NCBI RefSeq assembly: GCF_000758525.1
Contig: NZ_CP009241.1
Coordinates: 6,262,001 to 6,326,000 of the forward strand
Length of the DNA stretch: 64,000 bases
Direction of reading: 5' to 3'
Origin: Paenibacillus sp. FSL H7-0357
Lineage (GTDB): Bacteria > Bacillota > Bacilli > Paenibacillales > Paenibacillaceae
Below the pieces are notes generated by a model, which was not told the origin of the DNA, did not search any database, and saw only the letters and a program-made list of their open reading frames with translations. Shown in pieces: positions 1-64,000 of the stretch. Position numbers and translations under genes: made by a program. Position 1 is the stretch's first letter. Every line of letters starts with the position of its first letter.

Positions 1-3000
1 CTCCGTGCACGCTCTCCTGCTGGAGCTGCTGCGAACCTACCGCTCCTGCCGCCAGCTTTTCTCCACCGATGCTGCCGTCCGGCAGCAGCTCTGCACTGCG
101 GACCTCTGCGGCCAGATGCTCAAGCTTGATGATCTCGGGATTCAAGTGGCGTTCCTCCACGACTCTGTCCGCGAGATGTCTGCCATGAACACTCTCCTGC
201 TGGAGATGCTGCGAACCCACCGCGCCCTTTGCCAGCTTCGCGGAGCTGACGCTGCCGCTCGGCAGCAGGTCGGAGGTCAGAGTCTCCTCTGCAAGATGCT
301 TCAGCTTAATGCTGGCGGGGCGGATGTGCCGGCTGTCCACGGCATCAATCGCAAAATGTTCTCCATGTACGCTGCCCGGAGCCAGCTGGAAGGAACCGAT
401 GGAGTCTTCCGCCAGCTTCTCTCCGCCAATGCTGCCGTCCGGCAGCAGCTCTGCGCTGCGGACCTCTGCGGCCAGATGCTCCAGCTTGATGATCTCGGGG
501 TTCAAGTGGCGCTGTTCCACTATTCCGTCGGCAAGATGTTCTCCATATACGCTATCCGGAGCCAGTTGGAAGGAGCCGATCGAGCCTTCCGCCAGCTTTT
601 CTCCGCCGATGCTGCCATCAGGAAGCAGCTCTGCGCTGCGGACCTCTGCGGCCAGATGCTCCAGCTTGATGATCCCGGGATTCAAATGGCGCTCTTCCAC
701 CACTCCGTCCGCAAGATGTTCTCCGAATACACTCTCCTGCTGGAGATGCTTCGAACCTACCGCTCCGCCTTCCAGCTTCGCGGAACTGATGCTGCCGTCC
801 GGCAGCAGCTCGGAGGTCAGGGTCTCCTCTGCAAGATGCTTCAGCTTGATGCTGTGAGGGCGGATGTGGCGGCTGTCCACGGCTTCGACCGCAAGATGTC
901 CGCTATATACGCTGCTCGAAGCCAACTGGAAGGAGCCGATCGAGCCTTCCGCCAGCTTTTTCCCGCCGATGCTGCCGTCAGGGAGCAGTTCTGCGCTGCG
1001 GACCTCTGCCGTCAGATGCTCCAGCTTGATGATCCCGGGATTCAAGTGGCGCTCCTCCACCGCTCCGTCCGCGAGATGTTCTCCGTTCACACTTTCCGCC
1101 TGGAGATTCTCCGAACCTACCGCTCCGTCCGCCAGCTTCGCGGTGCTGACGCTGCCGTCCGGCAGCAGATCAGCGGTCAGGGTCTCCTCCGCCAGATGCT
1201 TCAGCTTGATGCTGTGAGGGCGGATGTGGCGGCTGTCCACGGCTTCGACCGCAAGATGTCCGCCATATACACTGCTCGGAGCCAATTGGAACGAACCGAT
1301 CGAGCCTTCCGCCAGCTTTTCCCCGCCGATGCTGCCGTCCGGGAGCAGCTCTGCGCTGCGGACCTCTCCGGCCAGGTGATCCAGGGTGATTTCTCCCTGC
1401 TTGATATGACGGCCTTCCAGTGAATCCTCCGCCACATGACTGGTGCCAATACTGCCTGGAGACAGATGGAGGGAAGATACGGCACCTTCGGCCAGCTTGG
1501 AACTGCTAATGCTGCCATCCTGGATTTGAATCGATGAGATAGAGCTAGGAATAATGTGCCCGTTGCCAATAGACATCGGACGAATATGTGCGCCGCCGAC
1601 ACTTCCCGGGGCAAGATGTCTGCCTTGGACAGCCGTGTCGCTGATCGACGCAGGGCTAACCGACCCTGGTGTCAAATGCTCCGCAGCCACCGATAAGGCT
1701 GCCAGCTTGGCGGAAGTAACACTGCCATCAGCCAGCTTGGTGGAGGTGACCGCCAGATCACTGAGCTTATCCGTTGAGACACTCTCCGGCGATAGCTTCA
1801 ATGAAGTAACCGCATGATCGGCCAGATGATGCGGCTGCACGGCACCTGCGGCGAGATGTACTTCCTTCACCGCGCCGGAGGCAAGCTTGTCGCCCGAGAC
1901 CGAGCCGGACTGCAGAGCCGAATTCGTCACGCTGTTCTCACCAAGATGTCTGCGTTCTATGGCGCCCGGCGCCAGATGTTCAGAATCCACTACGGCATTC
2001 TGCAGTACACGGGCGCTGACACTGGCATCGGCCAGATTTTTTTCCTCCACCGTACAGAAGGCGATATGTTCACCACTCACGGCTTCACGGGCAATTGCGT
2101 TTCCGGTGACCGCACCTGCAGCCAGCTTGCCGGCATGAATGCCCCCGTCCGCCAGCTTGGCGGCGGTAATGCTCTTCGCGCGCAGATGCTCTCCAGCCAC
2201 AGCTTCGCTTGCCAGCTGTTCTCCGGTAACTGCACCGGATGCGAGATGAGCCGTCAGCACCGACTGGCTTTGCAGCTGCTCCGATCCGACCGATTCCTTG
2301 GCTAAGTGGGACTGATCTATAGCTTCACGCTGCAGATGGAGCGAGGTCACAGCCTGCATGGCAAGCTGCGGTCCGCGTACTGCGGATTTGGCGATATGCC
2401 GTGTAGTGACCGCTTCATCCGCCAGTTTATTCGGCAGGATGCTCTGATCGGCGATTTTGGAGGAGGTGACCGCCTGCTCCACGAGCTGTACCGTCCCTAC
2501 CGCACCTTCCGCCAGCTTCACAAAAGAAATGCTGCGGTCCGCCAAATGGCGGGCAGTGATTTCTCCGTCGCCGATATGGGTGCCATTTACGCTTTCCGGA
2601 CTTAGATGCTGGCTGCGTACAGCCTTCTCCCCCAGCTGCCGCGTGCCTACTGCGGCATCCGCAAGATGTCCGCTGTCAATGCTGCCGGACTGGAGCTGCT
2701 CCTTGCCGATAAGACGGCCGGCAAGCTGCTCAGGCCCGATGGCTCCCGGCGCCAGATGTTTCGCCGTGATGACGCCTTCGCTCAAATGGCGGCCCTCAAT
2801 CACGGCATCGCCCAGTTTGGCTCCGCTGATTTCGCCGTCGGCGATTTTATCGCCGGACACCGCCTCGTCAGCCAGTTTGGAACGGTCGATACTTCCGTTC
2901 GCCAAATGTCGGCTGACAATGGTGCTGCTTAGAATTTTTTCGCCGGTTATGGTTCCATCTTCCAGCAAGTCGGCAGTAATCAGCAGCTCGCTCAAATGAC

Positions 3001-3310
3001 GGCTGGCAATGGACCGGTCGGCAATTTGTTCTCCCCCGATGATCCGGTCAGCCAGCTTCTCCGGGCCGATGCTTCCGTTCTTCAGCTTCTCGCCGCTGAT
3101 CGAATGATCCAGCAGCTTGCCGCCGTTCACACTTCCTTCCGCCAGATGTTCGCCAGTTATCGATTCGGGGGCAATCTTCGAGGACGTTATCGCCTTGTCC
3201 GCGATATTGATGCTCTGCACCGCATAATCCTGCAGCCAGGGAGTACCGATAATCCCGAATTTCAGCTTAGAGCCGTCAATGGTGCGCGGAGCAATCTTCT
3301 GGCCGGTAAC
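1..3310 (-). repeat. Tandem 30-bp coding repeat with 180/360-bp higher-order units
   Basis: Within the giant gene a 30-bp period encodes about 110 decapeptides without loss of register. In the last 1.4 kb the units are grouped: the anchor sequence ctgcgctgcggacctctg or a close variant recurs at 1351, 991, 631, 451 and 91, so spacings are 360, 360, 180 and 360 bp (12 or 6 decapeptides). Nearly identical 360-bp blocks indicate recent segmental duplication by recombination or slippage, whereas the units at 1400-3300 are more diverged. Confidence 0.9.
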
Positions 3311-3715
3311 GGCCGCATCGCACAGATCATCGGTATATACGGGCTGCAGGCGCTCTTTTTCCAGAACAGGCAGAACGGGCTCGGGCGCGTGGACAACCAC
3401 CTCCTCAATCTGGAGTGTTTCTTCTGCTGCCGGCACCTCCAGCAATTCTTTATCCGGGGCGGCAGGTACGGCAGGTACGGCAGGTACTGCAGGTACGGCA
3501 GGTTGTGCCGGCTCTGCAACAACTTCTACCGTGCCCACACCACTAACCTGCAGGGCCCGGTCTGGCGGATCCACCGTCTCGCTGACGGGTGCTTCAAATC
3601 CCCCTAGCACCCTTGGACTGCTTCCCAGCATACTCAGTTCTTTTTTATTGGGATTATCCACGTAGTAGAGTCGCTTCTTGGAACTGTGTTGTTGATTCCT
3701 TCTGGAGCTCTTCAC
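1..3715 (-). CDS. Giant decapeptide-repeat protein, N-terminal part (runs off left edge)
   Basis: The minus-strand frame stays open from a GTG at 3715-3713 to the window edge: 1238 codons with no stop, so the C-terminus lies outside. An AGGAGG-type ribosome site sits 9 bases before the GTG. Residues 1-135 are basic then low complexity, with a Pro-Ala-Val run encoded near 3461-3505. From about 3310 downward the protein is an unbroken array of ten-residue units of the form GEKLAxGSIx (Leu/Ile at position 4, Ile/Val at 9; variants SRHL, SELL, AEHL). There is no signal peptide or membrane segment in the visible part. I do not know a function. From memory, Paenibacillus has long repeat proteins named for a C-terminal WIAG tail, and this may be one, but the tail is not visible. 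The long plus-strand open frames here are mirror images of the repeat codons. Confidence 0.82.
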   Translation of the reverse strand, partial: MKSSRRNQQHSSKKRLYYVDNPNKKELSMLGSSPRVLGGFEAPVSETVDPPDRALQVSGVGTVEVVAEPAQPAVPAVPAVPAVPAAPDKELLEVPAAEETLQIEEVVVHAPEPVLPVLEKERLQPVYTDDLCDAAVTGQKIAPRTIDGSKLKFGIIGTPWLQDYAVQSINIADKAITSSKIAPESITGEHLAEGSVNGGKLLDHSISGEKLKNGSIGPEKLADRIIGGEQIADRSIASRHLSELLITADLLEDGTITGEKILSSTIVSRHLANGSIDRSKLADEAVSGDKIADGEISGAKLGDAVIEGRHLSEGVITAKHLAPGAIGPEQLAGRLIGKEQLQSGSIDSGHLADAAVGTRQLGEKAVRSQHLSPESVNGTHIGDGEITARHLADRSISFVKLAEGAVGTVQLVEQAVTSSKIADQSILPNKLADEAVTTRHIAKSAVRGPQLAMQAVTSLHLQREAIDQSHLAKESVGSEQLQSQSVLTAHLASGAVTGEQLASEAVAGEHLRAKSITAAKLADGGIHAGKLAAGAVTGNAIAREAVSGEHIAFCTVEEKNLADASVSARVLQNAVVDSEHLAPGAIERRHLGENSVTNSALQSGSVSGDKLASGAVKEVHLAAGAVQPHHLADHAVTSLKLSPESVSTDKLSDLAVTSTKLADGSVTSAKLAALSVAAEHLTPGSVSPASISDTAVQGRHLAPGSVGGAHIRPMSIGNGHIIPSSISSIQIQDGSISSSKLAEGAVSSLHLSPGSIGTSHVAEDSLEGRHIKQGEITLDHLAGEVRSAELLPDGSIGGEKLAEGSIGSFQLAPSSVYGGHLAVEAVDSRHIRPHSIKLKHLAEETLTADLLPDGSVSTAKLADGAVGSENLQAESVNGEHLADGAVEERHLNPGIIKLEHLTAEVRSAELLPDGSIGGKKLAEGSIGSFQLASSSVYSGHLAVEAVDSRHIRPHSIKLKHLAEETLTSELLPDGSISSAKLEGGAVGSKHLQQESVFGEHLADGVVEERHLNPGIIKLEHLAAEVRSAELLPDGSIGGEKLAEGSIGSFQLAPDSVYGEHLADGIVEQRHLNPEIIKLEHLAAEVRSAELLPDGSIGGEKLAEDSIGSFQLAPGSVHGEHFAIDAVDSRHIRPASIKLKHLAEETLTSDLLPSGSVSSAKLAKGAVGSQHLQQESVHGRHLADRVVEERHLNPEIIKLEHLAAEVRSAELLPDGSIGGEKLAAGAVGSQQLQQESVHG

Positions 3716-3955
3716 AAGCAGTCTCCTCCTTCCATCTGTTGTTTCTTCTAGGCATCATATGCAGTCCAGTGGGCGGATGACACCATTTGCAGTAAGGCTG
3801 CCTATAATCAATCTGCAAGTAAAGCGGCTTCGTCTATCTTTTGAAAAAGGGCTTCTGCCGCCGCGCATTCGTCCACCCTGAAGGCCACGTACAAACATAC
3901 AATGAGAACATAAGGGCTACAGCCGTAACTACAGAAGATAACGGGAGGAACGAAC

Positions 3956-5050
3956 ATGGGGCAAAAGCTCGTGGGAATACTGCTAAATGCCGCTATGCAC
4001 CGGGGCGTTCCCCGGTTAAAAACGGGACAGGAGTCGCTGGAGAGCTATGAGGAGGCGGCTGCCGCATACGGATTGACCCCCTGCTTTTTGAAGCTGTCCG
4101 ACATTGATACGGAATCCGGATACAGCATCGCTTATATCAAGGGGGTCCAGGGATATCGCAGAGCCGTAATCCCCACACCGGGTGTAATCCATAACCGGGC
4201 AATTTACAGCCAGGACAGCAGCGGAATCGAGCGGCTGCTCCGGCAGGGCCTTTTGATATACAACACATGCAACCGTTACGGGAAAGAACAGATTCACGGG
4301 CTGCTGGAACAAAACGAAGGCCTGCAGAGCTATCTGCCCGTTACAACAGCGGGGCTCCCGGGTCTGAAGGAGATGATGGACCTGTACCCCGACCTCATCC
4401 TCAAACCGTGCCGCGGCAGTATCGGCAAAGGGGTGATGCGTCTTACTCACTACAGCGGACGGAGCTGGACCTGGAGTTATCTGCCTTCACGTTCTAGCCG
4501 ATGGGTAAGCACCTTCGTGGATCAGGATGCTTTGCCAAGGATGCTTCGGGCGCGTCTCGCCGCTGAATCCTATCTGGTACAGGAACGTATCCCGCTGGCT
4601 GAAATCGGCGGACGCCCCTTCGATCTCCGGGTCACGGTGCAACGCGGCTGGGGAGGAACTTGGCAGGTGACCGGCATGTTTGCGAAGCTGGCCGCTCCTG
4701 GCGGGTTTGTATCCAATATCGCACGGGGAGGCGAAGCGCTCAGCGCCTCATATGTGCTGGATCAGGCCTTCCCGGGGGAAGCAGCAGCATACCTTCGAAT
4801 GACAGTGCAGACTCTCAGCCTCGCCATCGCACGCGAGCTGGAGCACAGTCTTCCCGGGCTTGCCGACATCGGGCTGGATATCGGCATCACCCGGAACAGA
4901 CGGATTTACTTCATTGAATGCAATGGCCGTGACCAGCGTTATGGCTTCCTCAAGGCAGGACTCAGAGGAACCTGGAAAGAAAGCTACCGCAGGCCAATGG
5001 CTTACGCCCGCTTCCTGCTCGAAGACGCCTCCCGGTATAACTCTTATTGA
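3956..5050 (+). CDS. YheC/YheD-family ATP-grasp protein (spore-coat associated type)
   Basis: A 364-residue protein of the YheC/YheD family, whose Bacillus members are ATP-grasp-fold proteins associated with the endospore coat; the reaction is not established. Visible features are the N-terminal segment GILLNAAMHRG, a nucleotide-binding-like stretch DLILKPCRGSIGKGVM near residue 142, PFDLRVTVQR near 221, and the C-terminal ATP-grasp signature DIGLDIGITRNRRIYFIECN near 303-322. The ATG at 3956 follows GGGAGG at about 8 bases. It is divergent from the decapeptide-repeat gene across 240 bp, so the two may share a sporulation context (inference). A CATACAAT sequence about 60 bases upstream resembles a sigma-E -10 element, but I could not match a -35. 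Confidence 0.85.
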   Translation: MGQKLVGILLNAAMHRGVPRLKTGQESLESYEEAAAAYGLTPCFLKLSDIDTESGYSIAYIKGVQGYRRAVIPTPGVIHNRAIYSQDSSGIERLLRQGLLIYNTCNRYGKEQIHGLLEQNEGLQSYLPVTTAGLPGLKEMMDLYPDLILKPCRGSIGKGVMRLTHYSGRSWTWSYLPSRSSRWVSTFVDQDALPRMLRARLAAESYLVQERIPLAEIGGRPFDLRVTVQRGWGGTWQVTGMFAKLAAPGGFVSNIARGGEALSASYVLDQAFPGEAAAYLRMTVQTLSLAIARELEHSLPGLADIGLDIGITRNRRIYFIECNGRDQRYGFLKAGLRGTWKESYRRPMAYARFLLEDASRYNSY

Positions 5051-5072
5051 TTTGTCTCCTATTCTATGTCAA

Positions 5073-5112
5073 TATAATTCAGAGCGGATAAGGCCCCGGG
5101 TATGGGGCCTTG
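5073..5112 (+). promoter_or_regulatory. Perfect -10 box followed by GC hairpin, upstream of psd
   Basis: TATAAT lies at 5073-5078, followed by the hairpin AAGGCCCC-gggtat-GGGGCCTT at 5090-5112. The hairpin lacks a strong T run, so it may be a weak terminator for the ATP-grasp gene or a structured 5' end of the psd transcript. No good -35 is seen at 17 bases. Confidence 0.45.
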
Positions 5113-5139
5113 TTGCTGCATGATGGAAGGGAGATGTTC

Positions 5140-5931
5140 ATGGTTAAACAATTGCTGCGGCTGATGACGGAACTGTCCTCGCACAGATGGCTTTCCCGGT
5201 TGATGGGGGCTTTTTCCCATAGCAGACTCAGCCGTTTTTTGATCCCGGTATTTATTAAGTCCTATCATATTCCCGCAGCTGAAGCGGAGAAGCAGTCCCG
5301 ACAATATCGTACGCTTAACGAGTTTTTCAGCCGGCGGTTGAAACCGGGGATGCGCCCTGTCGCAAGCGGGGACGATGCCGTAGCCAGTCCGGTGGATGCG
5401 ATGATTACCGCCATGGGTGAGATTCATTCCGGAACAATTTTGAATGTAAAAGGACAGGATTATGAGCTGGAAGAACTGCTTAACCACTCTCCGCACCTGG
5501 AGCTGTACAAGAAAGGCTTTTTCTTCGTGCTCTACCTGAGCCCTACGGATTATCACCGGATTCACGCGCCTCTCACCGGGCGTAAAGTCGAGAGTGATCA
5601 TATCCGCGGCCGGGCTTATCCTGTCAATGAATTCGGCATGAGACATATGAAGGGTGTGCTGAGCCGCAACGAACGTCTTATTACTTATATCGCGGGAGCG
5701 AATGGGGAAGCAGCGGTTGTAAAGGTAGGCGCAATGAATGTCAGCAGCATCCGCTACACCGATGAACAGGCCATGGAATGGCAAATCGGCGATGATCTGG
5801 CTTATTTTGAATTCGGCTCAACCGTAGTACTGCTGCTGGAGAGCGGCACCTTTACCCCAAGGGCCGGGCTGACAAGCGAGACCAAGGTCAAGATGGGAGA
5901 ACTGCTGGGAACCTTGCAGCGTCATCTTTAA
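5140..5931 (+). CDS. psd: Phosphatidylserine decarboxylase proenzyme
   Basis: Converts phosphatidylserine to phosphatidylethanolamine at the membrane, using a pyruvoyl group made by self-cleavage. The 263-residue length equals the usual short bacterial form. The cleavage motif FGST is at G226-S227, which would split the proenzyme into a large beta and a small alpha chain. The conserved PVDAMI (catalytic Asp), TDYHRIHAP (His) and PVNEFGMRHM segments are present. I chose the ATG at 5140 because GGAAGGGAG ends 6 bases before it; a TTG at 5110 and an ATG at 5134 are in frame but overlap or precede the ribosome site. No pssA neighbour is present in the window. Confidence 0.93.
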   Translation: MVKQLLRLMTELSSHRWLSRLMGAFSHSRLSRFLIPVFIKSYHIPAAEAEKQSRQYRTLNEFFSRRLKPGMRPVASGDDAVASPVDAMITAMGEIHSGTILNVKGQDYELEELLNHSPHLELYKKGFFFVLYLSPTDYHRIHAPLTGRKVESDHIRGRAYPVNEFGMRHMKGVLSRNERLITYIAGANGEAAVVKVGAMNVSSIRYTDEQAMEWQIGDDLAYFEFGSTVVLLLESGTFTPRAGLTSETKVKMGELLGTLQRHL

Positions 5932-5963
5932 CATTTCATCCTAACCTAACAACGAACATATAA

Positions 5964-6006
5964 GGGTACTCCGCAAGCCTTGAACAGGGCCGGAGTATCC
6001 TTTTTC
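5964..6006 (+). terminator. Rho-independent terminator after psd
   Basis: GGGTACTCCG pairs with CGGAGTATCC (one G-U) and is followed by TTTTT. Confidence 0.8.
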
Positions 6007-6057
6007 ATAGAGCTGATATTTATTGCAAATTTTAATCATTTGGTTGATGTTTCCTCT

Positions 6058-6084
6058 TGAATCACAACATGATCCCTCCGATAT
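6058..6084 (+). promoter_or_regulatory. Sigma-D (flagellar) type promoter for the chemoreceptor
   Basis: TGAA, 15 bases, TCCGATAT. The Bacillus sigma-D consensus is TAAA-N15-GCCGATAA, so the -10 differs at the first and last bases and the spacing is exact. The start codon is 39 bases beyond the -10. Confidence 0.62.
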
Positions 6085-6122
6085 ACATGTAGAACCATAC
6101 ATACATCAGGGGGAACTTTTAC

Positions 6123-8177
6123 ATGAACAAATCGAAAGACCGGCTTGGCAAATTCACTAACTTATCTTTAAGGATCAAGCTTCCCGGGCTGATTACCCTG
6201 TTGGTAATCGCCAGTGTGCTGGCTATATCCGTTTCAGTGTACAGCTTGGGCTCGGAACTGCTGCTCAAAAAAAGCAAAGACGAGATTACCGCCAACGCCG
6301 ACCGGATCGGAGAAGGCTTATGGACTGCCGTGCAGCTGCAGAAGGAGGCTTCCTATCTGATTTCATCGCAGGAATTGTTCCGCGCGCTGTTGAATCTGCG
6401 GGAGGAGGGAACGTTGTCCGAAACTGAGTTCTTTTCCGGGAAGAACCCTTATTACAGTGCCTCCAATGAGAAGCTTGCCACAATCCTGAAGAATACAAGG
6501 GGCAGCCAATCCATGGTCGTCCTTGATGCCAAAGGAATCATTGTTGCCGGAAGCAATAAAGAGACCGTCGGCGAATCACGCTCAGACAGGGAATATTTCC
6601 AGAAATCCATAAAAGGCGAAGCTTTTATCAGCGATGCCACAGTATCCCAAAGCACAGGGCAGTTGATTATAGCTTTTTCCCGGCCGATTAAAGATTTAAG
6701 CGGCAAGGTGATCGGCGTGTATTCATCCAACATGAGCTCCGAGTTTTTTATAGATAAATTAGGAAAAATCCAAATTAACGGCCAGGGCCAGATTGAAATT
6801 CTGAGCCGGAGCGGAATCGTGCTGTACAATTCGAAGGATGAGAAAAGAATCGGATTAAAACCCGAAGGTACCGAAGCTCTGCTTAACCTGCAGGCGAAAG
6901 ACGATATCCTCACAGGAGAAAGTGATCTCGGAACAGAATATCTCCGGTACAACAAGATTCCAGATGCCGACTGGATAGTATCGGTCATTGATTCTTACGA
7001 GGATATCAAAATGCCGATTATGTCCATGCTTAAGCAGATTGTTGCCATTTCCATACTGGCCGTGCTGCTCGTCACTGCGATAGGTCTGATAGTATCCAGA
7101 TCGATCACACGGCCGATTGTGCAGCTGAGCAAATTGTTCAGACAACTGGCCTCAGGCGACCTGCAGGTTACTGCCACGGGAAAATATAATAGTGAATTCA
7201 AGGAGCTTGCCGACAGCTTTAATACGATGGCTCAGCAGAACAAATTGCTGATTACGAATATGAACACCTCCATTTCCGTGCTTAATTCAAGCACCAAGGA
7301 TCTGGACGAGTCCTCCAAGCAGACAGCCAAATCGATCGGCGAGACAACGGTAACCACTGCAGAAATTGCCACAGCCATAGAGTCGCAGGCGCATGATACC
7401 GAGACGATTGTGGATAAATTCCTCAGCTTCGGCGAGAAATTCGTCTCCATGAATGCAAAAGCCCAATCCGTCAAAGAGCGGGCCGATGAAATTATTGAAG
7501 TCTTCCACAGCAGCAATCAGGTTGTAGAAGAGCTGTCCAATATCAGCGAGCAAAACGATGAGGAAGTGCAGAAAATCTCTGCGATTACCCTGAAGCTGCA
7601 GGAAAGCTCGAGCAGTATCGGCCAGATCACGGGAGCGATCAGCAATATCGCCAAGCAGACAAATCTGCTTGCACTGAACGCCTCTATCGAAGCGGCAAGG
7701 GCCGGGGAATATGGACGGGGATTTGCCGTAGTTGCCACTGAAATCCGCAAGCTGGCTGAACAGAGCTCCATCCAGTCCAGTGAAATCAACGGGATCATCG
7801 GGCAGAATCTGGCTTTCGTACAGGAAAATCATCAGAGCGTGCAGCAGATTAAGGATATTTCCACGCAGCAGGACGAATATGTAGGCAGAACCCGGCAGGC
7901 CTTCCATGCCATTCACCAGAATATTACGGACATCACCGAACAGATTAAGAGCATGGCTGATGACATTGCCCTTATGCAGCACGACAAGGACGAAATGCTG
8001 GAATCCACGCAGAATCTGTCTGCATCGGGTGAGCAGGTTTCGGCTTCGGTTGAAGAGGTCACAGCAACAATGCATGAGCAATCTTCCATGGTTCACCGTT
8101 TAGCCGATATGGTCGAAACAATTGACGGTTTAACCAAAAGCCTGGCGGAGGCTGCCTCCAAATTCAAATTGGAATAG
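6123..8177 (+). CDS. Methyl-accepting chemotaxis protein with Cache sensor
   Basis: A 684-residue transmembrane chemoreceptor. Order: a first membrane segment near residues 19-40, a periplasm-side Cache-type sensing region to about 295 (segments such as [17 protein letters not shown] and [12 protein letters not shown] are typical of dCache), a second membrane segment near 299-325, HAMP at about 325-378, then a long coiled-coil signalling domain with the hairpin tip [20 protein letters not shown] near 509. No C-terminal NWETF-like methyltransferase tether is present. It acts by controlling CheA; the ligand cannot be read from sequence. It stands alone, with its own sigma-D-like promoter and terminators on both sides. 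GGGGG precedes the ATG. Confidence 0.93.
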
Positions 8178-8202
8178 CAGTACATCTTCACCGGAAAGCA
8201 GC

Positions 8203-8241
8203 AAAAGCAGCAGGTCTCTGTTACAGAGACCTGCTGCTTTT
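8203..8241 (+). terminator. Strong terminator after the chemoreceptor gene
   Basis: AAAAGCAGCAGGTCTCTG and its exact complement flank a 3-base loop, ending in TTTTG; the A-rich left arm lets it also work for the convergent gpmA gene. Confidence 0.85.
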
Positions 8242-8283
8242 GGGTTTCATGAATGATTTCGTTTAGACAACGCCCGAATATCG

Positions 8284-9033
8284 CTACTCCGTTACCTTGC
8301 TCTGGTTAGCCACCTCACGGGCTTTGGCCTGCACCTCTTCGGGCACGCCGAGATAGAAGCGGCTGATCGGCTTCACATCGTCATCCAGCTTATAGACCAG
8401 CGGAACACCGGTCGGAACATTAAGGTCGAGCAGCGCTGTCTCGTCAATGTCCTCCATAAATTTGATCAGCGCCCGCAGGGTGTTGCCATGTGCCGAGATC
8501 AGCACCCGCTCTTTCTTCCGGATCAGCGGCACAATCCGCTTGCCCCAGAAATCGCCGACGCGGTGAACGGTATCCTCCAGGCTCTCGCCGCGCGGGATAT
8601 CCCCGGAGCGCACCTCCTTGTAGCGGATATCGTTTCTGGCATAACGCGGGTCATCCGGCTCCAGCAGCGGCGGACGGACCGACAGGCTGCGCCGCCAGAT
8701 ATGAAGCTGCTCTTCACCATATTTCACCGCAGTCTCACTCTTGCTCAGCCCCTGCAGCGCACCATAATGGCGCTCATTCAGCTTCCAGGATTTCTGTACG
8801 GGAATCCACAGCAGATCCATCTCTTCCAGCACATAATTAAGTGTCTTGATCGAACGTTTCAGTACAGAAGCGAAGGCTAGATCGAACGTGTAGCCTGCTT
8901 CTTTTAACAGCTTCCCGGCCGCTTTGGCCTCTTCTATTCCCTTTTCCGTCAGATCGGGATCGCTCCAGCCTGTGAATAAGTTCTGACGGTTGTACTCGCT
9001 TTCCCCATGCCGTATCAATACGATTTCATACAT
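8284..9033 (-). CDS. gpmA: 2,3-bisphosphoglycerate-dependent phosphoglycerate mutase
   Basis: Glycolytic and gluconeogenic enzyme that interconverts 3- and 2-phosphoglycerate in the cytoplasm. The phospho-accepting motif LIRHGES gives catalytic His9, the second active-site His182 lies in SAHGNTLRA, and the family segment ENxxGWxD appears as LFTGWSDPDLT. At 249 residues it has the normal length for the cofactor-dependent family. The ATG at 9033 was chosen because GGAAGGAG precedes it by 7-8 bases; an in-frame upstream ATG at 9069 would add twelve non-conserved residues and swallow this ribosome site. It is monocistronic; upstream lie 530 bases without another gene. Confidence 0.93.
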   Translation of the reverse strand: MYEIVLIRHGESEYNRQNLFTGWSDPDLTEKGIEEAKAAGKLLKEAGYTFDLAFASVLKRSIKTLNYVLEEMDLLWIPVQKSWKLNERHYGALQGLSKSETAVKYGEEQLHIWRRSLSVRPPLLEPDDPRYARNDIRYKEVRSGDIPRGESLEDTVHRVGDFWGKRIVPLIRKKERVLISAHGNTLRALIKFMEDIDETALLDLNVPTGVPLVYKLDDDVKPISRFYLGVPEEVQAKAREVANQSKVTE

Positions 9034-9567
9034 GTTCTTTCTCCTTCCTTCAGCCATTGGTTTGGTCATTTTTTCTACTGCTCAGTATATGAATTCAGCT
9101 GCTCACCGATGTTTTCTCAGGGTTGGGCTGAACAATTGTACGCTCATACAAAAACCTCTTTATCCTTATGCCCCTGCATAGATAGAAGAATACACCCCAG
9201 TACCGCAAGACAGTCCCCTGTATCTTCTATTCAGAAAGAATCCGCTGTACCCTTTTCTTCTACATGCCAGTCTATGAACCATGAACCATTCAAAAAACCG
9301 GACGCCGCAAGGCCCCGGTTCTCCGCTTGTATTTGATACTGCCCTTGTTGTCAGAACCAACAGTCTGTAGCTGCCATGTTATTCTGCTTCAAGCGTCTCC
9401 AGCGGTTTCGAAAAACCCCGGCGCCTCCACCTTTACATTCACTATTGCATATTCTGCGTCCTCTAAACATCAGTTATGTTCTCCCTTCCAAGCTGCTATG
9501 TAAATCCTCGCATACAAAGTTGCAACGTATTTACCCTTGCAGCAAAAAGCTGAAACAAAAGGAAGAA
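9034..9567. other. Intergenic stretch, nothing recognised
   Basis: Between gpmA and the AraC-type gene. Short open frames exist on both strands, but none has a ribosome site with a plausible protein. I see no tRNA, hairpin terminator or repeat. It must contain the gpmA promoter, which I could not identify. Confidence 0.5.
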
Positions 9568-10353
9568 TCAGCGGATTTCAGACGGACTTTTCCCCGTATG
9601 CTGCTTGAACTGGCGGCTGAAAAAGAAAATATCGCGATAGCCCAGTGCATCGGCCACCTCGGTGACATTCATCCCGGCATATAGCAGCAGGTGCTGGGCC
9701 CGCTCAATCCGGGCACGGATGACATAGGACTGGACCGAGGAACCTGTAATCTCTTTGAATTTGATCGAAAAATACCGTGGCGACAGCCCCGCCCGGGCTG
9801 CCAGATCCTCTACCCGGTGCGCCGCTCCGGGATGCTGGCTGACGTAGTTGGCCACCTCGTGGATGACCTCAGCCAGCTGATTGCTGACATGCCGCTCTAC
9901 CGGCATCACCCGGTCCTCGCGCAGCAGATGAATCATCAGCTGCTTCAAGATCAGCCGCCCCTCCTCTTCTGCAGCGTAGGTCTTCACCAGGAACAGGCGG
10001 ACATAACGGGCGAGCAGATGCTCGAATTCCACTGTTTCGGTCAATTCACGGTAAGGCTGGGGAATATCCGTGACCTCTTCGGTTACGTCAAAATGAATGT
10101 ATGTAAGCACTAGCGGCTTTTGCGGATTATGGGTCGCATACGTAAAGTCGCCCGGACGGAACAGGAAGCAGCTTCCCTTTCCTACCTTGAAAGGCACTCC
10201 GCTGCGCACAACCGTACCTTCTCCGCTCCAGACATAGAACAGATCATAATTTTGCAGCGGCTTCTCTCTTTTTTGCCACTTCCAGCCCGGTTCGCAGACA
10301 ATTTTCGCCAGGGCAGGCAGGATCACAAAAGAGGACGGCGATGCATGCAGCAT
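9568..10353 (-). CDS. AraC-family transcriptional regulator
   Basis: A 261-residue one-component regulator. Residues 10-105 look like a cupin/AraC ligand-binding fold, with FLFRPGDF and YIHFDV typical of the family. Residues 160-261 hold two helix-turn-helix motifs: VEDLAARAGLSPRYFSIKFK, and VTEVADALGYRDIFFFSRQF followed by GKSPSEIR. Such proteins often control sugar-use genes, but no catabolic target lies beside it, so its regulon is unknown. AGGAGG precedes the ATG, within a leader sequence also found before sdhB, sdhA and trxA. Confidence 0.9.
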   Translation of the reverse strand: MLHASPSSFVILPALAKIVCEPGWKWQKREKPLQNYDLFYVWSGEGTVVRSGVPFKVGKGSCFLFRPGDFTYATHNPQKPLVLTYIHFDVTEEVTDIPQPYRELTETVEFEHLLARYVRLFLVKTYAAEEEGRLILKQLMIHLLREDRVMPVERHVSNQLAEVIHEVANYVSQHPGAAHRVEDLAARAGLSPRYFSIKFKEITGSSVQSYVIRARIERAQHLLLYAGMNVTEVADALGYRDIFFFSRQFKQHTGKSPSEIR

Positions 10354-10383
10354 AATATTTCCTCCTAAATTTTTGGTGAGCGT
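10354..10383 (-). promoter_or_regulatory. Conserved leader sequence including the ribosome site (copy 1)
   Basis: Read on the minus strand: GCTCACCAAAAATTTAGGAG, then GAAATATT and the ATG. It shares the frame GCTCACnAAA(A/C)TTTAGGAGG with the leaders of sdhB (27280-27311), sdhA (29197-29226) and, less closely, trxA (51579-51610). Confidence 0.5.
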
Positions 10384-10476
10384 TACCTCACTGAATTAGC
10401 TTCGACAAAAAATCACTTCGAAAGCATATGCTTAAGTTTTGTAAGCATACATTTTCCTTACTCTTATAATACCTTG

Positions 10477-12036
10477 TCACGTGTATTTTTGCACATCCTT
10501 CCAGGCCAGAAGCAGGCGGTCCACCCCTTCTTCCAGTGCCTCAGCATCGAGATGGGAAAAAGAAAAGCAAGCCGCCGGACTACCCGGGCCTATCCGGTAC
10601 AGTGCTGCGTCGCGGAAGTCTGTGCCTCGCTGCAAAGCCGCTTCCCGGAAGGCGGAATATTCCTGTTCCGGGCGCAGCCACCGGGCATAAATATGCAGGC
10701 CGGAATCGCCGGGCAACGGCTGAAAGAGCATTCCGAGCCGCTCATTCAGAAGCGTACGGAAAATGCGGGCACGCTCCCCGTATATGCGCGTCATCCGCCG
10801 CAGATGGCGGCTGTATCCGCCAGTGCTCATGAACCGGGCCAACGCCCGCTGCTCAAGCTGCGCGCCTGGAAGCGGCTCATAAAGCGCCTTGGCCGCTGTC
10901 ACAGGACCCACCAGCGAAGGCGGCAGCACGGCGAACCCGAGTCGCAGCCCGGAGAACATGCTGTTGGAGAAGGAGCCGATATACACCACCCGGTCCTCCC
11001 GGTCGAGCGCTTTCAGCGGTTCAATCGGCCGGCCGCCCCAGCGGAACTCGCTGTCATAATCATCCTCGACAATGACTGCCTCCTGCCGCCGGGCCCATTC
11101 CAGTAAGCTGCGCCGCCGGTCGAGCGGCAGTACCGCTCCCGTGGGGAATTGGCGGCTTGGCGTCACAAACAGCAGCCGTGCTGCCCAATCCTCGGGCACA
11201 AGCCCGCTCTCGTCAACCCGTCCCGGCAGCAGCTTACCGCCGCCAATCTCCACTGCCCGGCGGATGCCATGAAATCCGGGATCTTCCACAACGGCAGGTT
11301 CCCCCGGTTCCAGCAGCAGCTGCACCAGAAGAACAATGCCCTGCATCGAGCCGCTGAACAGCACGATCTGCTCCGCATCGGCTCTGATTCCCCGGGTAAT
11401 CCGCAAATGGGCAGCTATTGCCCGCCGCAGGCTCTCCTCCCCTTGCGGCGGACAATAGCCCTCCAGCATCCCGCCTCCCTTGCCTCCGGCATAATTCAGT
11501 GCGCTCCGCCACTCGCCGTAAGGAAAATGTTCAATCCGCATGCCACTGCTGCGAAAGCTGATGGCATCTTCACCAGTCTGCCCGTAGATGGAAACCTGGC
11601 GCTCCATCAGGCGCTCTCCCCAAGAGGAAAGCGGGATCGCTACAGGTTCAAGGAATTCCCGATCAGGTGTGCGAAATTCCTCACCTGCCGGATTGAGTCC
11701 AGCGCCGACCCTTGGCAAGTCAACCACCTGATGATCGGTTGAATCCTCCCTGTATACCGGCTCTCCCCCGGCAGCAGGAAAAAAGCTGTCATCTGAAACA
11801 AAGGTGCCCCGGCCCTTCTCAGTCTTGATGTAACCGTCAGCCAGCAGCATGTCATATACCTGTGATGCTGAACCGCGCGACACAAGATACAGCCCGGCAA
11901 GCTGTCTTGTTGACGGCAGCCTTGTCCCCCCGGGAAGTATCCCCTCCAGGATCGCTGCCCGGAACGCATGATATAACGCTAGATATTTATAACGGTGGAT
12001 GGCCAGGTACTGGTCATATGGCAGTGTGAAATTCAT
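10477..12036 (-). CDS. MocR-type regulator (GntR wHTH + aminotransferase fold), PLP lysine missing
   Basis: 519 residues: a GntR winged helix at about 10-80 (GTRLPSTRQLAGLYLVSRGS) fused to a type I aminotransferase-like domain. Family motifs are visible: TPSRQFPTG, EDDYDSEFRWGG and GLRLGF. In the segment that normally reads SFSKxxxPxxRxGY the Schiff-base Lys is Asn358 (SFSNSMFSGLRLGF), so covalent PLP binding as in PdxR is not expected. It may bind a ligand non-covalently or act constitutively (inference). It is divergent from a PNPOx-like gene, the usual arrangement for a local regulator and its target. A good sigma-A promoter lies just upstream. Confidence 0.88.
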   Translation of the reverse strand: MNFTLPYDQYLAIHRYKYLALYHAFRAAILEGILPGGTRLPSTRQLAGLYLVSRGSASQVYDMLLADGYIKTEKGRGTFVSDDSFFPAAGGEPVYREDSTDHQVVDLPRVGAGLNPAGEEFRTPDREFLEPVAIPLSSWGERLMERQVSIYGQTGEDAISFRSSGMRIEHFPYGEWRSALNYAGGKGGGMLEGYCPPQGEESLRRAIAAHLRITRGIRADAEQIVLFSGSMQGIVLLVQLLLEPGEPAVVEDPGFHGIRRAVEIGGGKLLPGRVDESGLVPEDWAARLLFVTPSRQFPTGAVLPLDRRRSLLEWARRQEAVIVEDDYDSEFRWGGRPIEPLKALDREDRVVYIGSFSNSMFSGLRLGFAVLPPSLVGPVTAAKALYEPLPGAQLEQRALARFMSTGGYSRHLRRMTRIYGERARIFRTLLNERLGMLFQPLPGDSGLHIYARWLRPEQEYSAFREAALQRGTDFRDAALYRIGPGSPAACFSFSHLDAEALEEGVDRLLLAWKDVQKYT

Positions 12037-12073
12037 CTCCCCACCCTTTCCTCAAAAGTGGACTATTAAAATA

Positions 12074-12102
12074 ACTCTAAACCGGTCCTTTTTCATTGTC
12101 AA
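12074..12102 (-). promoter_or_regulatory. Sigma-A promoter of the MocR-type gene
   Basis: Minus strand: TTGACA, 17 bases, TAGAGT; the start codon is 38 bases downstream of the -10. It lies in the divergent region shared with the PNPOx-like gene. Confidence 0.7.
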
Positions 12103-12174
12103 TTTATCAACTATTCTAAGTAAACAATTACTCAAGGTGAGTACTCCGCCACTATGATGAAAAGGACGTGTATT

Positions 12175-12789
12175 ATGCGCAGAAAAGAATTTAAGATAGA
12201 GCAGGAAGAAGAAGTGGCTCAATTTTTGCAAGGAATGAGCTTTGGTTTTCTCGGTACAAGCGATGAACAGGGACAGCCGCGGGTCACTCCGCTGAATTTC
12301 GTCTATATGGAGGGCTGCTTCTATTTCCACGGCAGTCATGCCGGAGGCAAAATGGAGAGCATCCGCCAGCAGGCGCGGGCCTGCTTTACCGTTGCCGACG
12401 AATACGCGCTAATCCCCTCTTATTTCAGTGATCCCCATCTCGCTTGCCCTGCCACGGCCTATTTTAAAAGCGTAACTGCTTATGGAGTGGCCGAACTTGT
12501 GGAGGCGTCCGCCGAGAAGGCTGCTGTATTGTCCCGGTTTATGAACAAGCTGCAGCCCGAGGGCGGCTTTGATCCTATTGATGCCGAAGATCCGAAATAC
12601 CGCTCGCGGCTGAAGGGTGTTGCGGTCGTACGAATTGTTCCGGATGAGCTGACAGCCAAATTTAAGTTCGGCCAGAATCTGAAAGAAGAGGAACGGTCCG
12701 GCATCACCAGGGGTCTGGAGGAGAGAAACGGAGAACGCGATGCCGAAACGATAGAAATGATGAAAAAATACTGCCCCCACCATAGCTGA
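12175..12789 (+). CDS. PNPOx-like flavin-binding protein
   Basis: A 204-residue protein of the pyridoxamine-5'-phosphate-oxidase-like split-barrel family, close in layout to the NimA-type group. Visible features are FGFLGTSDEQGQPRVTPLNF (residues 23-42), YFHGSHAGGKMESIRQ, and the later VRIVPDELTAKFKFGQN. Members bind FMN or a related cofactor; true PNPOx activity is not implied. The ATG at 12175 (AAAAGGA 9 bases ahead) is preferred over the ATG pair at 12154, which has no good ribosome site and adds only MMKRTCI. It is probably controlled by the divergent MocR-type regulator. Confidence 0.82.
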   Translation: MRRKEFKIEQEEEVAQFLQGMSFGFLGTSDEQGQPRVTPLNFVYMEGCFYFHGSHAGGKMESIRQQARACFTVADEYALIPSYFSDPHLACPATAYFKSVTAYGVAELVEASAEKAAVLSRFMNKLQPEGGFDPIDAEDPKYRSRLKGVAVVRIVPDELTAKFKFGQNLKEEERSGITRGLEERNGERDAETIEMMKKYCPHHS

Positions 12790-12896
12790 CTTAAGTAGAG
12801 CACCGAAACGAATTACAGCTTGGCTAACGCCGCTGAAAATATTCTAAAAGTATTTATAAAATGGCTGCTTTCATCAGTGACGGCTGGGAATCACGG

Positions 12897-12905
12897 TGAT
12901 ATAAT
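12897..12905 (+). promoter_or_regulatory. Extended -10 promoter of the aminotransferase gene
   Basis: TGATATAAT: TG one base before a perfect TATAAT at 12900-12905. No clear -35, as is common with extended -10 promoters. Start codon 53 bases downstream. Confidence 0.55.
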
Positions 12906-12958
12906 GTTAGGCAATGTTAACGTATATATCCCAGAAGAATACCGGAAGGATGAAACTG

Positions 12959-14260
12959 ATGAATCCACTGGCTGGACAATTAAACGAAAGCATCAAGGCA
13001 GGCAATGAACATGTGTACGATATGCTCTCCGATCTTGGCAAGGCGATCTATTTTCCTAAAGAGGGCATCCTGAGCCAATCTGCAGAAGCAACAGCTCACG
13101 CCAAGAAATACAATGCAACCATCGGTATTGCTACCGAGAATGGCATGCCTATGCACCTTGGTGTCATTCAGGATAAGCTCTCCGCTTACAGTCCCAAAGA
13201 CTTGTACGGCTATGCTCCTCCTGCAGGCAAACCAGAGCTGCGCACTGTATGGCGGGAAAAAATGCTCCGTGAAAATCCATCGCTCGAAGGCAAATCCTTC
13301 GGCAACCCTATCGTTACCAATGCCCTGACGCACGGGCTCAGCATAGTTGCCGATCTGTTCGCAGAACAAGGCGATGCCATCATCTATCCGGACAAGAACT
13401 GGGAGAATTACGAGCTGACCTTCGGCATCCGCCGGCTCAGCGAAATCGTCAACTATCCGCTTTTCACTGAAGATATGAAATTTAATAGTGAAGGACTGCT
13501 GGAAGCGCTGCTCGCCCAGAAGGGACGCGGCAAAGCCATTGTCCTGCTCAACTTCCCTAATAACCCTACAGGCTATACTCCCGGCCTAAAAGAAGGAGAA
13601 GCCATCGTTGCCGCGATTCTGCGCGCTGCCGAGGAAGGCATCAATGTCGTAGTCGTCAGCGATGACGCGTATTTCGGACTTTTCTTCGAGGATTCTCTCA
13701 AGGAATCGTTGTTCGGCCGTCTGGCCAATCTCCATCCGCGCGTGCTGGCCGTCAAGATTGACGGGGCCACCAAAGAGGAATTCGTCTGGGGCTTCCGCGT
13801 CGGCTTCATCACCTACGCTTCCGAGAATAAGGAGCTGCTTGCGGCACTGGAACAGAAAACGCTCGGCATTATCCGCGCCACTATTTCCAGCGGTGCACAC
13901 CCGTCTCAGACGTTTGTGCTGGACGCACTGAAGGCCCCTCAGTTCGCTGAACAGAAGGAAGAAAAGTTCCAGATCATGAAAGGCCGTGCCAACAAAGTGA
14001 AGGCACTGCTCGACAGCGGGAAATACGGCGATGACGTATGGACGTATTATCCTTTCAACTCAGGCTACTTTATGTGCCTGAAGCTGCACACTGTATCAGC
14101 TGAAGACCTGCGGCTGCATCTGATCCACAATTATGGCCTGGGCACAATCGCCCTGGGCGAAACCGATCTGCGCATCGCCTTCTCCTGTATTGAAGAGGAG
14201 CAGCTTGAAGATTTGTTCGACCTGGTTTATGCGGGAATCCGCGATTTGGAAAAAGCCTGA
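12959..14260 (+). CDS. Class I/II PLP-dependent aminotransferase
   Basis: A 433-residue cytoplasmic fold-type I aminotransferase. The cofactor Lys is K272 in DGATKEEFVWGFRVGF; NFPNNPTGY, VVSDDAYFGLF and SSGAHPSQ mark the active-site frame. The amino donor and acceptor cannot be told from sequence; the N-terminal 60 residues (PKEGILSQSAEA) differ from classic AspC types. The ATG at 12959 has GGAAGGA 8 bases ahead; upstream in-frame starts lack this. It is monocistronic, with its own promoter and terminator. Confidence 0.88.
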   Translation: MNPLAGQLNESIKAGNEHVYDMLSDLGKAIYFPKEGILSQSAEATAHAKKYNATIGIATENGMPMHLGVIQDKLSAYSPKDLYGYAPPAGKPELRTVWREKMLRENPSLEGKSFGNPIVTNALTHGLSIVADLFAEQGDAIIYPDKNWENYELTFGIRRLSEIVNYPLFTEDMKFNSEGLLEALLAQKGRGKAIVLLNFPNNPTGYTPGLKEGEAIVAAILRAAEEGINVVVVSDDAYFGLFFEDSLKESLFGRLANLHPRVLAVKIDGATKEEFVWGFRVGFITYASENKELLAALEQKTLGIIRATISSGAHPSQTFVLDALKAPQFAEQKEEKFQIMKGRANKVKALLDSGKYGDDVWTYYPFNSGYFMCLKLHTVSAEDLRLHLIHNYGLGTIALGETDLRIAFSCIEEEQLEDLFDLVYAGIRDLEKA

Positions 14261-14280
14261 TCCCAAAACCATTGATCTCG

Positions 14281-14318
14281 AAATCAGCTCCGGGTACCCG
14301 GAGCTGATTTTTTTTTTG
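14281..14318 (+). terminator. Terminator after the aminotransferase gene
   Basis: AAATCAGCTCCGGG pairs with CCCGGAGCTGATTT, followed by a run of ten T. Confidence 0.92.
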
Positions 14319-14414
14319 ACTTTCCCTGCGACATTGGCCTATACACGTTAATCTATCCGCACATACAATACGATGTACTCAAGTACAGCAAACACATTCG
14401 AAAGGGGAATGAAC

Positions 14415-14525
14415 ATGAGCGAAGAAGTAAGAGGCGGATACGGACACCCTGGATTTACAAGCACAGGTGCAATTTTGGTTCTCTTTATCCTGCTGGTTAT
14501 CATCAGCCGTTCACTCTTTATCTAA
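14415..14525 (+). CDS. YjcZ-family tiny membrane protein (sporulation type)
   Basis: 36 residues: a Gly-rich head (MSEEVRGGYGHPGF) followed by one hydrophobic helix (AILVLFILLVIISRSLFI). This matches the YjcZ/tiny-transmembrane family of Bacillales, several members of which are made during sporulation. AAAGGGG lies 8 bases before the ATG. It stands alone between terminator-like hairpins. The exact role is unknown; the family call rests on the size, the Gly/Tyr head and the single C-terminal helix. Confidence 0.78.
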   Translation: MSEEVRGGYGHPGFTSTGAILVLFILLVIISRSLFI

Positions 14526-14541
14526 CCGGGAATGACTCTCC

Positions 14542-14571
14542 CGGGAGGGAGCCTCGGGCTCTCTCCCGTTC
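14542..14571 (+). terminator. Terminator-like hairpin after the YjcZ-like gene
   Basis: CGGGAGGGAGCC pairs with GGCTCTCTCCCG (one G-U) with outer GGGAA/TTCCC. The T run is short, so termination strength is uncertain. Confidence 0.55.
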
Positions 14572-14603
14572 CCGCGTGGTAGCATTCCCTGCTCTGCTAA
14601 TCA

Positions 14604-14688
14604 CAAGTGGAAACGGCTTTGCCGTCCTCAAAAGGACGGTATCCGTTTCAGCGAGAAATAGAAGGATAATTTATAGCGTGAAACATAT
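14604..14688 (+). repeat. 85-bp dispersed intergenic repeat, copy A
   Basis: About 90% identical over 85 bases to 52180-52264. The first half folds as a nested hairpin: GAAACGG...CCGTTTC outside and CCGTCCT-caaa-AGGACGG inside; the second half (agcgagaaatagaaggataa) is the best conserved part. No protein is encoded. Both copies lie just downstream of a tiny membrane-protein gene and its hairpin. Confidence 0.8.
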
Positions 14689-14702
14689 AAATTCTTATCT
14701 TT

Positions 14703-14754
14703 GCACAAAGACGCCTTGACGGGAGCATCCGCTCTTATCAAGGCGTCTTTGTGC
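14703..14754 (-). terminator. Perfect 17-bp inverted repeat between YjcZ-like gene and ecsB
   Basis: GCACAAAGACGCCTTGA and its exact complement around an 18-base loop. Placed just past the ecsB stop, so probably the terminator of the helicase-ecsAB operon; the T run is short. Confidence 0.6.
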
Positions 14755-14804
14755 TTGGAGCGGAATACAGGCCTGCCGGCATTCCACTCCAGTCTCACCA
14801 AAAG

Positions 14805-16022
14805 TTAGAAATCCTCATCCGCCGCGGCTTCTTTGCGCTTCAAGTATTCCTTGAACACGTAGGCCAATAGCGCTCCGGCAAGGAAGGTGCCGAGAACAGG
14901 CAGCGGACGTTCACCCGCTGTGGCCAGAAATGGCAGGCCGGTCAGCAAGGCCAGCAGCAAAAGGGCGCGGAAGATGAACTGGTTCGTGCTTTCACCTTTG
15001 CTGCCCTCTGGCAGAGGATACACCGACAGCCAGAACGACTCGCTATGCAGCTTGCGCAAAGCCGACAGCTGAATGCCCATGATGAACAGGAAGAACAAGT
15101 AAATGCCGCTTCCCACATAGCTGCCGCGATTCCACCAGACCAGCAGCAACGCCAGAACAGCGATCCGCATCACAATGGCGAAGACATCGCCCCGGGCAAA
15201 GCTTTTGGTCAGCAGGAAGCGGTAAGCAGCGTTACTCCGCCATGCGATACCGCTCCCCCAGCGTGACAGGTAACGCCGGGCGTATACCCGCTGCTCACGT
15301 CCCGGCACATCCACGAACCAGCCGAGAATCATCAAGGCCCTCGACCCCTGGTTCTTCTCCATGGCAATCAGACGCTCCCAGGGAACGGAATGCCGTCCGG
15401 GAACAGAACATGCAGCCAAATATGCCGCCGCCAGGATCAATATGAAGATCAGGGCCCGGAGAGACGGCTGCCACAGCCATGCCGCAATCATTAATCCGCC
15501 TACTGCCCAGCGCAGCAGGTTGTAGGCCACTGCGGCCGGGCGGGATATCATTGCGGTTTCCCGCCATAGCCCGTAGCTGGACAGCAATTTCACCAGAATC
15601 AGAATGAGAACGGTAGCGAACAGACTCCTAGGCGATTCATCCGTACGTATGTACAAGGGCCAGACGGTGATCAGTACAAACAGCAGCCGCACAATTTTCC
15701 ACACATTTCCGCTTACCCAGCTACGGGCAAAATATTCCTTCATCCGGTGTCCCTGCGGAAGCAGAAATATAGTATCCGGACTCTGCAGATACGTCCGGAA
15801 GCTGCTGTGCACCGCCGCAGGCAGCAGCAGGACCAGCATAACCCAGCGGATCGGAATACCTGACGGAGTGTCCCGAAGCAGCGAAGTATACCAGGCCGAG
15901 AAGACAATCAGCAGCAGAAGCAAGAGCATCGCTACACCGCTCTTAATGACATACCCCACATAAGGCAGCATGCTTCCCATGAACCGGCTGCGCCGCTGCC
16001 GGCGCAGCTCCTTTAAATCCAT
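14805..16022 (-). CDS. ecsB: ABC transporter permease EcsB
   Basis: A 405-residue integral membrane protein with many hydrophobic segments and the EcsB-type arrangement, including PDTIFLLPQGHRMKEY near residue 82 and the short C-terminal charged tail. In Bacillus, EcsAB affects protein secretion, competence and membrane proteolysis; the transported substrate is not certain. It starts 1 base after the ecsA stop with GGGAGGG ahead, so the two are co-translated. It is the last gene of a helicase-ecsA-ecsB run. Confidence 0.88.
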   Translation of the reverse strand: MDLKELRRQRRSRFMGSMLPYVGYVIKSGVAMLLLLLLIVFSAWYTSLLRDTPSGIPIRWVMLVLLLPAAVHSSFRTYLQSPDTIFLLPQGHRMKEYFARSWVSGNVWKIVRLLFVLITVWPLYIRTDESPRSLFATVLILILVKLLSSYGLWRETAMISRPAAVAYNLLRWAVGGLMIAAWLWQPSLRALIFILILAAAYLAACSVPGRHSVPWERLIAMEKNQGSRALMILGWFVDVPGREQRVYARRYLSRWGSGIAWRSNAAYRFLLTKSFARGDVFAIVMRIAVLALLLVWWNRGSYVGSGIYLFFLFIMGIQLSALRKLHSESFWLSVYPLPEGSKGESTNQFIFRALLLLALLTGLPFLATAGERPLPVLGTFLAGALLAYVFKEYLKRKEAAADEDF

Positions 16023-16023
16023 A

Positions 16024-16770
16024 TCATTTCCCTCCCTGAACCAATTCGTAGAACAGCTGCTCCAAGTTCAAGCCCTGCAGCCCTGCAGCTGCGGTCATCT
16101 CTGCAAGCGTGCCTTGGGCAATAACCTTGCCGCGGTGCAGCACAATAAAGCGGTCGCAGTAGTTCTCGATTGTGGAAAGGATATGGGAGCTCAGCAGGAT
16201 CGACGCCCCCGTTTTTTTCAAATCCAGCATGAAGTCGAGCAAAGAGCGGATGCCCAGCGGATCCAGGCCAAGAAAGGGCTCATCAATGACATACAGTGCC
16301 GGACGCGCCACGAAAGCACACATAATCATCACTTTCTGCTTCATACCTTTGGATAAATGGGAGGACAATGTATCCATCTTGTCCTCCATATTAAAGAGTG
16401 CGGCCAGCTGCTCGCTGCGGGATTCATAGTCGCTGCGCTCCACGCTGTAAGCTCTGGCAGTGAATTCGACATGCTCGCGGACCGTCATTTCCTCGTAGAG
16501 CAGAGGAGATTCCGGCACAAATGACAATGCGCTGTGATACCCCTCCGGGTCAGCACTGCGGGTTTTGCCCTTTACGGTAATTTCACCTTTATGGGGCGAC
16601 ATCAGGCCAAGGATATGTTTCATTGTCGTGCTTTTTCCGGCTCCGTTCAAACCGATCAGTCCAACCATTTCACCGGGCTGCACCTGAAGGCCGATATCAT
16701 GAAGCACCGGCTTGTTCAGGCTATACCCACCACTTAAGCCCGTAATCTCGAGTACGGGGGCTGTATTCAT
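16024..16770 (-). CDS. ecsA: ABC transporter ATP-binding protein EcsA
   Basis: 248 residues with a full nucleotide-binding domain: Walker A GLNGAGKST (42-50), Q-loop region with SALSFVPESPLLYEEMT, signature LSKGMKQKV, Walker B LYVIDEPFLGLD, and H-loop LLSSHIL. It drives the EcsB membrane partner encoded immediately downstream. Its ATG overlaps the helicase stop (ATGA, 16767-16770), which implies translational coupling. Bacillus EcsA is about the same length (247). Confidence 0.9.
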   Translation of the reverse strand: MNTAPVLEITGLSGGYSLNKPVLHDIGLQVQPGEMVGLIGLNGAGKSTTMKHILGLMSPHKGEITVKGKTRSADPEGYHSALSFVPESPLLYEEMTVREHVEFTARAYSVERSDYESRSEQLAALFNMEDKMDTLSSHLSKGMKQKVMIMCAFVARPALYVIDEPFLGLDPLGIRSLLDFMLDLKKTGASILLSSHILSTIENYCDRFIVLHRGKVIAQGTLAEMTAAAGLQGLNLEQLFYELVQGGK

Positions 16771-18254
16771 TGACCGTCACCTCTCGGGGTTTTGTTCTTG
16801 AGCCATTTTGGGGCTCCCTTGTTCTTGCGGTTCTTCTCACGTTCCGCACTGCTGCCGCGCGGTTTACCCGCAGGAGCTGCACCGCCGCGCCCGCCTGCAG
16901 CCGGGCCCGTACCGTGGTGCCCTTCGCGCCGCACTTCTCCGCCTGCGGCAGTTCCCGCCTGGCCTTGCCGCGGCAAGGCCGGTTTGATGGCCGCATCGGC
17001 CTGCACAGCCGATGTCCTTACAGGCGGCTTGCCGCTGCGCGGTGCGGCGCCTTCCTTGCGCGGGGTGGCACTTTCCCCGCGCCCGCGTTCGCCGCCGCCC
17101 AGCGGGCTGCGGGCTTCATCAGCCGCCATAACCTTGCCGGCGACCATTTCCTTCTCCTCAAGCGTGATATTCAGCTCTCGGGCGAATTTGCGCATAATGA
17201 ACGTCTGCTGCTCCGTTACAATGGAGACCGACAGTCCGCGGCGTCCCATACGTCCCGTACGCCCTGCCCGGTGCACATAATGCTCCGAGTCAAACGCCGG
17301 ATCAAAGCTCACTACCAGCGTCAGATTCTCAATATCCAGGCCCCGGGCTGCCACATCGCTCGCCACCAGGACGCGGAACTTGCCGTCACGGAACCGGGTA
17401 AGTACGTTGCTGCGTGTCACCTTGTCTGCATCCCCATAGATCGCCGCTGCCGTAAGCCCAAGATGGTTCAGCTTTGCTTCCACCTCGGCAATGTCCTCGG
17501 TAGCATTCACGAACACTATCGCCCGCTGCGGGTTGTAATGGCGGATGACCCGGCGCAGCATATCAATCTTGTTCCGTTCCTCTGCCACCACATAGTGATG
17601 CTCAAGACTCTGTGCCGTCATCACTCCAGGATCAATGCCGACCTCAGCCGGGTTCTTCATCTCCCGTGCGGCCAGCGCCTGGGTCTCCGGTCCGATGGTC
17701 GCTGACAGCATGACCAATTGGCGCGTGCGCAGCGCGCTGCTGACGATCTTCGCCACTTCACCGGCTCCGCTGAGCTGGAACATCTGGTCCGCCTCATCGA
17801 TGATGATCGTGCTGACCTCATGCATTTTCAGCTTGCGGAGGCCGATCAGCTCCCGCACGCGTCCAGGGGTGCCCACTACGAGCTGGGGATGCTCGCGCAG
17901 CTTGTCAATCTGGCGTTTGATCGCCGCTCCGCCGATCAGGCCCATCGCCTTGATCCCCCGGTGGGCCCCATAGCGCTCGGCCTCACGGAGGATTTGCATC
18001 GCCAGCTCCTGGGTTGGTGCCAGCACCACCTTTTGGACTACCCGGTGCTCCGGGTTAATCCCTTGAATCAGCGGCAGCAGGTACGCCAAGGTTTTGCCGG
18101 TACCTGTCTGGGAAGCGGCCAGCACATCTCTCCCCTCCAGCAGAAGCGGGATCGTCTGCTCCTGTACCGGAGATGGATCAGTAATGCCGAATTCCGACAG
18201 CCTGGCAACAAGGTCGTCCTGGATGCCGATGGCCGCAAAAGAAGCTTTATTCAT
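16767..18254 (-). CDS. DEAD-box RNA helicase with Gly/Arg-rich tail
   Basis: 495 residues. Helicase core at 1-375: Q motif (FGITDPSPVQEQT), motif I ASQTGTGKT, Ia APTQELA, Ib TPGR, II DEAD, III SAT, and VI HRAGRTGR. The tail from about 390 on is rich in Gly, Arg, Ala and Lys and ends PKWLKNKTPRGDGQ, typical of a non-specific RNA-binding extension. It acts on structured RNA in ribosome assembly or mRNA decay; which of the several Bacillales DEAD-box proteins it equals I cannot tell. Its stop overlaps the ecsA start, an unusual operon partner worth noting. Confidence 0.9.
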   Translation of the reverse strand: MNKASFAAIGIQDDLVARLSEFGITDPSPVQEQTIPLLLEGRDVLAASQTGTGKTLAYLLPLIQGINPEHRVVQKVVLAPTQELAMQILREAERYGAHRGIKAMGLIGGAAIKRQIDKLREHPQLVVGTPGRVRELIGLRKLKMHEVSTIIIDEADQMFQLSGAGEVAKIVSSALRTRQLVMLSATIGPETQALAAREMKNPAEVGIDPGVMTAQSLEHHYVVAEERNKIDMLRRVIRHYNPQRAIVFVNATEDIAEVEAKLNHLGLTAAAIYGDADKVTRSNVLTRFRDGKFRVLVASDVAARGLDIENLTLVVSFDPAFDSEHYVHRAGRTGRMGRRGLSVSIVTEQQTFIMRKFARELNITLEEKEMVAGKVMAADEARSPLGGGERGRGESATPRKEGAAPRSGKPPVRTSAVQADAAIKPALPRQGQAGTAAGGEVRREGHHGTGPAAGGRGGAAPAGKPRGSSAEREKNRKNKGAPKWLKNKTPRGDGQ

Positions 18255-18302
18255 AAGTGTAATTCATCCTTTTCGCTTAAGTTAATATCTTCATTATATG
18301 CC

Positions 18303-18335
18303 AAAAAGGCCTCTCCACCAAATGGAAGGCCGTTT
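18303..18335 (-). terminator. Terminator after the SDR gene
   Basis: Read on the minus strand: GGCCT...AGGCC stem followed by TTTTT; it separates the SDR gene from the helicase operon. Confidence 0.65.
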
Positions 18336-18426
18336 ACGCAAGGATAAGCTGTCATTAGCGCAGGCTAGACCTGCAAAAATGACTGCCGCCCTGCAGAATG
18401 ACGACAGACACCCGCTGATGAAACCT

Positions 18427-19203
18427 TTATTTTCTGTTCATAACGTTATAGGTCAGCTTATCCGCCAGCCGTGGAAACAAAGCATACAGCCGGATGCCGA
18501 AGCCCGCCAGACCGGGCAGATCTACTTCCTCTTTGCCTTTCTCCATCAGCTTGACGATCTTGGAGGACACATGCTGCGGAGTCATCATCATCCGGGCTAC
18601 ACTTTTCTCGTATTTGCCTGATGGATCAGCCGTTTTGAAAAAGTCGGTGGCAATCGGCCCCGGGTTCACCGCCGAAACGATAATCCCGCTCTTCCGGAGT
18701 TCCTGGCGAAGCGCATTCGTGAAACCGAGAACCGCATGTTTGGTTGCTGTATAAGCAACAGCACGGGCTGTACCAATCTTGCCGGCCATGGAGGCCACAT
18801 TGACAATCTGCCCGCTTCCCCGCTGCAGCATATGCGGAACTACAGCCTTCGTACAACGTACAATGCCCATATAGTTTACATCCATCATATCATCGAATTC
18901 ATGGGGTTCCATCTCGGTAAAACCGGCGAATTTGCCGTATCCGGCGTTGTTAAGCAGAATATCGATCCTGCCGTACACCGCCAGAATTTCGCCAAAGGTC
19001 CGCTCCACTTCCGCCTCATCTCTGACATCGCAGGTGTACAGTCCAAAAACGCCCGGAATACCGGCCGCCGTTTCTTTCAGTTTATCTTCCGAACGGGCCA
19101 GAAGAATAGGGACAGCCCCACGCTTGCTGAGCATTTGCGCTGTCAGCGCCCCGATCCCGCTTGAAGCCCCTGTTATGACAACAATCTTGTCTTTAAGTTG
19201 CAT
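18427..19203 (-). CDS. Short-chain dehydrogenase/reductase
   Basis: A 258-residue classical SDR oxidoreductase. The cofactor motif GASSGIG is at 12-18, the structural NNAG near 86-90, catalytic Ser follows VNVASMAG, and the catalytic pair is YTATK. The positively charged residue after strand 2 (LLARSEDKL) suggests NADP(H). The C-terminal 40 residues extend beyond the core, as in the DltE/YqjQ-like group. Substrate unknown. ATG at 19203 preceded by GGGAGCTGAAG. Confidence 0.88.
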   Translation of the reverse strand: MQLKDKIVVITGASSGIGALTAQMLSKRGAVPILLARSEDKLKETAAGIPGVFGLYTCDVRDEAEVERTFGEILAVYGRIDILLNNAGYGKFAGFTEMEPHEFDDMMDVNYMGIVRCTKAVVPHMLQRGSGQIVNVASMAGKIGTARAVAYTATKHAVLGFTNALRQELRKSGIIVSAVNPGPIATDFFKTADPSGKYEKSVARMMMTPQHVSSKIVKLMEKGKEEVDLPGLAGFGIRLYALFPRLADKLTYNVMNRK

Positions 19204-19230
19204 GAAAATCTTCAGCTCCCAACTGTCCGC

Positions 19231-19686
19231 CTAAGAGATCATCACTTGAATATCGAGTTCGCCGATGCCTTCCATCAAGAGCGGGATGCTCAGTGCTCTG
19301 CGCGGCAGTACGGACATGCTCTCACTCTTCATTAGCTTCGGCGGAGTAATATCCACAGTTACACCTTGGTTGGAAAGAATCGTACTGGCATTGCCGCTGA
19401 TCATGTTGCCCAGTTCCGAAATCGCGCTCTGCCCCATCTCGTCCATCTCTGTAATCACGTAACCGCCCATCATGGCCGATACCATTTTCAGTGCAACCTG
19501 CTCTGCAATCCCAAAGATAATATTTCCGCTTAATTGGCCCGTCATCCCCACTTGAATCCATATATGATTATCGATCAGTTCAATTTCCTTAATGCCCAGA
19601 TTACCGGTGGATGGCGAGACTTGTATAACCTGCTCAATTACAATGCGTGCAGACTCTAAAAACGGATTAATTACTTCTGCTTTCAT
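19231..19686 (-). CDS. cheX: Chemotaxis phosphatase CheX
   Basis: 151 residues, the usual CheX size. The catalytic E-xx-N motif is visible in ISELGNMISGNAS near 89-101. CheX dephosphorylates CheY-P and so resets the flagellar motor signal; it works in the cytoplasm as a dimer. It is not within a che operon here but has its own sigma-D-type promoter 77 bases upstream, which fits co-expression with the flagellar genes. A GGGGGG stretch lies 10 bases before the ATG. Confidence 0.87.
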   Translation of the reverse strand: MKAEVINPFLESARIVIEQVIQVSPSTGNLGIKEIELIDNHIWIQVGMTGQLSGNIIFGIAEQVALKMVSAMMGGYVITEMDEMGQSAISELGNMISGNASTILSNQGVTVDITPPKLMKSESMSVLPRRALSIPLLMEGIGELDIQVMIS

Positions 19687-19762
19687 TAAGATGTGTCCCC
19701 CCTCTACCAGTCTTTAGTCATATACCGAAAGTCCTATTCAATAATTTATAATTATACTTCAT

Positions 19763-19789
19763 ATATCGGCATTATTCATCAAAAATTAA
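19763..19789 (-). promoter_or_regulatory. Sigma-D (flagellar) type promoter of cheX
   Basis: Minus strand: TTAA, 15 bases, GCCGATAT. The -10 matches 7 of 8 consensus bases and the spacing is exact; cheX starts 77 bases downstream of the -10. Confidence 0.7.
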
Positions 19790-19930
19790 TGGGGGTGTCG
19801 AAGGAAATCACAAGTTAGTTTGCCTGGCAACATTGCTCTGCCGGAAGGAATCTCCTATAATTTAATCAAATGCCAACAACCGGTGTAAGATATAACTGCA
19901 TATCCACATTCAATCCGGCTATGGACCGAA

Positions 19931-20065
19931 ATGAATTCCTGCATTTATTGCGGAGACCCGGGCACCTATAAAAGTCTTATTGATCAGGCACCAACCAGCT
20001 ATGCCGTCCCGGGAAAATCGTCCGTTGTTCCCATTACAGGGCGAAGCGGCAGCATTATTCGGTAG
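19931..20065 (+). CDS. Possible 44-residue protein with CxxC, upstream of LysR gene
   Basis: An ATG-to-TAG frame coding for a short protein that begins MNSCIYCGDPGTYKSLID and ends GRSGSIIR. One CxxC pair could bind metal or be redox active. The ribosome site is weak (GGACCGAA). It ends 20 bases before the LysR-type gene, so it might be a leader peptide, a small gene, or chance. I do not recognise it. The rest of the region 19690-20085 holds the cheX promoter and nothing else I can name. Confidence 0.3.
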   Translation: MNSCIYCGDPGTYKSLIDQAPTSYAVPGKSSVVPITGRSGSIIR

Positions 20066-20085
20066 TCAAAAAGGGGGGCAAGTCC

Positions 20086-20988
20086 ATGAACATCAGCCAG
20101 CTCGAAACGCTGATTACGATCTCCAAAACGATGAGCTTCCGCAAGGCAGGTGAGTTGCTTAACCTGACCCAGCCGGCAGTTTCGGCACAAATCAAAAGTC
20201 TGGAAGAAGAGTTCAAAACTCAGCTCGTTGACCGTAACCAGCCCGTTACCTTGACGGACAGAGGCAAAGTGTTCCTTACGCATGCAGAGCAGATCGTGAG
20301 TATTGTCGAAGAGCTTAAGCAGCGCCTTGCGGATCTTGATGAGAATCCCCAAGGGCATATTATTCTCGGAACGACCACCTCCATTGCCATTCAAATCCTG
20401 CCGCGTATCCTGTCCTATTTTCAAGACCAGTTTCCGCATATCAAAACTTCGATTTCCTCGATGTCTTCATCACAAATCTATCAGCATGTCGAAAACGGCC
20501 TGGTTGATGTCGGCATCGGTTATCTGATTGGACGGAGTCCTGCCATGACCACTTCTGTGCTGTATTATGATACTTTTGAACTGGTTGTTTCACCAAGGCA
20601 TCCTTTAGCCCAGGTCAAATCGGCCGGGATTGAAGCCCTGGGTAAAACACCGCTCATCCTCCTGTCGCCTGACACGGTCGGCCGCAAATTCGCCGATGAG
20701 GTGTTCGCAAAACACGGCATACAGCCGCAGGTCATCATGGAGCTGACCAGCAGCGAGGAGGTTAAGCGGATGGTCGAGCTTGATCTAGGCGCAGCCGTTA
20801 TCTCCAAACAGTCAGTTACGGCAGAAGTCCGCAGCGGCACACTCAAAATCGTGCCGATTATCGAACTTGAGGTCACGCATCCCGTAGGTGTCATTACCAA
20901 GTCCGGCAAATATGTCAATTCGGCCATGAGGCAATTCTTAAGTGATCTAAAGGGCATGCCCGAAACCCAATTTATCGGCTCGGAGTAG
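20086..20988 (+). CDS. LysR-family transcriptional regulator
   Basis: 300 residues: N-terminal winged helix (residues 1-60, MSFRKAGELLNLTQPAVSAQ), linker helix, and a periplasmic-binding-like effector domain from about 92. The sequence HIILGTTTSIAIQILPRIL is typical of the start of that domain. Such regulators usually act on a divergent or nearby gene; here cheX lies divergent 400 bases away and a PHP phosphatase follows, but neither is an obvious target. GGGGGG precedes the ATG. Confidence 0.9.
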   Translation: MNISQLETLITISKTMSFRKAGELLNLTQPAVSAQIKSLEEEFKTQLVDRNQPVTLTDRGKVFLTHAEQIVSIVEELKQRLADLDENPQGHIILGTTTSIAIQILPRILSYFQDQFPHIKTSISSMSSSQIYQHVENGLVDVGIGYLIGRSPAMTTSVLYYDTFELVVSPRHPLAQVKSAGIEALGKTPLILLSPDTVGRKFADEVFAKHGIQPQVIMELTSSEEVKRMVELDLGAAVISKQSVTAEVRSGTLKIVPIIELEVTHPVGVITKSGKYVNSAMRQFLSDLKGMPETQFIGSE

Positions 20989-21085
20989 AGCCTCGCAGAG
21001 CTTTGAATCCATCTGTCGAAGCTGATCCCAAAGTCCGATACTCATGAACTGTTTTCGTAAAATTTGGCCTAAAGGAGATATATCC

Positions 21086-21898
21086 ATGAAATTCGACCTA
21101 CACACCCACCATTTCCGCTGTGGCCATGCCGACGGAAGCATCAGGGACTATATTGAAGCCGGCATCAACGCCGGTCTGGGCGTCATCGGCATATCTGATC
21201 ACACTCCTTATTTCGGCAGTCCATCCGAACAGGCCTTTCCCAAAATCGCCATGGCCAAATCGGAGCTTGTCCATTACGTAGAAGAAGTGCTCTCCCTGCA
21301 GAAAGAATACGAAGGCAAAATTGATGTGCTGCTCGGTATTGAATCCGATTATTTCCCGGAACATGCCGAACTCTACCGCCAAACCCTTTCCGCTTATCCC
21401 TTTGATTACATCATTGGCTCGGTACATAGTGTCAAGGGTGTCAGCATCTTTAATAAGGGGCGCTGGAAAGGGCTTGACCGCCGGGAGAAAGCCGCGGCAA
21501 AAGCCGAATACTACCGGCTGATCTCCGAATCCGCGCGCACCGGCATGTTTCAGATTCTTGGCCATATCGATGCCATGAAAGGAAACTATCCGCAATTTTC
21601 GGAAATCTCTACGCCTGCAGAAATCGACGAATGCCTGCGCGTAATCGGCGAATGCGGCGTCGCCATCGAGATCAATACCTCCGGATGCACCAAGCTGTGC
21701 GGCGGCTGGTATCCCTCGGATGATATTCTGGCACGTGCACTGCATTACGGAGTGGAAGTCACCTTTGGCTCTGATGCGCATCTGCCGTCCCGGGTTGCTG
21801 ACCAGCGGGAGGCTGTGGTGGCGCGCCTTAAAGAAATCGGGTTCACTCACTGGGTATACTACAAACGGCGCGGGAAAATTACAGTTCCGCTGCAGTGA
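21086..21898 (+). CDS. PHP-domain histidinol-phosphatase-like protein
   Basis: 270 residues of the HisJ/PHP family, metal-dependent phosphoesterases that in the best-known case make histidinol from its phosphate. Metal ligands are visible: DLHTHHFRCGHADGS (4-18), GISDHTPYF, IIGSVHSV, ILGHIDAMK and FGSDAHLPSRV. The length fits HisJ/HisK. No other his gene is near, so the substrate is an inference. The ATG at 21086 has AAAGGAG at 8 bases; the upstream in-frame ATG at 21044 lacks a site. Confidence 0.85.
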   Translation: MKFDLHTHHFRCGHADGSIRDYIEAGINAGLGVIGISDHTPYFGSPSEQAFPKIAMAKSELVHYVEEVLSLQKEYEGKIDVLLGIESDYFPEHAELYRQTLSAYPFDYIIGSVHSVKGVSIFNKGRWKGLDRREKAAAKAEYYRLISESARTGMFQILGHIDAMKGNYPQFSEISTPAEIDECLRVIGECGVAIEINTSGCTKLCGGWYPSDDILARALHYGVEVTFGSDAHLPSRVADQREAVVARLKEIGFTHWVYYKRRGKITVPLQ

Positions 21899-21917
21899 AA
21901 CCCTGTGACTTTACAAA

Positions 21918-21988
21918 AAAATGCACCGCAGTGCTCAACGGTCGATGGACAGCATGACATCCATTACGTTAACGCTGCGGTGCATTTT
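21918..21988. terminator. Bidirectional terminator between PHP and nitroreductase genes
   Basis: AAAATGCACCGCAG and its exact complement flank a 43-base loop; A-rich on the left and T-rich on the right, so it can serve both convergent genes. Confidence 0.8.
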
Positions 21989-21995
21989 GTTATTC

Positions 21996-22745
21996 TCAGG
22001 GTTTCTGCAGATTATCACAGGTAAACCCCTGCTTCTTCAGCGTATGCTGCGCATCTCCATACTGCGGATTAAGAGCGTAGAAATGGGCGATCGTAGCGCT
22101 CCAATCCCGCTCCGTCATTTCGAGCGCTTTTAGATACCCGCGGTACGCCTGATTGTACTCCTGTATAAATCCCTTCTGATCAGGGTTATAACGCTCCTCG
22201 TGAAAAACCGCCCCCAGCGGAAGACGCGGCTTCTTTGGCAGCTCCTCGGCAGGATACCCCACGCATAAGCCGACCACCGGGAATACATACTCCGGCAAGT
22301 CCAGCAATTCAATTACGCCTGCAGTATTGCGGCGGACTCCACCGATAGGAATGATGCCCAGCCCCAGGGATTCCGCAGCGGCAACCGCACTCTCCAAAGC
22401 GATTCCCACATCCACCGCACCGACCAGCAGCGCATCCACATCGTGCACAGCCTCAAATGGCTGCCCTTCCAGCTCGGCGGCCAGCTTGGCCCGGTAAAAA
22501 TCCATGCAGAAGATCAAAAATACCGGGGCGTCGGCCACATGCTTCTGATTCCCGCTCAAGACCGATAGCTGTGCCTTTCGCTGCTGATTCTGCACAGCAA
22601 TAATGCTGACCTGCTGCCCGTTCACCCAGGATGGGGCCGATTGAGCGGCCTCAATAATCATCTGCAGCTTATCCGGCTCAACAGGCTGCGGCCCGTATTT
22701 CCGGAAAGACCGGTGATTGTTTAATGTCTTCAGCACTTCATTCAA
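21996..22745 (-). CDS. NfsA/NfrA-type nitroreductase (FMN oxidoreductase)
   Basis: 249 residues. The N-terminal FMN-binding signature NHRSFRKY (10-17) and APSWVNGQQVSIIAV are typical of the NADPH-dependent nitroreductase/flavin reductase family; VGAVDVGIALESAVAAAESL and LGIIPIGGVRR complete the core. Reduces nitro compounds, quinones or free flavin in the cytoplasm. The start is TTG at 22745: AGGAGG is 8 bases ahead and no ATG fits; the nearby ATG is out of frame. Confidence 0.88.
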   Translation of the reverse strand: MNEVLKTLNNHRSFRKYGPQPVEPDKLQMIIEAAQSAPSWVNGQQVSIIAVQNQQRKAQLSVLSGNQKHVADAPVFLIFCMDFYRAKLAAELEGQPFEAVHDVDALLVGAVDVGIALESAVAAAESLGLGIIPIGGVRRNTAGVIELLDLPEYVFPVVGLCVGYPAEELPKKPRLPLGAVFHEERYNPDQKGFIQEYNQAYRGYLKALEMTERDWSATIAHFYALNPQYGDAQHTLKKQGFTCDNLQKP

Positions 22746-22860
22746 GATTACATCCTCCTAAAATCCAGATATATAATTGTACAACCATCATATACTAACA
22801 GCTGCGGGAGCTTCCAGTCCCTGACCGCTTCCGGGTCCCCAATGGATTGGCAACGGAACA

Positions 22861-22888
22861 AAAAAAATGGACCCGAATCATCGGGTCC
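22861..22888 (-). terminator. Terminator after the GNAT gene
   Basis: Minus strand: GGGACCCGATGATTCGGGTC then C, A and a run of seven T. Confidence 0.88.
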
Positions 22889-22967
22889 CAACAGCAGTTA
22901 TATTTTCAAAAGGGGGTCATGTACTTAGTTTAACCGGACACTGTTAGAGTTTGATAACGGCATTATT

Positions 22968-23510
22968 TCATTTGTGTAACAATGTGAATACTTTCATTAC
23001 ATCGCCCGAGCCATCGGCCATCGGCATGATCCGATCCAGCGTCAGACCGTTTTTGAGCATGACCCGTTCGGACCTGAGGTTATCGCCGCGGCAGCGCCCC
23101 TCCACATGGGTCAAGCGAAGCTCCCGCATGCCGTAGCCCAGCAACAATCCAATAGCCTCCGTAGCAAGGCCCTGCCCCCACCATACAGGATCGAGCATGT
23201 AGCCTAGTACGGCTTTGCCTTCAGGACGGTTCCAGCTCTGCAGGGAGGCGGTGCCGATCAGCTCCGGTGCATCTTTGCGATAGATCCCCACATGCAGCGC
23301 GCAAGGATCGTAGGGATACAGCATACGGTTCACCAGTTGATCCAGATGGGCTGGCTGTGAACCCGCTGTACTGCGATGCAAAATGTGGCGCTGCACATCC
23401 GGGTGAGAGAGCAGCATCTTGAGCCTGTCACCTTCGGCAGGCAACATCGTCCGGAGTTCCACTACGGCTCCTTGCTGAGCCATGAATCCTGCAGTCTCGT
23501 AAGTGATCAT
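22968..23510 (-). CDS. GNAT-family N-acetyltransferase (RimJ/RimL type)
   Basis: 180 residues. The acetyl-CoA segment reads GYMLDPVWWGQGLATEAIGL, and GRCRGDNLRSERVMLKNGL is the RimJ/RimL-like C-terminal strand-helix. Members acetylate ribosomal protein N-termini or small amines; the substrate here is unknown. The ATG at 23510 follows AGAGGAG by 6 bases; the frame is open further upstream into the phosphoesterase gene, but that part is not acetyltransferase-like. Confidence 0.83.
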   Translation of the reverse strand: MITYETAGFMAQQGAVVELRTMLPAEGDRLKMLLSHPDVQRHILHRSTAGSQPAHLDQLVNRMLYPYDPCALHVGIYRKDAPELIGTASLQSWNRPEGKAVLGYMLDPVWWGQGLATEAIGLLLGYGMRELRLTHVEGRCRGDNLRSERVMLKNGLTLDRIMPMADGSGDVMKVFTLLHK

Positions 23511-23563
23511 ACGCGCTCCTCTTCCCTTGCAGCTTAATTTGGGAATTTCAGTTCTATTGCTCC

Positions 23564-24499
23564 TTACGCCCGGCGCAGCGTAATCACAGTAAGCTCCGGC
23601 CGGCATAACAGGCGAAACGGCATATAAGTCTCGCCGAAGCCTCTGTTAACATAAACCGGCATGGCTTTATTCTCTGTATGATACAGTCCGCTTATGTATT
23701 TAACTGCCCCGTATGGGGTGTAGGCTGCGCCCACAAAAGGAAGACGGATCTGTCCTCCATGGCTGTGCCCCGACAACTGCAGATCGAAGGGATAATTTTC
23801 CGCCGTGTCAGCATAATCCGGCTCATGCATCATCAGTACCGTACATGTCCCCTCTGGGATGCCTTTGAGTGCAGCTTCCGGATCGGGACGGCCATGCAGC
23901 ATGTCTTCCAGGCCAGCAACCGCCATCACTGCACCGCCTTGCTTAATAAGATATGACTGATTCCTCAGCAATGTGAACCCGGCAGACTGCAGCAGCTGCG
24001 CAAGCAATTCCGTGTTCTTATAATCATGGTTGCCGAATATCGCATATTTCCCCAGGGGGGCATGAAGTTCCGCAAGCAGCGCTACGGATTCTTTCAGGTC
24101 CTCTGCGTAGCTGTCTACAATATCCCCGGTAAAGCAAATGATATCCGGCTCTGCGGCCTCAATGTGCTTAACCAGCCGGGCCAAATCATGGGCATCCTTG
24201 TTGAAGCCCAGATGCACATCACTGAAATGAACCAGCCGGGTGCCGGCAAACGCGGAAGGGAGATTCTTCAGCGGAATGTCCAGCCTCGTGATATCAAGCC
24301 AGTTGGGTTCTCCCTGCCACACATATCCGCCGCCGAGCAGCGCGGCCCCAAACATAGTAGCCGCTCCGCGGGTCAGGAACTGGCGGCGGGTAATTTTGCG
24401 GCCGCTGCCCTTCCCGGGTGGTAGCGGAGTGTTGTAACCTCCGCCGGCAACAAGAGGTGGACCTTCATTGGGAGAACCCCCGGACGCTTTTTTATTCAT
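23564..24499 (-). CDS. Tat-exported metallophosphoesterase (YkuE-like)
   Basis: 311 residues. After an unusual 33-residue Gly/Pro-rich head comes a twin-arginine signal (KITRRQFLTRG then a hydrophobic stretch, about 35-60). The calcineurin-like core has all metal motifs: FSDVHLG, FTGDIVDS, FGNHDYKN, MMHEPDY and LSGHSHGGQ. The family acts on phosphomonoesters or lipids such as lipid A-type or UDP-linked substrates at the membrane; here the substrate is unknown. It lies upstream of the GNAT gene with a 53-base gap. Confidence 0.9.
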   Translation of the reverse strand: MNKKASGGSPNEGPPLVAGGGYNTPLPPGKGSGRKITRRQFLTRGAATMFGAALLGGGYVWQGEPNWLDITRLDIPLKNLPSAFAGTRLVHFSDVHLGFNKDAHDLARLVKHIEAAEPDIICFTGDIVDSYAEDLKESVALLAELHAPLGKYAIFGNHDYKNTELLAQLLQSAGFTLLRNQSYLIKQGGAVMAVAGLEDMLHGRPDPEAALKGIPEGTCTVLMMHEPDYADTAENYPFDLQLSGHSHGGQIRLPFVGAAYTPYGAVKYISGLYHTENKAMPVYVNRGFGETYMPFRLLCRPELTVITLRRA

Positions 24500-24559
24500 A
24501 GGGAGACCCTCCTTCCTTGCAGGAGCTTGAAATACAATCCGCTCCGCTAACTGTAAAAA

Positions 24560-25261
24560 TCACTTGATCTCATCTTTTACATCTTCTACCGCTTCGTCCA
24601 CTTCATCATCAATATCTACCTCGATGGACGCCTCAATCTCTGCTTCCGTGCCAGGGCCGAGAATCTTGCGGAACAAGCCCAGCATGGACAGGGCATAGGC
24701 TACAGTAATGAAGCTGAAGCTGATCTGCATGATGACCACGAGCCGCGAAGTATTGTCCACCGGAGCCACATCTCCATAGCCGACAGTCGTAAAGGTAGCC
24801 ACGCTGAAATATAGAAAGGTAATCAGCTGGCTGAGCAGATCATCCCCTATTCCTTTGCCCTGAAAAGAGGACTGTCCAAATAGCTTATATATGGATGTAT
24901 ATACGACTGTAAAAAAAATAATGCAGGTAAAAGCAGCAATACTGATACGGACCAGTGTCTGCTGCAGCCTGACTTCCTTGCTGTTCGATTCCTTGATTTC
25001 ATGAAAAATGAACAGAATGTAGAAAAGCACCGAGGCCAGGGCAAAGAGTAAAATCAGTCCCCTTAATCCCCGGTTGCCCGGTACGATGGAGCCCAGGTCA
25101 ATCCAGTTCAGCAAATCCTCAACCGAAATGAGCGCATAGATTAGAATGGGGGCCAGCAGCACCCCTTTTCCCATCCAGCTCAGCTTCATCCGGAAAAACC
25201 AAAACGACAGCAGTATAATCACTGCTATATTGAGGGTCCATACCCACCAAGCCATAGCCAT
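24560..25261 (-). CDS. Two-pore-domain-like potassium channel protein
   Basis: 233 residues. Hydrophobic segments at about 8-23, 32-46, 67-87 and 105-123 precede a pore loop with the K+ selectivity filter TVGYGD at 159-164 and a last helix at about 172-195. The C-terminal tail (205-233) is strongly acidic (Glu/Asp repeats) and carries no RCK domain. It should be a homotetrameric K+ channel in the plasma membrane. Two ATGs (25261 and 25255) are possible after AGGAG. Confidence 0.87.
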   Translation of the reverse strand: MAMAWWVWTLNIAVIILLSFWFFRMKLSWMGKGVLLAPILIYALISVEDLLNWIDLGSIVPGNRGLRGLILLFALASVLFYILFIFHEIKESNSKEVRLQQTLVRISIAAFTCIIFFTVVYTSIYKLFGQSSFQGKGIGDDLLSQLITFLYFSVATFTTVGYGDVAPVDNTSRLVVIMQISFSFITVAYALSMLGLFRKILGPGTEAEIEASIEVDIDDEVDEAVEDVKDEIK

Positions 25262-25354
25262 TACACTCCTGTTCTAAGGTACGGGCAATTGGTATCGGTA
25301 AGATAAGCAGCCGCTAATTCATTCCTGAGTGCGCCCGCTTTCCGTGCCGTTTGA

Positions 25355-26149
25355 TTAATCCGCCTTCGGCCTGCTGGTGACGGTAATCCGGCATTCTTCT
25401 TCCGGTGCGGAGCTGTATGCAGAAGCAATTCCCTTGCTGGCGATTTCTTTCTTGCTGACCTTACGCAGTACCATTGCCACCTCGACATCCCTTGTGAACG
25501 GGAAAGGGTCGAGCATTAGCGTGGATGCATCCTGCCATTCCGCCGAGATCAGACGTCCTGACGTAAAGCTGAAATCCTCACTTCCGGAGAAGCCGTCCTT
25601 CCACCACGGATGTTCTTCCGATTTGGGGCTTCCCGGCTCATTCAGAGCCAGATACAAGGAGAGATCGTCAGAAAACTGCAGCAACCTGGCATCGTAATAC
25701 AGCTCGCCTTCTCCGATAGGCTGGTTTTTCTCGAGGTCGCGGTGGATGCGGGCCCTGCGCTCCTCCTCATCCTTAAGATAGGCGGTCAGCTCCGGACAAT
25801 CCTCCCCGGACACCTCAATCAGCCGTTCAAAATGCAGACTGCACAGCAGCGCACCGTACGGTGTGTCCGCTTCAATCTCATTAAGTCCACGTTTGTAGAA
25901 CGTAAGCTTCGGCACTACGGGAAAATCTATGAAGCTGTAAGGCGCTCCTGCCGCATCATTCCAGAAAGGCGTTTCATCGAGATCAATCCAGCCCCTGTCA
26001 TGGTTGCTGACCGCACGCAGCACCTCTGCACGCCGGTTTCCCTCGGGTACATGTTCTTCCTTGAACCATTGCGCAAATTCTCCGGCCAGCCGCCCGTGCT
26101 CATGCTGTTTAACCATTACAAATGCTCCGTCCTGTTCCCTACAAATCAA
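25355..26149 (-). CDS. DUF3891 family protein
   Basis: 264 residues of a conserved family with no known activity. The start resembles other family members (MICREQDGAFVMVKQHEHGR). A His-rich N-terminal part (QHEHGRLAGEF, VSNHDRGWIDLD) could coordinate a metal, by analogy with HD-type folds (inference). I chose TTG at 26149, with GGGAGG 7 bases ahead; an in-frame TTG at 26191 has no ribosome site. Confidence 0.75.
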   Translation of the reverse strand: MICREQDGAFVMVKQHEHGRLAGEFAQWFKEEHVPEGNRRAEVLRAVSNHDRGWIDLDETPFWNDAAGAPYSFIDFPVVPKLTFYKRGLNEIEADTPYGALLCSLHFERLIEVSGEDCPELTAYLKDEEERRARIHRDLEKNQPIGEGELYYDARLLQFSDDLSLYLALNEPGSPKSEEHPWWKDGFSGSEDFSFTSGRLISAEWQDASTLMLDPFPFTRDVEVAMVLRKVSKKEIASKGIASAYSSAPEEECRITVTSRPKAD

Positions 26150-26514
26150 CGTAATTCCTCCCCGATTCTCCACTGCCTGATGTTGGCTCAACTAAGGAGA
26201 TTATAACATATCCATCTATATTTGTTTGAGTTTGGCTATTCATACACCTTCTGCTCGTTAAGAAGGGACTGTCTAAAAATGTACCCATTTATACCGCCAA
26301 AAGAAACAGGCAAACCCTAAGCGCTTGTGCCCCTGAATGCGGGAGCAGTAACACTCACCAGTTCTCCCAGTACCTTCTGGAGCTTCAGCAGGATATGTAG
26401 CCACTGAACGCGAAAAAGCCACTCCCTGCGGCAAAATAGCACCGCGAAAGTGGCTCAGGAAAGGATAGATAGCAGTAAATCAAAAATGGAGGGGGAAAAG
26501 AGTGAATTTACAAT
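26150..26514. other. Intergenic stretch between DUF3891 and sdhB
   Basis: No gene seen. It contains the sdh terminator at 26413-26460. A stretch near 26266-26280 (aagggactgtctaaa) resembles the outer end of some insertion sequences, but no partner end or transposase remains, so this is only a hint of a remnant. Confidence 0.4.
26413..26460 (-). terminator. Terminator of the sdhCAB operon
   Basis: Minus strand: AGCCACT...AGTGGCT with an inner GCGGT...GCCGC, followed by TTTTT. Confidence 0.75.
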
Positions 26515-27279
26515 TTACACTCCCAGCCAACGCTTGAACATATGCTTGGTTGTCTGCTTGTTGATCTCCGCGATGGAGGTTGTAAGCGGGATGCCTTTCG
26601 GGCAGGCCCGCACACAGTTCTGCGAGTTGCCGCAGCCGTCGATGCCGCCGTCTTCCATCAACGCATCCAGACGGTCATCGGCGTTCATCTCGCCCGTAGG
26701 ATGGGCGTTGAACAGGCGTACCTGGGAAATGGCTGCCGGCCCGATGAAATTGGTCTTCTCATTGACATTGGGGCAAGCCTCCAGGCAGACGCCGCAGGTC
26801 ATGCATTTGGACAATTCGTAGGCCCACTGGCGTTTCTTCTCCGCCATCCGCGGCCCCGGACCCAAGTCATAGGTTCCGTCAATCGGGATCCAAGCCTTGA
26901 CGCGTTTGAGTGCATTAAACATCCGGCTGCGGTCGATCACGAGATCACGTACCACAGGGAACGTCTTCATCGGCTCGATACGCACCGGCTGCTCCAGATT
27001 GTCGATCAGCGCCGCACAGGCCTGGCGCGGTTTGCCGTTTATCACCATGGAGCATGCACCGCACACTTCCTCCAGACAGTTGGAATCCCAGCATACCGGA
27101 ACCGTACCGTCACCCTTGGCGTTAACCGGATTACGCTGGATTTCCATCAAAGCGCTGATCACGTTCATCCCCGGACGGTAGGCCAGCTCAAATTCCTCGA
27201 CATACGGTGAGCTCTCCGGCTCGTCCTGGCGGGTAATTATAAACTTTACGTTTTTGGGAGCTGCAGCAGTTTCCGCCAT
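26515..27279 (-). CDS. sdhB: Succinate dehydrogenase iron-sulfur subunit
   Basis: 254 residues. The N-terminal [2Fe-2S] ligands sit in CWDSNCLEEVCGACSMV, and the C-terminal [4Fe-4S] and [3Fe-4S] ligands in CMTCGVCLEACPNV and CGNSQNCVRACPKGIP. It passes electrons from SdhA flavin to the SdhC heme/quinone site of complex II on the cytoplasmic face of the membrane. It is the last gene of sdhCAB and is separated from sdhA by 174 bases, which carry a copy of the shared leader sequence. Confidence 0.95.
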   Translation of the reverse strand: MAETAAAPKNVKFIITRQDEPESSPYVEEFELAYRPGMNVISALMEIQRNPVNAKGDGTVPVCWDSNCLEEVCGACSMVINGKPRQACAALIDNLEQPVRIEPMKTFPVVRDLVIDRSRMFNALKRVKAWIPIDGTYDLGPGPRMAEKKRQWAYELSKCMTCGVCLEACPNVNEKTNFIGPAAISQVRLFNAHPTGEMNADDRLDALMEDGGIDGCGNSQNCVRACPKGIPLTTSIAEINKQTTKHMFKRWLGV

Positions 27280-27311
27280 ATCAGTTACCTCCTAAAAGTT
27301 TGGTGAGCATT
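27280..27311 (-). promoter_or_regulatory. Conserved leader sequence before sdhB (copy 2)
   Basis: Minus strand: ATGCTCACCAAACTTTTAGG, then AGGTAACTGAT and the ATG. Same pattern as before the AraC-type gene, sdhA and trxA. Confidence 0.55.
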
Positions 27312-27453
27312 CCTTCAACGTATTTCTTCTTGCATAACCGCTATATTTCCGATTACCTTTTGAAGCCTGCTTGGGAGTATTCTGATGTACATTATGCATT
27401 CATCCCATATTCCCCATAGGTTCAGGGCTCATTTAAGTGACAGCATTAAGCGG

Positions 27454-29196
27454 TTAGTCCTTCGAATAATCCCGTACCCGCGGAGGAATCAGCGAGACAT
27501 CTACTGCTTCATAAGAGATTTGCGGGCCATCCGCGCTCCATGTCGCTTTAGTCGTCTTCAGGAACTCCTCGTCGTTGCGTGTCGGAAATTCCGGCTTGTA
27601 GTGCGCGCCGCGGCTTTCGTTCCGCAGCAGCGCCCCGAGGGTCATCGCCTCAGACAGCTCCAGCATGTTCCAAAGCTGGCGGGTGAAGGCCACACCCTGG
27701 TTGTTCCAGCGGGAAGTATCATTCATGTTGATGTTGCGGTAACGCTCCTTAAGCTCTTTAATTTTGCCGATAGTCGCTTCCAGCTTAACGTTGTCACGCA
27801 CAACGGTCATATTTGCGGTCATCCATTCGCCCAGTTCCTTATGAATCACATAGGCGTTCTCCGTGCCGGACATCGCCAGCAGGGACTCGTATTTGTCAGT
27901 CTGCTTCTTGTGGAAGCTGTCGAACACGGTGGAAGAAATGTCCTGCACCGATTTCTTCAGGCCTTTAATATATTCAACGGCCTTCGGTCCCGAGACCATG
28001 CCGCCATAAATCGCCGAGACCAGCGAGTTCGCGCCGAGCCGGTTCGCACCGTGGTATTGGTATTCGCATTCCCCTGCCGCGAACAGGCCGGGAATGTTGG
28101 TCATCTGATTGTAATCGACCCACATGCCGCCCATGGAGTAATGCACGGCTGGGAAGATTTTCATCGGTATTTTACGGGGATCATCGCCCATGAATTTCTC
28201 ATAAATCTCAATAATGCCGCCCAGCTTGACGTCAAGCTCCTTAGGATCCTTGTGGGAGAGATCCAGATACACCATGTTCTCGCCGTTGATCCCGAGCCCC
28301 TGGTCCACACAGACATTAAAGATTTCGCGGGTTGCGATATCGCGCGGCACCAGATTTCCGTAAGACGGGTATTTCTCTTCCAGGAAGTACCACGGCTTGC
28401 CGTCCTTATAGGTCCAGATACGTCCGCCTTCGCCGCGTGCCGATTCAGACATCAGCCGCAGCTTGTCGTCGCCGGGGATTGCGGTCGGGTGAATCTGGAT
28501 GAATTCTCCGTTGGCATAATGCACACCCTGTTGATATACAGCACTGGCAGCCGTCCCTGTGTTGATCACGGAGTTGGTCGTTTTGCCGAAAATAATTCCC
28601 GGGCCGCCGCTGGCCAGAATGACCGCGTCCGCAGGGAAGGTCTGGATCTCCATCGTCTTCAGGTTCTGGGCGCTGATGCCGCGGCAGACGCGCTCATCAT
28701 CAAGGACGACGGAAAGGAATTCCCAGTTCTCGCTCTTAGTCACCAGGCCTTCCGCTTCCCAGCGGCGAACCTGTTCATCCAGCGCATACAGCAATTGCTG
28801 GCCGGTTGTCGCCCCGGCAAAAGCAGTACGGTGCCGTTTCGTTCCGCCAAACCGGCGGAAATCGAGCAGCCCCTCCGGGGTACGGTTGAACATTACGCCC
28901 ATCCGGTCCATCAGATGGATGATGCCCGGTGCGGCTTCACACATCGCCTTAACCGGCGGCTGATTCGCCAGGAAGTCACCGCCGTAGACGGTGTCATCAA
29001 AATGCTCCCAGGGCGAGTCCCCCTCGCCCTTCGTATTAACAGCGCCGTTGATGCCGCCCTGCGCACAGACCGAGTGCGATCTTTTGACTGGAACCAGTGA
29101 GAACAAATGCACATGTGCGCCGGATTCCGCCGCCTTGATGGTAGCCATCAGGCCGGCCAGCCCGCCGCCCACGATAATGATATCGGCTGATGCCAT
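27454..29196 (-). CDS. sdhA: Succinate dehydrogenase flavoprotein subunit
   Basis: 580 residues. FAD-binding GGGLAGL at 10-16; the covalent flavin His is H41 in KRSHSVCAQGG; the dicarboxylate site includes HPTAIPG and the Arg-containing SESARGEGG; the C-terminal half has GANRLGANSLVSAIYGG. Oxidises succinate to fumarate in the TCA cycle. The length and motifs match the Bacillus-type three-subunit enzyme. The ATG at 29196 follows AGGAG within the shared leader. Confidence 0.96.
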   Translation of the reverse strand: MASADIIIVGGGLAGLMATIKAAESGAHVHLFSLVPVKRSHSVCAQGGINGAVNTKGEGDSPWEHFDDTVYGGDFLANQPPVKAMCEAAPGIIHLMDRMGVMFNRTPEGLLDFRRFGGTKRHRTAFAGATTGQQLLYALDEQVRRWEAEGLVTKSENWEFLSVVLDDERVCRGISAQNLKTMEIQTFPADAVILASGGPGIIFGKTTNSVINTGTAASAVYQQGVHYANGEFIQIHPTAIPGDDKLRLMSESARGEGGRIWTYKDGKPWYFLEEKYPSYGNLVPRDIATREIFNVCVDQGLGINGENMVYLDLSHKDPKELDVKLGGIIEIYEKFMGDDPRKIPMKIFPAVHYSMGGMWVDYNQMTNIPGLFAAGECEYQYHGANRLGANSLVSAIYGGMVSGPKAVEYIKGLKKSVQDISSTVFDSFHKKQTDKYESLLAMSGTENAYVIHKELGEWMTANMTVVRDNVKLEATIGKIKELKERYRNINMNDTSRWNNQGVAFTRQLWNMLELSEAMTLGALLRNESRGAHYKPEFPTRNDEEFLKTTKATWSADGPQISYEAVDVSLIPPRVRDYSKD

Positions 29197-29226
29197 GATT
29201 GTTCACTCCTAAAGTTTTGTGAGCAT
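29197..29226 (-). promoter_or_regulatory. Conserved leader sequence before sdhA (copy 3)
   Basis: Minus strand: ATGCTCACAAAACTTTAGGA, then GTGAACAATC and the ATG. Confidence 0.55.
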
Positions 29227-29371
29227 AGACTTCCGAGTATCCGCCTCGTACAAACCGGCCTCGGAAGCATAGGCTGTCAAACATGTAATTATGTCAGCTG
29301 TAATTCAGCCTTGTGGATATTTCCATAAATGGCAGCCGCTCCACACTGGAGTATATGCCAACTATTCCTTT

Positions 29372-30037
29372 TTAAATAAAAGTCCGCAGGGATTGCAGCG
29401 CGGAGGCTGTAGCTTGGAATTCACTGTCACGGAAAGTGACCAGCGACAGCAGGAACATGAAACTGACAAGGACGAAAAGTCCGAGACAAAGAATAGAGGA
29501 CACTCTTTGTGAACGCGGCCCCACGGTAATCCCCCAGCTGATCAGGAATGACCATAGCCCATTGGAAAAGTGGAAGCAGGCCGCCAGAATCCCAATTACA
29601 TATACGGCTAGAAGAAGCGGCTGGGTAACGATGTCATGCATTACACTGCCAAGTTCCTCATGCTCCACATTCCCGAGCGCCACCTGAAACCGGGTTTCGA
29701 ACACATGCCAGACGATGAACACGAAAGTGATGACTCCGCTTACACGCTGCAGCGTATACCGCCAGTTTCTTTCCAGATTGTACCGGTTCAGGTTCGGCTT
29801 GGACTGATAGGCGATGTATAGCCCATAAACCCCGTGGTACAGCAGCGGCAGCCATATGCCGAACAATTCCAGGAAGAAGACTAGCGGCAGGCTGTTGAGC
29901 CATAGCACACTGTCTGTGAAGCCGGAAGCGCCACCCTCCACTGCCGCAAAATTCGTCAGCATGTGCTCAAGGAAAAAGCCCCCAAGCGGGATAATGCCGA
30001 GCAAGGAATGAATCTTTCTGGAATAAAATCCTCTCAT
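29372..30037 (-). CDS. sdhC: Succinate dehydrogenase cytochrome b558 subunit
   Basis: 221 residues with five hydrophobic helices, the Bacillus-type single-subunit anchor that binds two hemes b and the menaquinone site. Candidate heme His residues are in the first helix (GGFFLEHMLTNF), in YHGVYGLY, in FIVWHVFETR and in AACFHFSNGLW. It is the first gene of the operon; GGGGACACTTTGC precedes the ATG. Upstream lies the divergent regulator and the operator-like palindrome. Confidence 0.93.
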   Translation of the reverse strand: MRGFYSRKIHSLLGIIPLGGFFLEHMLTNFAAVEGGASGFTDSVLWLNSLPLVFFLELFGIWLPLLYHGVYGLYIAYQSKPNLNRYNLERNWRYTLQRVSGVITFVFIVWHVFETRFQVALGNVEHEELGSVMHDIVTQPLLLAVYVIGILAACFHFSNGLWSFLISWGITVGPRSQRVSSILCLGLFVLVSFMFLLSLVTFRDSEFQATASALQSLRTFI

Positions 30038-30191
30038 GCAAAGTGTCCCCTTTCCGAATAAAAAACAGCGTTTTCATTAATGAGCATACACCGCCGGGAG
30101 TACAGTTGAAACAGGGGAACTAAGGTTTAAAACCATCACCTGAATCTCTATTTTCACCACTATCCATTGCTTTCCCGGACTTTGCTTTATT

Positions 30192-30208
30192 ATTCACAAT
30201 ATGTGAAT
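30192..30208. promoter_or_regulatory. LysR-type T-N11-A palindrome between sdhC and the LysR gene
   Basis: ATTCACA-ATA-TGTGAAT, perfect 7-bp arms; the inner TCACAATATGTGA fits the T-N11-A rule for LysR-family operators. It lies 155 bases upstream of sdhC. Confidence 0.55.
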
Positions 30209-30286
30209 ATCTTGTGTCACTTTTCATGTTACTCTTTTTTCTCTTATAAGGGAATTGCAATCTAATTATTAAACGTTATACAATAA

Positions 30287-30323
30287 TTGCATAAGAATAT
30301 TTTTAATATGATAATAATTCTCA
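30287..30323 (+). promoter_or_regulatory. Sigma-A promoter with overlapping Fur-box-like sequence
   Basis: TTGCAT, 17 bases, GATAAT (30310-30315) reading toward the LysR gene. TGATAATAATTCTCA at 30309-30323 matches the Bacillus 7-1-7 Fur consensus TGATAATnATTATCA at all but one position and covers the -10. The remainder of the 439-base gap holds no gene that I can see. Confidence 0.5.
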
Positions 30324-30476
30324 TTTAGAACAGTGATTCCAAAGATTTCGCCGGTCCTTCAACCTTTTTCAAGAAGAGACATCCGTCGCGGCTATGCCTT
30401 TTATCACTTTCACTACAGGGACACTGATATAAAGTTATCAGCATTACTACAAGTTGGATGAAAGGAGACCTCTGTT

Positions 30477-31376
30477 ATGTTCGACGATTTGGATATTTTT
30501 GCTGCAGTTGTGGAGCATTCCAGCCTTAACCGGGCTTCACGCCAGCTAAATCTGTCCCAGCCCGCTCTCTCCCGCAAAATCTCCAAACTGGAGGAACGGC
30601 TGGGCGTCGCCCTGTTCAACCGGTTCGGCAAACGGCTGGAGCTGACCGAGGTTGGCCGTCTCACCTATACTTATGCGCTGGAGCAGCGTCAGCAACGGTC
30701 CAAATTTCTGGAGGCATTGTCCAAATTCAGGGAGGGTGAACCGCAGTTCGTGACACTTGGCGCCAGTCTGACGACACTGCAGACCACACTGCCGCCGCTT
30801 GTGAACGCCTACACGGAGAAATACCCGGCAGCCGAGCTGAAGCTGATTACCGGAAAAACACATGAAATCGTCTCTTCGGTCAGCGAGGGTAAATGTGATG
30901 TCGGCATTATCGCCTCCTCCATACAGGAGCCGGGACTGCGCTGCATCCCGCTGTTCGAGGACCAGCTGCGGCTGGTCGTCTCCAGTCATCATCCGCTGAC
31001 CCTGCCGGCGAAGCTGACAATGGACCATCTCGCGCGGCTGCCGATGATTCTCTTCTCCAAGGGCACCTGGTACCGCCGCATGACCGATGAGCTGTTCCAG
31101 CGCTGCGCCGTTGAGCCGGATGTGCGCATGGAGATCGACTCCTTCGAAGCGATCGTCCGGCTGCTGCCGACGATTAAGGCAGCAGCGCTGCTGCCGAAGT
31201 CGTACCTTCGTCCGGAGCTGCTGAACGGAGGCGGGCTGGTCTCTCTCCATATTAAGGAACTGGAGCAGACCCAGCGGACTACCTGTCTGATCTATCAGGG
31301 AAGCGGCAGCCTGAGCACCGCGGCACGCTGCCTCGTGCAGGTTACGGAGGAAGTATTCCTGCCTGGACACGAATAA
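30477..31376 (+). CDS. LysR-family regulator, CcpC-like, divergent from sdhCAB
   Basis: 299 residues. Winged helix at 1-60 (LNRASRQLNLSQPALSRKIS), then an effector-binding domain from about 90. Overall layout and divergent position beside a TCA-cycle operon recall CcpC, the citrate-responsive repressor of TCA genes in Bacillus, but this is inference. AAAGGAG precedes the ATG by 10 bases. Its own promoter may be repressed by Fur and the adjacent palindrome may be its binding site. Confidence 0.85.
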   Translation: MFDDLDIFAAVVEHSSLNRASRQLNLSQPALSRKISKLEERLGVALFNRFGKRLELTEVGRLTYTYALEQRQQRSKFLEALSKFREGEPQFVTLGASLTTLQTTLPPLVNAYTEKYPAAELKLITGKTHEIVSSVSEGKCDVGIIASSIQEPGLRCIPLFEDQLRLVVSSHHPLTLPAKLTMDHLARLPMILFSKGTWYRRMTDELFQRCAVEPDVRMEIDSFEAIVRLLPTIKAAALLPKSYLRPELLNGGGLVSLHIKELEQTQRTTCLIYQGSGSLSTAARCLVQVTEEVFLPGHE

Positions 31377-31380
31377 CGAG

Positions 31381-31434
31381 CAAATGCCCGGCAAGCCCCC
31401 ATATTGCTATGGATCGGCCTGCCGGGTATTTGCG
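31381..31434. terminator. Bidirectional terminator between LysR gene and binding-protein gene
   Basis: CAAATGCCCGGCA pairs with TGCCGGGTATTTG (one G-U) around a 28-base loop; it sits between convergent genes. Confidence 0.75.
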
Positions 31435-31511
31435 TGTACACGGGCAGTTATTCTGGTATATTGAGCGCCAGCTTGTAATTCAGTTTGAATACAGGCCCGC
31501 AGATACTGGAA

Positions 31512-33158
31512 TTAACGGAACTTGCCTGCGTCGATCGCCTCTTGCTTCTCGTCGAGAATTTCCTGGTAGCCTGCCTTCAGGTAAGTCTCCTTGGCTGCTT
31601 CATAGGTCGCATCGAATTCAGCTTCCGGAGCAAGCGCACATTTCACATACAGATCCTGAAAGAGTGAGTTCAGATCGGCTTTATACTCATTTACCTTCTC
31701 AAGCACAACGGTGAACATGGCATCCGGTGTGCGGAATTCCGCAACCTCGTTGTAGTATTTCACCATATCATCGGCGAGATTCTCGTAGCCGGCCGGTGCC
31801 CAGTTGCGGAGATTCGCTTTGAGGGTCTTGTCAGCTTCCGGATATTGCGCGATTTCAGTCACGAGGCCCCAGTAGTCCTTGTTATTGTTCTGTGCCAGGA
31901 CGGATTCGCCCTTATAATCTGCTTTTTTTACAGCGATACCGTCTGCGTCAAGCGTATAGTTTTCGCCTTCAACACCGTTCTGGAACTTGAACAGATTTTC
32001 CGGCTGGCTGAGCCATTCCAGATACATCCAGACTGCAGCGCGCTCCTCAGGCGAGGTTTCATAGTTGATACCCATGATGAAGCCAAACGGCCAGTAAGCG
32101 CGTCCTTGAGGCTTGAGCCCCTCAGGAACACCTGCAAAAGGCGGCACTACAGCAAATTCGGCGTCCGGATTGTTCGCCAGGGTAGCAGCAAAGACGTCTG
32201 TATTGTTCGTGAGATAGAATCCGTAGTTACCTGTTTTTCCGGCAACGAATTCGGATTTAATCTTATTATCATCGTTACGCAGATAGAATTCCTTATCGAT
32301 AAGGCCGTTATTGTACTGATAGTTCATATTACGCAAGAAACGCTCAGTGTCGGCGCTGGTCAAATCAGCAACGCTCAGATCTGAATAAAGCGCGCGGTAT
32401 TTCGGATCGACGGGCCAATCGCGGAAGGCGTAATTGTAGTTGAAATTGTTTTGAAGCAAGCTGCCGCCAGTCACTCCCAGTCCGGCTTCTTTCCATTTCA
32501 ACAGCATCTCATTGTACTTCTCAAGAGAAGTCAAATCTTCCACCTTCATGCCTACCTTCTCCACCCAGTCTTTGCGGATGATGGATGTGAAATTGTCAGC
32601 TTCGGGACGTGCGGCGAAGAAGAAGGTATTCTTATCGTCTACAACACCATATTGCTTGATCGTTTCGCCCATACTTTTCCAATATGTCGGTGCATAATTC
32701 TCGATTTCAGCATAGTCCAGCGGCTGCATAACATCCTCGCCGTAATAGGTAAGTGCCTGTGGCATATCATAGTGAAAAATAATATCAGGGGCCTTATGTG
32801 ACGCCAGAAGCTGCTCGTAATCGGTCACTTCGCTGTTACGGGTAATCGGCACGTAATTGACTTCGATATTGTATTTGTCGCCGAATTCCGCTTGAACCCA
32901 GCGGGTATAATAGTTGTCGGTTACATTCCAGCCCTCGAACGCCCGCTCATAAACCGGGATATCCAGACTAACCTTCTTCTCAAAACCCTTCGTATAATCA
33001 GGATAGCTTCCTTCGCTCTGATTATTGGCTGCCGCCGTCTCAGCAGGACTGTTAGGCTCAGCACTCTGATTATTGTTATTCCCCCCGGAGCACCCGGCCA
33101 GCATACCGGCCGTCATGACAGATGCCATCATTAACGAAACAACTCTTTTTTTGTTCAT
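31512..33158 (-). CDS. Extracellular solute-binding lipoprotein (LplA-like)
   Basis: 548 residues. Signal peptide with lipobox LAGC gives a lipidated Cys23, followed by an Asn/Ser/Ala-rich linker to about 50. The rest is a large family-1 type sugar-binding fold as in LplA/YtcQ. It captures an oligosaccharide or uronate-like sugar outside the membrane and delivers it to the two permeases encoded upstream. No ATPase is in the operon; such systems share the MsmX-type ATPase. The sugar is unknown. Confidence 0.9.
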   Translation of the reverse strand: MNKKRVVSLMMASVMTAGMLAGCSGGNNNNQSAEPNSPAETAAANNQSEGSYPDYTKGFEKKVSLDIPVYERAFEGWNVTDNYYTRWVQAEFGDKYNIEVNYVPITRNSEVTDYEQLLASHKAPDIIFHYDMPQALTYYGEDVMQPLDYAEIENYAPTYWKSMGETIKQYGVVDDKNTFFFAARPEADNFTSIIRKDWVEKVGMKVEDLTSLEKYNEMLLKWKEAGLGVTGGSLLQNNFNYNYAFRDWPVDPKYRALYSDLSVADLTSADTERFLRNMNYQYNNGLIDKEFYLRNDDNKIKSEFVAGKTGNYGFYLTNNTDVFAATLANNPDAEFAVVPPFAGVPEGLKPQGRAYWPFGFIMGINYETSPEERAAVWMYLEWLSQPENLFKFQNGVEGENYTLDADGIAVKKADYKGESVLAQNNNKDYWGLVTEIAQYPEADKTLKANLRNWAPAGYENLADDMVKYYNEVAEFRTPDAMFTVVLEKVNEYKADLNSLFQDLYVKCALAPEAEFDATYEAAKETYLKAGYQEILDEKQEAIDAGKFR

Positions 33159-33215
33159 CGCAATTCCCCCAATTTTAAATTTCGGACTGTAGAATTACTA
33201 TTCTGGAACACAAGA

Positions 33216-34115
33216 TTACTCTTTGACTGCTCCGAGCATAACGCCCTGAACGAAGTATTTCTGAACAAAGGGATAGACGCAAAGAATGGGTAGGGTTGCA
33301 AATACAACGACTGATGCTTTTAAGACTTCCGGATTACTAAGAGATACCTGAGTGGCTTCCAATTGGAAGCTTTCACTGGCCTGAATGACCAGATAATACA
33401 GCTTGAGCTGCAGAGGCCGGAGTGAGATCTCATGCTTGATATAGAACAATGCATCCTGGTAAACATTCCAGCGTCCAACCGCGTAGAAGAGAGAGAGTGT
33501 CGCGATAATCGGTTTGGACAACGGGATAACAATGCTGAGCAGGATCCGAAAATGCCCGGCGCCGTCGATCCGTGCAGATTCTTCCAGACTTACGGGAATA
33601 CCGCTCGTTAGAGAAGTCTTCATAATCAGCAGATTGAAGGCGCTGAACGACAACGGTAAAATCAGTGACCATATCGTATCCATCAGTCCCAGATTGTTAA
33701 TGTTCATATAGTCCGGGATGATACCTCCACTAAAGTACATCGTGAACAAAAAGATGAAGGTGATTACTCTACGGCCCTTCAGCTGAGATCTGGACAGCGG
33801 GTACGCGGCGCAGATGGTCAGAACCATCCCCAGTATGGTGAACAGCACTGTCACTATAACTGAGATGTACAGTGAACGGAGTATACTGGCATCCGCGAAG
33901 ATTTTCTTGTACGCTTCTATGGTGAAGCCCTGCGGCCACAGAAAAACCTTATTTGCAATAACAAAGGAGTCAGAGCTCAGGGATTTCGACACAACATGAA
34001 GAAACGGCAACAAGCACGCTAGCGAAGCAATGATCAGAACGAGGCGGATCAGCAATTCCCAGATGTCCAAACGCCCTTTACGTGATGCGGCAGGGTTGCC
34101 GGTTAATGCTCTCAT
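33216..34115 (-). CDS. Carbohydrate ABC transporter permease (LplC/YtcP type)
   Basis: 299 residues with six predicted helices and the EAA loop SLEESARIDGAGHFRILLSI near 175-195 that contacts the ATPase. The C-terminal end FVQKYFVQGVMLGAVKE is typical of this family. It forms the channel with the neighbouring permease; the gap between them is 14 bases. AAAGGAGAG precedes the ATG. Confidence 0.92.
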   Translation of the reverse strand: MRALTGNPAASRKGRLDIWELLIRLVLIIASLACLLPFLHVVSKSLSSDSFVIANKVFLWPQGFTIEAYKKIFADASILRSLYISVIVTVLFTILGMVLTICAAYPLSRSQLKGRRVITFIFLFTMYFSGGIIPDYMNINNLGLMDTIWSLILPLSFSAFNLLIMKTSLTSGIPVSLEESARIDGAGHFRILLSIVIPLSKPIIATLSLFYAVGRWNVYQDALFYIKHEISLRPLQLKLYYLVIQASESFQLEATQVSLSNPEVLKASVVVFATLPILCVYPFVQKYFVQGVMLGAVKE

Positions 34116-34129
34116 GGTTTCTCTCCTTT

Positions 34130-35086
34130 CTATAATATTCCATCCTCGCCGAGCTTCTTAGCCACGCGGTCAGCCGTTATTACAAGAAGAATACCGATGA
34201 CGGACTGGAAGAGTCCTATCGCTGTCGCCCGGCTGAAATTGCCGCTTTCGATCCCCCAACGGTACACCAGAACCGGTATGGTCGTTGTGTACTCTGTGGT
34301 GGCCTTGTTCTGCAGAACGAATATACGCTCGAACGAGCCCTCCATTATCTTCCCCAGGTTCATGATCAGCAAGGTTACAATGGTTGCACGGATGGAAGGA
34401 ACTGTGATATTCCATACCTTTCTCCAGCGTCCTGCTCCATCAACGGTAGCTGCTTCATACATCTCCGGGTTAATACCGCTAATGGCCGCCAAATAGATGA
34501 TGGTCCCCCACCCCATGCTCGACCACACACCGATTGCCAGGTAGCTGATCAGCCAATGCGTATCTTCCTGGAGGAACGGAACACGATTACCGCCCATAAG
34601 CTCAATCAAATTATTGACGACACCGTTTCCTTGACTAAGCAGCTGATAAGCGATCGCCCCGATAATGACCCAGGACAGGAAATGCGGCAAGTACAGCATG
34701 GTTTGGTTTACGCGTTTGAACCTTACGCTTTTGACTTCATTCAGCAGCAGAGCCAGTACGATCGGCATCGTGAAGCTGAATATGAGATCAAGAATATTGA
34801 GCATCAGCGTATTGCGGACAGCACGGGTGAAGTCTGGTTTGGAGAAAATATCCCGGAATACTTCAAAACCAACCCATTCACTGCCCCAAACCCCTCTTGC
34901 AATCTTGTAGTCTTTAAAAGCGAGCACAAGTCCTGTCATCGGCAGGTATTTGAATACGATTACAAAAGATAATGGAATTAATAATAGTAAATAGAGCTGC
35001 CAGTCACGCTGTAAGAAATACCCTAGTCCCTGTTTGTTTCTTAATAAGGCGGTTTCATTTGTTTTTGAAGCGCTTGCAACTTTCAA
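34130..35086 (-). CDS. Carbohydrate ABC transporter permease (LplB/YteP type)
   Basis: 318 residues, six helices, EAA loop MYEAATVDGAGRWRKVWNIT. The N-terminus reads LQRDWQLYLLLLIPLSFVIVF as in LplB. The start is TTG at 35086, with AGGAGGTG 5 bases ahead; no ATG fits. It is the first gene of a permease-permease-binding-protein operon. A cre-like site lies about 190 bases upstream, and a weaker cre-like palindrome (TGAAGCGCTTGCA, 35066-35079) lies inside the first codons. Confidence 0.9.
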   Translation of the reverse strand: MKVASASKTNETALLRNKQGLGYFLQRDWQLYLLLLIPLSFVIVFKYLPMTGLVLAFKDYKIARGVWGSEWVGFEVFRDIFSKPDFTRAVRNTLMLNILDLIFSFTMPIVLALLLNEVKSVRFKRVNQTMLYLPHFLSWVIIGAIAYQLLSQGNGVVNNLIELMGGNRVPFLQEDTHWLISYLAIGVWSSMGWGTIIYLAAISGINPEMYEAATVDGAGRWRKVWNITVPSIRATIVTLLIMNLGKIMEGSFERIFVLQNKATTEYTTTIPVLVYRWGIESGNFSRATAIGLFQSVIGILLVITADRVAKKLGEDGIL

Positions 35087-35271
35087 ACTTTCACCTCCTC
35101 CACCAAATTATCTCCTTGCCGGTTGTGTTCACCAGCCCGAGTTCAATGCTATCCCCTTTGTCTGGTTTTGAAAATCATGAGTATTGATGATCCCCATCAA
35201 ATTTGATCGGGCCGCGGTTTTAGCGGCATCTGCAGCATCCTGATGATCAATTATGATAGGTATTCCCAAAT

Positions 35272-35285
35272 ATAAAACGCTTTCA
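35272..35285 (-). promoter_or_regulatory. cre-like CcpA site upstream of the sugar importer
   Basis: Minus strand TGAAAGCGTTTTAT matches the cre consensus TGWAARCGYTWNCW at 13 of 14 positions. This predicts repression by glucose through CcpA. Confidence 0.6.
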
Positions 35286-35326
35286 TTAACAAAAAAAGCC
35301 GCTGGCTGCTGGCCAGGAGCAGGCTC

Positions 35327-37594
35327 CTAGGAGCTCTTGCTCTTGGCCGACTTGTAGCTGCTCGGCGGCATGCCTTCGTACTTGCGGAAAAACCGGTTGA
35401 AGCTCTGGACATTATGATAGCCAACCTCTGCTGCAATCTGCTTGATCGTCAGGTCGGTATCCAGCAGCAGTTCCTTGGCTTTCTCGATACGCAGCTGATT
35501 AAGATAATCAATCATGCTGTTTCCGGTTAGCTCATACACGATCTTGCGCATATAAGAGTAGCTGATGCCGATTTCTTTAGCCATATCCTCAAATACAATT
35601 TCTTCACGGTAATGTTCCTTCAAATAATGAATGATCCGTTCTCCATGATTGGTTTCACCCGTGCTGCGGTCCAGACTCTGTACAATTTCACGGAAAATTT
35701 CATGCAAATACTCCTCAAGCTCATCAAGCGTATCCATCGCAGCCAGAATGGTGTATATGTTGCCTTTGCCCATAATCATTCTTCCGGTACCGATATGATT
35801 TTCACGAAGATGCTTGATGGTCGCACCTATCAGCTGGTGATAAATGAACATGATATTATCATAGGAAATATTCTCTTCCGAGCTGATCTGACAGCGGATG
35901 CTCTGAAGCTCTTTGAAAATCCCGTCCAGGTTGCCGGCGTCCAGGAAATTGAGAATCCGTCGTTCACTGCAGTCGAAGTCGATATATTTCCGGCTGTTCT
36001 CCCCCTCATCCTCCCAGTACATGATGCTGCCGGCACCATTAATCATCCGCTGCTTAATCAATTCCATCGCTTCAAACAACCGCTGGGCAACCATTTCAGG
36101 TGCATCAGCCAAATTACTTAATCCGATCGTGACCGAATGCTCCAGCAGCGCAAGCGACTGATCCCCGACCTTTTCCAGCGCCTGATGAATCAGGCCGCTG
36201 CTCCGCTCATCCTCACCCGGAGCAAAGTTCAGCACAATCACAATACAGCCGTCGTTATGATAGACAGAACGGGCCAGAATTCCCTCTGGAAAGAAGCTTT
36301 CGTACTTCGTATTAAGCAGATACCGGTGGTAGCTGCGTGTCTCCACATTGGTATTGCCCACATATACTCTATACTGGTCGATGGAGACAACGGCGATTCT
36401 GTAACAGGCTTCCGGAAAAACCTCCGTGATCCGGGGCGGAATCTCTCCGCGCAAAAGACGGTGAACAGCGAGACTGCGGATATCCTGCTCACGCTCCTGC
36501 AGCAGCTGGAACAGACTATCCTCTTCCTCCTGCATTCGTTTGAACGCCATATCCAGGAAGGCAAGCTCATTCTTATTCACCACACCCAAATCGCTTTTGG
36601 AGCGTATCGTCCGCACCAGCTGCCTCACCGGTCTGGACAGCCAAGTCGCGAGAACGACAGCCATAACTGTGCCCAGCAATATAATAGCACCCGTAAGCAA
36701 AATGATATTCCCCTGCATATCACGTGATTTGGTCATCAGCTCATCCATAGAACTCCAGCTTACATTCCACCATCCGGACAATGAAGAGCGGTTCCAGGCG
36801 TAAACCATCCGTTTGCCATCAAGCTCACGGAATGTATAACCTTCACTTGGTTCCTGAGTCAGCATATCCCGAATAAAGGGCAGCTCATAACCGTCAGTGA
36901 GCAGCTTCGACTTGTCCTTGTATGATATTATTGTGCCGTCCGATGCCAGAAGCAGGTGGTTGCTGTCTCCGACTTCTGTTTCATGCAAATATTTACCGAT
37001 CTGGCTCTCGCTTATGTTAACGATGATTAATCCGTGCGTGGTGGAAGACAGACGATTGAGCGGATACACGTACGATACAACATTGACGCCCGAGTCCAGC
37101 TTGCGGGGAACCCATACGCCGCTGATTCCTCTCCGCCCCTCAAGAGCTTCTGTTGTCCAGCTGATCGACTCATACCGCTCCAGCTTTGTGATCCCGTTGT
37201 CAGTAGAAATAACATAATCTGAATCATTCAAGTAGAAGTAGGAGGATTCCGTCCCATCTACCCGGCGGTTCAAATTCATCAACTCCTTCATCACTGTCAG
37301 CGCGCTGCTCACGTTATTGTAATTGGAGTTGAGTTCTTCGAACGTCTCGAAATTGCGAATGCGGTCAAAAACGTTAGTTGCAGCCGAACGTGCCGTATCC
37401 TGCGCCAGGTTAGCGAGCGCGCTCTCGTTCAGCTTGCGGTTGGCATTCAGCCCGGCGAGTGTGGATTCTCCGATGGCTTCCTCTGAGTTCTGTAAAAGCT
37501 GTGCCCCGCTGTACCACGTCAGGATGGCTGTCGGAATGGCCATGACGCAGAATAGAATCAATGCCAGCTGCAGCAGCATCGGTGTTTTTTTCAT
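35327..37594 (-). CDS. Membrane AraC-type sensor-regulator (YesS/YtdP-like)
   Basis: 755 residues. A membrane helix at about 8-28, an extracellular Cache-like sensing region to about 290, a second helix near 300-325, a linker with a HAMP-like start (WLSRPVRQLVRTIRSKSD), and a C-terminal AraC DNA-binding domain at 650-755 (EDMAKEIGISYSYMRKIVYE; TIKQIAAEVGYHNVQSFNRF). It probably senses the sugar outside and turns on the importer operon downstream. The ATG at 37594 has AAGGGGAG 5 bases ahead; the longer frame to 37705 has no ribosome site and no matching residues. Confidence 0.88.
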   Translation of the reverse strand: MKKTPMLLQLALILFCVMAIPTAILTWYSGAQLLQNSEEAIGESTLAGLNANRKLNESALANLAQDTARSAATNVFDRIRNFETFEELNSNYNNVSSALTVMKELMNLNRRVDGTESSYFYLNDSDYVISTDNGITKLERYESISWTTEALEGRRGISGVWVPRKLDSGVNVVSYVYPLNRLSSTTHGLIIVNISESQIGKYLHETEVGDSNHLLLASDGTIISYKDKSKLLTDGYELPFIRDMLTQEPSEGYTFRELDGKRMVYAWNRSSLSGWWNVSWSSMDELMTKSRDMQGNIILLTGAIILLGTVMAVVLATWLSRPVRQLVRTIRSKSDLGVVNKNELAFLDMAFKRMQEEEDSLFQLLQEREQDIRSLAVHRLLRGEIPPRITEVFPEACYRIAVVSIDQYRVYVGNTNVETRSYHRYLLNTKYESFFPEGILARSVYHNDGCIVIVLNFAPGEDERSSGLIHQALEKVGDQSLALLEHSVTIGLSNLADAPEMVAQRLFEAMELIKQRMINGAGSIMYWEDEGENSRKYIDFDCSERRILNFLDAGNLDGIFKELQSIRCQISSEENISYDNIMFIYHQLIGATIKHLRENHIGTGRMIMGKGNIYTILAAMDTLDELEEYLHEIFREIVQSLDRSTGETNHGERIIHYLKEHYREEIVFEDMAKEIGISYSYMRKIVYELTGNSMIDYLNQLRIEKAKELLLDTDLTIKQIAAEVGYHNVQSFNRFFRKYEGMPPSSYKSAKSKSS

Positions 37595-37844
37595 TTTTGC
37601 TCCCCTTATGATTTCTGTAGATACGTAGATTGAACAATACTTCCCCTGGATGTACTCCATGACAAATCCGGTATTCACACCAGCACCAGTAGCAGCAGCA
37701 TTCACTGTTACCGCTTACATTTCAATTTAAAACAGATAACCCGGCTATTGTTATTTTATCATTATAAAAAACATTTTAAATATATGTATAGGAAAAATTT
37801 TCAAACAAATTAGGAAAATTGACGATGCTATAGCCGGACACCCC

Positions 37845-37894
37845 TTGACACTGGACCTATTTTCCCCTAAGGTTAGTTACATGAGTAATTAACC
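37845..37894 (+). promoter_or_regulatory. Promoter and palindromic operator of the first YtrA-type operon
   Basis: TTGACA (37845-37850), 17 bases, TAAGGT (37868-37873). The inverted repeat GGTTAGTTAC-atga-GTAATTAACC (37871-37894; 9 of 10 positions pair) overlaps the -10 and start point, as expected for a self-repressing GntR/YtrA regulator. Confidence 0.65.
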
Positions 37895-37911
37895 AGTTAG
37901 GTGGTGAAGCA

Positions 37912-38283
37912 TTGGGATTTCAAATGGATGACACCCGGCCAATATTCGTACAGATCGCAGAGCGAATAGAAAATGACATCATAGATGGAACCATACCGGA
38001 AGAATCTCAGGTGCCTTCCACGAATCAGTTCGCTTCGTTTTATGGCATCAATCCGGCGACAGCGGCCAAAGGCGTGAATCTGCTCGTGGAGCAAGGAATA
38101 TTGTACAAGAAGAGGGGAATTGGGATGTTTGTGGCAGCAGGTGCGCGTGCGGACTTGACAGATAAGCGCAGACAGCAGTTTTATGAGCAGTATGTGGTGG
38201 CTATGATCCGTGAAGCCGGCAAGCTCGGCATTACGGCCGAGCAACTGTCCGAAATGATCCGCAAGGGGGATGAGAACCGATGA
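37912..38283 (+). CDS. GntR-family (YtrA subfamily) regulator
   Basis: 123 residues, the short YtrA form without an effector domain. Winged helix at 10-75 (RPIFVQIAERIENDIIDGTI; QVPSTNQFASFYGINPATA), then a short helical tail. It heads an operon with an ABC ATPase and a permease whose frames overlap by 4 bases. Start TTG at 37912, with AGGTGG 7 bases ahead; ATG at 37924 is in frame but too far from the site. Such regulators typically respond to cell-wall antibiotics or stress. Confidence 0.88.
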   Translation: MGFQMDDTRPIFVQIAERIENDIIDGTIPEESQVPSTNQFASFYGINPATAAKGVNLLVEQGILYKKRGIGMFVAAGARADLTDKRRQQFYEQYVVAMIREAGKLGITAEQLSEMIRKGDENR

Positions 38284-39221
38284 TGATCACCAGGAAGACG
38301 ATTGAGGCGAAGGCAGCACTGCCCGAGGCAGAGCTTGAGCTGAATCAGGTCAGCAAGGTATTCCGCGGAGGCCAAGGTGTGCATGATGTCTCTCTTACGC
38401 TTGAACCGCAGGTGATTCATGGACTGATCGGAGCCAATGGCAGCGGCAAAAGCACCCTGCTGTCACTTATAGCCGGCCAAAGGTTCCCTGACAGCGGACA
38501 AATTACCTACGGCGGTGCTCCCGTGCACGAGAATGCCGCTGCCCTCAGCAGTATTTGCCTGGTCAAGACCTATGAACGTTCCTGGGATAGCTACACCCTA
38601 AAGGACATCTTCAACTATGCCTCATTTTTTTATCCGAATTGGGATGGCGAACTGGCCGAGAAACTGATGCGCAAGTTTCAGCTGGACAACAAAAAGAATT
38701 ACCAGCAGCTGTCGCGCGGCGGTCAATCAATGGCGGGAATCATCAAGGGCCTGGCCAGCCGGGCTCCGCTGACGCTGCTGGATGAGCCGGTAATCGGCCT
38801 TGACGCCTCGATGCGTGAAATCTTTTACCGGACACTGCTTGAGGATTACGGCAAATTCCCCCGTACTTTTGTAGTAACTACACACCTGATCGAGGAAGCG
38901 GAGAACCTGTTTGAACGAATGACTTACATCAAAAAAGGCCGCATCGCCTTCCAAGGCCCTGTGGAGGATTTTGCCGCCAATGCTGCCTATGCTTCTGGGC
39001 CTGCCACGGTACTGGAGGCGTTGTTGAAGGACGTGCGAGTGCTGCACAGCGAACGCCTGGGCGGCAAACTCCTGCTCACCTTGGAAGATCTGTCAGACCC
39101 TTCCGAACGCAAAATGCTGCAGGATCAGGGCGTAGAGCTGTCTCCGGTTCCGCTGCAAAAGCTGTTCGTATATCTGACACTGCGCGATGCAGAGAACAAT
39201 CAAGGAGGCGGAAATTTATGA
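38280..39221 (+). CDS. ABC transporter ATP-binding protein (YtrB-like)
   Basis: 313 residues. Walker A GANGSGKST, signature LSRGGQSMAG (variant of LSGGQ), Walker B LTLLDEPVIGLD, H-loop VVTTHLIEEAE. About 70 residues beyond the ATPase core form a C-terminal extension with ALSPVPLQ-type YtrB features. The ATG overlaps the stop of the GntR gene, and its own stop overlaps the permease start, so the three are translated together. Confidence 0.9.
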   Translation: MMITRKTIEAKAALPEAELELNQVSKVFRGGQGVHDVSLTLEPQVIHGLIGANGSGKSTLLSLIAGQRFPDSGQITYGGAPVHENAAALSSICLVKTYERSWDSYTLKDIFNYASFFYPNWDGELAEKLMRKFQLDNKKNYQQLSRGGQSMAGIIKGLASRAPLTLLDEPVIGLDASMREIFYRTLLEDYGKFPRTFVVTTHLIEEAENLFERMTYIKKGRIAFQGPVEDFAANAAYASGPATVLEALLKDVRVLHSERLGGKLLLTLEDLSDPSERKMLQDQGVELSPVPLQKLFVYLTLRDAENNQGGGNL

Positions 39222-39910
39222 GCACCCGGAGTTTAATTAAATTCCAACTGAAAGATTACCGCAGAGGATCCTTGATTCTGCTGAGCGTACTTGTTCTTGT
39301 CGACATCGCCATGGTGCTGCTGCTTAAGTTCCTGCCTTCCATGGATGCTGGATCAGCGGATAACATTTTCAGCGTCAACCGGAATATCATTACCATCTTC
39401 TCCATCGTTAGCATGATTGTTACGGTAGCTATCACCTTCCCGCTAATGAGCAGCTTCAGTGTGACGCGCCGCAATTTCTATGTCAGCACGCTGCTGGCCC
39501 TCCTGGGTTTCTGCATTTCGGCTGCGCTGGCGGAGAGCATCCTGTATCTGATTGGCCGGGCAGTTCTGCCTTCCATAGGACTCCCGGTTGAAGTGGACCG
39601 GCCTTTATTGCTCTCTTGGTACATGTTCACACTAACCTTACTCGAAATCTCAATGGCCACCTTCCTGATTGGCTCCTGTTTTTACAGATTCAAATTAGTC
39701 ATCGGGATCTTCTCGGCCATTATATATTTTGGATTGATTGAGTTGATCTCCCTCCTGCTGCCTTCTCTGCAATTCATGGATGTATCAGCACTGTTACCGC
39801 TTCCTTCGGAGACGTTCCAGCCTGGAACCTCCGTTCTTATGTGGGTTATCACTGCGCTGTTCGCTGTGACCGGCTGGCTGGTTTACCGCCGTACTGACAT
39901 CCGAATGTAG
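39218..39910 (+). CDS. ABC-2-like membrane permease
   Basis: 230 residues with about six hydrophobic helices, short cytoplasmic loops, and SVTRRNFYVSTLLALLG in the second half of helix two. No domain beyond membrane helices is visible. It is the membrane partner of the preceding ATPase; substrate unknown. It overlaps the ATPase stop as ATGA. Confidence 0.82.
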   Translation: MSTRSLIKFQLKDYRRGSLILLSVLVLVDIAMVLLLKFLPSMDAGSADNIFSVNRNIITIFSIVSMIVTVAITFPLMSSFSVTRRNFYVSTLLALLGFCISAALAESILYLIGRAVLPSIGLPVEVDRPLLLSWYMFTLTLLEISMATFLIGSCFYRFKLVIGIFSAIIYFGLIELISLLLPSLQFMDVSALLPLPSETFQPGTSVLMWVITALFAVTGWLVYRRTDIRM

Positions 39911-39915
39911 ATTAG

Positions 39916-40248
39916 ATACTGCTGTTAGAAACTGTGGATGCCGTTTTTATTCAAAAGGATTATTTATCCGACGCTGCGGATAGCAAATATGCTAAGGTAT
40001 ATCAAAAAGCGGGCATCCCGTTTTTCTTCATCGAATCCAAGAAATCATATGTACCTTTTGTGATTGAGGATCTGTCCTATGAAGAAGTGCCGGATTTGTC
40101 ACCAGACATGTATGCTTCAGGCTATTATCAGTCTGGGGATAAAGCGCAATTCTGGGGGTACGGGCTGTACAATGACCAAGTCAATCCAGCCAATATTAAA
40201 GATGCCTATTCACAGATATTCACTACCATTGCCTCGCTTCCACAATAG
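39916..40248 (+). pseudogene. Open frame without start signal, probable 5'-truncated gene
   Basis: The frame is open from just after a stop at 39913-39915 to TAG at 40246. The peptide (VDAVFIQKDYLSDAAD..., then YYQSGDKAQFWGYGLYND near the end) has a natural amino-acid composition and is followed by a strong terminator. However, only a GTG at 39934 is available, with no ribosome site, 23 bases after the permease stop. It looks like the C-terminal part of a larger protein that lost its beginning. I do not recognise the family. Confidence 0.45.
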
Positions 40249-40282
40249 CAAAACGCCCGGATGCGCATCCGGGCGTTTTTGC
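40248..40282. terminator. Bidirectional terminator before ktrA
   Basis: AAAACGCCCGGATGCGCATC followed by CGGGCGTTTTT: a perfect stem serving the YtrA-type operon and convergent ktrA. Confidence 0.9.
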
Positions 40283-40320
40283 ATTCCTTTTATAATTCTA
40301 CGCAGACGGGCATATAGGCA

Positions 40321-40989
40321 CTAATCCGCATTTACAGCTTCGTCCTCGAACTCTTCAATACTCTGATTGGAGCCAATGACCACCATAATATCACCCTCAT
40401 TCACATGATCATGCGCGGTAGGAGCGACGATGATCCCGTCCTCACGGTTCAGGGCAATGATGCTGCAGCCGTATCTGGCCCGGGTGTTCAGCTCCGAGAG
40501 GCTTTTGCCGTTCATGCAGGAAGGCACGGTCAGCTCGACAATTTTATAATCCTTGGAGATTTCGATATAGTCCAGAAGATTGGGCGTCACCAGCTGATGC
40601 GCCACACGGACACCCATATCCCGCTCGGGGAAAATAACCCGGTCGACCCCCAGCTTGGACAACGCCCGCCCGTGAAGAATTGTTATCGCCTTGCCAACCA
40701 CCTGCTTTACACCAAGCTCCTTGAGCAGGATCGCCGCCAGTATGCTGCGCTCCATGTTATCTCCAATTGCCACAATACCGCAGTCAAAATTACGCACCCC
40801 CAGCGAACGCATAATTCCTTCATCTGTAGCATCCGCCATTACAGCATGAGTCAGCCGGCCGCTCATCTCTTCAACCCGGTCCTCCTGATGGTCAATCCCA
40901 AGCACCTCATAGCCCATGGCCATCAGTTCAAGCGCAAGGCTTGAGCCAAAACGGCCGAGACCGATTACGACAAACTGCTGTGGTTTCAT
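40321..40989 (-). CDS. ktrA: K+ uptake regulatory subunit KtrA (RCK)
   Basis: 222 residues. Rossmann motif GLGRFGSSLALEL at 10-22 (RCK_N, binds nucleotide), acidic residue D at the end of strand 2 (GIDHQEDRV), then RCK_C from about 135 on (LLDYIEISKDYKIVELTVP), the domain that binds cyclic di-AMP in this family. It forms an octameric ring on the cytoplasmic side and gates KtrB. The stop of ktrB is 15 bases upstream. Confidence 0.92.
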   Translation of the reverse strand: MKPQQFVVIGLGRFGSSLALELMAMGYEVLGIDHQEDRVEEMSGRLTHAVMADATDEGIMRSLGVRNFDCGIVAIGDNMERSILAAILLKELGVKQVVGKAITILHGRALSKLGVDRVIFPERDMGVRVAHQLVTPNLLDYIEISKDYKIVELTVPSCMNGKSLSELNTRARYGCSIIALNREDGIIVAPTAHDHVNEGDIMVVIGSNQSIEEFEDEAVNAD

Positions 40990-41004
40990 AATTCGTTTAA
41001 CCCC

Positions 41005-42372
41005 TTATCCAATTATCATTTTGCCTTCCGGATACTTATACAATGCTTTACCCTGTTTCGGGCCAAGCGCATACGCCAGGGTCAGCAGACCCAGCCTTCC
41101 GGCGAACATGGTCAGGCAGATCAGAATCTTGCCGACTTCCGTTAATTCCGGTGTCAATCCCATGCTGAGGCCCACAGTGGCGAAGGCCGAGGTCGTTTCG
41201 AACAGAATCATCAGGAAGGGGCGTCCTTCCGTGGTGGACAACACCATCGATACGGAAACAATCAGCAGTAGAGCAAGCAGCGTAATTGTCAGCGCCTTGA
41301 ACACACGCTCCTGCGCCAACCGGTAGCGGAACAGCACAATATCATCACGTCCGCGCAGCATCGAAACTACCGCCCCGATCATCAGTGTGAACGTTGTTGT
41401 CTTAATCCCGCCGCCAGTCGAGCCCGGGGAAGCCCCGATAAACATCAGAATTACGATGAAAAACTGCGAAGCCTGGCGCAACCCGGCGATATCCACCGTA
41501 TTGGCACCGGCGGTACGCGGCGTTACCGATTGAAAGAAGGAGGCCCAAAGTTTGCCGCCAAGGTTCAGCGGACCCAGCGTGCGTGAGTTGGTGAACTCAA
41601 AAACAAAAATGACTACTGTTCCAATCAGAATCAGCACCGCCGTCATCGACAGGACAACCTTGGTGTGCAGCAGCAGCCTGCGGCTCTTACGGTAATCCAT
41701 CAGATCCGACATGACAATAAACCCGATACCGCCGGAAACAATAAGGAACATGACGATAATATTCACAGTGGGATCATTGACGTATCCGGTCAGGCTGCGG
41801 TAGCCGCCAAAGATATCAAACCCGGCATTGTTGAACATCGAGACAGCATGAAAGATGCCATAATACAACGCACGGCCAAAAGGCATATCCACCGCCCAAC
41901 GCAGCGCTAGCAGGGCCGCACAACTCGCCTCAATAATCAGTGAATAGAGCAGCACCTTGCGGATCAGCCGGACAATGCCCTCCATCGAGCTCTGATTCAT
42001 GGCTTCCTGAAGAATAAGCCGGTCGCGCAGCGAAATTTTGCGTTTCAGTAAGAGTGCGAATAAGGTCGCCATCGTCATGAATCCGAGGCCGCCAATTTGA
42101 ATCAGCACCAGTATGGTAATTTGTCCAAAAACGCTGAAATAGGTCCCCGTGTCTACCACAACAAGTCCGGTCACGCAGGTAGCCGACGTTGCGGTGAACA
42201 GTGCATCAATGAACCTTAGCGAGTGACCTGATGCACTTGAAATGGGCAGCATCAGAAGCAGGGTGCCGATCAGAATGACAGCTGCAAAGCCTAACACCAG
42301 TATTTGAGGCGGGGAAAGCTTCAAGAATCTGAATCCGGAAATTTTGGGAAACGGTGAAGCCAAACTCCTCAT
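41005..42372 (-). CDS. ktrB: K+ transporter membrane subunit KtrB
   Basis: 455 residues of the TrkH/Ktr superfamily: four membrane-pore-membrane repeats. Filter-loop glycines are seen in TSATCVTGLVVVDTGTYF, SMFNNAGFDIFGG, TPRTAGANTVDI and TSAFATVGLSMGL. Na+-assisted K+ uptake. The ATG at 42372 has no well-spaced ribosome site (GAGAGG is directly adjacent), so the true start may be a few codons on. The divergent GntR-type gene starts 200 bases away. No c-di-AMP riboswitch fits in this space. Confidence 0.93.
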   Translation of the reverse strand: MRSLASPFPKISGFRFLKLSPPQILVLGFAAVILIGTLLLMLPISSASGHSLRFIDALFTATSATCVTGLVVVDTGTYFSVFGQITILVLIQIGGLGFMTMATLFALLLKRKISLRDRLILQEAMNQSSMEGIVRLIRKVLLYSLIIEASCAALLALRWAVDMPFGRALYYGIFHAVSMFNNAGFDIFGGYRSLTGYVNDPTVNIIVMFLIVSGGIGFIVMSDLMDYRKSRRLLLHTKVVLSMTAVLILIGTVVIFVFEFTNSRTLGPLNLGGKLWASFFQSVTPRTAGANTVDIAGLRQASQFFIVILMFIGASPGSTGGGIKTTTFTLMIGAVVSMLRGRDDIVLFRYRLAQERVFKALTITLLALLLIVSVSMVLSTTEGRPFLMILFETTSAFATVGLSMGLTPELTEVGKILICLTMFAGRLGLLTLAYALGPKQGKALYKYPEGKMIIG

Positions 42373-42480
42373 CCTCTCATATTCGCTTCTGCAAATAAAA
42401 TAAACACTAAATAAACATACAAATTATATACGTTATTGTCCAACTTCACAAAGGCGATTTACGGATGTGAGATTTTCCAC

Positions 42481-42544
42481 TTGATATTGTGTGGTGTGTA
42501 GTGGTACACTTCATTCATCAAGTGTATGGCATGTATCCATACAC
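42481..42544 (+). promoter_or_regulatory. Promoter and palindromic operator of the second YtrA-type operon
   Basis: TTGATA (42481-42486), 18 bases, TACACT (42505-42510). Immediately downstream, GTGTATGG-catgtat-CCATACAC at 42522-42544 is a perfect 8-bp inverted repeat and a likely self-operator. Its sequence differs from the operator of the first operon at 37.87 kb. Confidence 0.68.
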
Positions 42545-42573
42545 AAATAACACCACTATGAGGGGAGGACCCC

Positions 42574-42972
42574 ATGGACCCATCTATTGAGCTTTTGCCG
42601 GAGCAATTCCAAATCAACCCCTCGCTTCCGATTTACGAGCAATTTGTCGAAGCCATACAGGGACGGATTGTCAGCGGCCTTATCCCCCCCGGCTCGCGTC
42701 TGCCCTCGGTCAGAGAGCTGGCCGCCGGACGGGGGGTTAATCCGACTACCGCCGCCAGAACCTATCAGGAGCTGGAGAGGATGGGGCTGATTGTCACCTA
42801 CCGCGGCCAAGGCACTTTTGTTACCCGCGAGGAAGACGTCATCGGCGAGGCGCGCAAAACCATTATGCGCAAGGCAATCCGGGAGTTCAAGGCTGTTGCC
42901 GGGACGCTCGGCATCTCTGCTGAACAAATGTTGAATTTCGATAAGGAGGATTCAAATGCCAGTGAATCATAA
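42574..42972 (+). CDS. GntR-family (YtrA subfamily) regulator
   Basis: 132 residues. Winged helix at about 18-85 (LPIYEQFVEAIQGRIVSGLI; RLPSVRELAAGRGVNPTTA), short tail. It heads a second GntR-ATPase-permease operon and overlaps the next gene by 17 bases. GGGGAGGA lies 8 bases before the ATG. Paralogous in design to the regulator at 37.9 kb. Confidence 0.9.
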   Translation: MDPSIELLPEQFQINPSLPIYEQFVEAIQGRIVSGLIPPGSRLPSVRELAAGRGVNPTTAARTYQELERMGLIVTYRGQGTFVTREEDVIGEARKTIMRKAIREFKAVAGTLGISAEQMLNFDKEDSNASES

Positions 42973-43690
42973 TAAGGATGCCGGGTTGTCAGCGAAAGCT
43001 CCGGCAGTAGAATGCAATAATTTAAAACTTAAGGTAAAGAAGAAAATAATACTGGACGGAATCAGCTTTCAAATTCCCCAAGGCAGCTTAACGGGCCTTC
43101 TGGGGCCTAACGGAGCAGGCAAATCCTCTCTGCTTCGCATCATATCCGGGCTTACGGCAGCAGATTCCGGCTCGGCTCACATCTTCGGAAAACCCGCAGG
43201 TGTTCAGCGCCTTGGCGAACTGTCCATGCTGCCGGACCGCAGCAATCTGCCCGGCTGGCTGACCGTCCGGGAGTGGCTCGGCTTTGCCGGAGGCATCTAC
43301 CCGGACTGGGATGAGGCGAAAGCACAGGAACTGCTCCGTGAGCTTTCGGTCTCACCGGAATCGCAGATATCCGCGATGTCCCGGGGCGAGGAAGCCAGGC
43401 TGCAGCTGCTGACCTGTCTGTCGCGCCAGGCACCGCTGGTTATACTCGACGAGCCGTTCACCGGAGTGGATCTAATCTCCAGAGAACGGATCGCTTCGGC
43501 GGTCGTGGGTGAGCTGGCGGACGGAGCCCGTACCTTCTTGATCGCAACCCATGATATCCGCGAGATGGAGCTGCTGTTTGACCGGTTGATCCTGATCGGT
43601 GAAGGCCAAATCCAGAGCATCGAAGACGTCGAATTGCTCCGCCAGTCCGGCAAATCGGTAGAATCTCGATACAGGGAAGTGTTCGCATGA
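42956..43690 (+). CDS. ABC transporter ATP-binding protein
   Basis: 244 residues. Walker A GPNGAGKSS; a degenerate signature MSRGEEARLQLL in place of LSGGQ; Walker B LVILDEPFTGVD; H-loop LIATHDIRE. It starts inside the GntR gene with AAGGAGG before the ATG, and its stop overlaps the permease ATG, so expression is coupled. It powers the following permease. Confidence 0.9.
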   Translation: MPVNHNKDAGLSAKAPAVECNNLKLKVKKKIILDGISFQIPQGSLTGLLGPNGAGKSSLLRIISGLTAADSGSAHIFGKPAGVQRLGELSMLPDRSNLPGWLTVREWLGFAGGIYPDWDEAKAQELLRELSVSPESQISAMSRGEEARLQLLTCLSRQAPLVILDEPFTGVDLISRERIASAVVGELADGARTFLIATHDIREMELLFDRLILIGEGQIQSIEDVELLRQSGKSVESRYREVFA

Positions 43691-45243
43691 CCACGCTGAA
43701 GACACTTGTTCAGTTGGAGTACAGCCGTTTCAGCCCTTCCAGACAGGGGAAATCTAAAAGCATTCTGATTGGCTTATCGCTGTTCTGTGTGATGGTGCTT
43801 GTCGGCATGTATCTTCCCGCCACCAGAGCAACGCAGCGTTCGCCATTTATCTTTGCAGCACTGCTGCTATGGACCGTTACGCTGGGCCTGTCCACGCTTC
43901 ACATCCTGGCATTCCAAGGTCAACAGCATAGAGAATGGTTTTTATCCTTTCCACATTCCCGGCTTACACTGCTCTATGCCAAAGTGGCCAGCCTGCTGAA
44001 GCACAGCCTGAACATCGCCTTATTGGTGATGGCATCTGCAGTTGCCGTTTATGCCCTTTCCGCTCTTGCCGGCCGGTATGCCCCGCTTCCGGCTGGGGAG
44101 CTGATCTACATGCTTGCCGCCTATACGTTGTTCATCATAGCCACACTGCCTTTAGCAGTAGTCTGGGGGCTGGCAATCACCCTGCTTATGCGTGCACGAA
44201 AAGCTGCTGTGCTGCTGGTTATTCCATATAATTTACTGTGGCTGCTGCCGCTTATTTATGCCAGCCTGCTAAGCTCATCCACTCTTGGTCTGAAAGGGGT
44301 GGAATATGCCTCTCCGAGTGCAGTGTTGATGTATGCACTTGCTCTGATTCTAATCGGATGGCCCTTCTGTTACTTCCTGATGCCGCTTATCGCCCGCAAC
44401 GGACTGGGAGGAATGGGGGAACTCCAATCAACCGCTCTTCCCTCATCTGCAAATGCAAGATGGGGAAAGAACGCCAAAACAAACACATTCACCATCCGCA
44501 AAGCGCCATTCACCACTCTGTTCCGGCTCCATACCAGCCGGGTGCGCCGAATAGAAAAGCATCCAAACATACTCATCCTGAAGCTGGCAGTGCCGCTGCT
44601 CAGCATTGCAGCCGGTTATTACGGATCAACAGACGGATTAGCTATCCAGTCCGTTGCAAGGTTGCTGTTTATGCTGCCCGTTCTGTTCGGTTTCCTGTGG
44701 ATGGTGAGCCGCAGCAGCCTCGAACGCAAACAGCTGCCCTGGCTGCTCGGCTTCCCGCAGAGCCGGTTGGCTGTACTGCTGTCCGGAGTTGCTGCTGTAT
44801 GGGTTACTGTTATGCGGATCATCATTGTTCTGGCGCTTTCCGCTTTTGCAGGGAGTATTATAGGCTTCATTACAGGCAAGATCGATCTGAACAATCTGTC
44901 TTACGCCCTGACATGGCTGCTCTTTTCATTTCTTCTTTATACACTTACGCTGACAATAACCTTTGGCCTGATGCAGGCCGAATACTATCTGATGAAATCA
45001 TCGGCACTATCTTTACTTCTGCTTCCGATCGTGCTGCTGGGCACCCTGCATAGCGTCCTGATCAACAGATTTATGATCCCTAAGGAAATGCACAGCGGCT
45101 TAATGCCGGACTGGAGCCTGCTGGGCTGGATTGCGGTCATTGGCCTGCCTCTTGCGGCATGCTGTATTTTTGCGGGAGCCAAATATTATCACCTCATCTT
45201 AACTCCGCAGAAGAAGGCTGCAGCCCAAACAAAACAAGCATAA
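43687..45243 (+). CDS. Large ABC transporter permease
   Basis: 518 residues with two sets of about six hydrophobic helices joined by a basic cytoplasmic loop near 245-300, so it looks like a fused or duplicated ABC-2-like permease, twice the size of the permease in the first YtrA-type operon. Substrate unknown; such operons often protect against cell-envelope antibiotics. Confidence 0.83.
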   Translation: MTTLKTLVQLEYSRFSPSRQGKSKSILIGLSLFCVMVLVGMYLPATRATQRSPFIFAALLLWTVTLGLSTLHILAFQGQQHREWFLSFPHSRLTLLYAKVASLLKHSLNIALLVMASAVAVYALSALAGRYAPLPAGELIYMLAAYTLFIIATLPLAVVWGLAITLLMRARKAAVLLVIPYNLLWLLPLIYASLLSSSTLGLKGVEYASPSAVLMYALALILIGWPFCYFLMPLIARNGLGGMGELQSTALPSSANARWGKNAKTNTFTIRKAPFTTLFRLHTSRVRRIEKHPNILILKLAVPLLSIAAGYYGSTDGLAIQSVARLLFMLPVLFGFLWMVSRSSLERKQLPWLLGFPQSRLAVLLSGVAAVWVTVMRIIIVLALSAFAGSIIGFITGKIDLNNLSYALTWLLFSFLLYTLTLTITFGLMQAEYYLMKSSALSLLLLPIVLLGTLHSVLINRFMIPKEMHSGLMPDWSLLGWIAVIGLPLAACCIFAGAKYYHLILTPQKKAAAQTKQA

Positions 45244-45377
45244 GCTTGGCAATCTTCACGTAAACGTAAAGGGACAACAGGAAATTTCCTGTAACCGCAC
45301 GCCAAGTGATACTATAATAAGAAAAGCACGAAGCTTAAGGAAAAGAGCAGGATCAATTCATCACAAGGAGGCGTTTC

Positions 45378-47090
45378 ATGAATTCCGTCGGCCAGCCCTT
45401 ACAGCAGCGGCCTCTTTCCATCAAACTTATCGTAGCGGGCATTCTGGGTCTTATCGTATTTATTATGTTCCAGGTAGCTCCCCAGCTCCTTTCGGGTACC
45501 AATGGAGAAGACACCACCGTCATCAGCAAGAACGAAGCCCGTTCACATGCTGCCGCATTCGCAGCCCAGCAGCTTAGCCATACGGAGACAGCAAATGATC
45601 ATTGGACCGTCGTTTATCAGACTGATTCGGACTTCTACGGATATATGTCCCGGGAGAAGCTCCTGCAGGACTACTCCAAAAACAAGCTGGATCAGCGTTA
45701 TCCCTTTGACGTCTATCATGCTGTGCTTCAGGCATCCGGAGAAAAAGACGCCCAGCTCACCGTTGATCTCAATATGTACACTGGAGAGGTTGTGGCCTTT
45801 GCCCGCGGTGCCAGCATCAAATCCGAGGACGGATCCAGTTATGGAAGCGCTCCGGCTGCTGCCCGTGCAAACAGTGATTCCTCGCTTTCTCTGGATAAGA
45901 AGGAGGAGCTCGCCCGCCCGTGGCTCAAGCGATGGGGAGTAAATCCCGCCAAGCTGCAGATCGAAGCCGGCACAAATGAATACGGGCTTGTCTATACAGA
46001 CCATTCGGTCAAAGTCGGAGAAACTCTGCTGCGTTATAACTTTAATTTCCAGGATGGTGAGGTTTCTTACTTCCGGGCCGGATTTTCTGCTCCCTCCTGG
46101 CATACTTCGTACGTAGAGGACCAGACCTCGCTGGCCCAAACGCTGACGCGCTTTGGCTACGGCCTGCCGACACTGGCTCTTGGCATTCTCGCCTTGATCT
46201 ACAGCATTCTGAGAAGAGGCCATACTTCCTTTGTGCGCGGCATCTTCTTAAGTTTGGCCCATTTTGTAATCATGATGGTCAGCACTTACAATATGCTGCC
46301 GGAATCCGGCAGTGACAGCCCTGAAGCCCGGATAACCTCTGCCATCTTGTTTGTCATTTACGCCTTGTACAGCCTGCTGATGTCCTCCCTGCTCTACTTC
46401 TCGCTCGTTGGAGGCAACGGCTTATGGCGCAAGGAGGAAGGCCTGAATCCCTGGCCCCGCGCCAAGGAGCCGGGATACGGCAAATATGTGCTCGACAGCA
46501 TGCGCACCGGTTATATCTGGGCCTTTATCCTGCTTGGTGTGCAGACAATTATGTTCATCATCTTGTCGCTCACGCTGCATAACTGGTCCACCACGGACGC
46601 CAGCCAATCTCCCTACAATATGAGATATGCCTGGCTGCTGCCGATCGTCGCTTGGCTTGCCGGCCTGTCCGAAGAAGCCGTCTACCGCCTATTCGGTATC
46701 CGGATGCTCAAAAAAATCGTCCGCAACACCTTCATCGCCTCGCTGATCACGACGCTCATTTGGGCTTTCGGCCATACACTGTATCCGATTTACCCGATCA
46801 GCTCGCGTCCGATCGAGCTGACTGTGATCGGGCTGCTGTTCAGCTATATTTTCCTGCGCTACGGCTTTATCGCCGTCATGTTCAGCCATGTCGTGTTCGA
46901 CAGCATTCTGATGGGAGCCACGCTGATCTTCATGAAGGAGAGCGTAAATATAGGTGCCGGAATCGTGACACTCATCCTGCCATTCGTGGTCGGTTACATC
47001 GTGTACCGGTTCAACCCGCCGAACAAGCCGGGTCAGCCGAAACCACGGGAACCCGAAGAATCGCTTCAGCCTGCTGGCAACTTAAATTAA
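45378..47090 (+). CDS. CPBP-family membrane metalloprotease with N-terminal extracytoplasmic region
   Basis: 570 residues. One helix at about 14-35, then an extracytoplasmic part to about 255, then seven or eight helices. The CPBP motifs are all present in the C-terminal half: EEAVYR near 432, FxxxH (FGHTL) near 463-467, and HxxxD (HVVFD) near 504. Family members are CAAX-type or bacteriocin-immunity proteases. The long extracytoplasmic part is not usual for short CPBP proteins. AAGGAGG precedes the ATG. Monocistronic. Confidence 0.87.
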   Translation: MNSVGQPLQQRPLSIKLIVAGILGLIVFIMFQVAPQLLSGTNGEDTTVISKNEARSHAAAFAAQQLSHTETANDHWTVVYQTDSDFYGYMSREKLLQDYSKNKLDQRYPFDVYHAVLQASGEKDAQLTVDLNMYTGEVVAFARGASIKSEDGSSYGSAPAAARANSDSSLSLDKKEELARPWLKRWGVNPAKLQIEAGTNEYGLVYTDHSVKVGETLLRYNFNFQDGEVSYFRAGFSAPSWHTSYVEDQTSLAQTLTRFGYGLPTLALGILALIYSILRRGHTSFVRGIFLSLAHFVIMMVSTYNMLPESGSDSPEARITSAILFVIYALYSLLMSSLLYFSLVGGNGLWRKEEGLNPWPRAKEPGYGKYVLDSMRTGYIWAFILLGVQTIMFIILSLTLHNWSTTDASQSPYNMRYAWLLPIVAWLAGLSEEAVYRLFGIRMLKKIVRNTFIASLITTLIWAFGHTLYPIYPISSRPIELTVIGLLFSYIFLRYGFIAVMFSHVVFDSILMGATLIFMKESVNIGAGIVTLILPFVVGYIVYRFNPPNKPGQPKPREPEESLQPAGNLN

Positions 47091-47102
47091 GCTTTCAATA
47101 AT

Positions 47103-47153
47103 AAAATGAGGTGTTCCAACTGGCTGCCATCAGCCTGCGGAACACCTCGTTTT
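47103..47153 (+). terminator. Terminator after the CPBP gene
   Basis: AAAATGAGGTGTTCC pairs with GGAACACCTCGTTTT around a 21-base loop. Confidence 0.88.
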
Positions 47154-47321
47154 ATCTCCTTTTAAAGAAGCGGTCATAGAGCACCAATGCAACCAATATG
47201 GTAAACACCCAAATTAGAAACTACCCCTATTGATTATGACAACATTTAATAATATATAACATTTCTGCATGATTCCCGGATTCCCCTTATCTTCGCAAAC
47301 CGGTAAATTTCACTATAATCT

Positions 47322-48920
47322 TCAATCGTTAGGCTCAGCAATCACAGTCCTGTTTCTCCCCCCTTTCTTGGCCAGATACAGCGCCTGATCCGCCATCTCC
47401 AGCAGCGCTTCTTGCTCTGACGCATGTAAAGGATAGTGCGCTACGCCTTGAGAGACCGTTAGCCGTGTTGGAATGGGAGCCACGCTTTGTTCAAGGGCCA
47501 GCCGGACTCTTTCGGCTACATTAAAAGCTTCCGCTGGTCTTGTTTCAGCCAGCAGAATGACGAACTCTTCACCTCCGTAGCGGTAGCAGACATCACTTGG
47601 GCGAAGCGAGGATACTATAATTCCGGCAACGTGTTTCAGTACTTCGTCACCAGTAACATGGCCATAGGTGTCATTTACGAGTTTGAATCTGTCTACATCC
47701 AGTACAATGAGCGAAAACGGCAGCCCGGAGTCAATCCAATGATCCAGCTGATATTTAAGCGACCTCCTGTTCATTAAGCCCGTCAGCGCATCCGTCGCGG
47801 CCTCTTGAGTAAGCTGATCCGTCTGTTTCTGAATATCCGTTACAGCAAGCAATACGGCATCGGTCAGCAACTCTGCCTCACGGCTCCATTGCGACCTTAC
47901 TTCCGGAATTACAATGTTCTCCTTGCCTATCCTGCTCACCAGATTTGCCAGATGCACAAACGGCCGGGCCAGCTTGTATGCTATGAAAATAAAGCCCATC
48001 AGCAGCATAAGAAACGGGAAGAACGAATACCCGATAATTATCCGGAGATGGCCCATCAGCTCTTGATGGATGATACTAATCGGCGATACGACCGCAATCC
48101 CCCATCCATTGGCTGGAACACTGGAGTACCCCGCAAGCACCTCAATGCCGATGGTATTAATTACTCGCTCTTTTCCGCGCTCTCCCTTCATGAGCTTCTG
48201 CACAACCTTGTTGGTGCTGATATCTCTCCCGATAAACTGCTTGTTTGGATGGTACAGCCGCTGCCCCTTGGAATCCACAATATAAAAATAAGAACCGTAC
48301 TCGTCCACGTTGTTATTCCCATAAATCATAGACAGGATATTGTCCTCCTGCAGATAAAGCGTCCCGCTCAAAATACCGAGATATGTTCCGTTCCTGCTGA
48401 AAACCGGTTGACTCATAAATACGATTAACCGCTTAGTGTTTGGGGTTAGGTAAGGGGAGGAGAGATATGGTTTCTGTAGCGCCAGAGCCTCCTGACCGGC
48501 TTTGGAGGTAAGAAGCTTGCCGGCCGTTCCCACTTTTGCAGGAACTACGTTGCGGATCACCCCGTCGACATCAACTAAGGAGATGGAATTGAAGAAATTG
48601 CTGCTGTTGCGCATCAGTTCTAGATGATTATCCACTTGTTTCGGAGTCATAGCATCAAAATCAGAGAGTACACCAGCATTGTATTTCAGGCTATTGCGCA
48701 TGGACAGGAATAAGGAATCCATCGTCTTAGACATTCGTTCAGCGCTGGAGTAATTCAGCTGGAGTGTCGTCTCTATCAAAGATTGTTTCTTGGACTCGTA
48801 AGAGCCAATCAGCAGAATGCTTGAGGTTAGCAAAACCACCAGCGTCACCAGGCCCGTAAGCAGCCATGTGAGACTGATTTTTTTACTAGGACACAGTCCG
48901 GCCCTTCTTACTGTAAACAA
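47322..48920 (-). CDS. Membrane diguanylate cyclase (Cache-GGDEF)
   Basis: 532 residues. First helix near 15-40, Cache sensing region to about 285, second helix near 290-320, then GGDEF at about 365-530. Active site YGGEEF near 447-452; the inhibitory RxxD site (RPSD) lies exactly five residues before GGEEF, so product feedback is likely. It makes cyclic di-GMP from GTP in answer to an external signal. Start TTG at 48920 with GAGGAGGG 7 bases ahead; the ATG at 48962 lacks a site. Confidence 0.9.
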   Translation of the reverse strand: MFTVRRAGLCPSKKISLTWLLTGLVTLVVLLTSSILLIGSYESKKQSLIETTLQLNYSSAERMSKTMDSLFLSMRNSLKYNAGVLSDFDAMTPKQVDNHLELMRNSSNFFNSISLVDVDGVIRNVVPAKVGTAGKLLTSKAGQEALALQKPYLSSPYLTPNTKRLIVFMSQPVFSRNGTYLGILSGTLYLQEDNILSMIYGNNNVDEYGSYFYIVDSKGQRLYHPNKQFIGRDISTNKVVQKLMKGERGKERVINTIGIEVLAGYSSVPANGWGIAVVSPISIIHQELMGHLRIIIGYSFFPFLMLLMGFIFIAYKLARPFVHLANLVSRIGKENIVIPEVRSQWSREAELLTDAVLLAVTDIQKQTDQLTQEAATDALTGLMNRRSLKYQLDHWIDSGLPFSLIVLDVDRFKLVNDTYGHVTGDEVLKHVAGIIVSSLRPSDVCYRYGGEEFVILLAETRPAEAFNVAERVRLALEQSVAPIPTRLTVSQGVAHYPLHASEQEALLEMADQALYLAKKGGRNRTVIAEPND

Positions 48921-49059
48921 ACGATAACCCTCCTCATTTCTATAAAAAACAACTAAATACATAATACATCAAATCATGACGTTATTCGATAAAAAGATGG
49001 CGCGCAAATGCCCGCCGCTGCTCGGCTCTCCCCGAGACGCAACCCTTATCTGAACCCTC

Positions 49060-49092
49060 AAAAAAAAAAGGCCGACCCGTAGGGGTCAGCCT
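49060..49092 (-). terminator. Terminator of uvrC
   Basis: Minus strand: AGGCTGACCC-ctac-GGGTCGGCCT followed by ten T. Confidence 0.9.
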
Positions 49093-49120
49093 GGAGTCCG
49101 CTGCAATGGAAGCGGCACGC

Positions 49121-51130
49121 CTACACGGACGGTTCCTCGTCCTTCAGCGCCTCAAGAATCTGCCCCGCCAGCTTTTCGCCAATGGAGAGGGGGCGGAAAT
49201 CCTCAATCGAGGCCTCCTTAATTTTCTTGAGTGAGCCGAAATGCTTCAGCAGCAGCTTCCGCCGCTTATCACCGATGCCCGGAATGGAGTCCAGCTTCGA
49301 GGTGACCATCGACTTGCCGCGCTGCTCGCGGTGGAAGGTGATCGCGAAGCGGTGGACTTCATCCTGGATACGCTGCAGCAGATAGAATTCCTGGCTGTCG
49401 CGCGCCAGCGGCACCGGCTCGGCAGAGTCGCCGATCAGCAGCTGGGCGGTTTTGTGCTTGTCATCCTTGACCAGACCGCAGACGGGAATGTAAAGACCGA
49501 GCTCGTTCTGCAGGATGTCGATGGCCGAGGAGATCTGCCCCTTCCCGCCGTCGACCACAATCAGATCAGGCTGCGGCAGATCTTCCTTCAGCACCCGCTC
49601 ATAACGCCGCCGGATAACCTCGCGCATCGTTTCATAGTCATCCGGCCCCTGGACCGTGCGGACCTTGTATTTGCGGTATTCCTTCCGGGCAGGCTTGCCG
49701 TCAATGAATACGACCATCGCCGACACCGGATTGGTTCCCTGAATATTCGAGTTATCGAAGGCTTCTATCCGGCTGAGCGATTCCAGACCCAGGCTCTGGC
49801 CGAGGCTGAGGGCCGCTCCAGAGGTCCGTTCCTCGTCCCGTTCAATGAGACGGAACTTCTCGTCGAGCGCCACACGGCTGTTCTGGCAGGCCATGCCGAC
49901 CATCTGCTTCTTGAGCCCGCGCTGCGGCACAAGTACCTTGACGTTCAACCATTCCTGCAAGGCTGCCGCCCCTCCGGCCGCATCCACGGTGCCGGCTGCA
50001 GCAGCTTCCGCCGCTGCGGCTTCACGCTCTTCTGCATCCTCTGCCATATCCTGCGCCGTTACCTGACCAGTCTCCGCCGCAGCTTCATCAGCGGAGGCCG
50101 CCTCGGCAACAAGCGCTGTGAACGCACCCGCACCGGTCATCCCACTGTCGCCGGAAGCCGTGGCCTGAGCCGGTTTATCCGTACTTTCCTCCAGCTTATC
50201 CGGCAGCAGGATCTCCTGCGGCAACGCCGGATTGTCGCTGTAATACTGCGTCACATAAGACATGAAGTCACTGTAAGCCTCTCCGTAGAACGGAAAAGCA
50301 GACGAATGGCGCTGAATCATTTTACCCTGCCGCATGTACAGAATCTGCACACACATCCAGCCTTTATCCACAGCATAGCCGAAGACGTCGCGGTCCTTGG
50401 TATCCGCAGTGTTAATCTTCTGCTTCTCCATCAGGGCATCGATGTGGATGATCTGGTCACGTAATTCCTTGGCCCGCTCGAAGTACAGCTCCTCTGCGGC
50501 TTCCTGCATCTTTTGCTGCAAATCCTTCTTAACCGCTTCATGGCCGCCCCCGAGAAAAGCGGCAATATTCTGTGTGATTTCCTCGTAGGCGGATTTGGGC
50601 ACTTCCTTCTCGCAAGGTGCCAGGCACTGGCCCATATGATAATAGAGACAGACCTCTTTCGGCATTACTCCGCATTTGCGCAGCGGATACATCCGGTCCA
50701 GCAGCTTTTTTGTCTGATGGGCTGCGTAAGCATTCGGATAGGGTCCGAAATATTTCGCTTTATCTTTAATCACCCGGCGCGTAACCTCAAGCCGCGGATG
50801 AGCTTCATTCGTTATTTTCAAATACGGGAACGTCTTGTCGTCCTTCAAAAGCACATTGTAACGCGGCATATGCTTCTTAATCAGGTTACACTCCAGAATG
50901 AGCGCTTCCATATTGCTGGAGGTCACGATGTATTCAAAATCAACAATATTGGCGACAAGCCGCTGGGTTTTACCATTATGGCTGCCTGTAAAATAAGAGC
51001 GGACGCGGTTCTTCAGCACTTTGGCCTTGCCCACATAAATGATGGTGCCTTCTTCATTCTTCATCAGATAGCACCCGGGCAGGTCGGGCAGCAGTGCCAG
51101 CTTATTGCGGATATTATCGTTATAGTCCAT
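49121..51130 (-). CDS. uvrC: Excinuclease ABC subunit C, with Ala/Glu-rich insertion
   Basis: Makes both incisions in nucleotide excision repair with UvrAB. GIY-YIG nuclease domain at about 12-90 ([20 protein letters not shown]); four Cys in [24 protein letters not shown] motif near 205; C-terminal RNase H-like nuclease ([30 protein letters not shown]) and helix-hairpin-helix at the end ([18 protein letters not shown]). At 669 residues it is about 75 longer than usual: residues 312-388 are a low-complexity Ala/Glu/Asp/Thr insertion. ATG at 51130 is preferred (GGTGGGGGAG 6 bases ahead). Confidence 0.95.
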
Positions 51131-51183
51131 GATTTCTCCCCCACCTAGACTTGGCTGCAGCTTATAAGGTAAGTTTAGCACAC

Positions 51184-51215
51184 AAAGCGCCTCCGGATAA
51201 ACCGGAGGCGCTTTG
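51184..51215 (-). terminator. Terminator of trxA
   Basis: Perfect stem AAAGCGCCTCCGG / CCGGAGGCGCTTT with a 5-base loop, between trxA and uvrC. Confidence 0.8.
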
Positions 51216-51260
51216 GCGATTGGGCCGAAAACGGCCCAAGTACAGCAGCATCAAATGAAA

Positions 51261-51578
51261 TTATTGATGTTTAGCTACGATATTCTTAAGGGAATCCTTG
51301 GAGTTCAGTCCTACAACTTTATCCACGGGTTGGCCGTCTTTGAAGAAAATCAGCGTAGGAATGCTCATTACTCCAAAACGGGAAGCCGTTTCCGGATTCT
51401 CATCTACATTCAATTTAGCAATTTTAACGCTGTCTCCCAGCTCGGTGGACAATTCCTCCAGAATAGGGGCAAGCATTTTGCAAGGGCCGCACCAAGGTGC
51501 CCAGAAATCTACTACAACAGTACCTTGACCTTCCACTTCGCCGACGAAGGATTGGTCAGACACGTTCACGATAGCCAT
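51261..51578 (-). CDS. trxA: Thioredoxin
   Basis: 105 residues, normal length. Active site WCGPC gives Cys30 and Cys33; DFWAPWCGPCKMLAPILEEL and the later cis-Pro IPT in MSIPTLIFFKDGQ are standard. Reduces disulfides in the cytoplasm with NADPH through thioredoxin reductase. AAGGAGG lies 8 bases before the ATG, within a diverged copy of the shared leader. Confidence 0.96.
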   Translation of the reverse strand: MAIVNVSDQSFVGEVEGQGTVVVDFWAPWCGPCKMLAPILEELSTELGDSVKIAKLNVDENPETASRFGVMSIPTLIFFKDGQPVDKVVGLNSKDSLKNIVAKHQ

Positions 51579-51610
51579 GATATTGTTCCTCCTTTAAGTT
51601 TTGCGAAGCA
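51579..51610 (-). promoter_or_regulatory. Conserved leader sequence before trxA (copy 4, diverged)
   Basis: Minus strand: TGCTTCGCAAAACTTAAAGG, then AGGAACAATATC and the ATG. Compared with the sdhA leader, CTCAC is CTTCG but AAAACTT and the ribosome site keep their place. Confidence 0.45.
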
Positions 51611-51853
51611 ATATCCGCTTCTATAGCGTACGCTAGTTCGAGCGAATTCACTCCGAAATGTTAGCGGGATAAAAATGTTTCATGTAATATGATAACCAAA
51701 TTACCATTTACCGACACATCAACAGTATAACATATATACAGTGCTTTTGGGAAATGTTTTAGACAATTACATTGTATAAAATCTATTTTTTGTAAGAGAA
51801 ACTCATCTTTACATCTCACTGCTGAGTTCGTATACTTGAGGAAAGCGCATTAA

Positions 51854-51882
51854 TTGTCAATGACTTCTCTCACATGTATAAC
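51854..51882 (+). promoter_or_regulatory. Sigma-A promoter of the yqzM-like gene
   Basis: TTGTCA, 17 bases, TATAAC; start codon 48 bases downstream. The 350-base divergent region to trxA otherwise holds only AT-rich sequence that must include the trxA promoter. Confidence 0.65.
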
Positions 51883-51929
51883 TGTAACCTATTTAAGTGC
51901 AGGCATGCAACCGCAAGGAGGAGCAAGCT

Positions 51930-52088
51930 ATGGATGTCAATGCTAAGGTCCGGGACCCGCGGGAACACTTCAATGAGGAGCCCCGCAACGATTTAGGTGA
52001 TTTATTGGCCGGTTTTTTTGGAATGACGGGATTTATGACGCTTGTTTTCTTCGGAATGGTAATCGTCAAATTCATTCTCTCCGAATAG
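51930..52088 (+). CDS. yqzM: YqzM-family small membrane protein
   Basis: 52 residues: a charged head (VRDPREHFNEEPRNDLGD) and one long hydrophobic helix ending VIVKFILSE. This layout and the IVKF end match YqzM of Bacillales, a protein of unknown role. AAGGAGGAG lies 7 bases before the ATG at 51930; a longer frame to 51897 has no ribosome site. Confidence 0.7.
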   Translation: MDVNAKVRDPREHFNEEPRNDLGDLLAGFFGMTGFMTLVFFGMVIVKFILSE

Positions 52089-52112
52089 ACAGGCAGGCTT
52101 TATCACACAGCG

Positions 52113-52160
52113 CAAACCTCCAGCCTTTCCCCACAAGGAAAACGCTGGAGGTTTGTTTGT
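52113..52160 (+). terminator. Terminator after the yqzM-like gene
   Basis: AAACCTCCAGC pairs with GCTGGAGGTTT, followed by GTTTGT. Confidence 0.8.
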
Positions 52161-52179
52161 GTCAATCCGGTTTATGGCC

Positions 52180-52264
52180 CAAGTGGAAACGGCTTTGCCG
52201 TCCTTTTTAAGGACGGTACCGTTTCAGCGAGAAATAGAAGGATAAGTTATCGTGTGAAACATAT
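52180..52264 (+). repeat. 85-bp dispersed intergenic repeat, copy B
   Basis: Partner of 14604-14688, same orientation relative to the window, about 90% identical, with the same nested hairpin (CCGTCCTttttaAGGACGG inside GAAACGG/CCGTTTC). Differences sit in the inner loop and near the end, as expected for a structure-preserving element. Confidence 0.8.
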
Positions 52265-52268
52265 TTTC

Positions 52269-52318
52269 AAAAAAAACAGCGGCACCTTGGACTTAACGTC
52301 CCGGGCTGCCGCTGTTTG
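52269..52318 (-). terminator. Terminator of dnaB-dnaI
   Basis: Minus strand: ACAGCGGCA...TGCCGCTGT followed by eight T. Confidence 0.85.
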
Positions 52319-52347
52319 TATGTTTATTATAAAGCCGGCTCTTCGCC

Positions 52348-53310
52348 TTATCTGCCTGTTCCGCGCTGATTCTCCCCGTGCAGGGGAATAACCTCGACAA
52401 ACGGAGCGATACGATCCATCAGCCGCTGGCCTTTGTAGAGCTCTTCGCCGTCCTTGCTGGTGAAGCTCAGATGCTTCTCCAGACCGTCCAGCGGATAATT
52501 CGAGGTATAGAAGGTAGGTTTACGGTTCATCCGGTAGTTGAGGATTGCTCCGAGCACATGGTCGCGGGCCCACGGATTCAGGTTCTCCGCACCGATGTCA
52601 TCAAAGATAAGCAAATCGCAATTCTTCAGGGTATCGACGGTTTCCTTCAATTTCTGGCCGTCCAGCATGATCGACTTCAGATCCTCGATAAAATCGGGCA
52701 TGTACACAATCACACCGCTATACCCTGCAACCGCCAGCTCATGGAGCAGGTAACACATCAGGAACGTTTTGCCTGTTCCGAAAGTGCCGTGCAGGTAAAT
52801 CCCCTGCGAAGTAAGTCCGTTTTCTTTGATTCTTTCAATATAATCAAATATTTTATTCACGGCTGAGGCCCTGCGCGGGTCCTTGCCCATAATATCCATC
52901 TCGTCATAACCGCCGTTCAGCACACGTTCGTCTACATAGAAGCTGCGGATCCGTTTGCGGATGCTGTCCTGATTATCCTGCGCCACCTTAAGATTGCAGG
53001 CTGTCTTGCGTTCATATAGATCCGACGAGCCGTTAACGGTCTCAACTGTAAGCTTGCTGTAGTGCCCGGGGAAATCATTCGGGCATTTCTCCAGGCCGGG
53101 ACAGTTTGCACAGTGGCGGCTCTCCTCGACATATTGATATAACCGGCTCAAGTGAACCTTGAGCCGCGACTCCTCCAGCTCCGGATGCTCAGCCTGCAGC
53201 TGCTTGACCAAAGGATGGTTCAGCAGATTCTGCTCAAGATCGCGCGAACGCTGGCGCAGAGCGGAATTGTTCATCGAACGCAGCACTTCGCCCATAGACT
53301 CCATTGCCAT
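52348..53310 (-). CDS. dnaI: Primosomal protein DnaI (helicase loader)
   Basis: 320 residues. N-terminal helicase-binding region with Zn-type Cys cluster CANCPGLEKCPNDFPGH (67-83), then an AAA+ ATPase: Walker A GTFGTGKT, Walker B LLIFDDIGAE, arginine-rich end. It loads the replicative helicase at oriC and at restarted forks. It lies 18 bases after dnaB, as in Bacillus. AGGTG lies 6 bases before the ATG. Confidence 0.93.
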   Translation of the reverse strand: MAMESMGEVLRSMNNSALRQRSRDLEQNLLNHPLVKQLQAEHPELEESRLKVHLSRLYQYVEESRHCANCPGLEKCPNDFPGHYSKLTVETVNGSSDLYERKTACNLKVAQDNQDSIRKRIRSFYVDERVLNGGYDEMDIMGKDPRRASAVNKIFDYIERIKENGLTSQGIYLHGTFGTGKTFLMCYLLHELAVAGYSGVIVYMPDFIEDLKSIMLDGQKLKETVDTLKNCDLLIFDDIGAENLNPWARDHVLGAILNYRMNRKPTFYTSNYPLDGLEKHLSFTSKDGEELYKGQRLMDRIAPFVEVIPLHGENQRGTGR

Positions 53311-53328
53311 TTCCGCACCTCGCTTTCT

Positions 53329-54870
53329 TTACGGCGTCTTCGAAACGCCCTTTTTCTTACTGGCCTTAATCTCGGCCGCTTTCTTCATCATCGCCGCGAA
53401 TTCCTCTTCCGATACGGTTCCGGCACTGCCGTCATCCAGCACCATCGGAATTTCCGGCTTGGCGGAGCGCCCGTTCTTCGCATAAGAACGCTGGCGTGTT
53501 CCGGACGCGCCGGTGGAGCCGGATGCCGCTCCTTTGCCCTTGACCTTCGACTGGTCACGGATGTAGCGTACCGCCTTCTCGTACGTGTTCACCTGCTTCA
53601 CCAGCATATTGGAGGCGATCGCCTCAACGAAATTGCGGTTCATCCGCTGATCGCCGCCCGAAGCCACCATCGTCATCAGATAGTGAATCAGCACATTGAT
53701 GACTTCACCGCTGAGTTTGTAGTTCAGATCTATTTTCTCAAAAATATCCATCAGCTGGCCCGGCACCGCACCCGGAAAAAAGGTTTGCAGCAGCCGTGTA
53801 TAAGGCTCGTTGCGCAGCATCATATTATATTGGTGAATATCGCATTTGGACATGAATTGCGGAGGAACCTCCACATAATATTCCATCTCAACCGACTGCT
53901 CCGGCGGAGCAATGGAATCATCGCCTTCCTCAGCCGCAGCTGAGCGCAGCGAGACTACCTTGGCCGCAGCGATCTCCCGTTTCTCCTGCCGCTTCATATC
54001 CTGGCGGAAATGCTGGCTCGCCTTGTATTGCAGCGTATCAAGAATGACCTCGCCGTCAGGCGTAAAGACCCCGTCCTCATCCAGCAGGCGGCTTAAATCC
54101 TGGGGACTCAGCTCATACTTATGGGCCACATAATTAATGACACCCATCTGGGTATGATCAAAACGCAGCTTCTCAACATGAACCCGGTTGACCGATTCCC
54201 TGGGGAACCGCAAAATAATATCGCTGTAGCCGATGGCCGGCTCGCCGCTTTCGCGCGTCCCCGGCTGGCGGACTGTAGCTACCTCGGCCAGCGCCTGCTC
54301 CAGCTCATAATCTATCACATGGGTATTCAATTGAAAGATATCATAAAAGGGCAGGGAAATATTCTCTTTGCCAATCGACCGGCGGCTCCATTCCTCCGGC
54401 TCGCGGTTCCAGAACTGCTCGCGCAGCGACAGCACTGCGAATTTGCCGATCTTGTCCCGCAGGAGCAGCGTCAAATGCTGAGTTGCAAAAAAGTCAGCCG
54501 GCGACAGCGGCGGCAGCAGCTCGTATTCATACATATAATCCTCGGTTTCCCCGACATAGATCCGGCAGGTCTGAAGCAGCCCCACCGCTTCCAGCCGGGA
54601 AGCCTGATCCACTAAATATTTGCGGCCCTTCTCATTCGGTTCAACTCCAAGCGTCATAAACAGCCTGCGCTGCTGCTCCACTGTGGAGTAGCCGATTGCT
54701 TCAGCCGGAATATGTTCAAACAGCAGCCTGTAAAGGCTGATTGCAAAGGCTCCGACCATCGGCTGATAGACCGAACCCAGCATACGTCCATCCACACTGC
54801 TTAGACCGAATTCGCGGGAAACGCAGTACCGATGATGTTCGGTGAAATGATGCAAGTTGCTCATACGCAT
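53329..54870 (-). CDS. dnaB: Replication initiation protein DnaB (DnaB/DnaD family)
   Basis: 513 residues. Start HRYCVSREFGLSSVDGRMLG is the usual N-terminus of the Bacillus-type membrane-attachment protein DnaB (not the helicase). A DnaD-like helical domain lies at about 350-435 and a basic Ser/Gly/Lys linker at 445-475. It acts with DnaD and DnaI in primosome assembly at the membrane. GGGGGAGG lies 9 bases before the ATG. Confidence 0.93.
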   Translation of the reverse strand: MRMSNLHHFTEHHRYCVSREFGLSSVDGRMLGSVYQPMVGAFAISLYRLLFEHIPAEAIGYSTVEQQRRLFMTLGVEPNEKGRKYLVDQASRLEAVGLLQTCRIYVGETEDYMYEYELLPPLSPADFFATQHLTLLLRDKIGKFAVLSLREQFWNREPEEWSRRSIGKENISLPFYDIFQLNTHVIDYELEQALAEVATVRQPGTRESGEPAIGYSDIILRFPRESVNRVHVEKLRFDHTQMGVINYVAHKYELSPQDLSRLLDEDGVFTPDGEVILDTLQYKASQHFRQDMKRQEKREIAAAKVVSLRSAAAEEGDDSIAPPEQSVEMEYYVEVPPQFMSKCDIHQYNMMLRNEPYTRLLQTFFPGAVPGQLMDIFEKIDLNYKLSGEVINVLIHYLMTMVASGGDQRMNRNFVEAIASNMLVKQVNTYEKAVRYIRDQSKVKGKGAASGSTGASGTRQRSYAKNGRSAKPEIPMVLDDGSAGTVSEEEFAAMMKKAAEIKASKKKGVSKTP

Positions 54871-55027
54871 CTGCGGATACCTCCCCCTTTTCTACACGAA
54901 TTCATATAGATTTCTATTCTATCACAAAACACCCGGCCGGAAATGTAAAAAAAGAACCAAATAAGGCGCATTTCGCCGCATTATCGGCCCCTTATGAACA
55001 CTTGCTGGCGATAGCGGGCAAAAAAGA

Positions 55028-55053
55028 AAAAAACGGCCTGAGTGCAGCCGTTT
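55028..55053 (-). terminator. Terminator after yuiB
   Basis: Minus strand: AAACGGC...GCCGT stem followed by seven T. Confidence 0.75.
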
Positions 55054-55073
55054 CTGTGTGATGTAAATCTTTA

Positions 55074-55370
55074 TCAGAACATTTTATAGCCGCCAAGCCG
55101 CAGTTTCTGGATCGTCCAGCCGCTGAGCACCGCACCCGCAAGTCCGGCAATCCCCGTAAGATAATCCACAATATGAAAGGTGGACAAATGCTCCCAGAGC
55201 GTCATGGCGCTTCTATCCCAGATGGAATAAATTACGATCGGCAGAATGACAATCACGAACAGATATGCGGGAAACCAGGTGGTCTTCATTAACATATTGA
55301 GGATAAAGCCAATGCCGAACATCATGACAAAGAATAAAACGGCCAGAACCAACACAGGAATAAATCCCAT
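55074..55370 (-). CDS. yuiB: YuiB-like membrane protein
   Basis: 98 residues with three helices. FGIGFILNMLMKTTW near 17-31 and the end LAGAVLSGWTIQKLRLGGYKMF-type tail are the features of Bacillus YuiB (unknown function). In Bacillus yuiB lies beside a type II NADH dehydrogenase gene; here such a gene is 8 kb away past the giant SLH gene. ATG at 55370 is chosen because AGGGG lies upstream; a GTG at 55406 is in frame. Confidence 0.83.
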   Translation of the reverse strand: MGFIPVLVLAVLFFVMMFGIGFILNMLMKTTWFPAYLFVIVILPIVIYSIWDRSAMTLWEHLSTFHIVDYLTGIAGLAGAVLSGWTIQKLRLGGYKMF

Positions 55371-55627
55371 CGTACCGCCATCCCCTCTCTCTATAAAGAA
55401 CCGCACACTAAGCCTTAATTAATAGTAAGTTTACTAGAAAAAATGTAACGAAGCAATGAACATTATTGCAGCTCACGCTCCATTCAACTCAAATGCCGGT
55501 GTCAGGGTTTGCTCTGGGCCTCCCGCATGCGATACAATGCAAATAGATCAATCGGATCATACATAGAAGCGTATGCTTTCGAAGCTGATTTTACGCAAAG
55601 TTATTTCTACTTTTAAGGAGTGAGAAC

Positions 55628-56386
55628 ATGAACGAAGCCGCTTTGACACTGGAAGGCTGGTATGCACTGCATGACTTCCGCTCGCTGAACTGGACGGCCT
55701 GGACGGCTGCCGATGATGAAGAGCGTGCCGTTGCCCTGGAGGAGCTGCATGCTTTTATGCAGGAATGGGGCCCGGTTGAAGAAGCCAAGGAAGGAAGCTC
55801 CGCTGTATACGCCATTGTCGGCCAGAAGGCTGATTTCGTGATGATGTTTCTGCGCGAAAGCCTGGAAGCTTTGAATAGCCTTGAGACCGCCTTCAACAAA
55901 ATCGCCTTTGCCCAATATACCACCAAGTCCTACTCTTACGTCAGTATTGTTGAACTTAGCAACTATGCTGCCGGCGGAAGCGCCGGGGATGGCAGCGATC
56001 CCATGCTGAATCCGCATGTGGCAGCCCGCCTAAAGCCGATTCTGCCGCAAGCCAAACATATCTGCTTCTATCCGATGAACAAGAAACGCGAGCTTGCTGA
56101 CAACTGGTACATGCTCGATATGGAGAAACGCCGTGAGCTGATGTATTCCCATGGCCTAATCGGACGCGGTTACGCCGGCAAGGTAAAACAGATTATTACC
56201 GGCTCCGTCGGTTTTGATGATTGGGAATGGGGCGTTACACTGTTCGCCGAGGATGCGCTCCAGTTCAAGAAGCTGGTCTACGAAATGCGTTTCGATGAAG
56301 TCAGCGCCCGCTACGGCGAATTCGGCCCTTTCTATGTCGGCAATCTGCTGACTCCGGAGAGCTTCGAAGAGATGCTGAAGCTGTAA
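55628..56386 (+). CDS. hemQ: Coproheme decarboxylase HemQ (chlorite-dismutase family)
   Basis: 252 residues. Last step of heme b synthesis in Gram-positives: coproheme III loses two propionate carboxyls with H2O2. Conserved features are FYPMNKKR with the catalytic Tyr, [15 protein letters not shown], the heme His in [17 protein letters not shown], and [18 protein letters not shown]. The length fits the pentameric family. AAGGAGTGAG precedes the ATG. It stands alone, with a strong terminator after it. Confidence 0.94.
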
Positions 56387-56445
56387 TCCCCGGACAGCCG
56401 CACACTGTATTTCATATCATGGCTTTTATGCCGGGTTCATAGATA

Positions 56446-56489
56446 CGCACAAACAGACCGCAGCCTAACCGCTGCGGTCTGTTTGTGCG
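56446..56489. terminator. Bidirectional terminator between hemQ and the giant SLH gene
   Basis: CGCACAAACAGACCGCAG and its exact 18-bp complement around an 8-base loop; A-rich and T-rich flanks serve both genes. Confidence 0.88.
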
Positions 56490-56507
56490 TTTACTTTCCG
56501 TTACTGC

Positions 56508-59500
56508 CTATTTCATATACTGGAGCAGATTCACAATCATTTGTGCACTTTCGGCACGTGTACCGTTCTGCTTCGGCTCAAAGCGTCCTGCGGCACGACC
56601 CTGCAAGAGACCTAAGCGCACGGCCTCTTCAATAGCCGTCTTGGCCCATTGCGGAGCGTCTGCTGTATCGGCAAAAGCTGCCGCAGTCGAGACTGTGGTC
56701 ACCTGTGTCTCCGCTGCATACCGGTAAGCGCGAATGAGCATAACTGCCATTTCCTGACGGGTAATTTCAGCTTCCGGCCCAAATGCGGAACCCGACAAAC
56801 CGTTCACAATTCCGGCCTGCTGCGCCGCAGAAATTGCCTCTGCGTACCACTTGTCCGGCTGCACATCGGCAAACCCTGTAGCCGTATGCCCGCTGAGTCC
56901 CAGTGAACGCACCAGCATTGCTGTGAACTCTGCACGGGTAACCGCCCGGTTCGGATCGAACCGTTCTCTAGACACTCCCTGCACAAGCTGTTTGGCAGAC
57001 AGCTGCTTCACTGCGCCGGTTGCCCAGTGCTCTGCAGGCAAATCACTAAAGCTTTTGTCGTATTGCAGAACCGCATATTTACTGAAATGGCTCACAGCTG
57101 TGCTCAGCCTGCCTTCGGTCCATCTACCGCCGGCATACTTAAGCGCCCCGTCTTCTCCAATATAGTAAATACCCAGCAGCTCTTTATTCCCCTGTGGAAT
57201 TGCCTCATAAGCAATAGTAACCGGTTGTGCAAATTGCGATAAGACAAATTCCTGACCCTGCTTCGTTGTAAGGCTAAGCTTCCATTCCCTCACTTCACTT
57301 GCCGCTTCCAGCCGTGCTCCCGACATTTGCGCTGCACGGGTGATCATGGCCTGCGCGGTATCGCTGCCAACTGCTTCAGCAGCCAATGAGATAGTGCTGC
57401 CAGGGATTGCGCCTTCCGGTACCTTGCTGCTTAATTCGGCGAGCACTCCGGCAGGAATCACCACGGACAAGCCAGCCGATTGGATTCTAAGCGGAGCCTT
57501 GCCAAGCAACTCACCGGCATTCCCTGGCAGGATCAATTCCGTCCAGGCTGGATCGGCTGTAATTACAACTTCCCCTTGCGCATTCCGCTCTCCGGATAAC
57601 CGGGCAGCTGCAATCTCCACGACTCCGGGTTCCAGCGTTGCCGCAGCTGTCGGAGAAGGAGCAGGGGAGATCACCGCGCCAGGTGCCGGGGGTGAACTCG
57701 GTGTTGGCGTTGGTGTTGGCGTCGGTATCGGCGTTGGTACTGGCGTCGGCTCTTGTCCGGCAGCGGTCACCACCAGCCCGTACTCTGCACTCATCCCGTT
57801 ATACTCCCCACGGACTTTTACTGTTCCTGCACTTAGCGCGTGTATTTCCCCAGACTCGCTAATCTCCGCCACTTTAGGATCGGAGGTTTCGAACAGAACC
57901 CCCTTGGCCAGCTTCACAAGGCTGCCGTCACTGTACACGGCTTGAACTACCGCAACGCCCTTGCTTCCCTGTTCCAGGGTTTCCGGGCCTTCGATCTCCA
58001 GACCGGTCATAACTGGCGTACCGTCCGTTGACACCGTAAGCTTATACTGGGCGGCCAGTTCTCTGTACGTTACCGAGATCACAGTTGAACCAACAGCATG
58101 CGCCTCAACCTGTCCTCGATCGTCAACCGTGGCCACATCAGTATTCTGGCTGGAATAACTCAGCCCTTCAACTACGGCTATCCGCTTTCCGGAGGCATAC
58201 ACAGCTTCAGTTACCGTCTGATCGGTATCTCCCGCCCGTAATACTTGCTTGCCTTGCAGAGAGAGCGACTCCAGAGCATCCACGTCTATCTTGCTCTCCG
58301 CATATATAGCAGGGTAGCCTTCAACGGCTGCCCTTACGACTGCCGTCCCCGGCTTAAGGGCGGTCACTAATCCGTAAGTATTAACCGTTACCGTGTTCTC
58401 CGGCTGCTCGGAAACAACAGACCAATGGATTTTTACCTTGGAGGCATTGGCAGGAAGCACCTGCGCATGCAGCTGCATACTTTGTCCAGGCTCAAGCAAT
58501 GCTTCCGTACGGTCCAGTGTAACGGATTCCGGAGCCACTTTGGCAATGACCAGTTGATCAATCTCCTGTCCGTCAACCGTTCGGGCAGTGACGGTAATCC
58601 CGTCATTTTTTATTTCAACCGCAGTAAAGATTTGCTCGTCCTCGTCATAAATTTTCTCCTGCCAGAACCTTTCGGTCAGCGCATAGAATTTGGGACCGGA
58701 TGATCCGCCGATGACATACCGGGTGCCCTCGCCTTCGGCAACCCGCTGCCCTCCGTTCATCGGATAGGAGCGCATATAGATGTGATCATGTCCGTTCATT
58801 ACGAGATCTACTTTATGCTTGTCAAATACCGGCACCCAGACCTGCTGCACCCGTTCATTGGCATAGATGCTGCCGTAAGGTCCCTGATGGAAGAAAATGA
58901 TCTTCCACTTCTTGTCCGTGGCTGACAGATCCTGATCGAGCCACTGGGCCTGCTCCTTATACTCCGCCTCGCCATGCTCCGTGTTCATCACCACAAAATG
59001 GGTGTCTTTGATATCAAATGAAAAATTTGTTCCCTTAACTCCCGCCGCACCGTTCTGCGGGTTATTGAACTGGGCCAGATAATCCCCGTCACCGTTCGTG
59101 CCCATCACTTCATGGTTACCGATAATCGGCACAAGCGAAGTGTGCATTAGCTGTTCCTGTGCAGCTCCGAACCACCAGTTCCACTGCTCCTGCTCGAAGC
59201 CCTTGTCGACCATATCTCCTGCATGCACAAGCATTTCCGCATCCGGCATGTACTGGAAAGCCTGCTGCGCAGTATTCTTCCATAGCTCGAAGCCTGCCTG
59301 CGAATCCGCCTGCGAATCTCCAATGAAAAGGAACTTGGTGGCTTCACGGTCTCCACCGCTCGTTACAAATGTACCCTGGGCACTTACATTCGCCGCTCCG
59401 TCCCCCACCCGGTATACATAAGCCGTTCCCGGTTCAAGATTAGCCGCTTCCGCTTTATGCACGCGCATCGTTCCGTCGTTATTGCTGTTGTAGATGGTGC

Positions 59501-62500
59501 TCGCGCCTTCAATTCTGAGCACCTTGCTGTCCTCGAAGCCGGTGAACTCAGCTTGCTTGACCAATTCAACTACACTGCCCTCTGTCTGCGGCTGAGTCTG
59601 CCAGGCAAAACGCCGGCTGGTATCGGCATCCTCGCCCATGGTCACATTGATGTTGCGAGGGGCTGCCGTGCCGTCATAAGGCGCTACCTTAAACGTCATC
59701 ACCGGACTATAGGCGTTGCCTTTTACCGCCTGCAGCTTGAACGTCCCTTCCGCTACAGTAGCGGACTTCGTGGTCAGCAGCCCGTCCGCACCGGATACTC
59801 CCTCTGCTTCCACACCGTCGATCAGCAGTTTAGCTCCCTGGAAGGCCGCTCCCCCCTCCATTTCACTTACCGAGAAGGAAGCCGCCAGGCCTTTGGCGAT
59901 CTCATAATGATTCCAGGCCAGCTTAAGCTGCGTCATCACTGTACTTTCAAGTGAAGCACCAATGAAGCTGATCGCCGTTCCGCTGCCCTCTGTCGAGGTG
60001 ACAGAGCCGGAGGTATTCTCAATGGTCAGCGGTTTGCTTAGCTGTCCTCCAAGCTGTTCCAATGTATAAGGCCCGATATAATCATTGCGGACCGTATATT
60101 GAATCTGGCCCAGAAGGTCACTGTCTTCAAGCCCTGCTTCATGGATTCGGTTCAATTTCAGCAGCACTGTACCCTTGGCCGCGTCGATAACCGGTTCGAG
60201 CTGGCCTTCTGTCAGCTTGCTGCCTGCAATTACTTTCAGATCGCGGACAGCCGCAGGGTCAAAGGCAAAAGCAACTGAACCCTCCTTCAGCTTATCCGCC
60301 TTCTCCGCCGTTATATCCACAGTGTAGGTATTCCCGGCGTATACAACCTCAGGGGTGACATATTTATAGAAGGGAGATCCCAGATTCACTGTGAAATACC
60401 ATTCCTTAATCGTCTGATTGCCGCTGAGGTCGCGGATCGCAAGCTTCACCTTATGCCGGCCTTCCGCAAGCGGAAGCTTGGGCTTGTACGTAATTTGTCC
60501 CTTAGGAGGATAGAAGCCGTGCTCTACGAGCTGGTCGTCAATAAATAACCGCACTTTCGAGGCATCGATTAAAGTAGTTCCCGGATGCGCAACCGGATCG
60601 TAGCCGGCATCCTCTCCGTTCACCGAAAGGGCCGGCGTTGCCGTCTTGACCATCTCATTAGCGCCAGGATACTCATTTTTAATGACCGGCGGTGTTTGGT
60701 CTTCTTCCAAGGGGCCATAGAGGGCGCGGATATCATCCACATAAATGGCACCCTTTGTTTTTTTCAGATTGCTGGTCTCCATATAACGGACAGGCATATC
60801 CATCGACAACGGGGTTGTTTTACCTTTAGGCACCGCCACTTCGACATATTTCCAGCCTGTCCAATTCACACCGTTCACCTGATCAGTGTAATCTACCGGA
60901 ACCGCCGCATTGTTGCCGTCGCGGATCTGGCCGCGCAGCCAGTGCTTCTGCCCGTCTCCATAGATCCACATACTGATTTTCTCCGGATAACCCGGTATCT
61001 GAATCCGATTCTCTGTCGACGTTGCCGCGACATAAGCTCCTGAGGTGCCTGTTTTTCCAATAAAATCATATTCCAGCTTCAGCGCCCTGTCTCCGCTGCG
61101 GATAAAGTCCTGATCTGTCACTTCCTCCAGCGTTACGCTGTTGGCTGCCGCACTGGCTGCCTTATATTTGTCGATCCCCGCTTCAAAATTCTCCAGCATA
61201 ACAGGCGGCAAACCGACATTCACTTCAAAGGAGGTTTCCACACTGCCATATTTCACGTAAATCCTACCGTTTTTTCCGTTCTCATTGCTTGCCTGAAACC
61301 ACCCGTTCTTATCCACCGTGCCAATTTCACCTTCCACACGCCATTCAAAGCTATGGTTGTCAGCCTGGATAGTCTGTCCGCCCCGCAGCGCCTTTACCGA
61401 TAACTGAGCGGACTGGCCGGATGTGTATGTCTTGATTTCATCGGGGAATTCCAGCTCCGTCAGCGTTTCGACGACTTCAATCTCGCCTTCTCCCTGCGCA
61501 TTCCCGGCTCCCGCACTAATTTTGCCTACTCCGGCTGTAGAACCGGCAGTAAAGACACCCTGTTCATTTATAGTCCCCAGAACCGGATCAACTTGCCAAT
61601 TCAGCGCCCCCGTGTACGCAGCAGGGTGGCCATTTTCATCCATGCCTGCAGCAGTGAAGGTAAAGCTGGAACCTTTCAAAATCCTGTCAGCATTCGGCTG
61701 GATCGCAAGCTTCGAGGCCACAGTCAATTCAGGAGCGGTGTTGACGAGCAGCAATCCGTTGCCGGTCTGCCGTTCAAAGCCGTCCGACCCCTGATTCAGC
61801 ATCTTGACTCCGTTCGTCCCCGGCATTCTCGCCACAAAGGTCGAAGATCCTCCCCCATCCAGATTCATGGCGTATACGACGCCAAGATCCTTCAGGATTT
61901 TTGCCAGTTCCTCTGTTTCCACCCCTTCGCTGAACCCGGGAGAACGGCCGTCAATTTCAAAAAGCACCACGCTGCCGTCTGCTTTCGTACCAATGGCTGT
62001 CCGCGGATGCACTCCTGCCGGCCCGACGCCCGTTTGTACAACCCCGTCTTTGATTAGCGGTCCCTGCCCGCCGATTGCCAGTGCGACATCCTTCCATTCT
62101 CCCTTCAGTGCAAATGCGGCAGTGACCTCATCTCCGGGTGCCAATCCTTGCAATACGGACCTGGAGGCGCCATGCGCGGACAGCACCACCTTGCCTTGGG
62201 CAAGCGGAGTATCACCTTGGCTTGTCCGGACCTCCGATACCTTCAGCTTCAGGGTTTGTCCGCTTTTGACTTCGCCCTCAGCGATATCCAGTACGATTTC
62301 ATCGCCATCAGCAGTTGATTTCGTTGAGCTGTTGTAATCCTTCGTATAGAGTACGAGCTGATCCGTATTCCGGTAACGGTTGATACTGTTCAGCGGCGTT
62401 GTTTTCCCGTTCACCGTCACGCTCATAGACAGCTCCGGCTGTCCATAAATAGAGGTGCCATCCGCTTTTAACCCAAAAGCATATGATCCTCCGCTGTTCA

Positions 62501-62927
62501 GAATAACCCCCTCATCCATAAACAGGCCATTCGGAACACCGGTGGCATAGCCGGATATTTCATAGAAATCACCGTTAATGCCTGCAATTACACGGTTTCC
62601 CGGTGCATCCGCATATGTTGCCATACCTGTTACACCCTGCATTCCGTATACCTTGCCGTTTTTCGTTCCGGCCCGCAGCTGCAGGCCTGTATTCTGCGGA
62701 TTGAACTCCACGGTATGTACTTTTTGCCGTCCTCTTTCATCTTTAATATCCATCCAGGTATAGATCGCACCCGGTGCCAACTCCGTCTTGCGCATATCCA
62801 TAACCGTGCCGTATTCGCTGGCTGGCAGTTCAGCAATTGCGGCATTCGCCATTGCACCTGGCTGAAACATAGATAAGAGCAACAGAAAAATGATTGCCGG
62901 ATTGAACTTTCGCAGATGTTTTTGCAC
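56508..62927 (-). CDS. S-layer-anchored NAGPA / purple-acid-phosphatase-like phosphodiesterase, 2139 aa
   Basis: Signal peptide (residues 1-30, FNPAIIFLLLLSMFQPGAMA). Then a NAGPA-type phosphodiester glycosidase domain to about 400, with NGDFYE and NLDGGGSSTF (about 354); two Ig/Big2-like domains to 575; a carbohydrate-binding-like domain (575-735) and an Ig-like one; a cohesin-like region (about 860-1000); Fn3-like part; a calcineurin-type phosphoesterase with FIGDSQAD (1200), HAGDMVD (1240), IGNHEVM (1270) and NGHDHIYM (1376); Big2 repeats (about 1460-1720); a Pro/Thr linker near 1730; three SLH domains (1956-2139). It should sit in the cell wall and cut phosphodiesters in glycans or nucleotides. 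GTG at 62927 follows GGGAGGG. Confidence 0.9.
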   Translation of the reverse strand: MQKHLRKFNPAIIFLLLLSMFQPGAMANAAIAELPASEYGTVMDMRKTELAPGAIYTWMDIKDERGRQKVHTVEFNPQNTGLQLRAGTKNGKVYGMQGVTGMATYADAPGNRVIAGINGDFYEISGYATGVPNGLFMDEGVILNSGGSYAFGLKADGTSIYGQPELSMSVTVNGKTTPLNSINRYRNTDQLVLYTKDYNSSTKSTADGDEIVLDIAEGEVKSGQTLKLKVSEVRTSQGDTPLAQGKVVLSAHGASRSVLQGLAPGDEVTAAFALKGEWKDVALAIGGQGPLIKDGVVQTGVGPAGVHPRTAIGTKADGSVVLFEIDGRSPGFSEGVETEELAKILKDLGVVYAMNLDGGGSSTFVARMPGTNGVKMLNQGSDGFERQTGNGLLLVNTAPELTVASKLAIQPNADRILKGSSFTFTAAGMDENGHPAAYTGALNWQVDPVLGTINEQGVFTAGSTAGVGKISAGAGNAQGEGEIEVVETLTELEFPDEIKTYTSGQSAQLSVKALRGGQTIQADNHSFEWRVEGEIGTVDKNGWFQASNENGKNGRIYVKYGSVETSFEVNVGLPPVMLENFEAGIDKYKAASAAANSVTLEEVTDQDFIRSGDRALKLEYDFIGKTGTSGAYVAATSTENRIQIPGYPEKISMWIYGDGQKHWLRGQIRDGNNAAVPVDYTDQVNGVNWTGWKYVEVAVPKGKTTPLSMDMPVRYMETSNLKKTKGAIYVDDIRALYGPLEEDQTPPVIKNEYPGANEMVKTATPALSVNGEDAGYDPVAHPGTTLIDASKVRLFIDDQLVEHGFYPPKGQITYKPKLPLAEGRHKVKLAIRDLSGNQTIKEWYFTVNLGSPFYKYVTPEVVYAGNTYTVDITAEKADKLKEGSVAFAFDPAAVRDLKVIAGSKLTEGQLEPVIDAAKGTVLLKLNRIHEAGLEDSDLLGQIQYTVRNDYIGPYTLEQLGGQLSKPLTIENTSGSVTSTEGSGTAISFIGASLESTVMTQLKLAWNHYEIAKGLAASFSVSEMEGGAAFQGAKLLIDGVEAEGVSGADGLLTTKSATVAEGTFKLQAVKGNAYSPVMTFKVAPYDGTAAPRNINVTMGEDADTSRRFAWQTQPQTEGSVVELVKQAEFTGFEDSKVLRIEGASTIYNSNNDGTMRVHKAEAANLEPGTAYVYRVGDGAANVSAQGTFVTSGGDREATKFLFIGDSQADSQAGFELWKNTAQQAFQYMPDAEMLVHAGDMVDKGFEQEQWNWWFGAAQEQLMHTSLVPIIGNHEVMGTNGDGDYLAQFNNPQNGAAGVKGTNFSFDIKDTHFVVMNTEHGEAEYKEQAQWLDQDLSATDKKWKIIFFHQGPYGSIYANERVQQVWVPVFDKHKVDLVMNGHDHIYMRSYPMNGGQRVAEGEGTRYVIGGSSGPKFYALTERFWQEKIYDEDEQIFTAVEIKNDGITVTARTVDGQEIDQLVIAKVAPESVTLDRTEALLEPGQSMQLHAQVLPANASKVKIHWSVVSEQPENTVTVNTYGLVTALKPGTAVVRAAVEGYPAIYAESKIDVDALESLSLQGKQVLRAGDTDQTVTEAVYASGKRIAVVEGLSYSSQNTDVATVDDRGQVEAHAVGSTVISVTYRELAAQYKLTVSTDGTPVMTGLEIEGPETLEQGSKGVAVVQAVYSDGSLVKLAKGVLFETSDPKVAEISESGEIHALSAGTVKVRGEYNGMSAEYGLVVTAAGQEPTPVPTPIPTPTPTPTPSSPPAPGAVISPAPSPTAAATLEPGVVEIAAARLSGERNAQGEVVITADPAWTELILPGNAGELLGKAPLRIQSAGLSVVIPAGVLAELSSKVPEGAIPGSTISLAAEAVGSDTAQAMITRAAQMSGARLEAASEVREWKLSLTTKQGQEFVLSQFAQPVTIAYEAIPQGNKELLGIYYIGEDGALKYAGGRWTEGRLSTAVSHFSKYAVLQYDKSFSDLPAEHWATGAVKQLSAKQLVQGVSRERFDPNRAVTRAEFTAMLVRSLGLSGHTATGFADVQPDKWYAEAISAAQQAGIVNGLSGSAFGPEAEITRQEMAVMLIRAYRYAAETQVTTVSTAAAFADTADAPQWAKTAIEEAVRLGLLQGRAAGRFEPKQNGTRAESAQMIVNLLQYMK

Positions 62928-63070
62928 TTCGTTATACCCTCCCAGTGGTTGTCGCATTTTGTCTAAATTTGGACAATCTCATAGGGTACATCTTATGTGC
63001 TGAACATCAAGAGAGAATAAAATAGGGTAGGTTGTATTGTTAACACTGGCATGAATCTGTTAGTGCGCAG

Positions 63071-63115
63071 AAAAAAAAACGAAAAGCTCCCCGTCACCGG
63101 AAGCTTTCCGTTTCA
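63071..63115 (-). terminator. Terminator after the ndh-associated small gene
   Basis: Minus strand: AACGGAAAGCTTCC...GGGGAGCTTTTCGTT followed by a T run. Confidence 0.75.
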
Positions 63116-63129
63116 TATTAGGCTTGTTG

Positions 63130-63378
63130 CTATTCGTCCGTGTCATCTTCCCGTAAGCTCTCCAGATATTCAGCCGTTGCCCGGTCGCGGGCCCGGCCCT
63201 TATCCTTCAGGCGTTCGATTGCCGGGAGAATGAGCACATCAATTTCCTTCTGGACATGATAAGCCAGATCATACCGGCTTTGATCCTCGAGATAGGAGCC
63301 GGCCTCAATCAGGCCGTTATAACGGTCCAGCTCTTCACGCGTCAACAGTCCGCGAACTTGCACGCTGCAGTGGCGCAT
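63130..63378 (-). CDS. Small protein of unknown function, coupled to ndh
   Basis: 82 residues, helical and charged (TREELDRYNGLIEAGSYLED; AIERLKDKGRARDRATAEYL), no membrane segment. Not recognised. The ATG is 1 base after the stop of the NADH dehydrogenase gene, so translation is coupled and the product may act with that enzyme (inference). Confidence 0.72.
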   Translation of the reverse strand: MRHCSVQVRGLLTREELDRYNGLIEAGSYLEDQSRYDLAYHVQKEIDVLILPAIERLKDKGRARDRATAEYLESLREDDTDE

Positions 63379-63379
63379 C

Positions 63380-64000
63380 TTAAAGGAATCTTCCTTTTTT
63401 GAGCACCAGAGGGATGCCGCCGATAATGAACAGGTAACGCATATCCACAACCTTCTTCAGCTGCGCCGCGGTCCAGCCTTTGTATGTCTTATCGCCTACA
63501 ACGGCAATACCTTGTCCTTTTCCAAGGGAGGCTACGGTGCCTTTGTTGCTGAAGGAGAACTTCTTCGGCTGCTGGCTGCGGATCGCCGCCACCAGGTTAA
63601 ATGCGCAACATTCGCCCTGCTGCATGGCAATTTGTGCCGTCGGCGGATAAGGGCGTCCTTCCGGATTAATCATCAGGGAGCCGTCGCCAATAATAAAGAT
63701 ATTCTCATGTCCCGGTGCGCGCAGATATTCATCTATCTTCACACGTCCGCGCATCGCTTCAAAACCGGCAGCTTCGATCAGCCGGTTGCCGCGGATTCCG
63801 CCGGTCCAGACGATTGTGGAAGCCTTGATTTCCTCGCCGGTTGCGAGAATAACGCCATTCGGCAGACATTCCTTAATAGCTACTCCGATCTTGAAGGTTA
63901 CGCCCTTCTTCGTAAGCACCGTCATCGCATGCTCAACCAGCTCAGGGGCAAAGCCCGGTAGCGCCGTCGGTGCCGCTTCCACGTTGTAGATATTCACCAT
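63380..64000 (-). CDS. ndh: Type II NADH dehydrogenase, C-terminal part (runs off right edge)
   Basis: At least 207 residues are visible; the N-terminal FAD-binding half lies outside the window. The NAD(P)-domain features STIVWTGGIRGNRLIEAAGF, the FAD-end motif IFIIGDGSLMINPEG and AQIAMQQGECCAFNL are typical of NDH-2, as is the membrane-binding C-terminus with YLFIIGGIPLVLKKGRFL. It passes electrons from NADH to menaquinone without proton pumping. In Bacillus, yumB lies near yuiB, which fits this neighbourhood. Confidence 0.9.
   Translation of the reverse strand: MVNIYNVEAAPTALPGFAPELVEHAMTVLTKKGVTFKIGVAIKECLPNGVILATGEEIKASTIVWTGGIRGNRLIEAAGFEAMRGRVKIDEYLRAPGHENIFIIGDGSLMINPEGRPYPPTAQIAMQQGECCAFNLVAAIRSQQPKKFSFSNKGTVASLGKGQGIAVVGDKTYKGWTAAQLKKVVDMRYLFIIGGIPLVLKKGRFL

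Follow-up and report, generated by a model that had tools for sequence, protein, structure and literature searches.

A giant gene with an uninterrupted decapeptide array

What kind of protein is encoded by a gene so long that the 64,000-nucleotide stretch we analysed (hereafter, the window) contains only its 5' part? The window, G000:C1:6262001-6326000, is from a genome assembled as a single contig of 7.69 Mb. The first 3.7 kb of the gene occupy positions 1..3715 of the minus strand. The gene starts with GTG at 3715 and has a GGAGG-type ribosome site immediately upstream. A first-pass annotation, made from the letters of the window, had placed the end of the gene outside. Indeed, the minus-strand frame runs uninterrupted across the left edge and stops 2,636 bases further, at G000:C1:6259365. 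The protein has 2116 amino acids.

The N-terminal part of the protein (3338..3715, minus strand; residues 1-126) is hydrophilic. It opens with a short leader of basic character, which carries a KKRLYYVDNPN-type motif common to the starts of many relatives; a linker with abundant Val, Pro, Glu, and Ala follows. Inspection by eye revealed no signal-like or membrane-like stretch in these 126 residues, in agreement with the first-pass annotation. From its sequence, this part is a possible anchor.

The decapeptide array follows (1..3337 of the window, minus strand). A dynamic-programming parse divides residues 127-2016 into 189 contiguous decapeptides with zero indels. Of these, 111 are whole inside the window and in register, where about 110 had been estimated. 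Note that the parse took in 190 units, one past the array end. Position 5 of the unit is Leu or Ile in 188 of the 190, and position 10 is Val or Ile in 167. The hydrophobic periodicity is pronounced, with a power of 331 at period 5, whereas 200 shuffles reached 5.3 at most. The ten-residue repeat, with Leu/Ile and Val/Ile positions, had thus been described correctly. The gene also repeats itself on a larger scale: stretches of up to 1.39 kb return, with 71-81 per cent identity, 720, 1440, and 2520 bases away. Hence, the array has grown by duplication.

Two further features of the array need comment. A 473-residue open frame lies antisense to the repeats (2-1423, plus strand); this is probably a by-product of repeat codon usage, and we do not take it as evidence of a gene. 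Pfam matches in the array (Surfac_D-trimer and DUF6528, plus WI12 in one relative) were set aside as chance low-complexity hits, since they are located in the repeats and differ between relatives.

Among relatives, array length varies, with 51-309 units between anchors at the array start and the knob. Despite this, the remainder of the distance, modulo 10, is identical in 41 of the 69 distinct arrays, or in 42 of 70 when another anchor is used. At least some of the other arrays owe their remainder to a non-repeat segment close to the C-terminal end. Across 31 sequences, units 1-18 align with no gap. Against relatives, pN/pS was 0.11-0.18 at the start of the array (from 7 comparisons) and 0.10-0.14 in the knob (from 3), which points to purifying selection on both.

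A WIAG-tail knob with a predicted lectin-type fold

Residues 2025-2104 match the WIAG-tail domain (NF012201) over the full model (1-80), with a score of 98 bits against a cut-off of 33. Judged by this match, the array protein belongs to the WIAG-tail family, sharing its C-terminal domain; the family itself has a name only. Among open-licence papers, we found no account of the fold, partner genes, or role of the family, and no description of this array protein.

We compared a structural model of the knob with known folds. The search recovered H-type lectins (Helix pomatia agglutinin, discoidins, and SLL-2) and the tips of phage and pyocin fibres (R-pyocin, AP22 gp53, and the LKA1 and phi297 tailspikes). 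In the predicted structure, the knob would have an HPA/discoidin fold. Profiles also relate the knob to phage fibre tips. Among Pfam families, the phage-type Gp53-like_C matched only 6 of 48 knobs (best value 2e-4, with the two rows shown falling under the cut-off), and GSPE_N1E, an unrelated family, matched 3 of the 48 about equally well (best 7e-4). Across 61 genus genomes, Gp53-like_C had zero matches to WIAG genes, and Pfam H_lectin was absent among the families listed for the 48 knobs.

The C-terminal 144 residues had no match in 50,697 phage records, the WIAG knob profile found no relative in viral contigs, and the final 157 residues likewise retrieved no protein. A phage-type knob (L180), treated similarly, had no relative in viral contigs and retrieved a single near-identical protein in the protein search.

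The stalk resembles phage tail fibres in sequence

The decapeptide stalk matches PHROG tail-fibre families strongly (2.2e-229 for phrog_892). Similar repeats are encoded in 61 of the 50,697 phage records; 24 are named cyanophages, or phages of Synechococcus or Prochlorococcus, and 8 are phages of Lactobacillus. The array differs from these fibres in having 189 in-register repeats; in five phage fibres, measured with a simpler pattern, no run exceeds 17. It also differs in being a host gene, of spore formers, with a conserved chromosomal neighbourhood. When read to the end, the five phage fibres have C-termini of other kinds, and we found no phage protein combining the stalk with a WIAG knob. 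One of the five, the cr271_1 fibre, was matched in the stalk search and also appears low in the fold list, but its C-terminus differs. We do not claim capture of a whole phage fibre, because cr271_1 and four further fibres (L190-L193) end differently.

Matches to solved structures are mixed. The repeats match the designed beta-solenoid protein beta1 and its variants (E 3.2e-7 by profile and 9e-5 by sequence), and the repeat profile matches orf16 of 9eg4 (E 6.4e-5) and IcmE/DotG (E 8.4e-5). All outscore gp28, the fibre of cyanophage P-SCSP1u, for which the match is weak (E 0.0073). Hence, these matches do not settle the fold of the stalk. The gp28 fibre forms trimers, although the part described as clearly resolved is its N-termini (PMC10575957). 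An AlphaFold2 model of 18 stalk repeats gave no confident fold (pLDDT 55, pTM 0.27). Pentapeptide solenoids need a small inward residue at i-2, two before each core Leu or Val. The array departs from this, since the corresponding places are mostly taken by E/R/D/A/K (position 3) and G/E (position 8). Of the initial suggestion that the array forms a solenoid or fibre, the fibre part is supported, given the fibre-tip fold predicted for the C-terminal domain. The solenoid part is not supported, given the low AlphaFold2 confidence, but keeps some plausibility from the sequence matches to designed beta-solenoids.

WIAG-tail genes occur in genomes that carry spoIVA

The WIAG-array gene is present in 97 of 100 genus genomes, and complete copies measure approximately 3 to 10 kb. 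In a class sample of 398 genomes, the WIAG-tail was found in 109 (108 above cut-off) and spoIVA in 269 (265 above cut-off). All 109 genomes with a WIAG-tail have spoIVA, 160 have spoIVA only, and none of the 129 class genomes lacking spoIVA has a WIAG-tail (Fisher p 4e-23, a value that ignores shared ancestry). In 13 further genomes, 11 outside the class, there was no WIAG-tail, but this sample is too small to show absence outside Bacilli.

Within the order, 269 of 296 genomes have a WIAG-tail and 27 do not. Among 20 listed of these 27, 14 come from a single genus (g3), which is in the same family as the window, and spoIVA is missing from all 14. Judging from the missing spoIVA, this genus presumably forms no spores. 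Conversely, spoIVA is present in six well-assembled order genomes, and three genus drafts, without a WIAG-tail. Hence, loss also occurs in sporulating species. Similarly, since 160 of the 269 spoIVA-positive Bacilli and the six order genomes have no WIAG-tail, it is not essential for sporulation.

Sugar genes and YheC/D-type genes accompany the array gene

The divergent partner of the array gene (3956..5050, plus strand) is of the YheC/D ATP-grasp type, as first annotated; it scores 208.6 bits with PF14398, for which the cut-off is 26.8. Next is psd, encoding phosphatidylserine decarboxylase (5146..5931, plus strand; TIGR00163, 193.2 bits against a cut-off of 111.75). This gene was matched in 52 of 80 named loci and is a syntenic neighbour, probably with a housekeeping role outside the system. 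Downstream of the array gene, and on the same strand, are three genes for GT2 glycosyltransferases and one for an RmlA-like nucleotidyltransferase (PF00483). The best NCBIfam model for the latter is rmlA, with 209.9 bits, below its cut-off of 360.65.

The named loci are the best 80 of 105 found; 79 are from Paenibacillus or Fontibacillus and one is labelled Bacillus sp. FJAT-27264. Glycosyltransferase matches are downstream in 62, the RmlA-like gene is in 59, and the YheC/D gene is in 53; note that cross-matches arise between two of the three glycosyltransferases, which are similar, and that several contigs end too early to show these genes. The first-pass annotation made the sporulation link depend on the presence of the partner gene in relatives, and 53 of the 80 keep it. 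Of 20 genus loci, 16 retain the pair of glycosyltransferases together with the divergent YheC/D gene. A glycosyltransferase match is missing from 4 of 20 long genus copies, with 20 kb examined per locus.

More distant Bacilli were also considered (20 loci, 16-19 kb each). YheC/D was matched in 9 and an RmlA-like gene in 6. Together with the co-occurrence of WIAG-tail and spoIVA, the YheC/D matches support the spore link that was first suggested. Six of the nine YheC/D-bearing loci have four tandem YheC/D matches. Genomes carry between 6 and 31 YheC/D-type genes, many clustered (14 genomes counted). Chance proximity to the WIAG gene therefore seems unlikely. According to passages of PMC517825, yheC and yheD of B. 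subtilis are sigma-E genes raised by SpoIIID.

Several smaller observations concern these neighbourhoods. Two to four tandem YheC/D ATP-grasp matches adjoin the WIAG-array gene at distant loci L167, L170-L173, L175, L176, and L178. In L005, small open frames lie between the RmlA-like and GNAT-like genes (7917-8897), and L083 has an equivalent (14833-15246) of the one at 8589-8897. In L108 (10484-12262) and L134 (10476-12055), approximately 2.5 kb separates the WIAG gene from the glycosyltransferases, with an opposite-strand frame resembling a secreted protein; similar gaps occur in several relatives in the 80-locus comparison. Finally, 2.5 kb beyond the right end of the window, there is a further YheC/D-type match with one in-frame TAA (G000:C1:6328477-6329145).

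Conserved elements between the divergent genes

The intergenic regions compared were from 39 loci and the window, 40 in all. Only loci with a clear N-terminal match were used, some strains appear twice, and three of 42 candidates were left out because of spacing or order. Upstream of the array gene is a conserved box, GTGTCA-N16-CATATGAT (3754..3783, minus strand). In the general form GTGWCA-N16-CATANNNT, this box is 35-41 bases before the array start in all 40 regions. It is a probable promoter of the array gene, with a CATA element that we take to resemble the -10 of mother-cell sigma factors. Genome-wide, the box has 5 matches, compared with 7 for a reversed control. Hence, there is no enrichment and the box defines no regulon in this genome.

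The YheC/D gene is preceded by CATACAAT (3896..3903, plus strand), presumably a sigma-E-like -10 element by consensus. It is exact in 23 of 40 relatives, and CATANNNT is present in 37 of 40; no matching -35 was seen upstream of the YheC/D gene. A second element on this side, ATTCGTCC (3867-3874), is conserved in 34 of the 40; read as its reverse complement, GGACGAAT, it resembles a putative SpoIIID-type site.

A spore-surface hair as the favoured explanation

We think it probable, at around 0.6, that the array gene encodes a spore-surface hair consisting of an N-terminal part, a decapeptide stalk, and a lectin-fold knob, which would be glycosylated and trimeric. This rests on the kinds of module present, on the occurrence of the gene, in our sample, only in spoIVA-bearing genomes, and on its linkage to glycosyltransferase and YheC/D genes. 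Briefly, the protein would be made in the mother cell during sporulation, and three chains would join through the C-terminal knob. The decapeptides would wrap into a three-stranded stalk, approximately 170-620 nm long at an assumed rise of 0.9-3.3 Å per residue. The linked GT2 enzymes may glycosylate Ser and Thr in the stalk, with nucleotide sugar that the RmlA-like enzyme would supply. The N-terminal leader could dock to the coat or exosporium, possibly needing a YheC/D protein, and the knob could bind glycans or other spores. For the template role also raised at first, there is no evidence.

Other explanations differ in how much of this evidence they accommodate. If the protein were a scaffold within the coat or interspace, made in the mother cell and not exposed, with a knob that trimerises and binds no external ligand, the sporulation evidence would fit equally. 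No secretion signal is visible, and the YheC/D link indicates the coat rather than its surface specifically. Even so, linked sugar genes (glycosyltransferases in 62 of 80 loci, RmlA-like in 59), and a lectin-type tip, better suit an exposed glycoprotein, and a stalk that varies from 51 to 309 units comes naturally to a hair but would be strange in a scaffold. We consider such a scaffold unlikely. A beta-solenoid made of one chain, like those of pentapeptide repeats, and serving as a scaffold or mimic, would explain the period-5 hydrophobic pattern and the matches to beta1 and its variants. Against this are the lack of a small residue at i-2 (position 3 is mostly E/R/D), the AlphaFold2 result, and a C-terminal fold typical of trimeric fibres and lectins. 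This makes a solenoid quite improbable.

A lectin fold would also suit an adhesin on growing cells, present in spore formers by coincidence. However, the absence of the gene from all 129 class genomes without spoIVA and from all 14 listed g3 genomes, the YheC/D partner, and the lack of a visible export signal make this very unlikely. Stalks and knobs of these kinds occur in phage fibres, so a prophage tail fibre, or a prophage remnant, must be considered. We find this hardly credible for a gene in 97 of 100 genus genomes with conserved chromosomal neighbours, zero phage genes among those identified, a knob unmatched in phage records and viral contigs, and purifying selection on the array start and knob. 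Finally, internal duplication could suggest a decaying or meaningless repeat expansion, an option noted at the outset. This is refuted by 2116 intact codons without an indel, pN/pS of 0.10-0.18, and a register kept in 41 of 69 relatives of differing length.

Returning to the spore-hair reading, collagen-type exosporium hairs of the BclA kind, found in the B. cereus group, have some of the same features of plan. As partly set out in passages of PMC11952670, that plan is a leader, a repeat stalk, and a C-terminal beta domain. The array protein likewise has a short N-terminal leader, a variable-length repeat stalk, and a C-terminal beta domain, with linked sugar genes and confinement to spore formers. 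Unlike BclA, it has no collagen G-X-Y triplets; the array is decapeptide, with no collagen family among its matches. Nor is there a C1q/TNF-type C-terminal domain in its Pfam matches, or listed for the 48 knobs, and its stalk and tip are of the phage-fibre type. By analogy, the array protein would resemble BclA in plan, yet it fails the collagen and C1q features. F-ENA-2a-like fibres (DUF4183) have been reported on spores of a Paenibacillus isolate, with no tip fibrillum found, in the passages of PMC11952670 concerned. While these are also spore fibres within the same bacterial family, F-ENA consists of small stacking subunits, and the array protein has no DUF4183 match. Hairs of the array protein would be a distinct structure.

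More tentatively, Paenibacillus and many further spore-forming Bacilli might have a distinct appendage class: a giant trimeric glycoprotein hair, built from phage tail-fibre modules (the decapeptide stalk and a receptor-binding knob of H-lectin fold), that fills the place of the collagen-type BclA hairs of the B. cereus group and has its own glycosylation cassette and YheC/D partner. If the hair reading is true, it would account for a gene of approximately 3-10 kb in nearly all genus genomes, and would supply both fold and role for the WIAG-tail domain. Spore hairs would then have arisen more than once, from collagen or from phage-fibre parts, in different groups. The role of YheC/D ATP-grasp proteins also becomes testable, since a defined partner candidate accompanies them in distant Bacilli.

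Short WIAG paralogues

A second, short WIAG gene is present in 14 of 100 genus genomes, and one more genome has the short gene alone. With four or five repeats and a knob, this gene could represent the smallest functional form of the hair. Among the short-paralogue loci (L057-L071; 15 genomes, approximately 6-7.5 kb each), YheC/D is present in all 15, GT_C in 9, and RmlA in 8. A further glycosyltransferase gene was found in 4 of 5 such loci with frames inspected; the single one tested belongs to the GT4 type. In two of the genomes that carry a long as well as a short gene, the long copy (L055 and L056) has no cassette neighbours and the short copy is with YheC/D. In one genome (G065), the short copy is accompanied by the full cassette.
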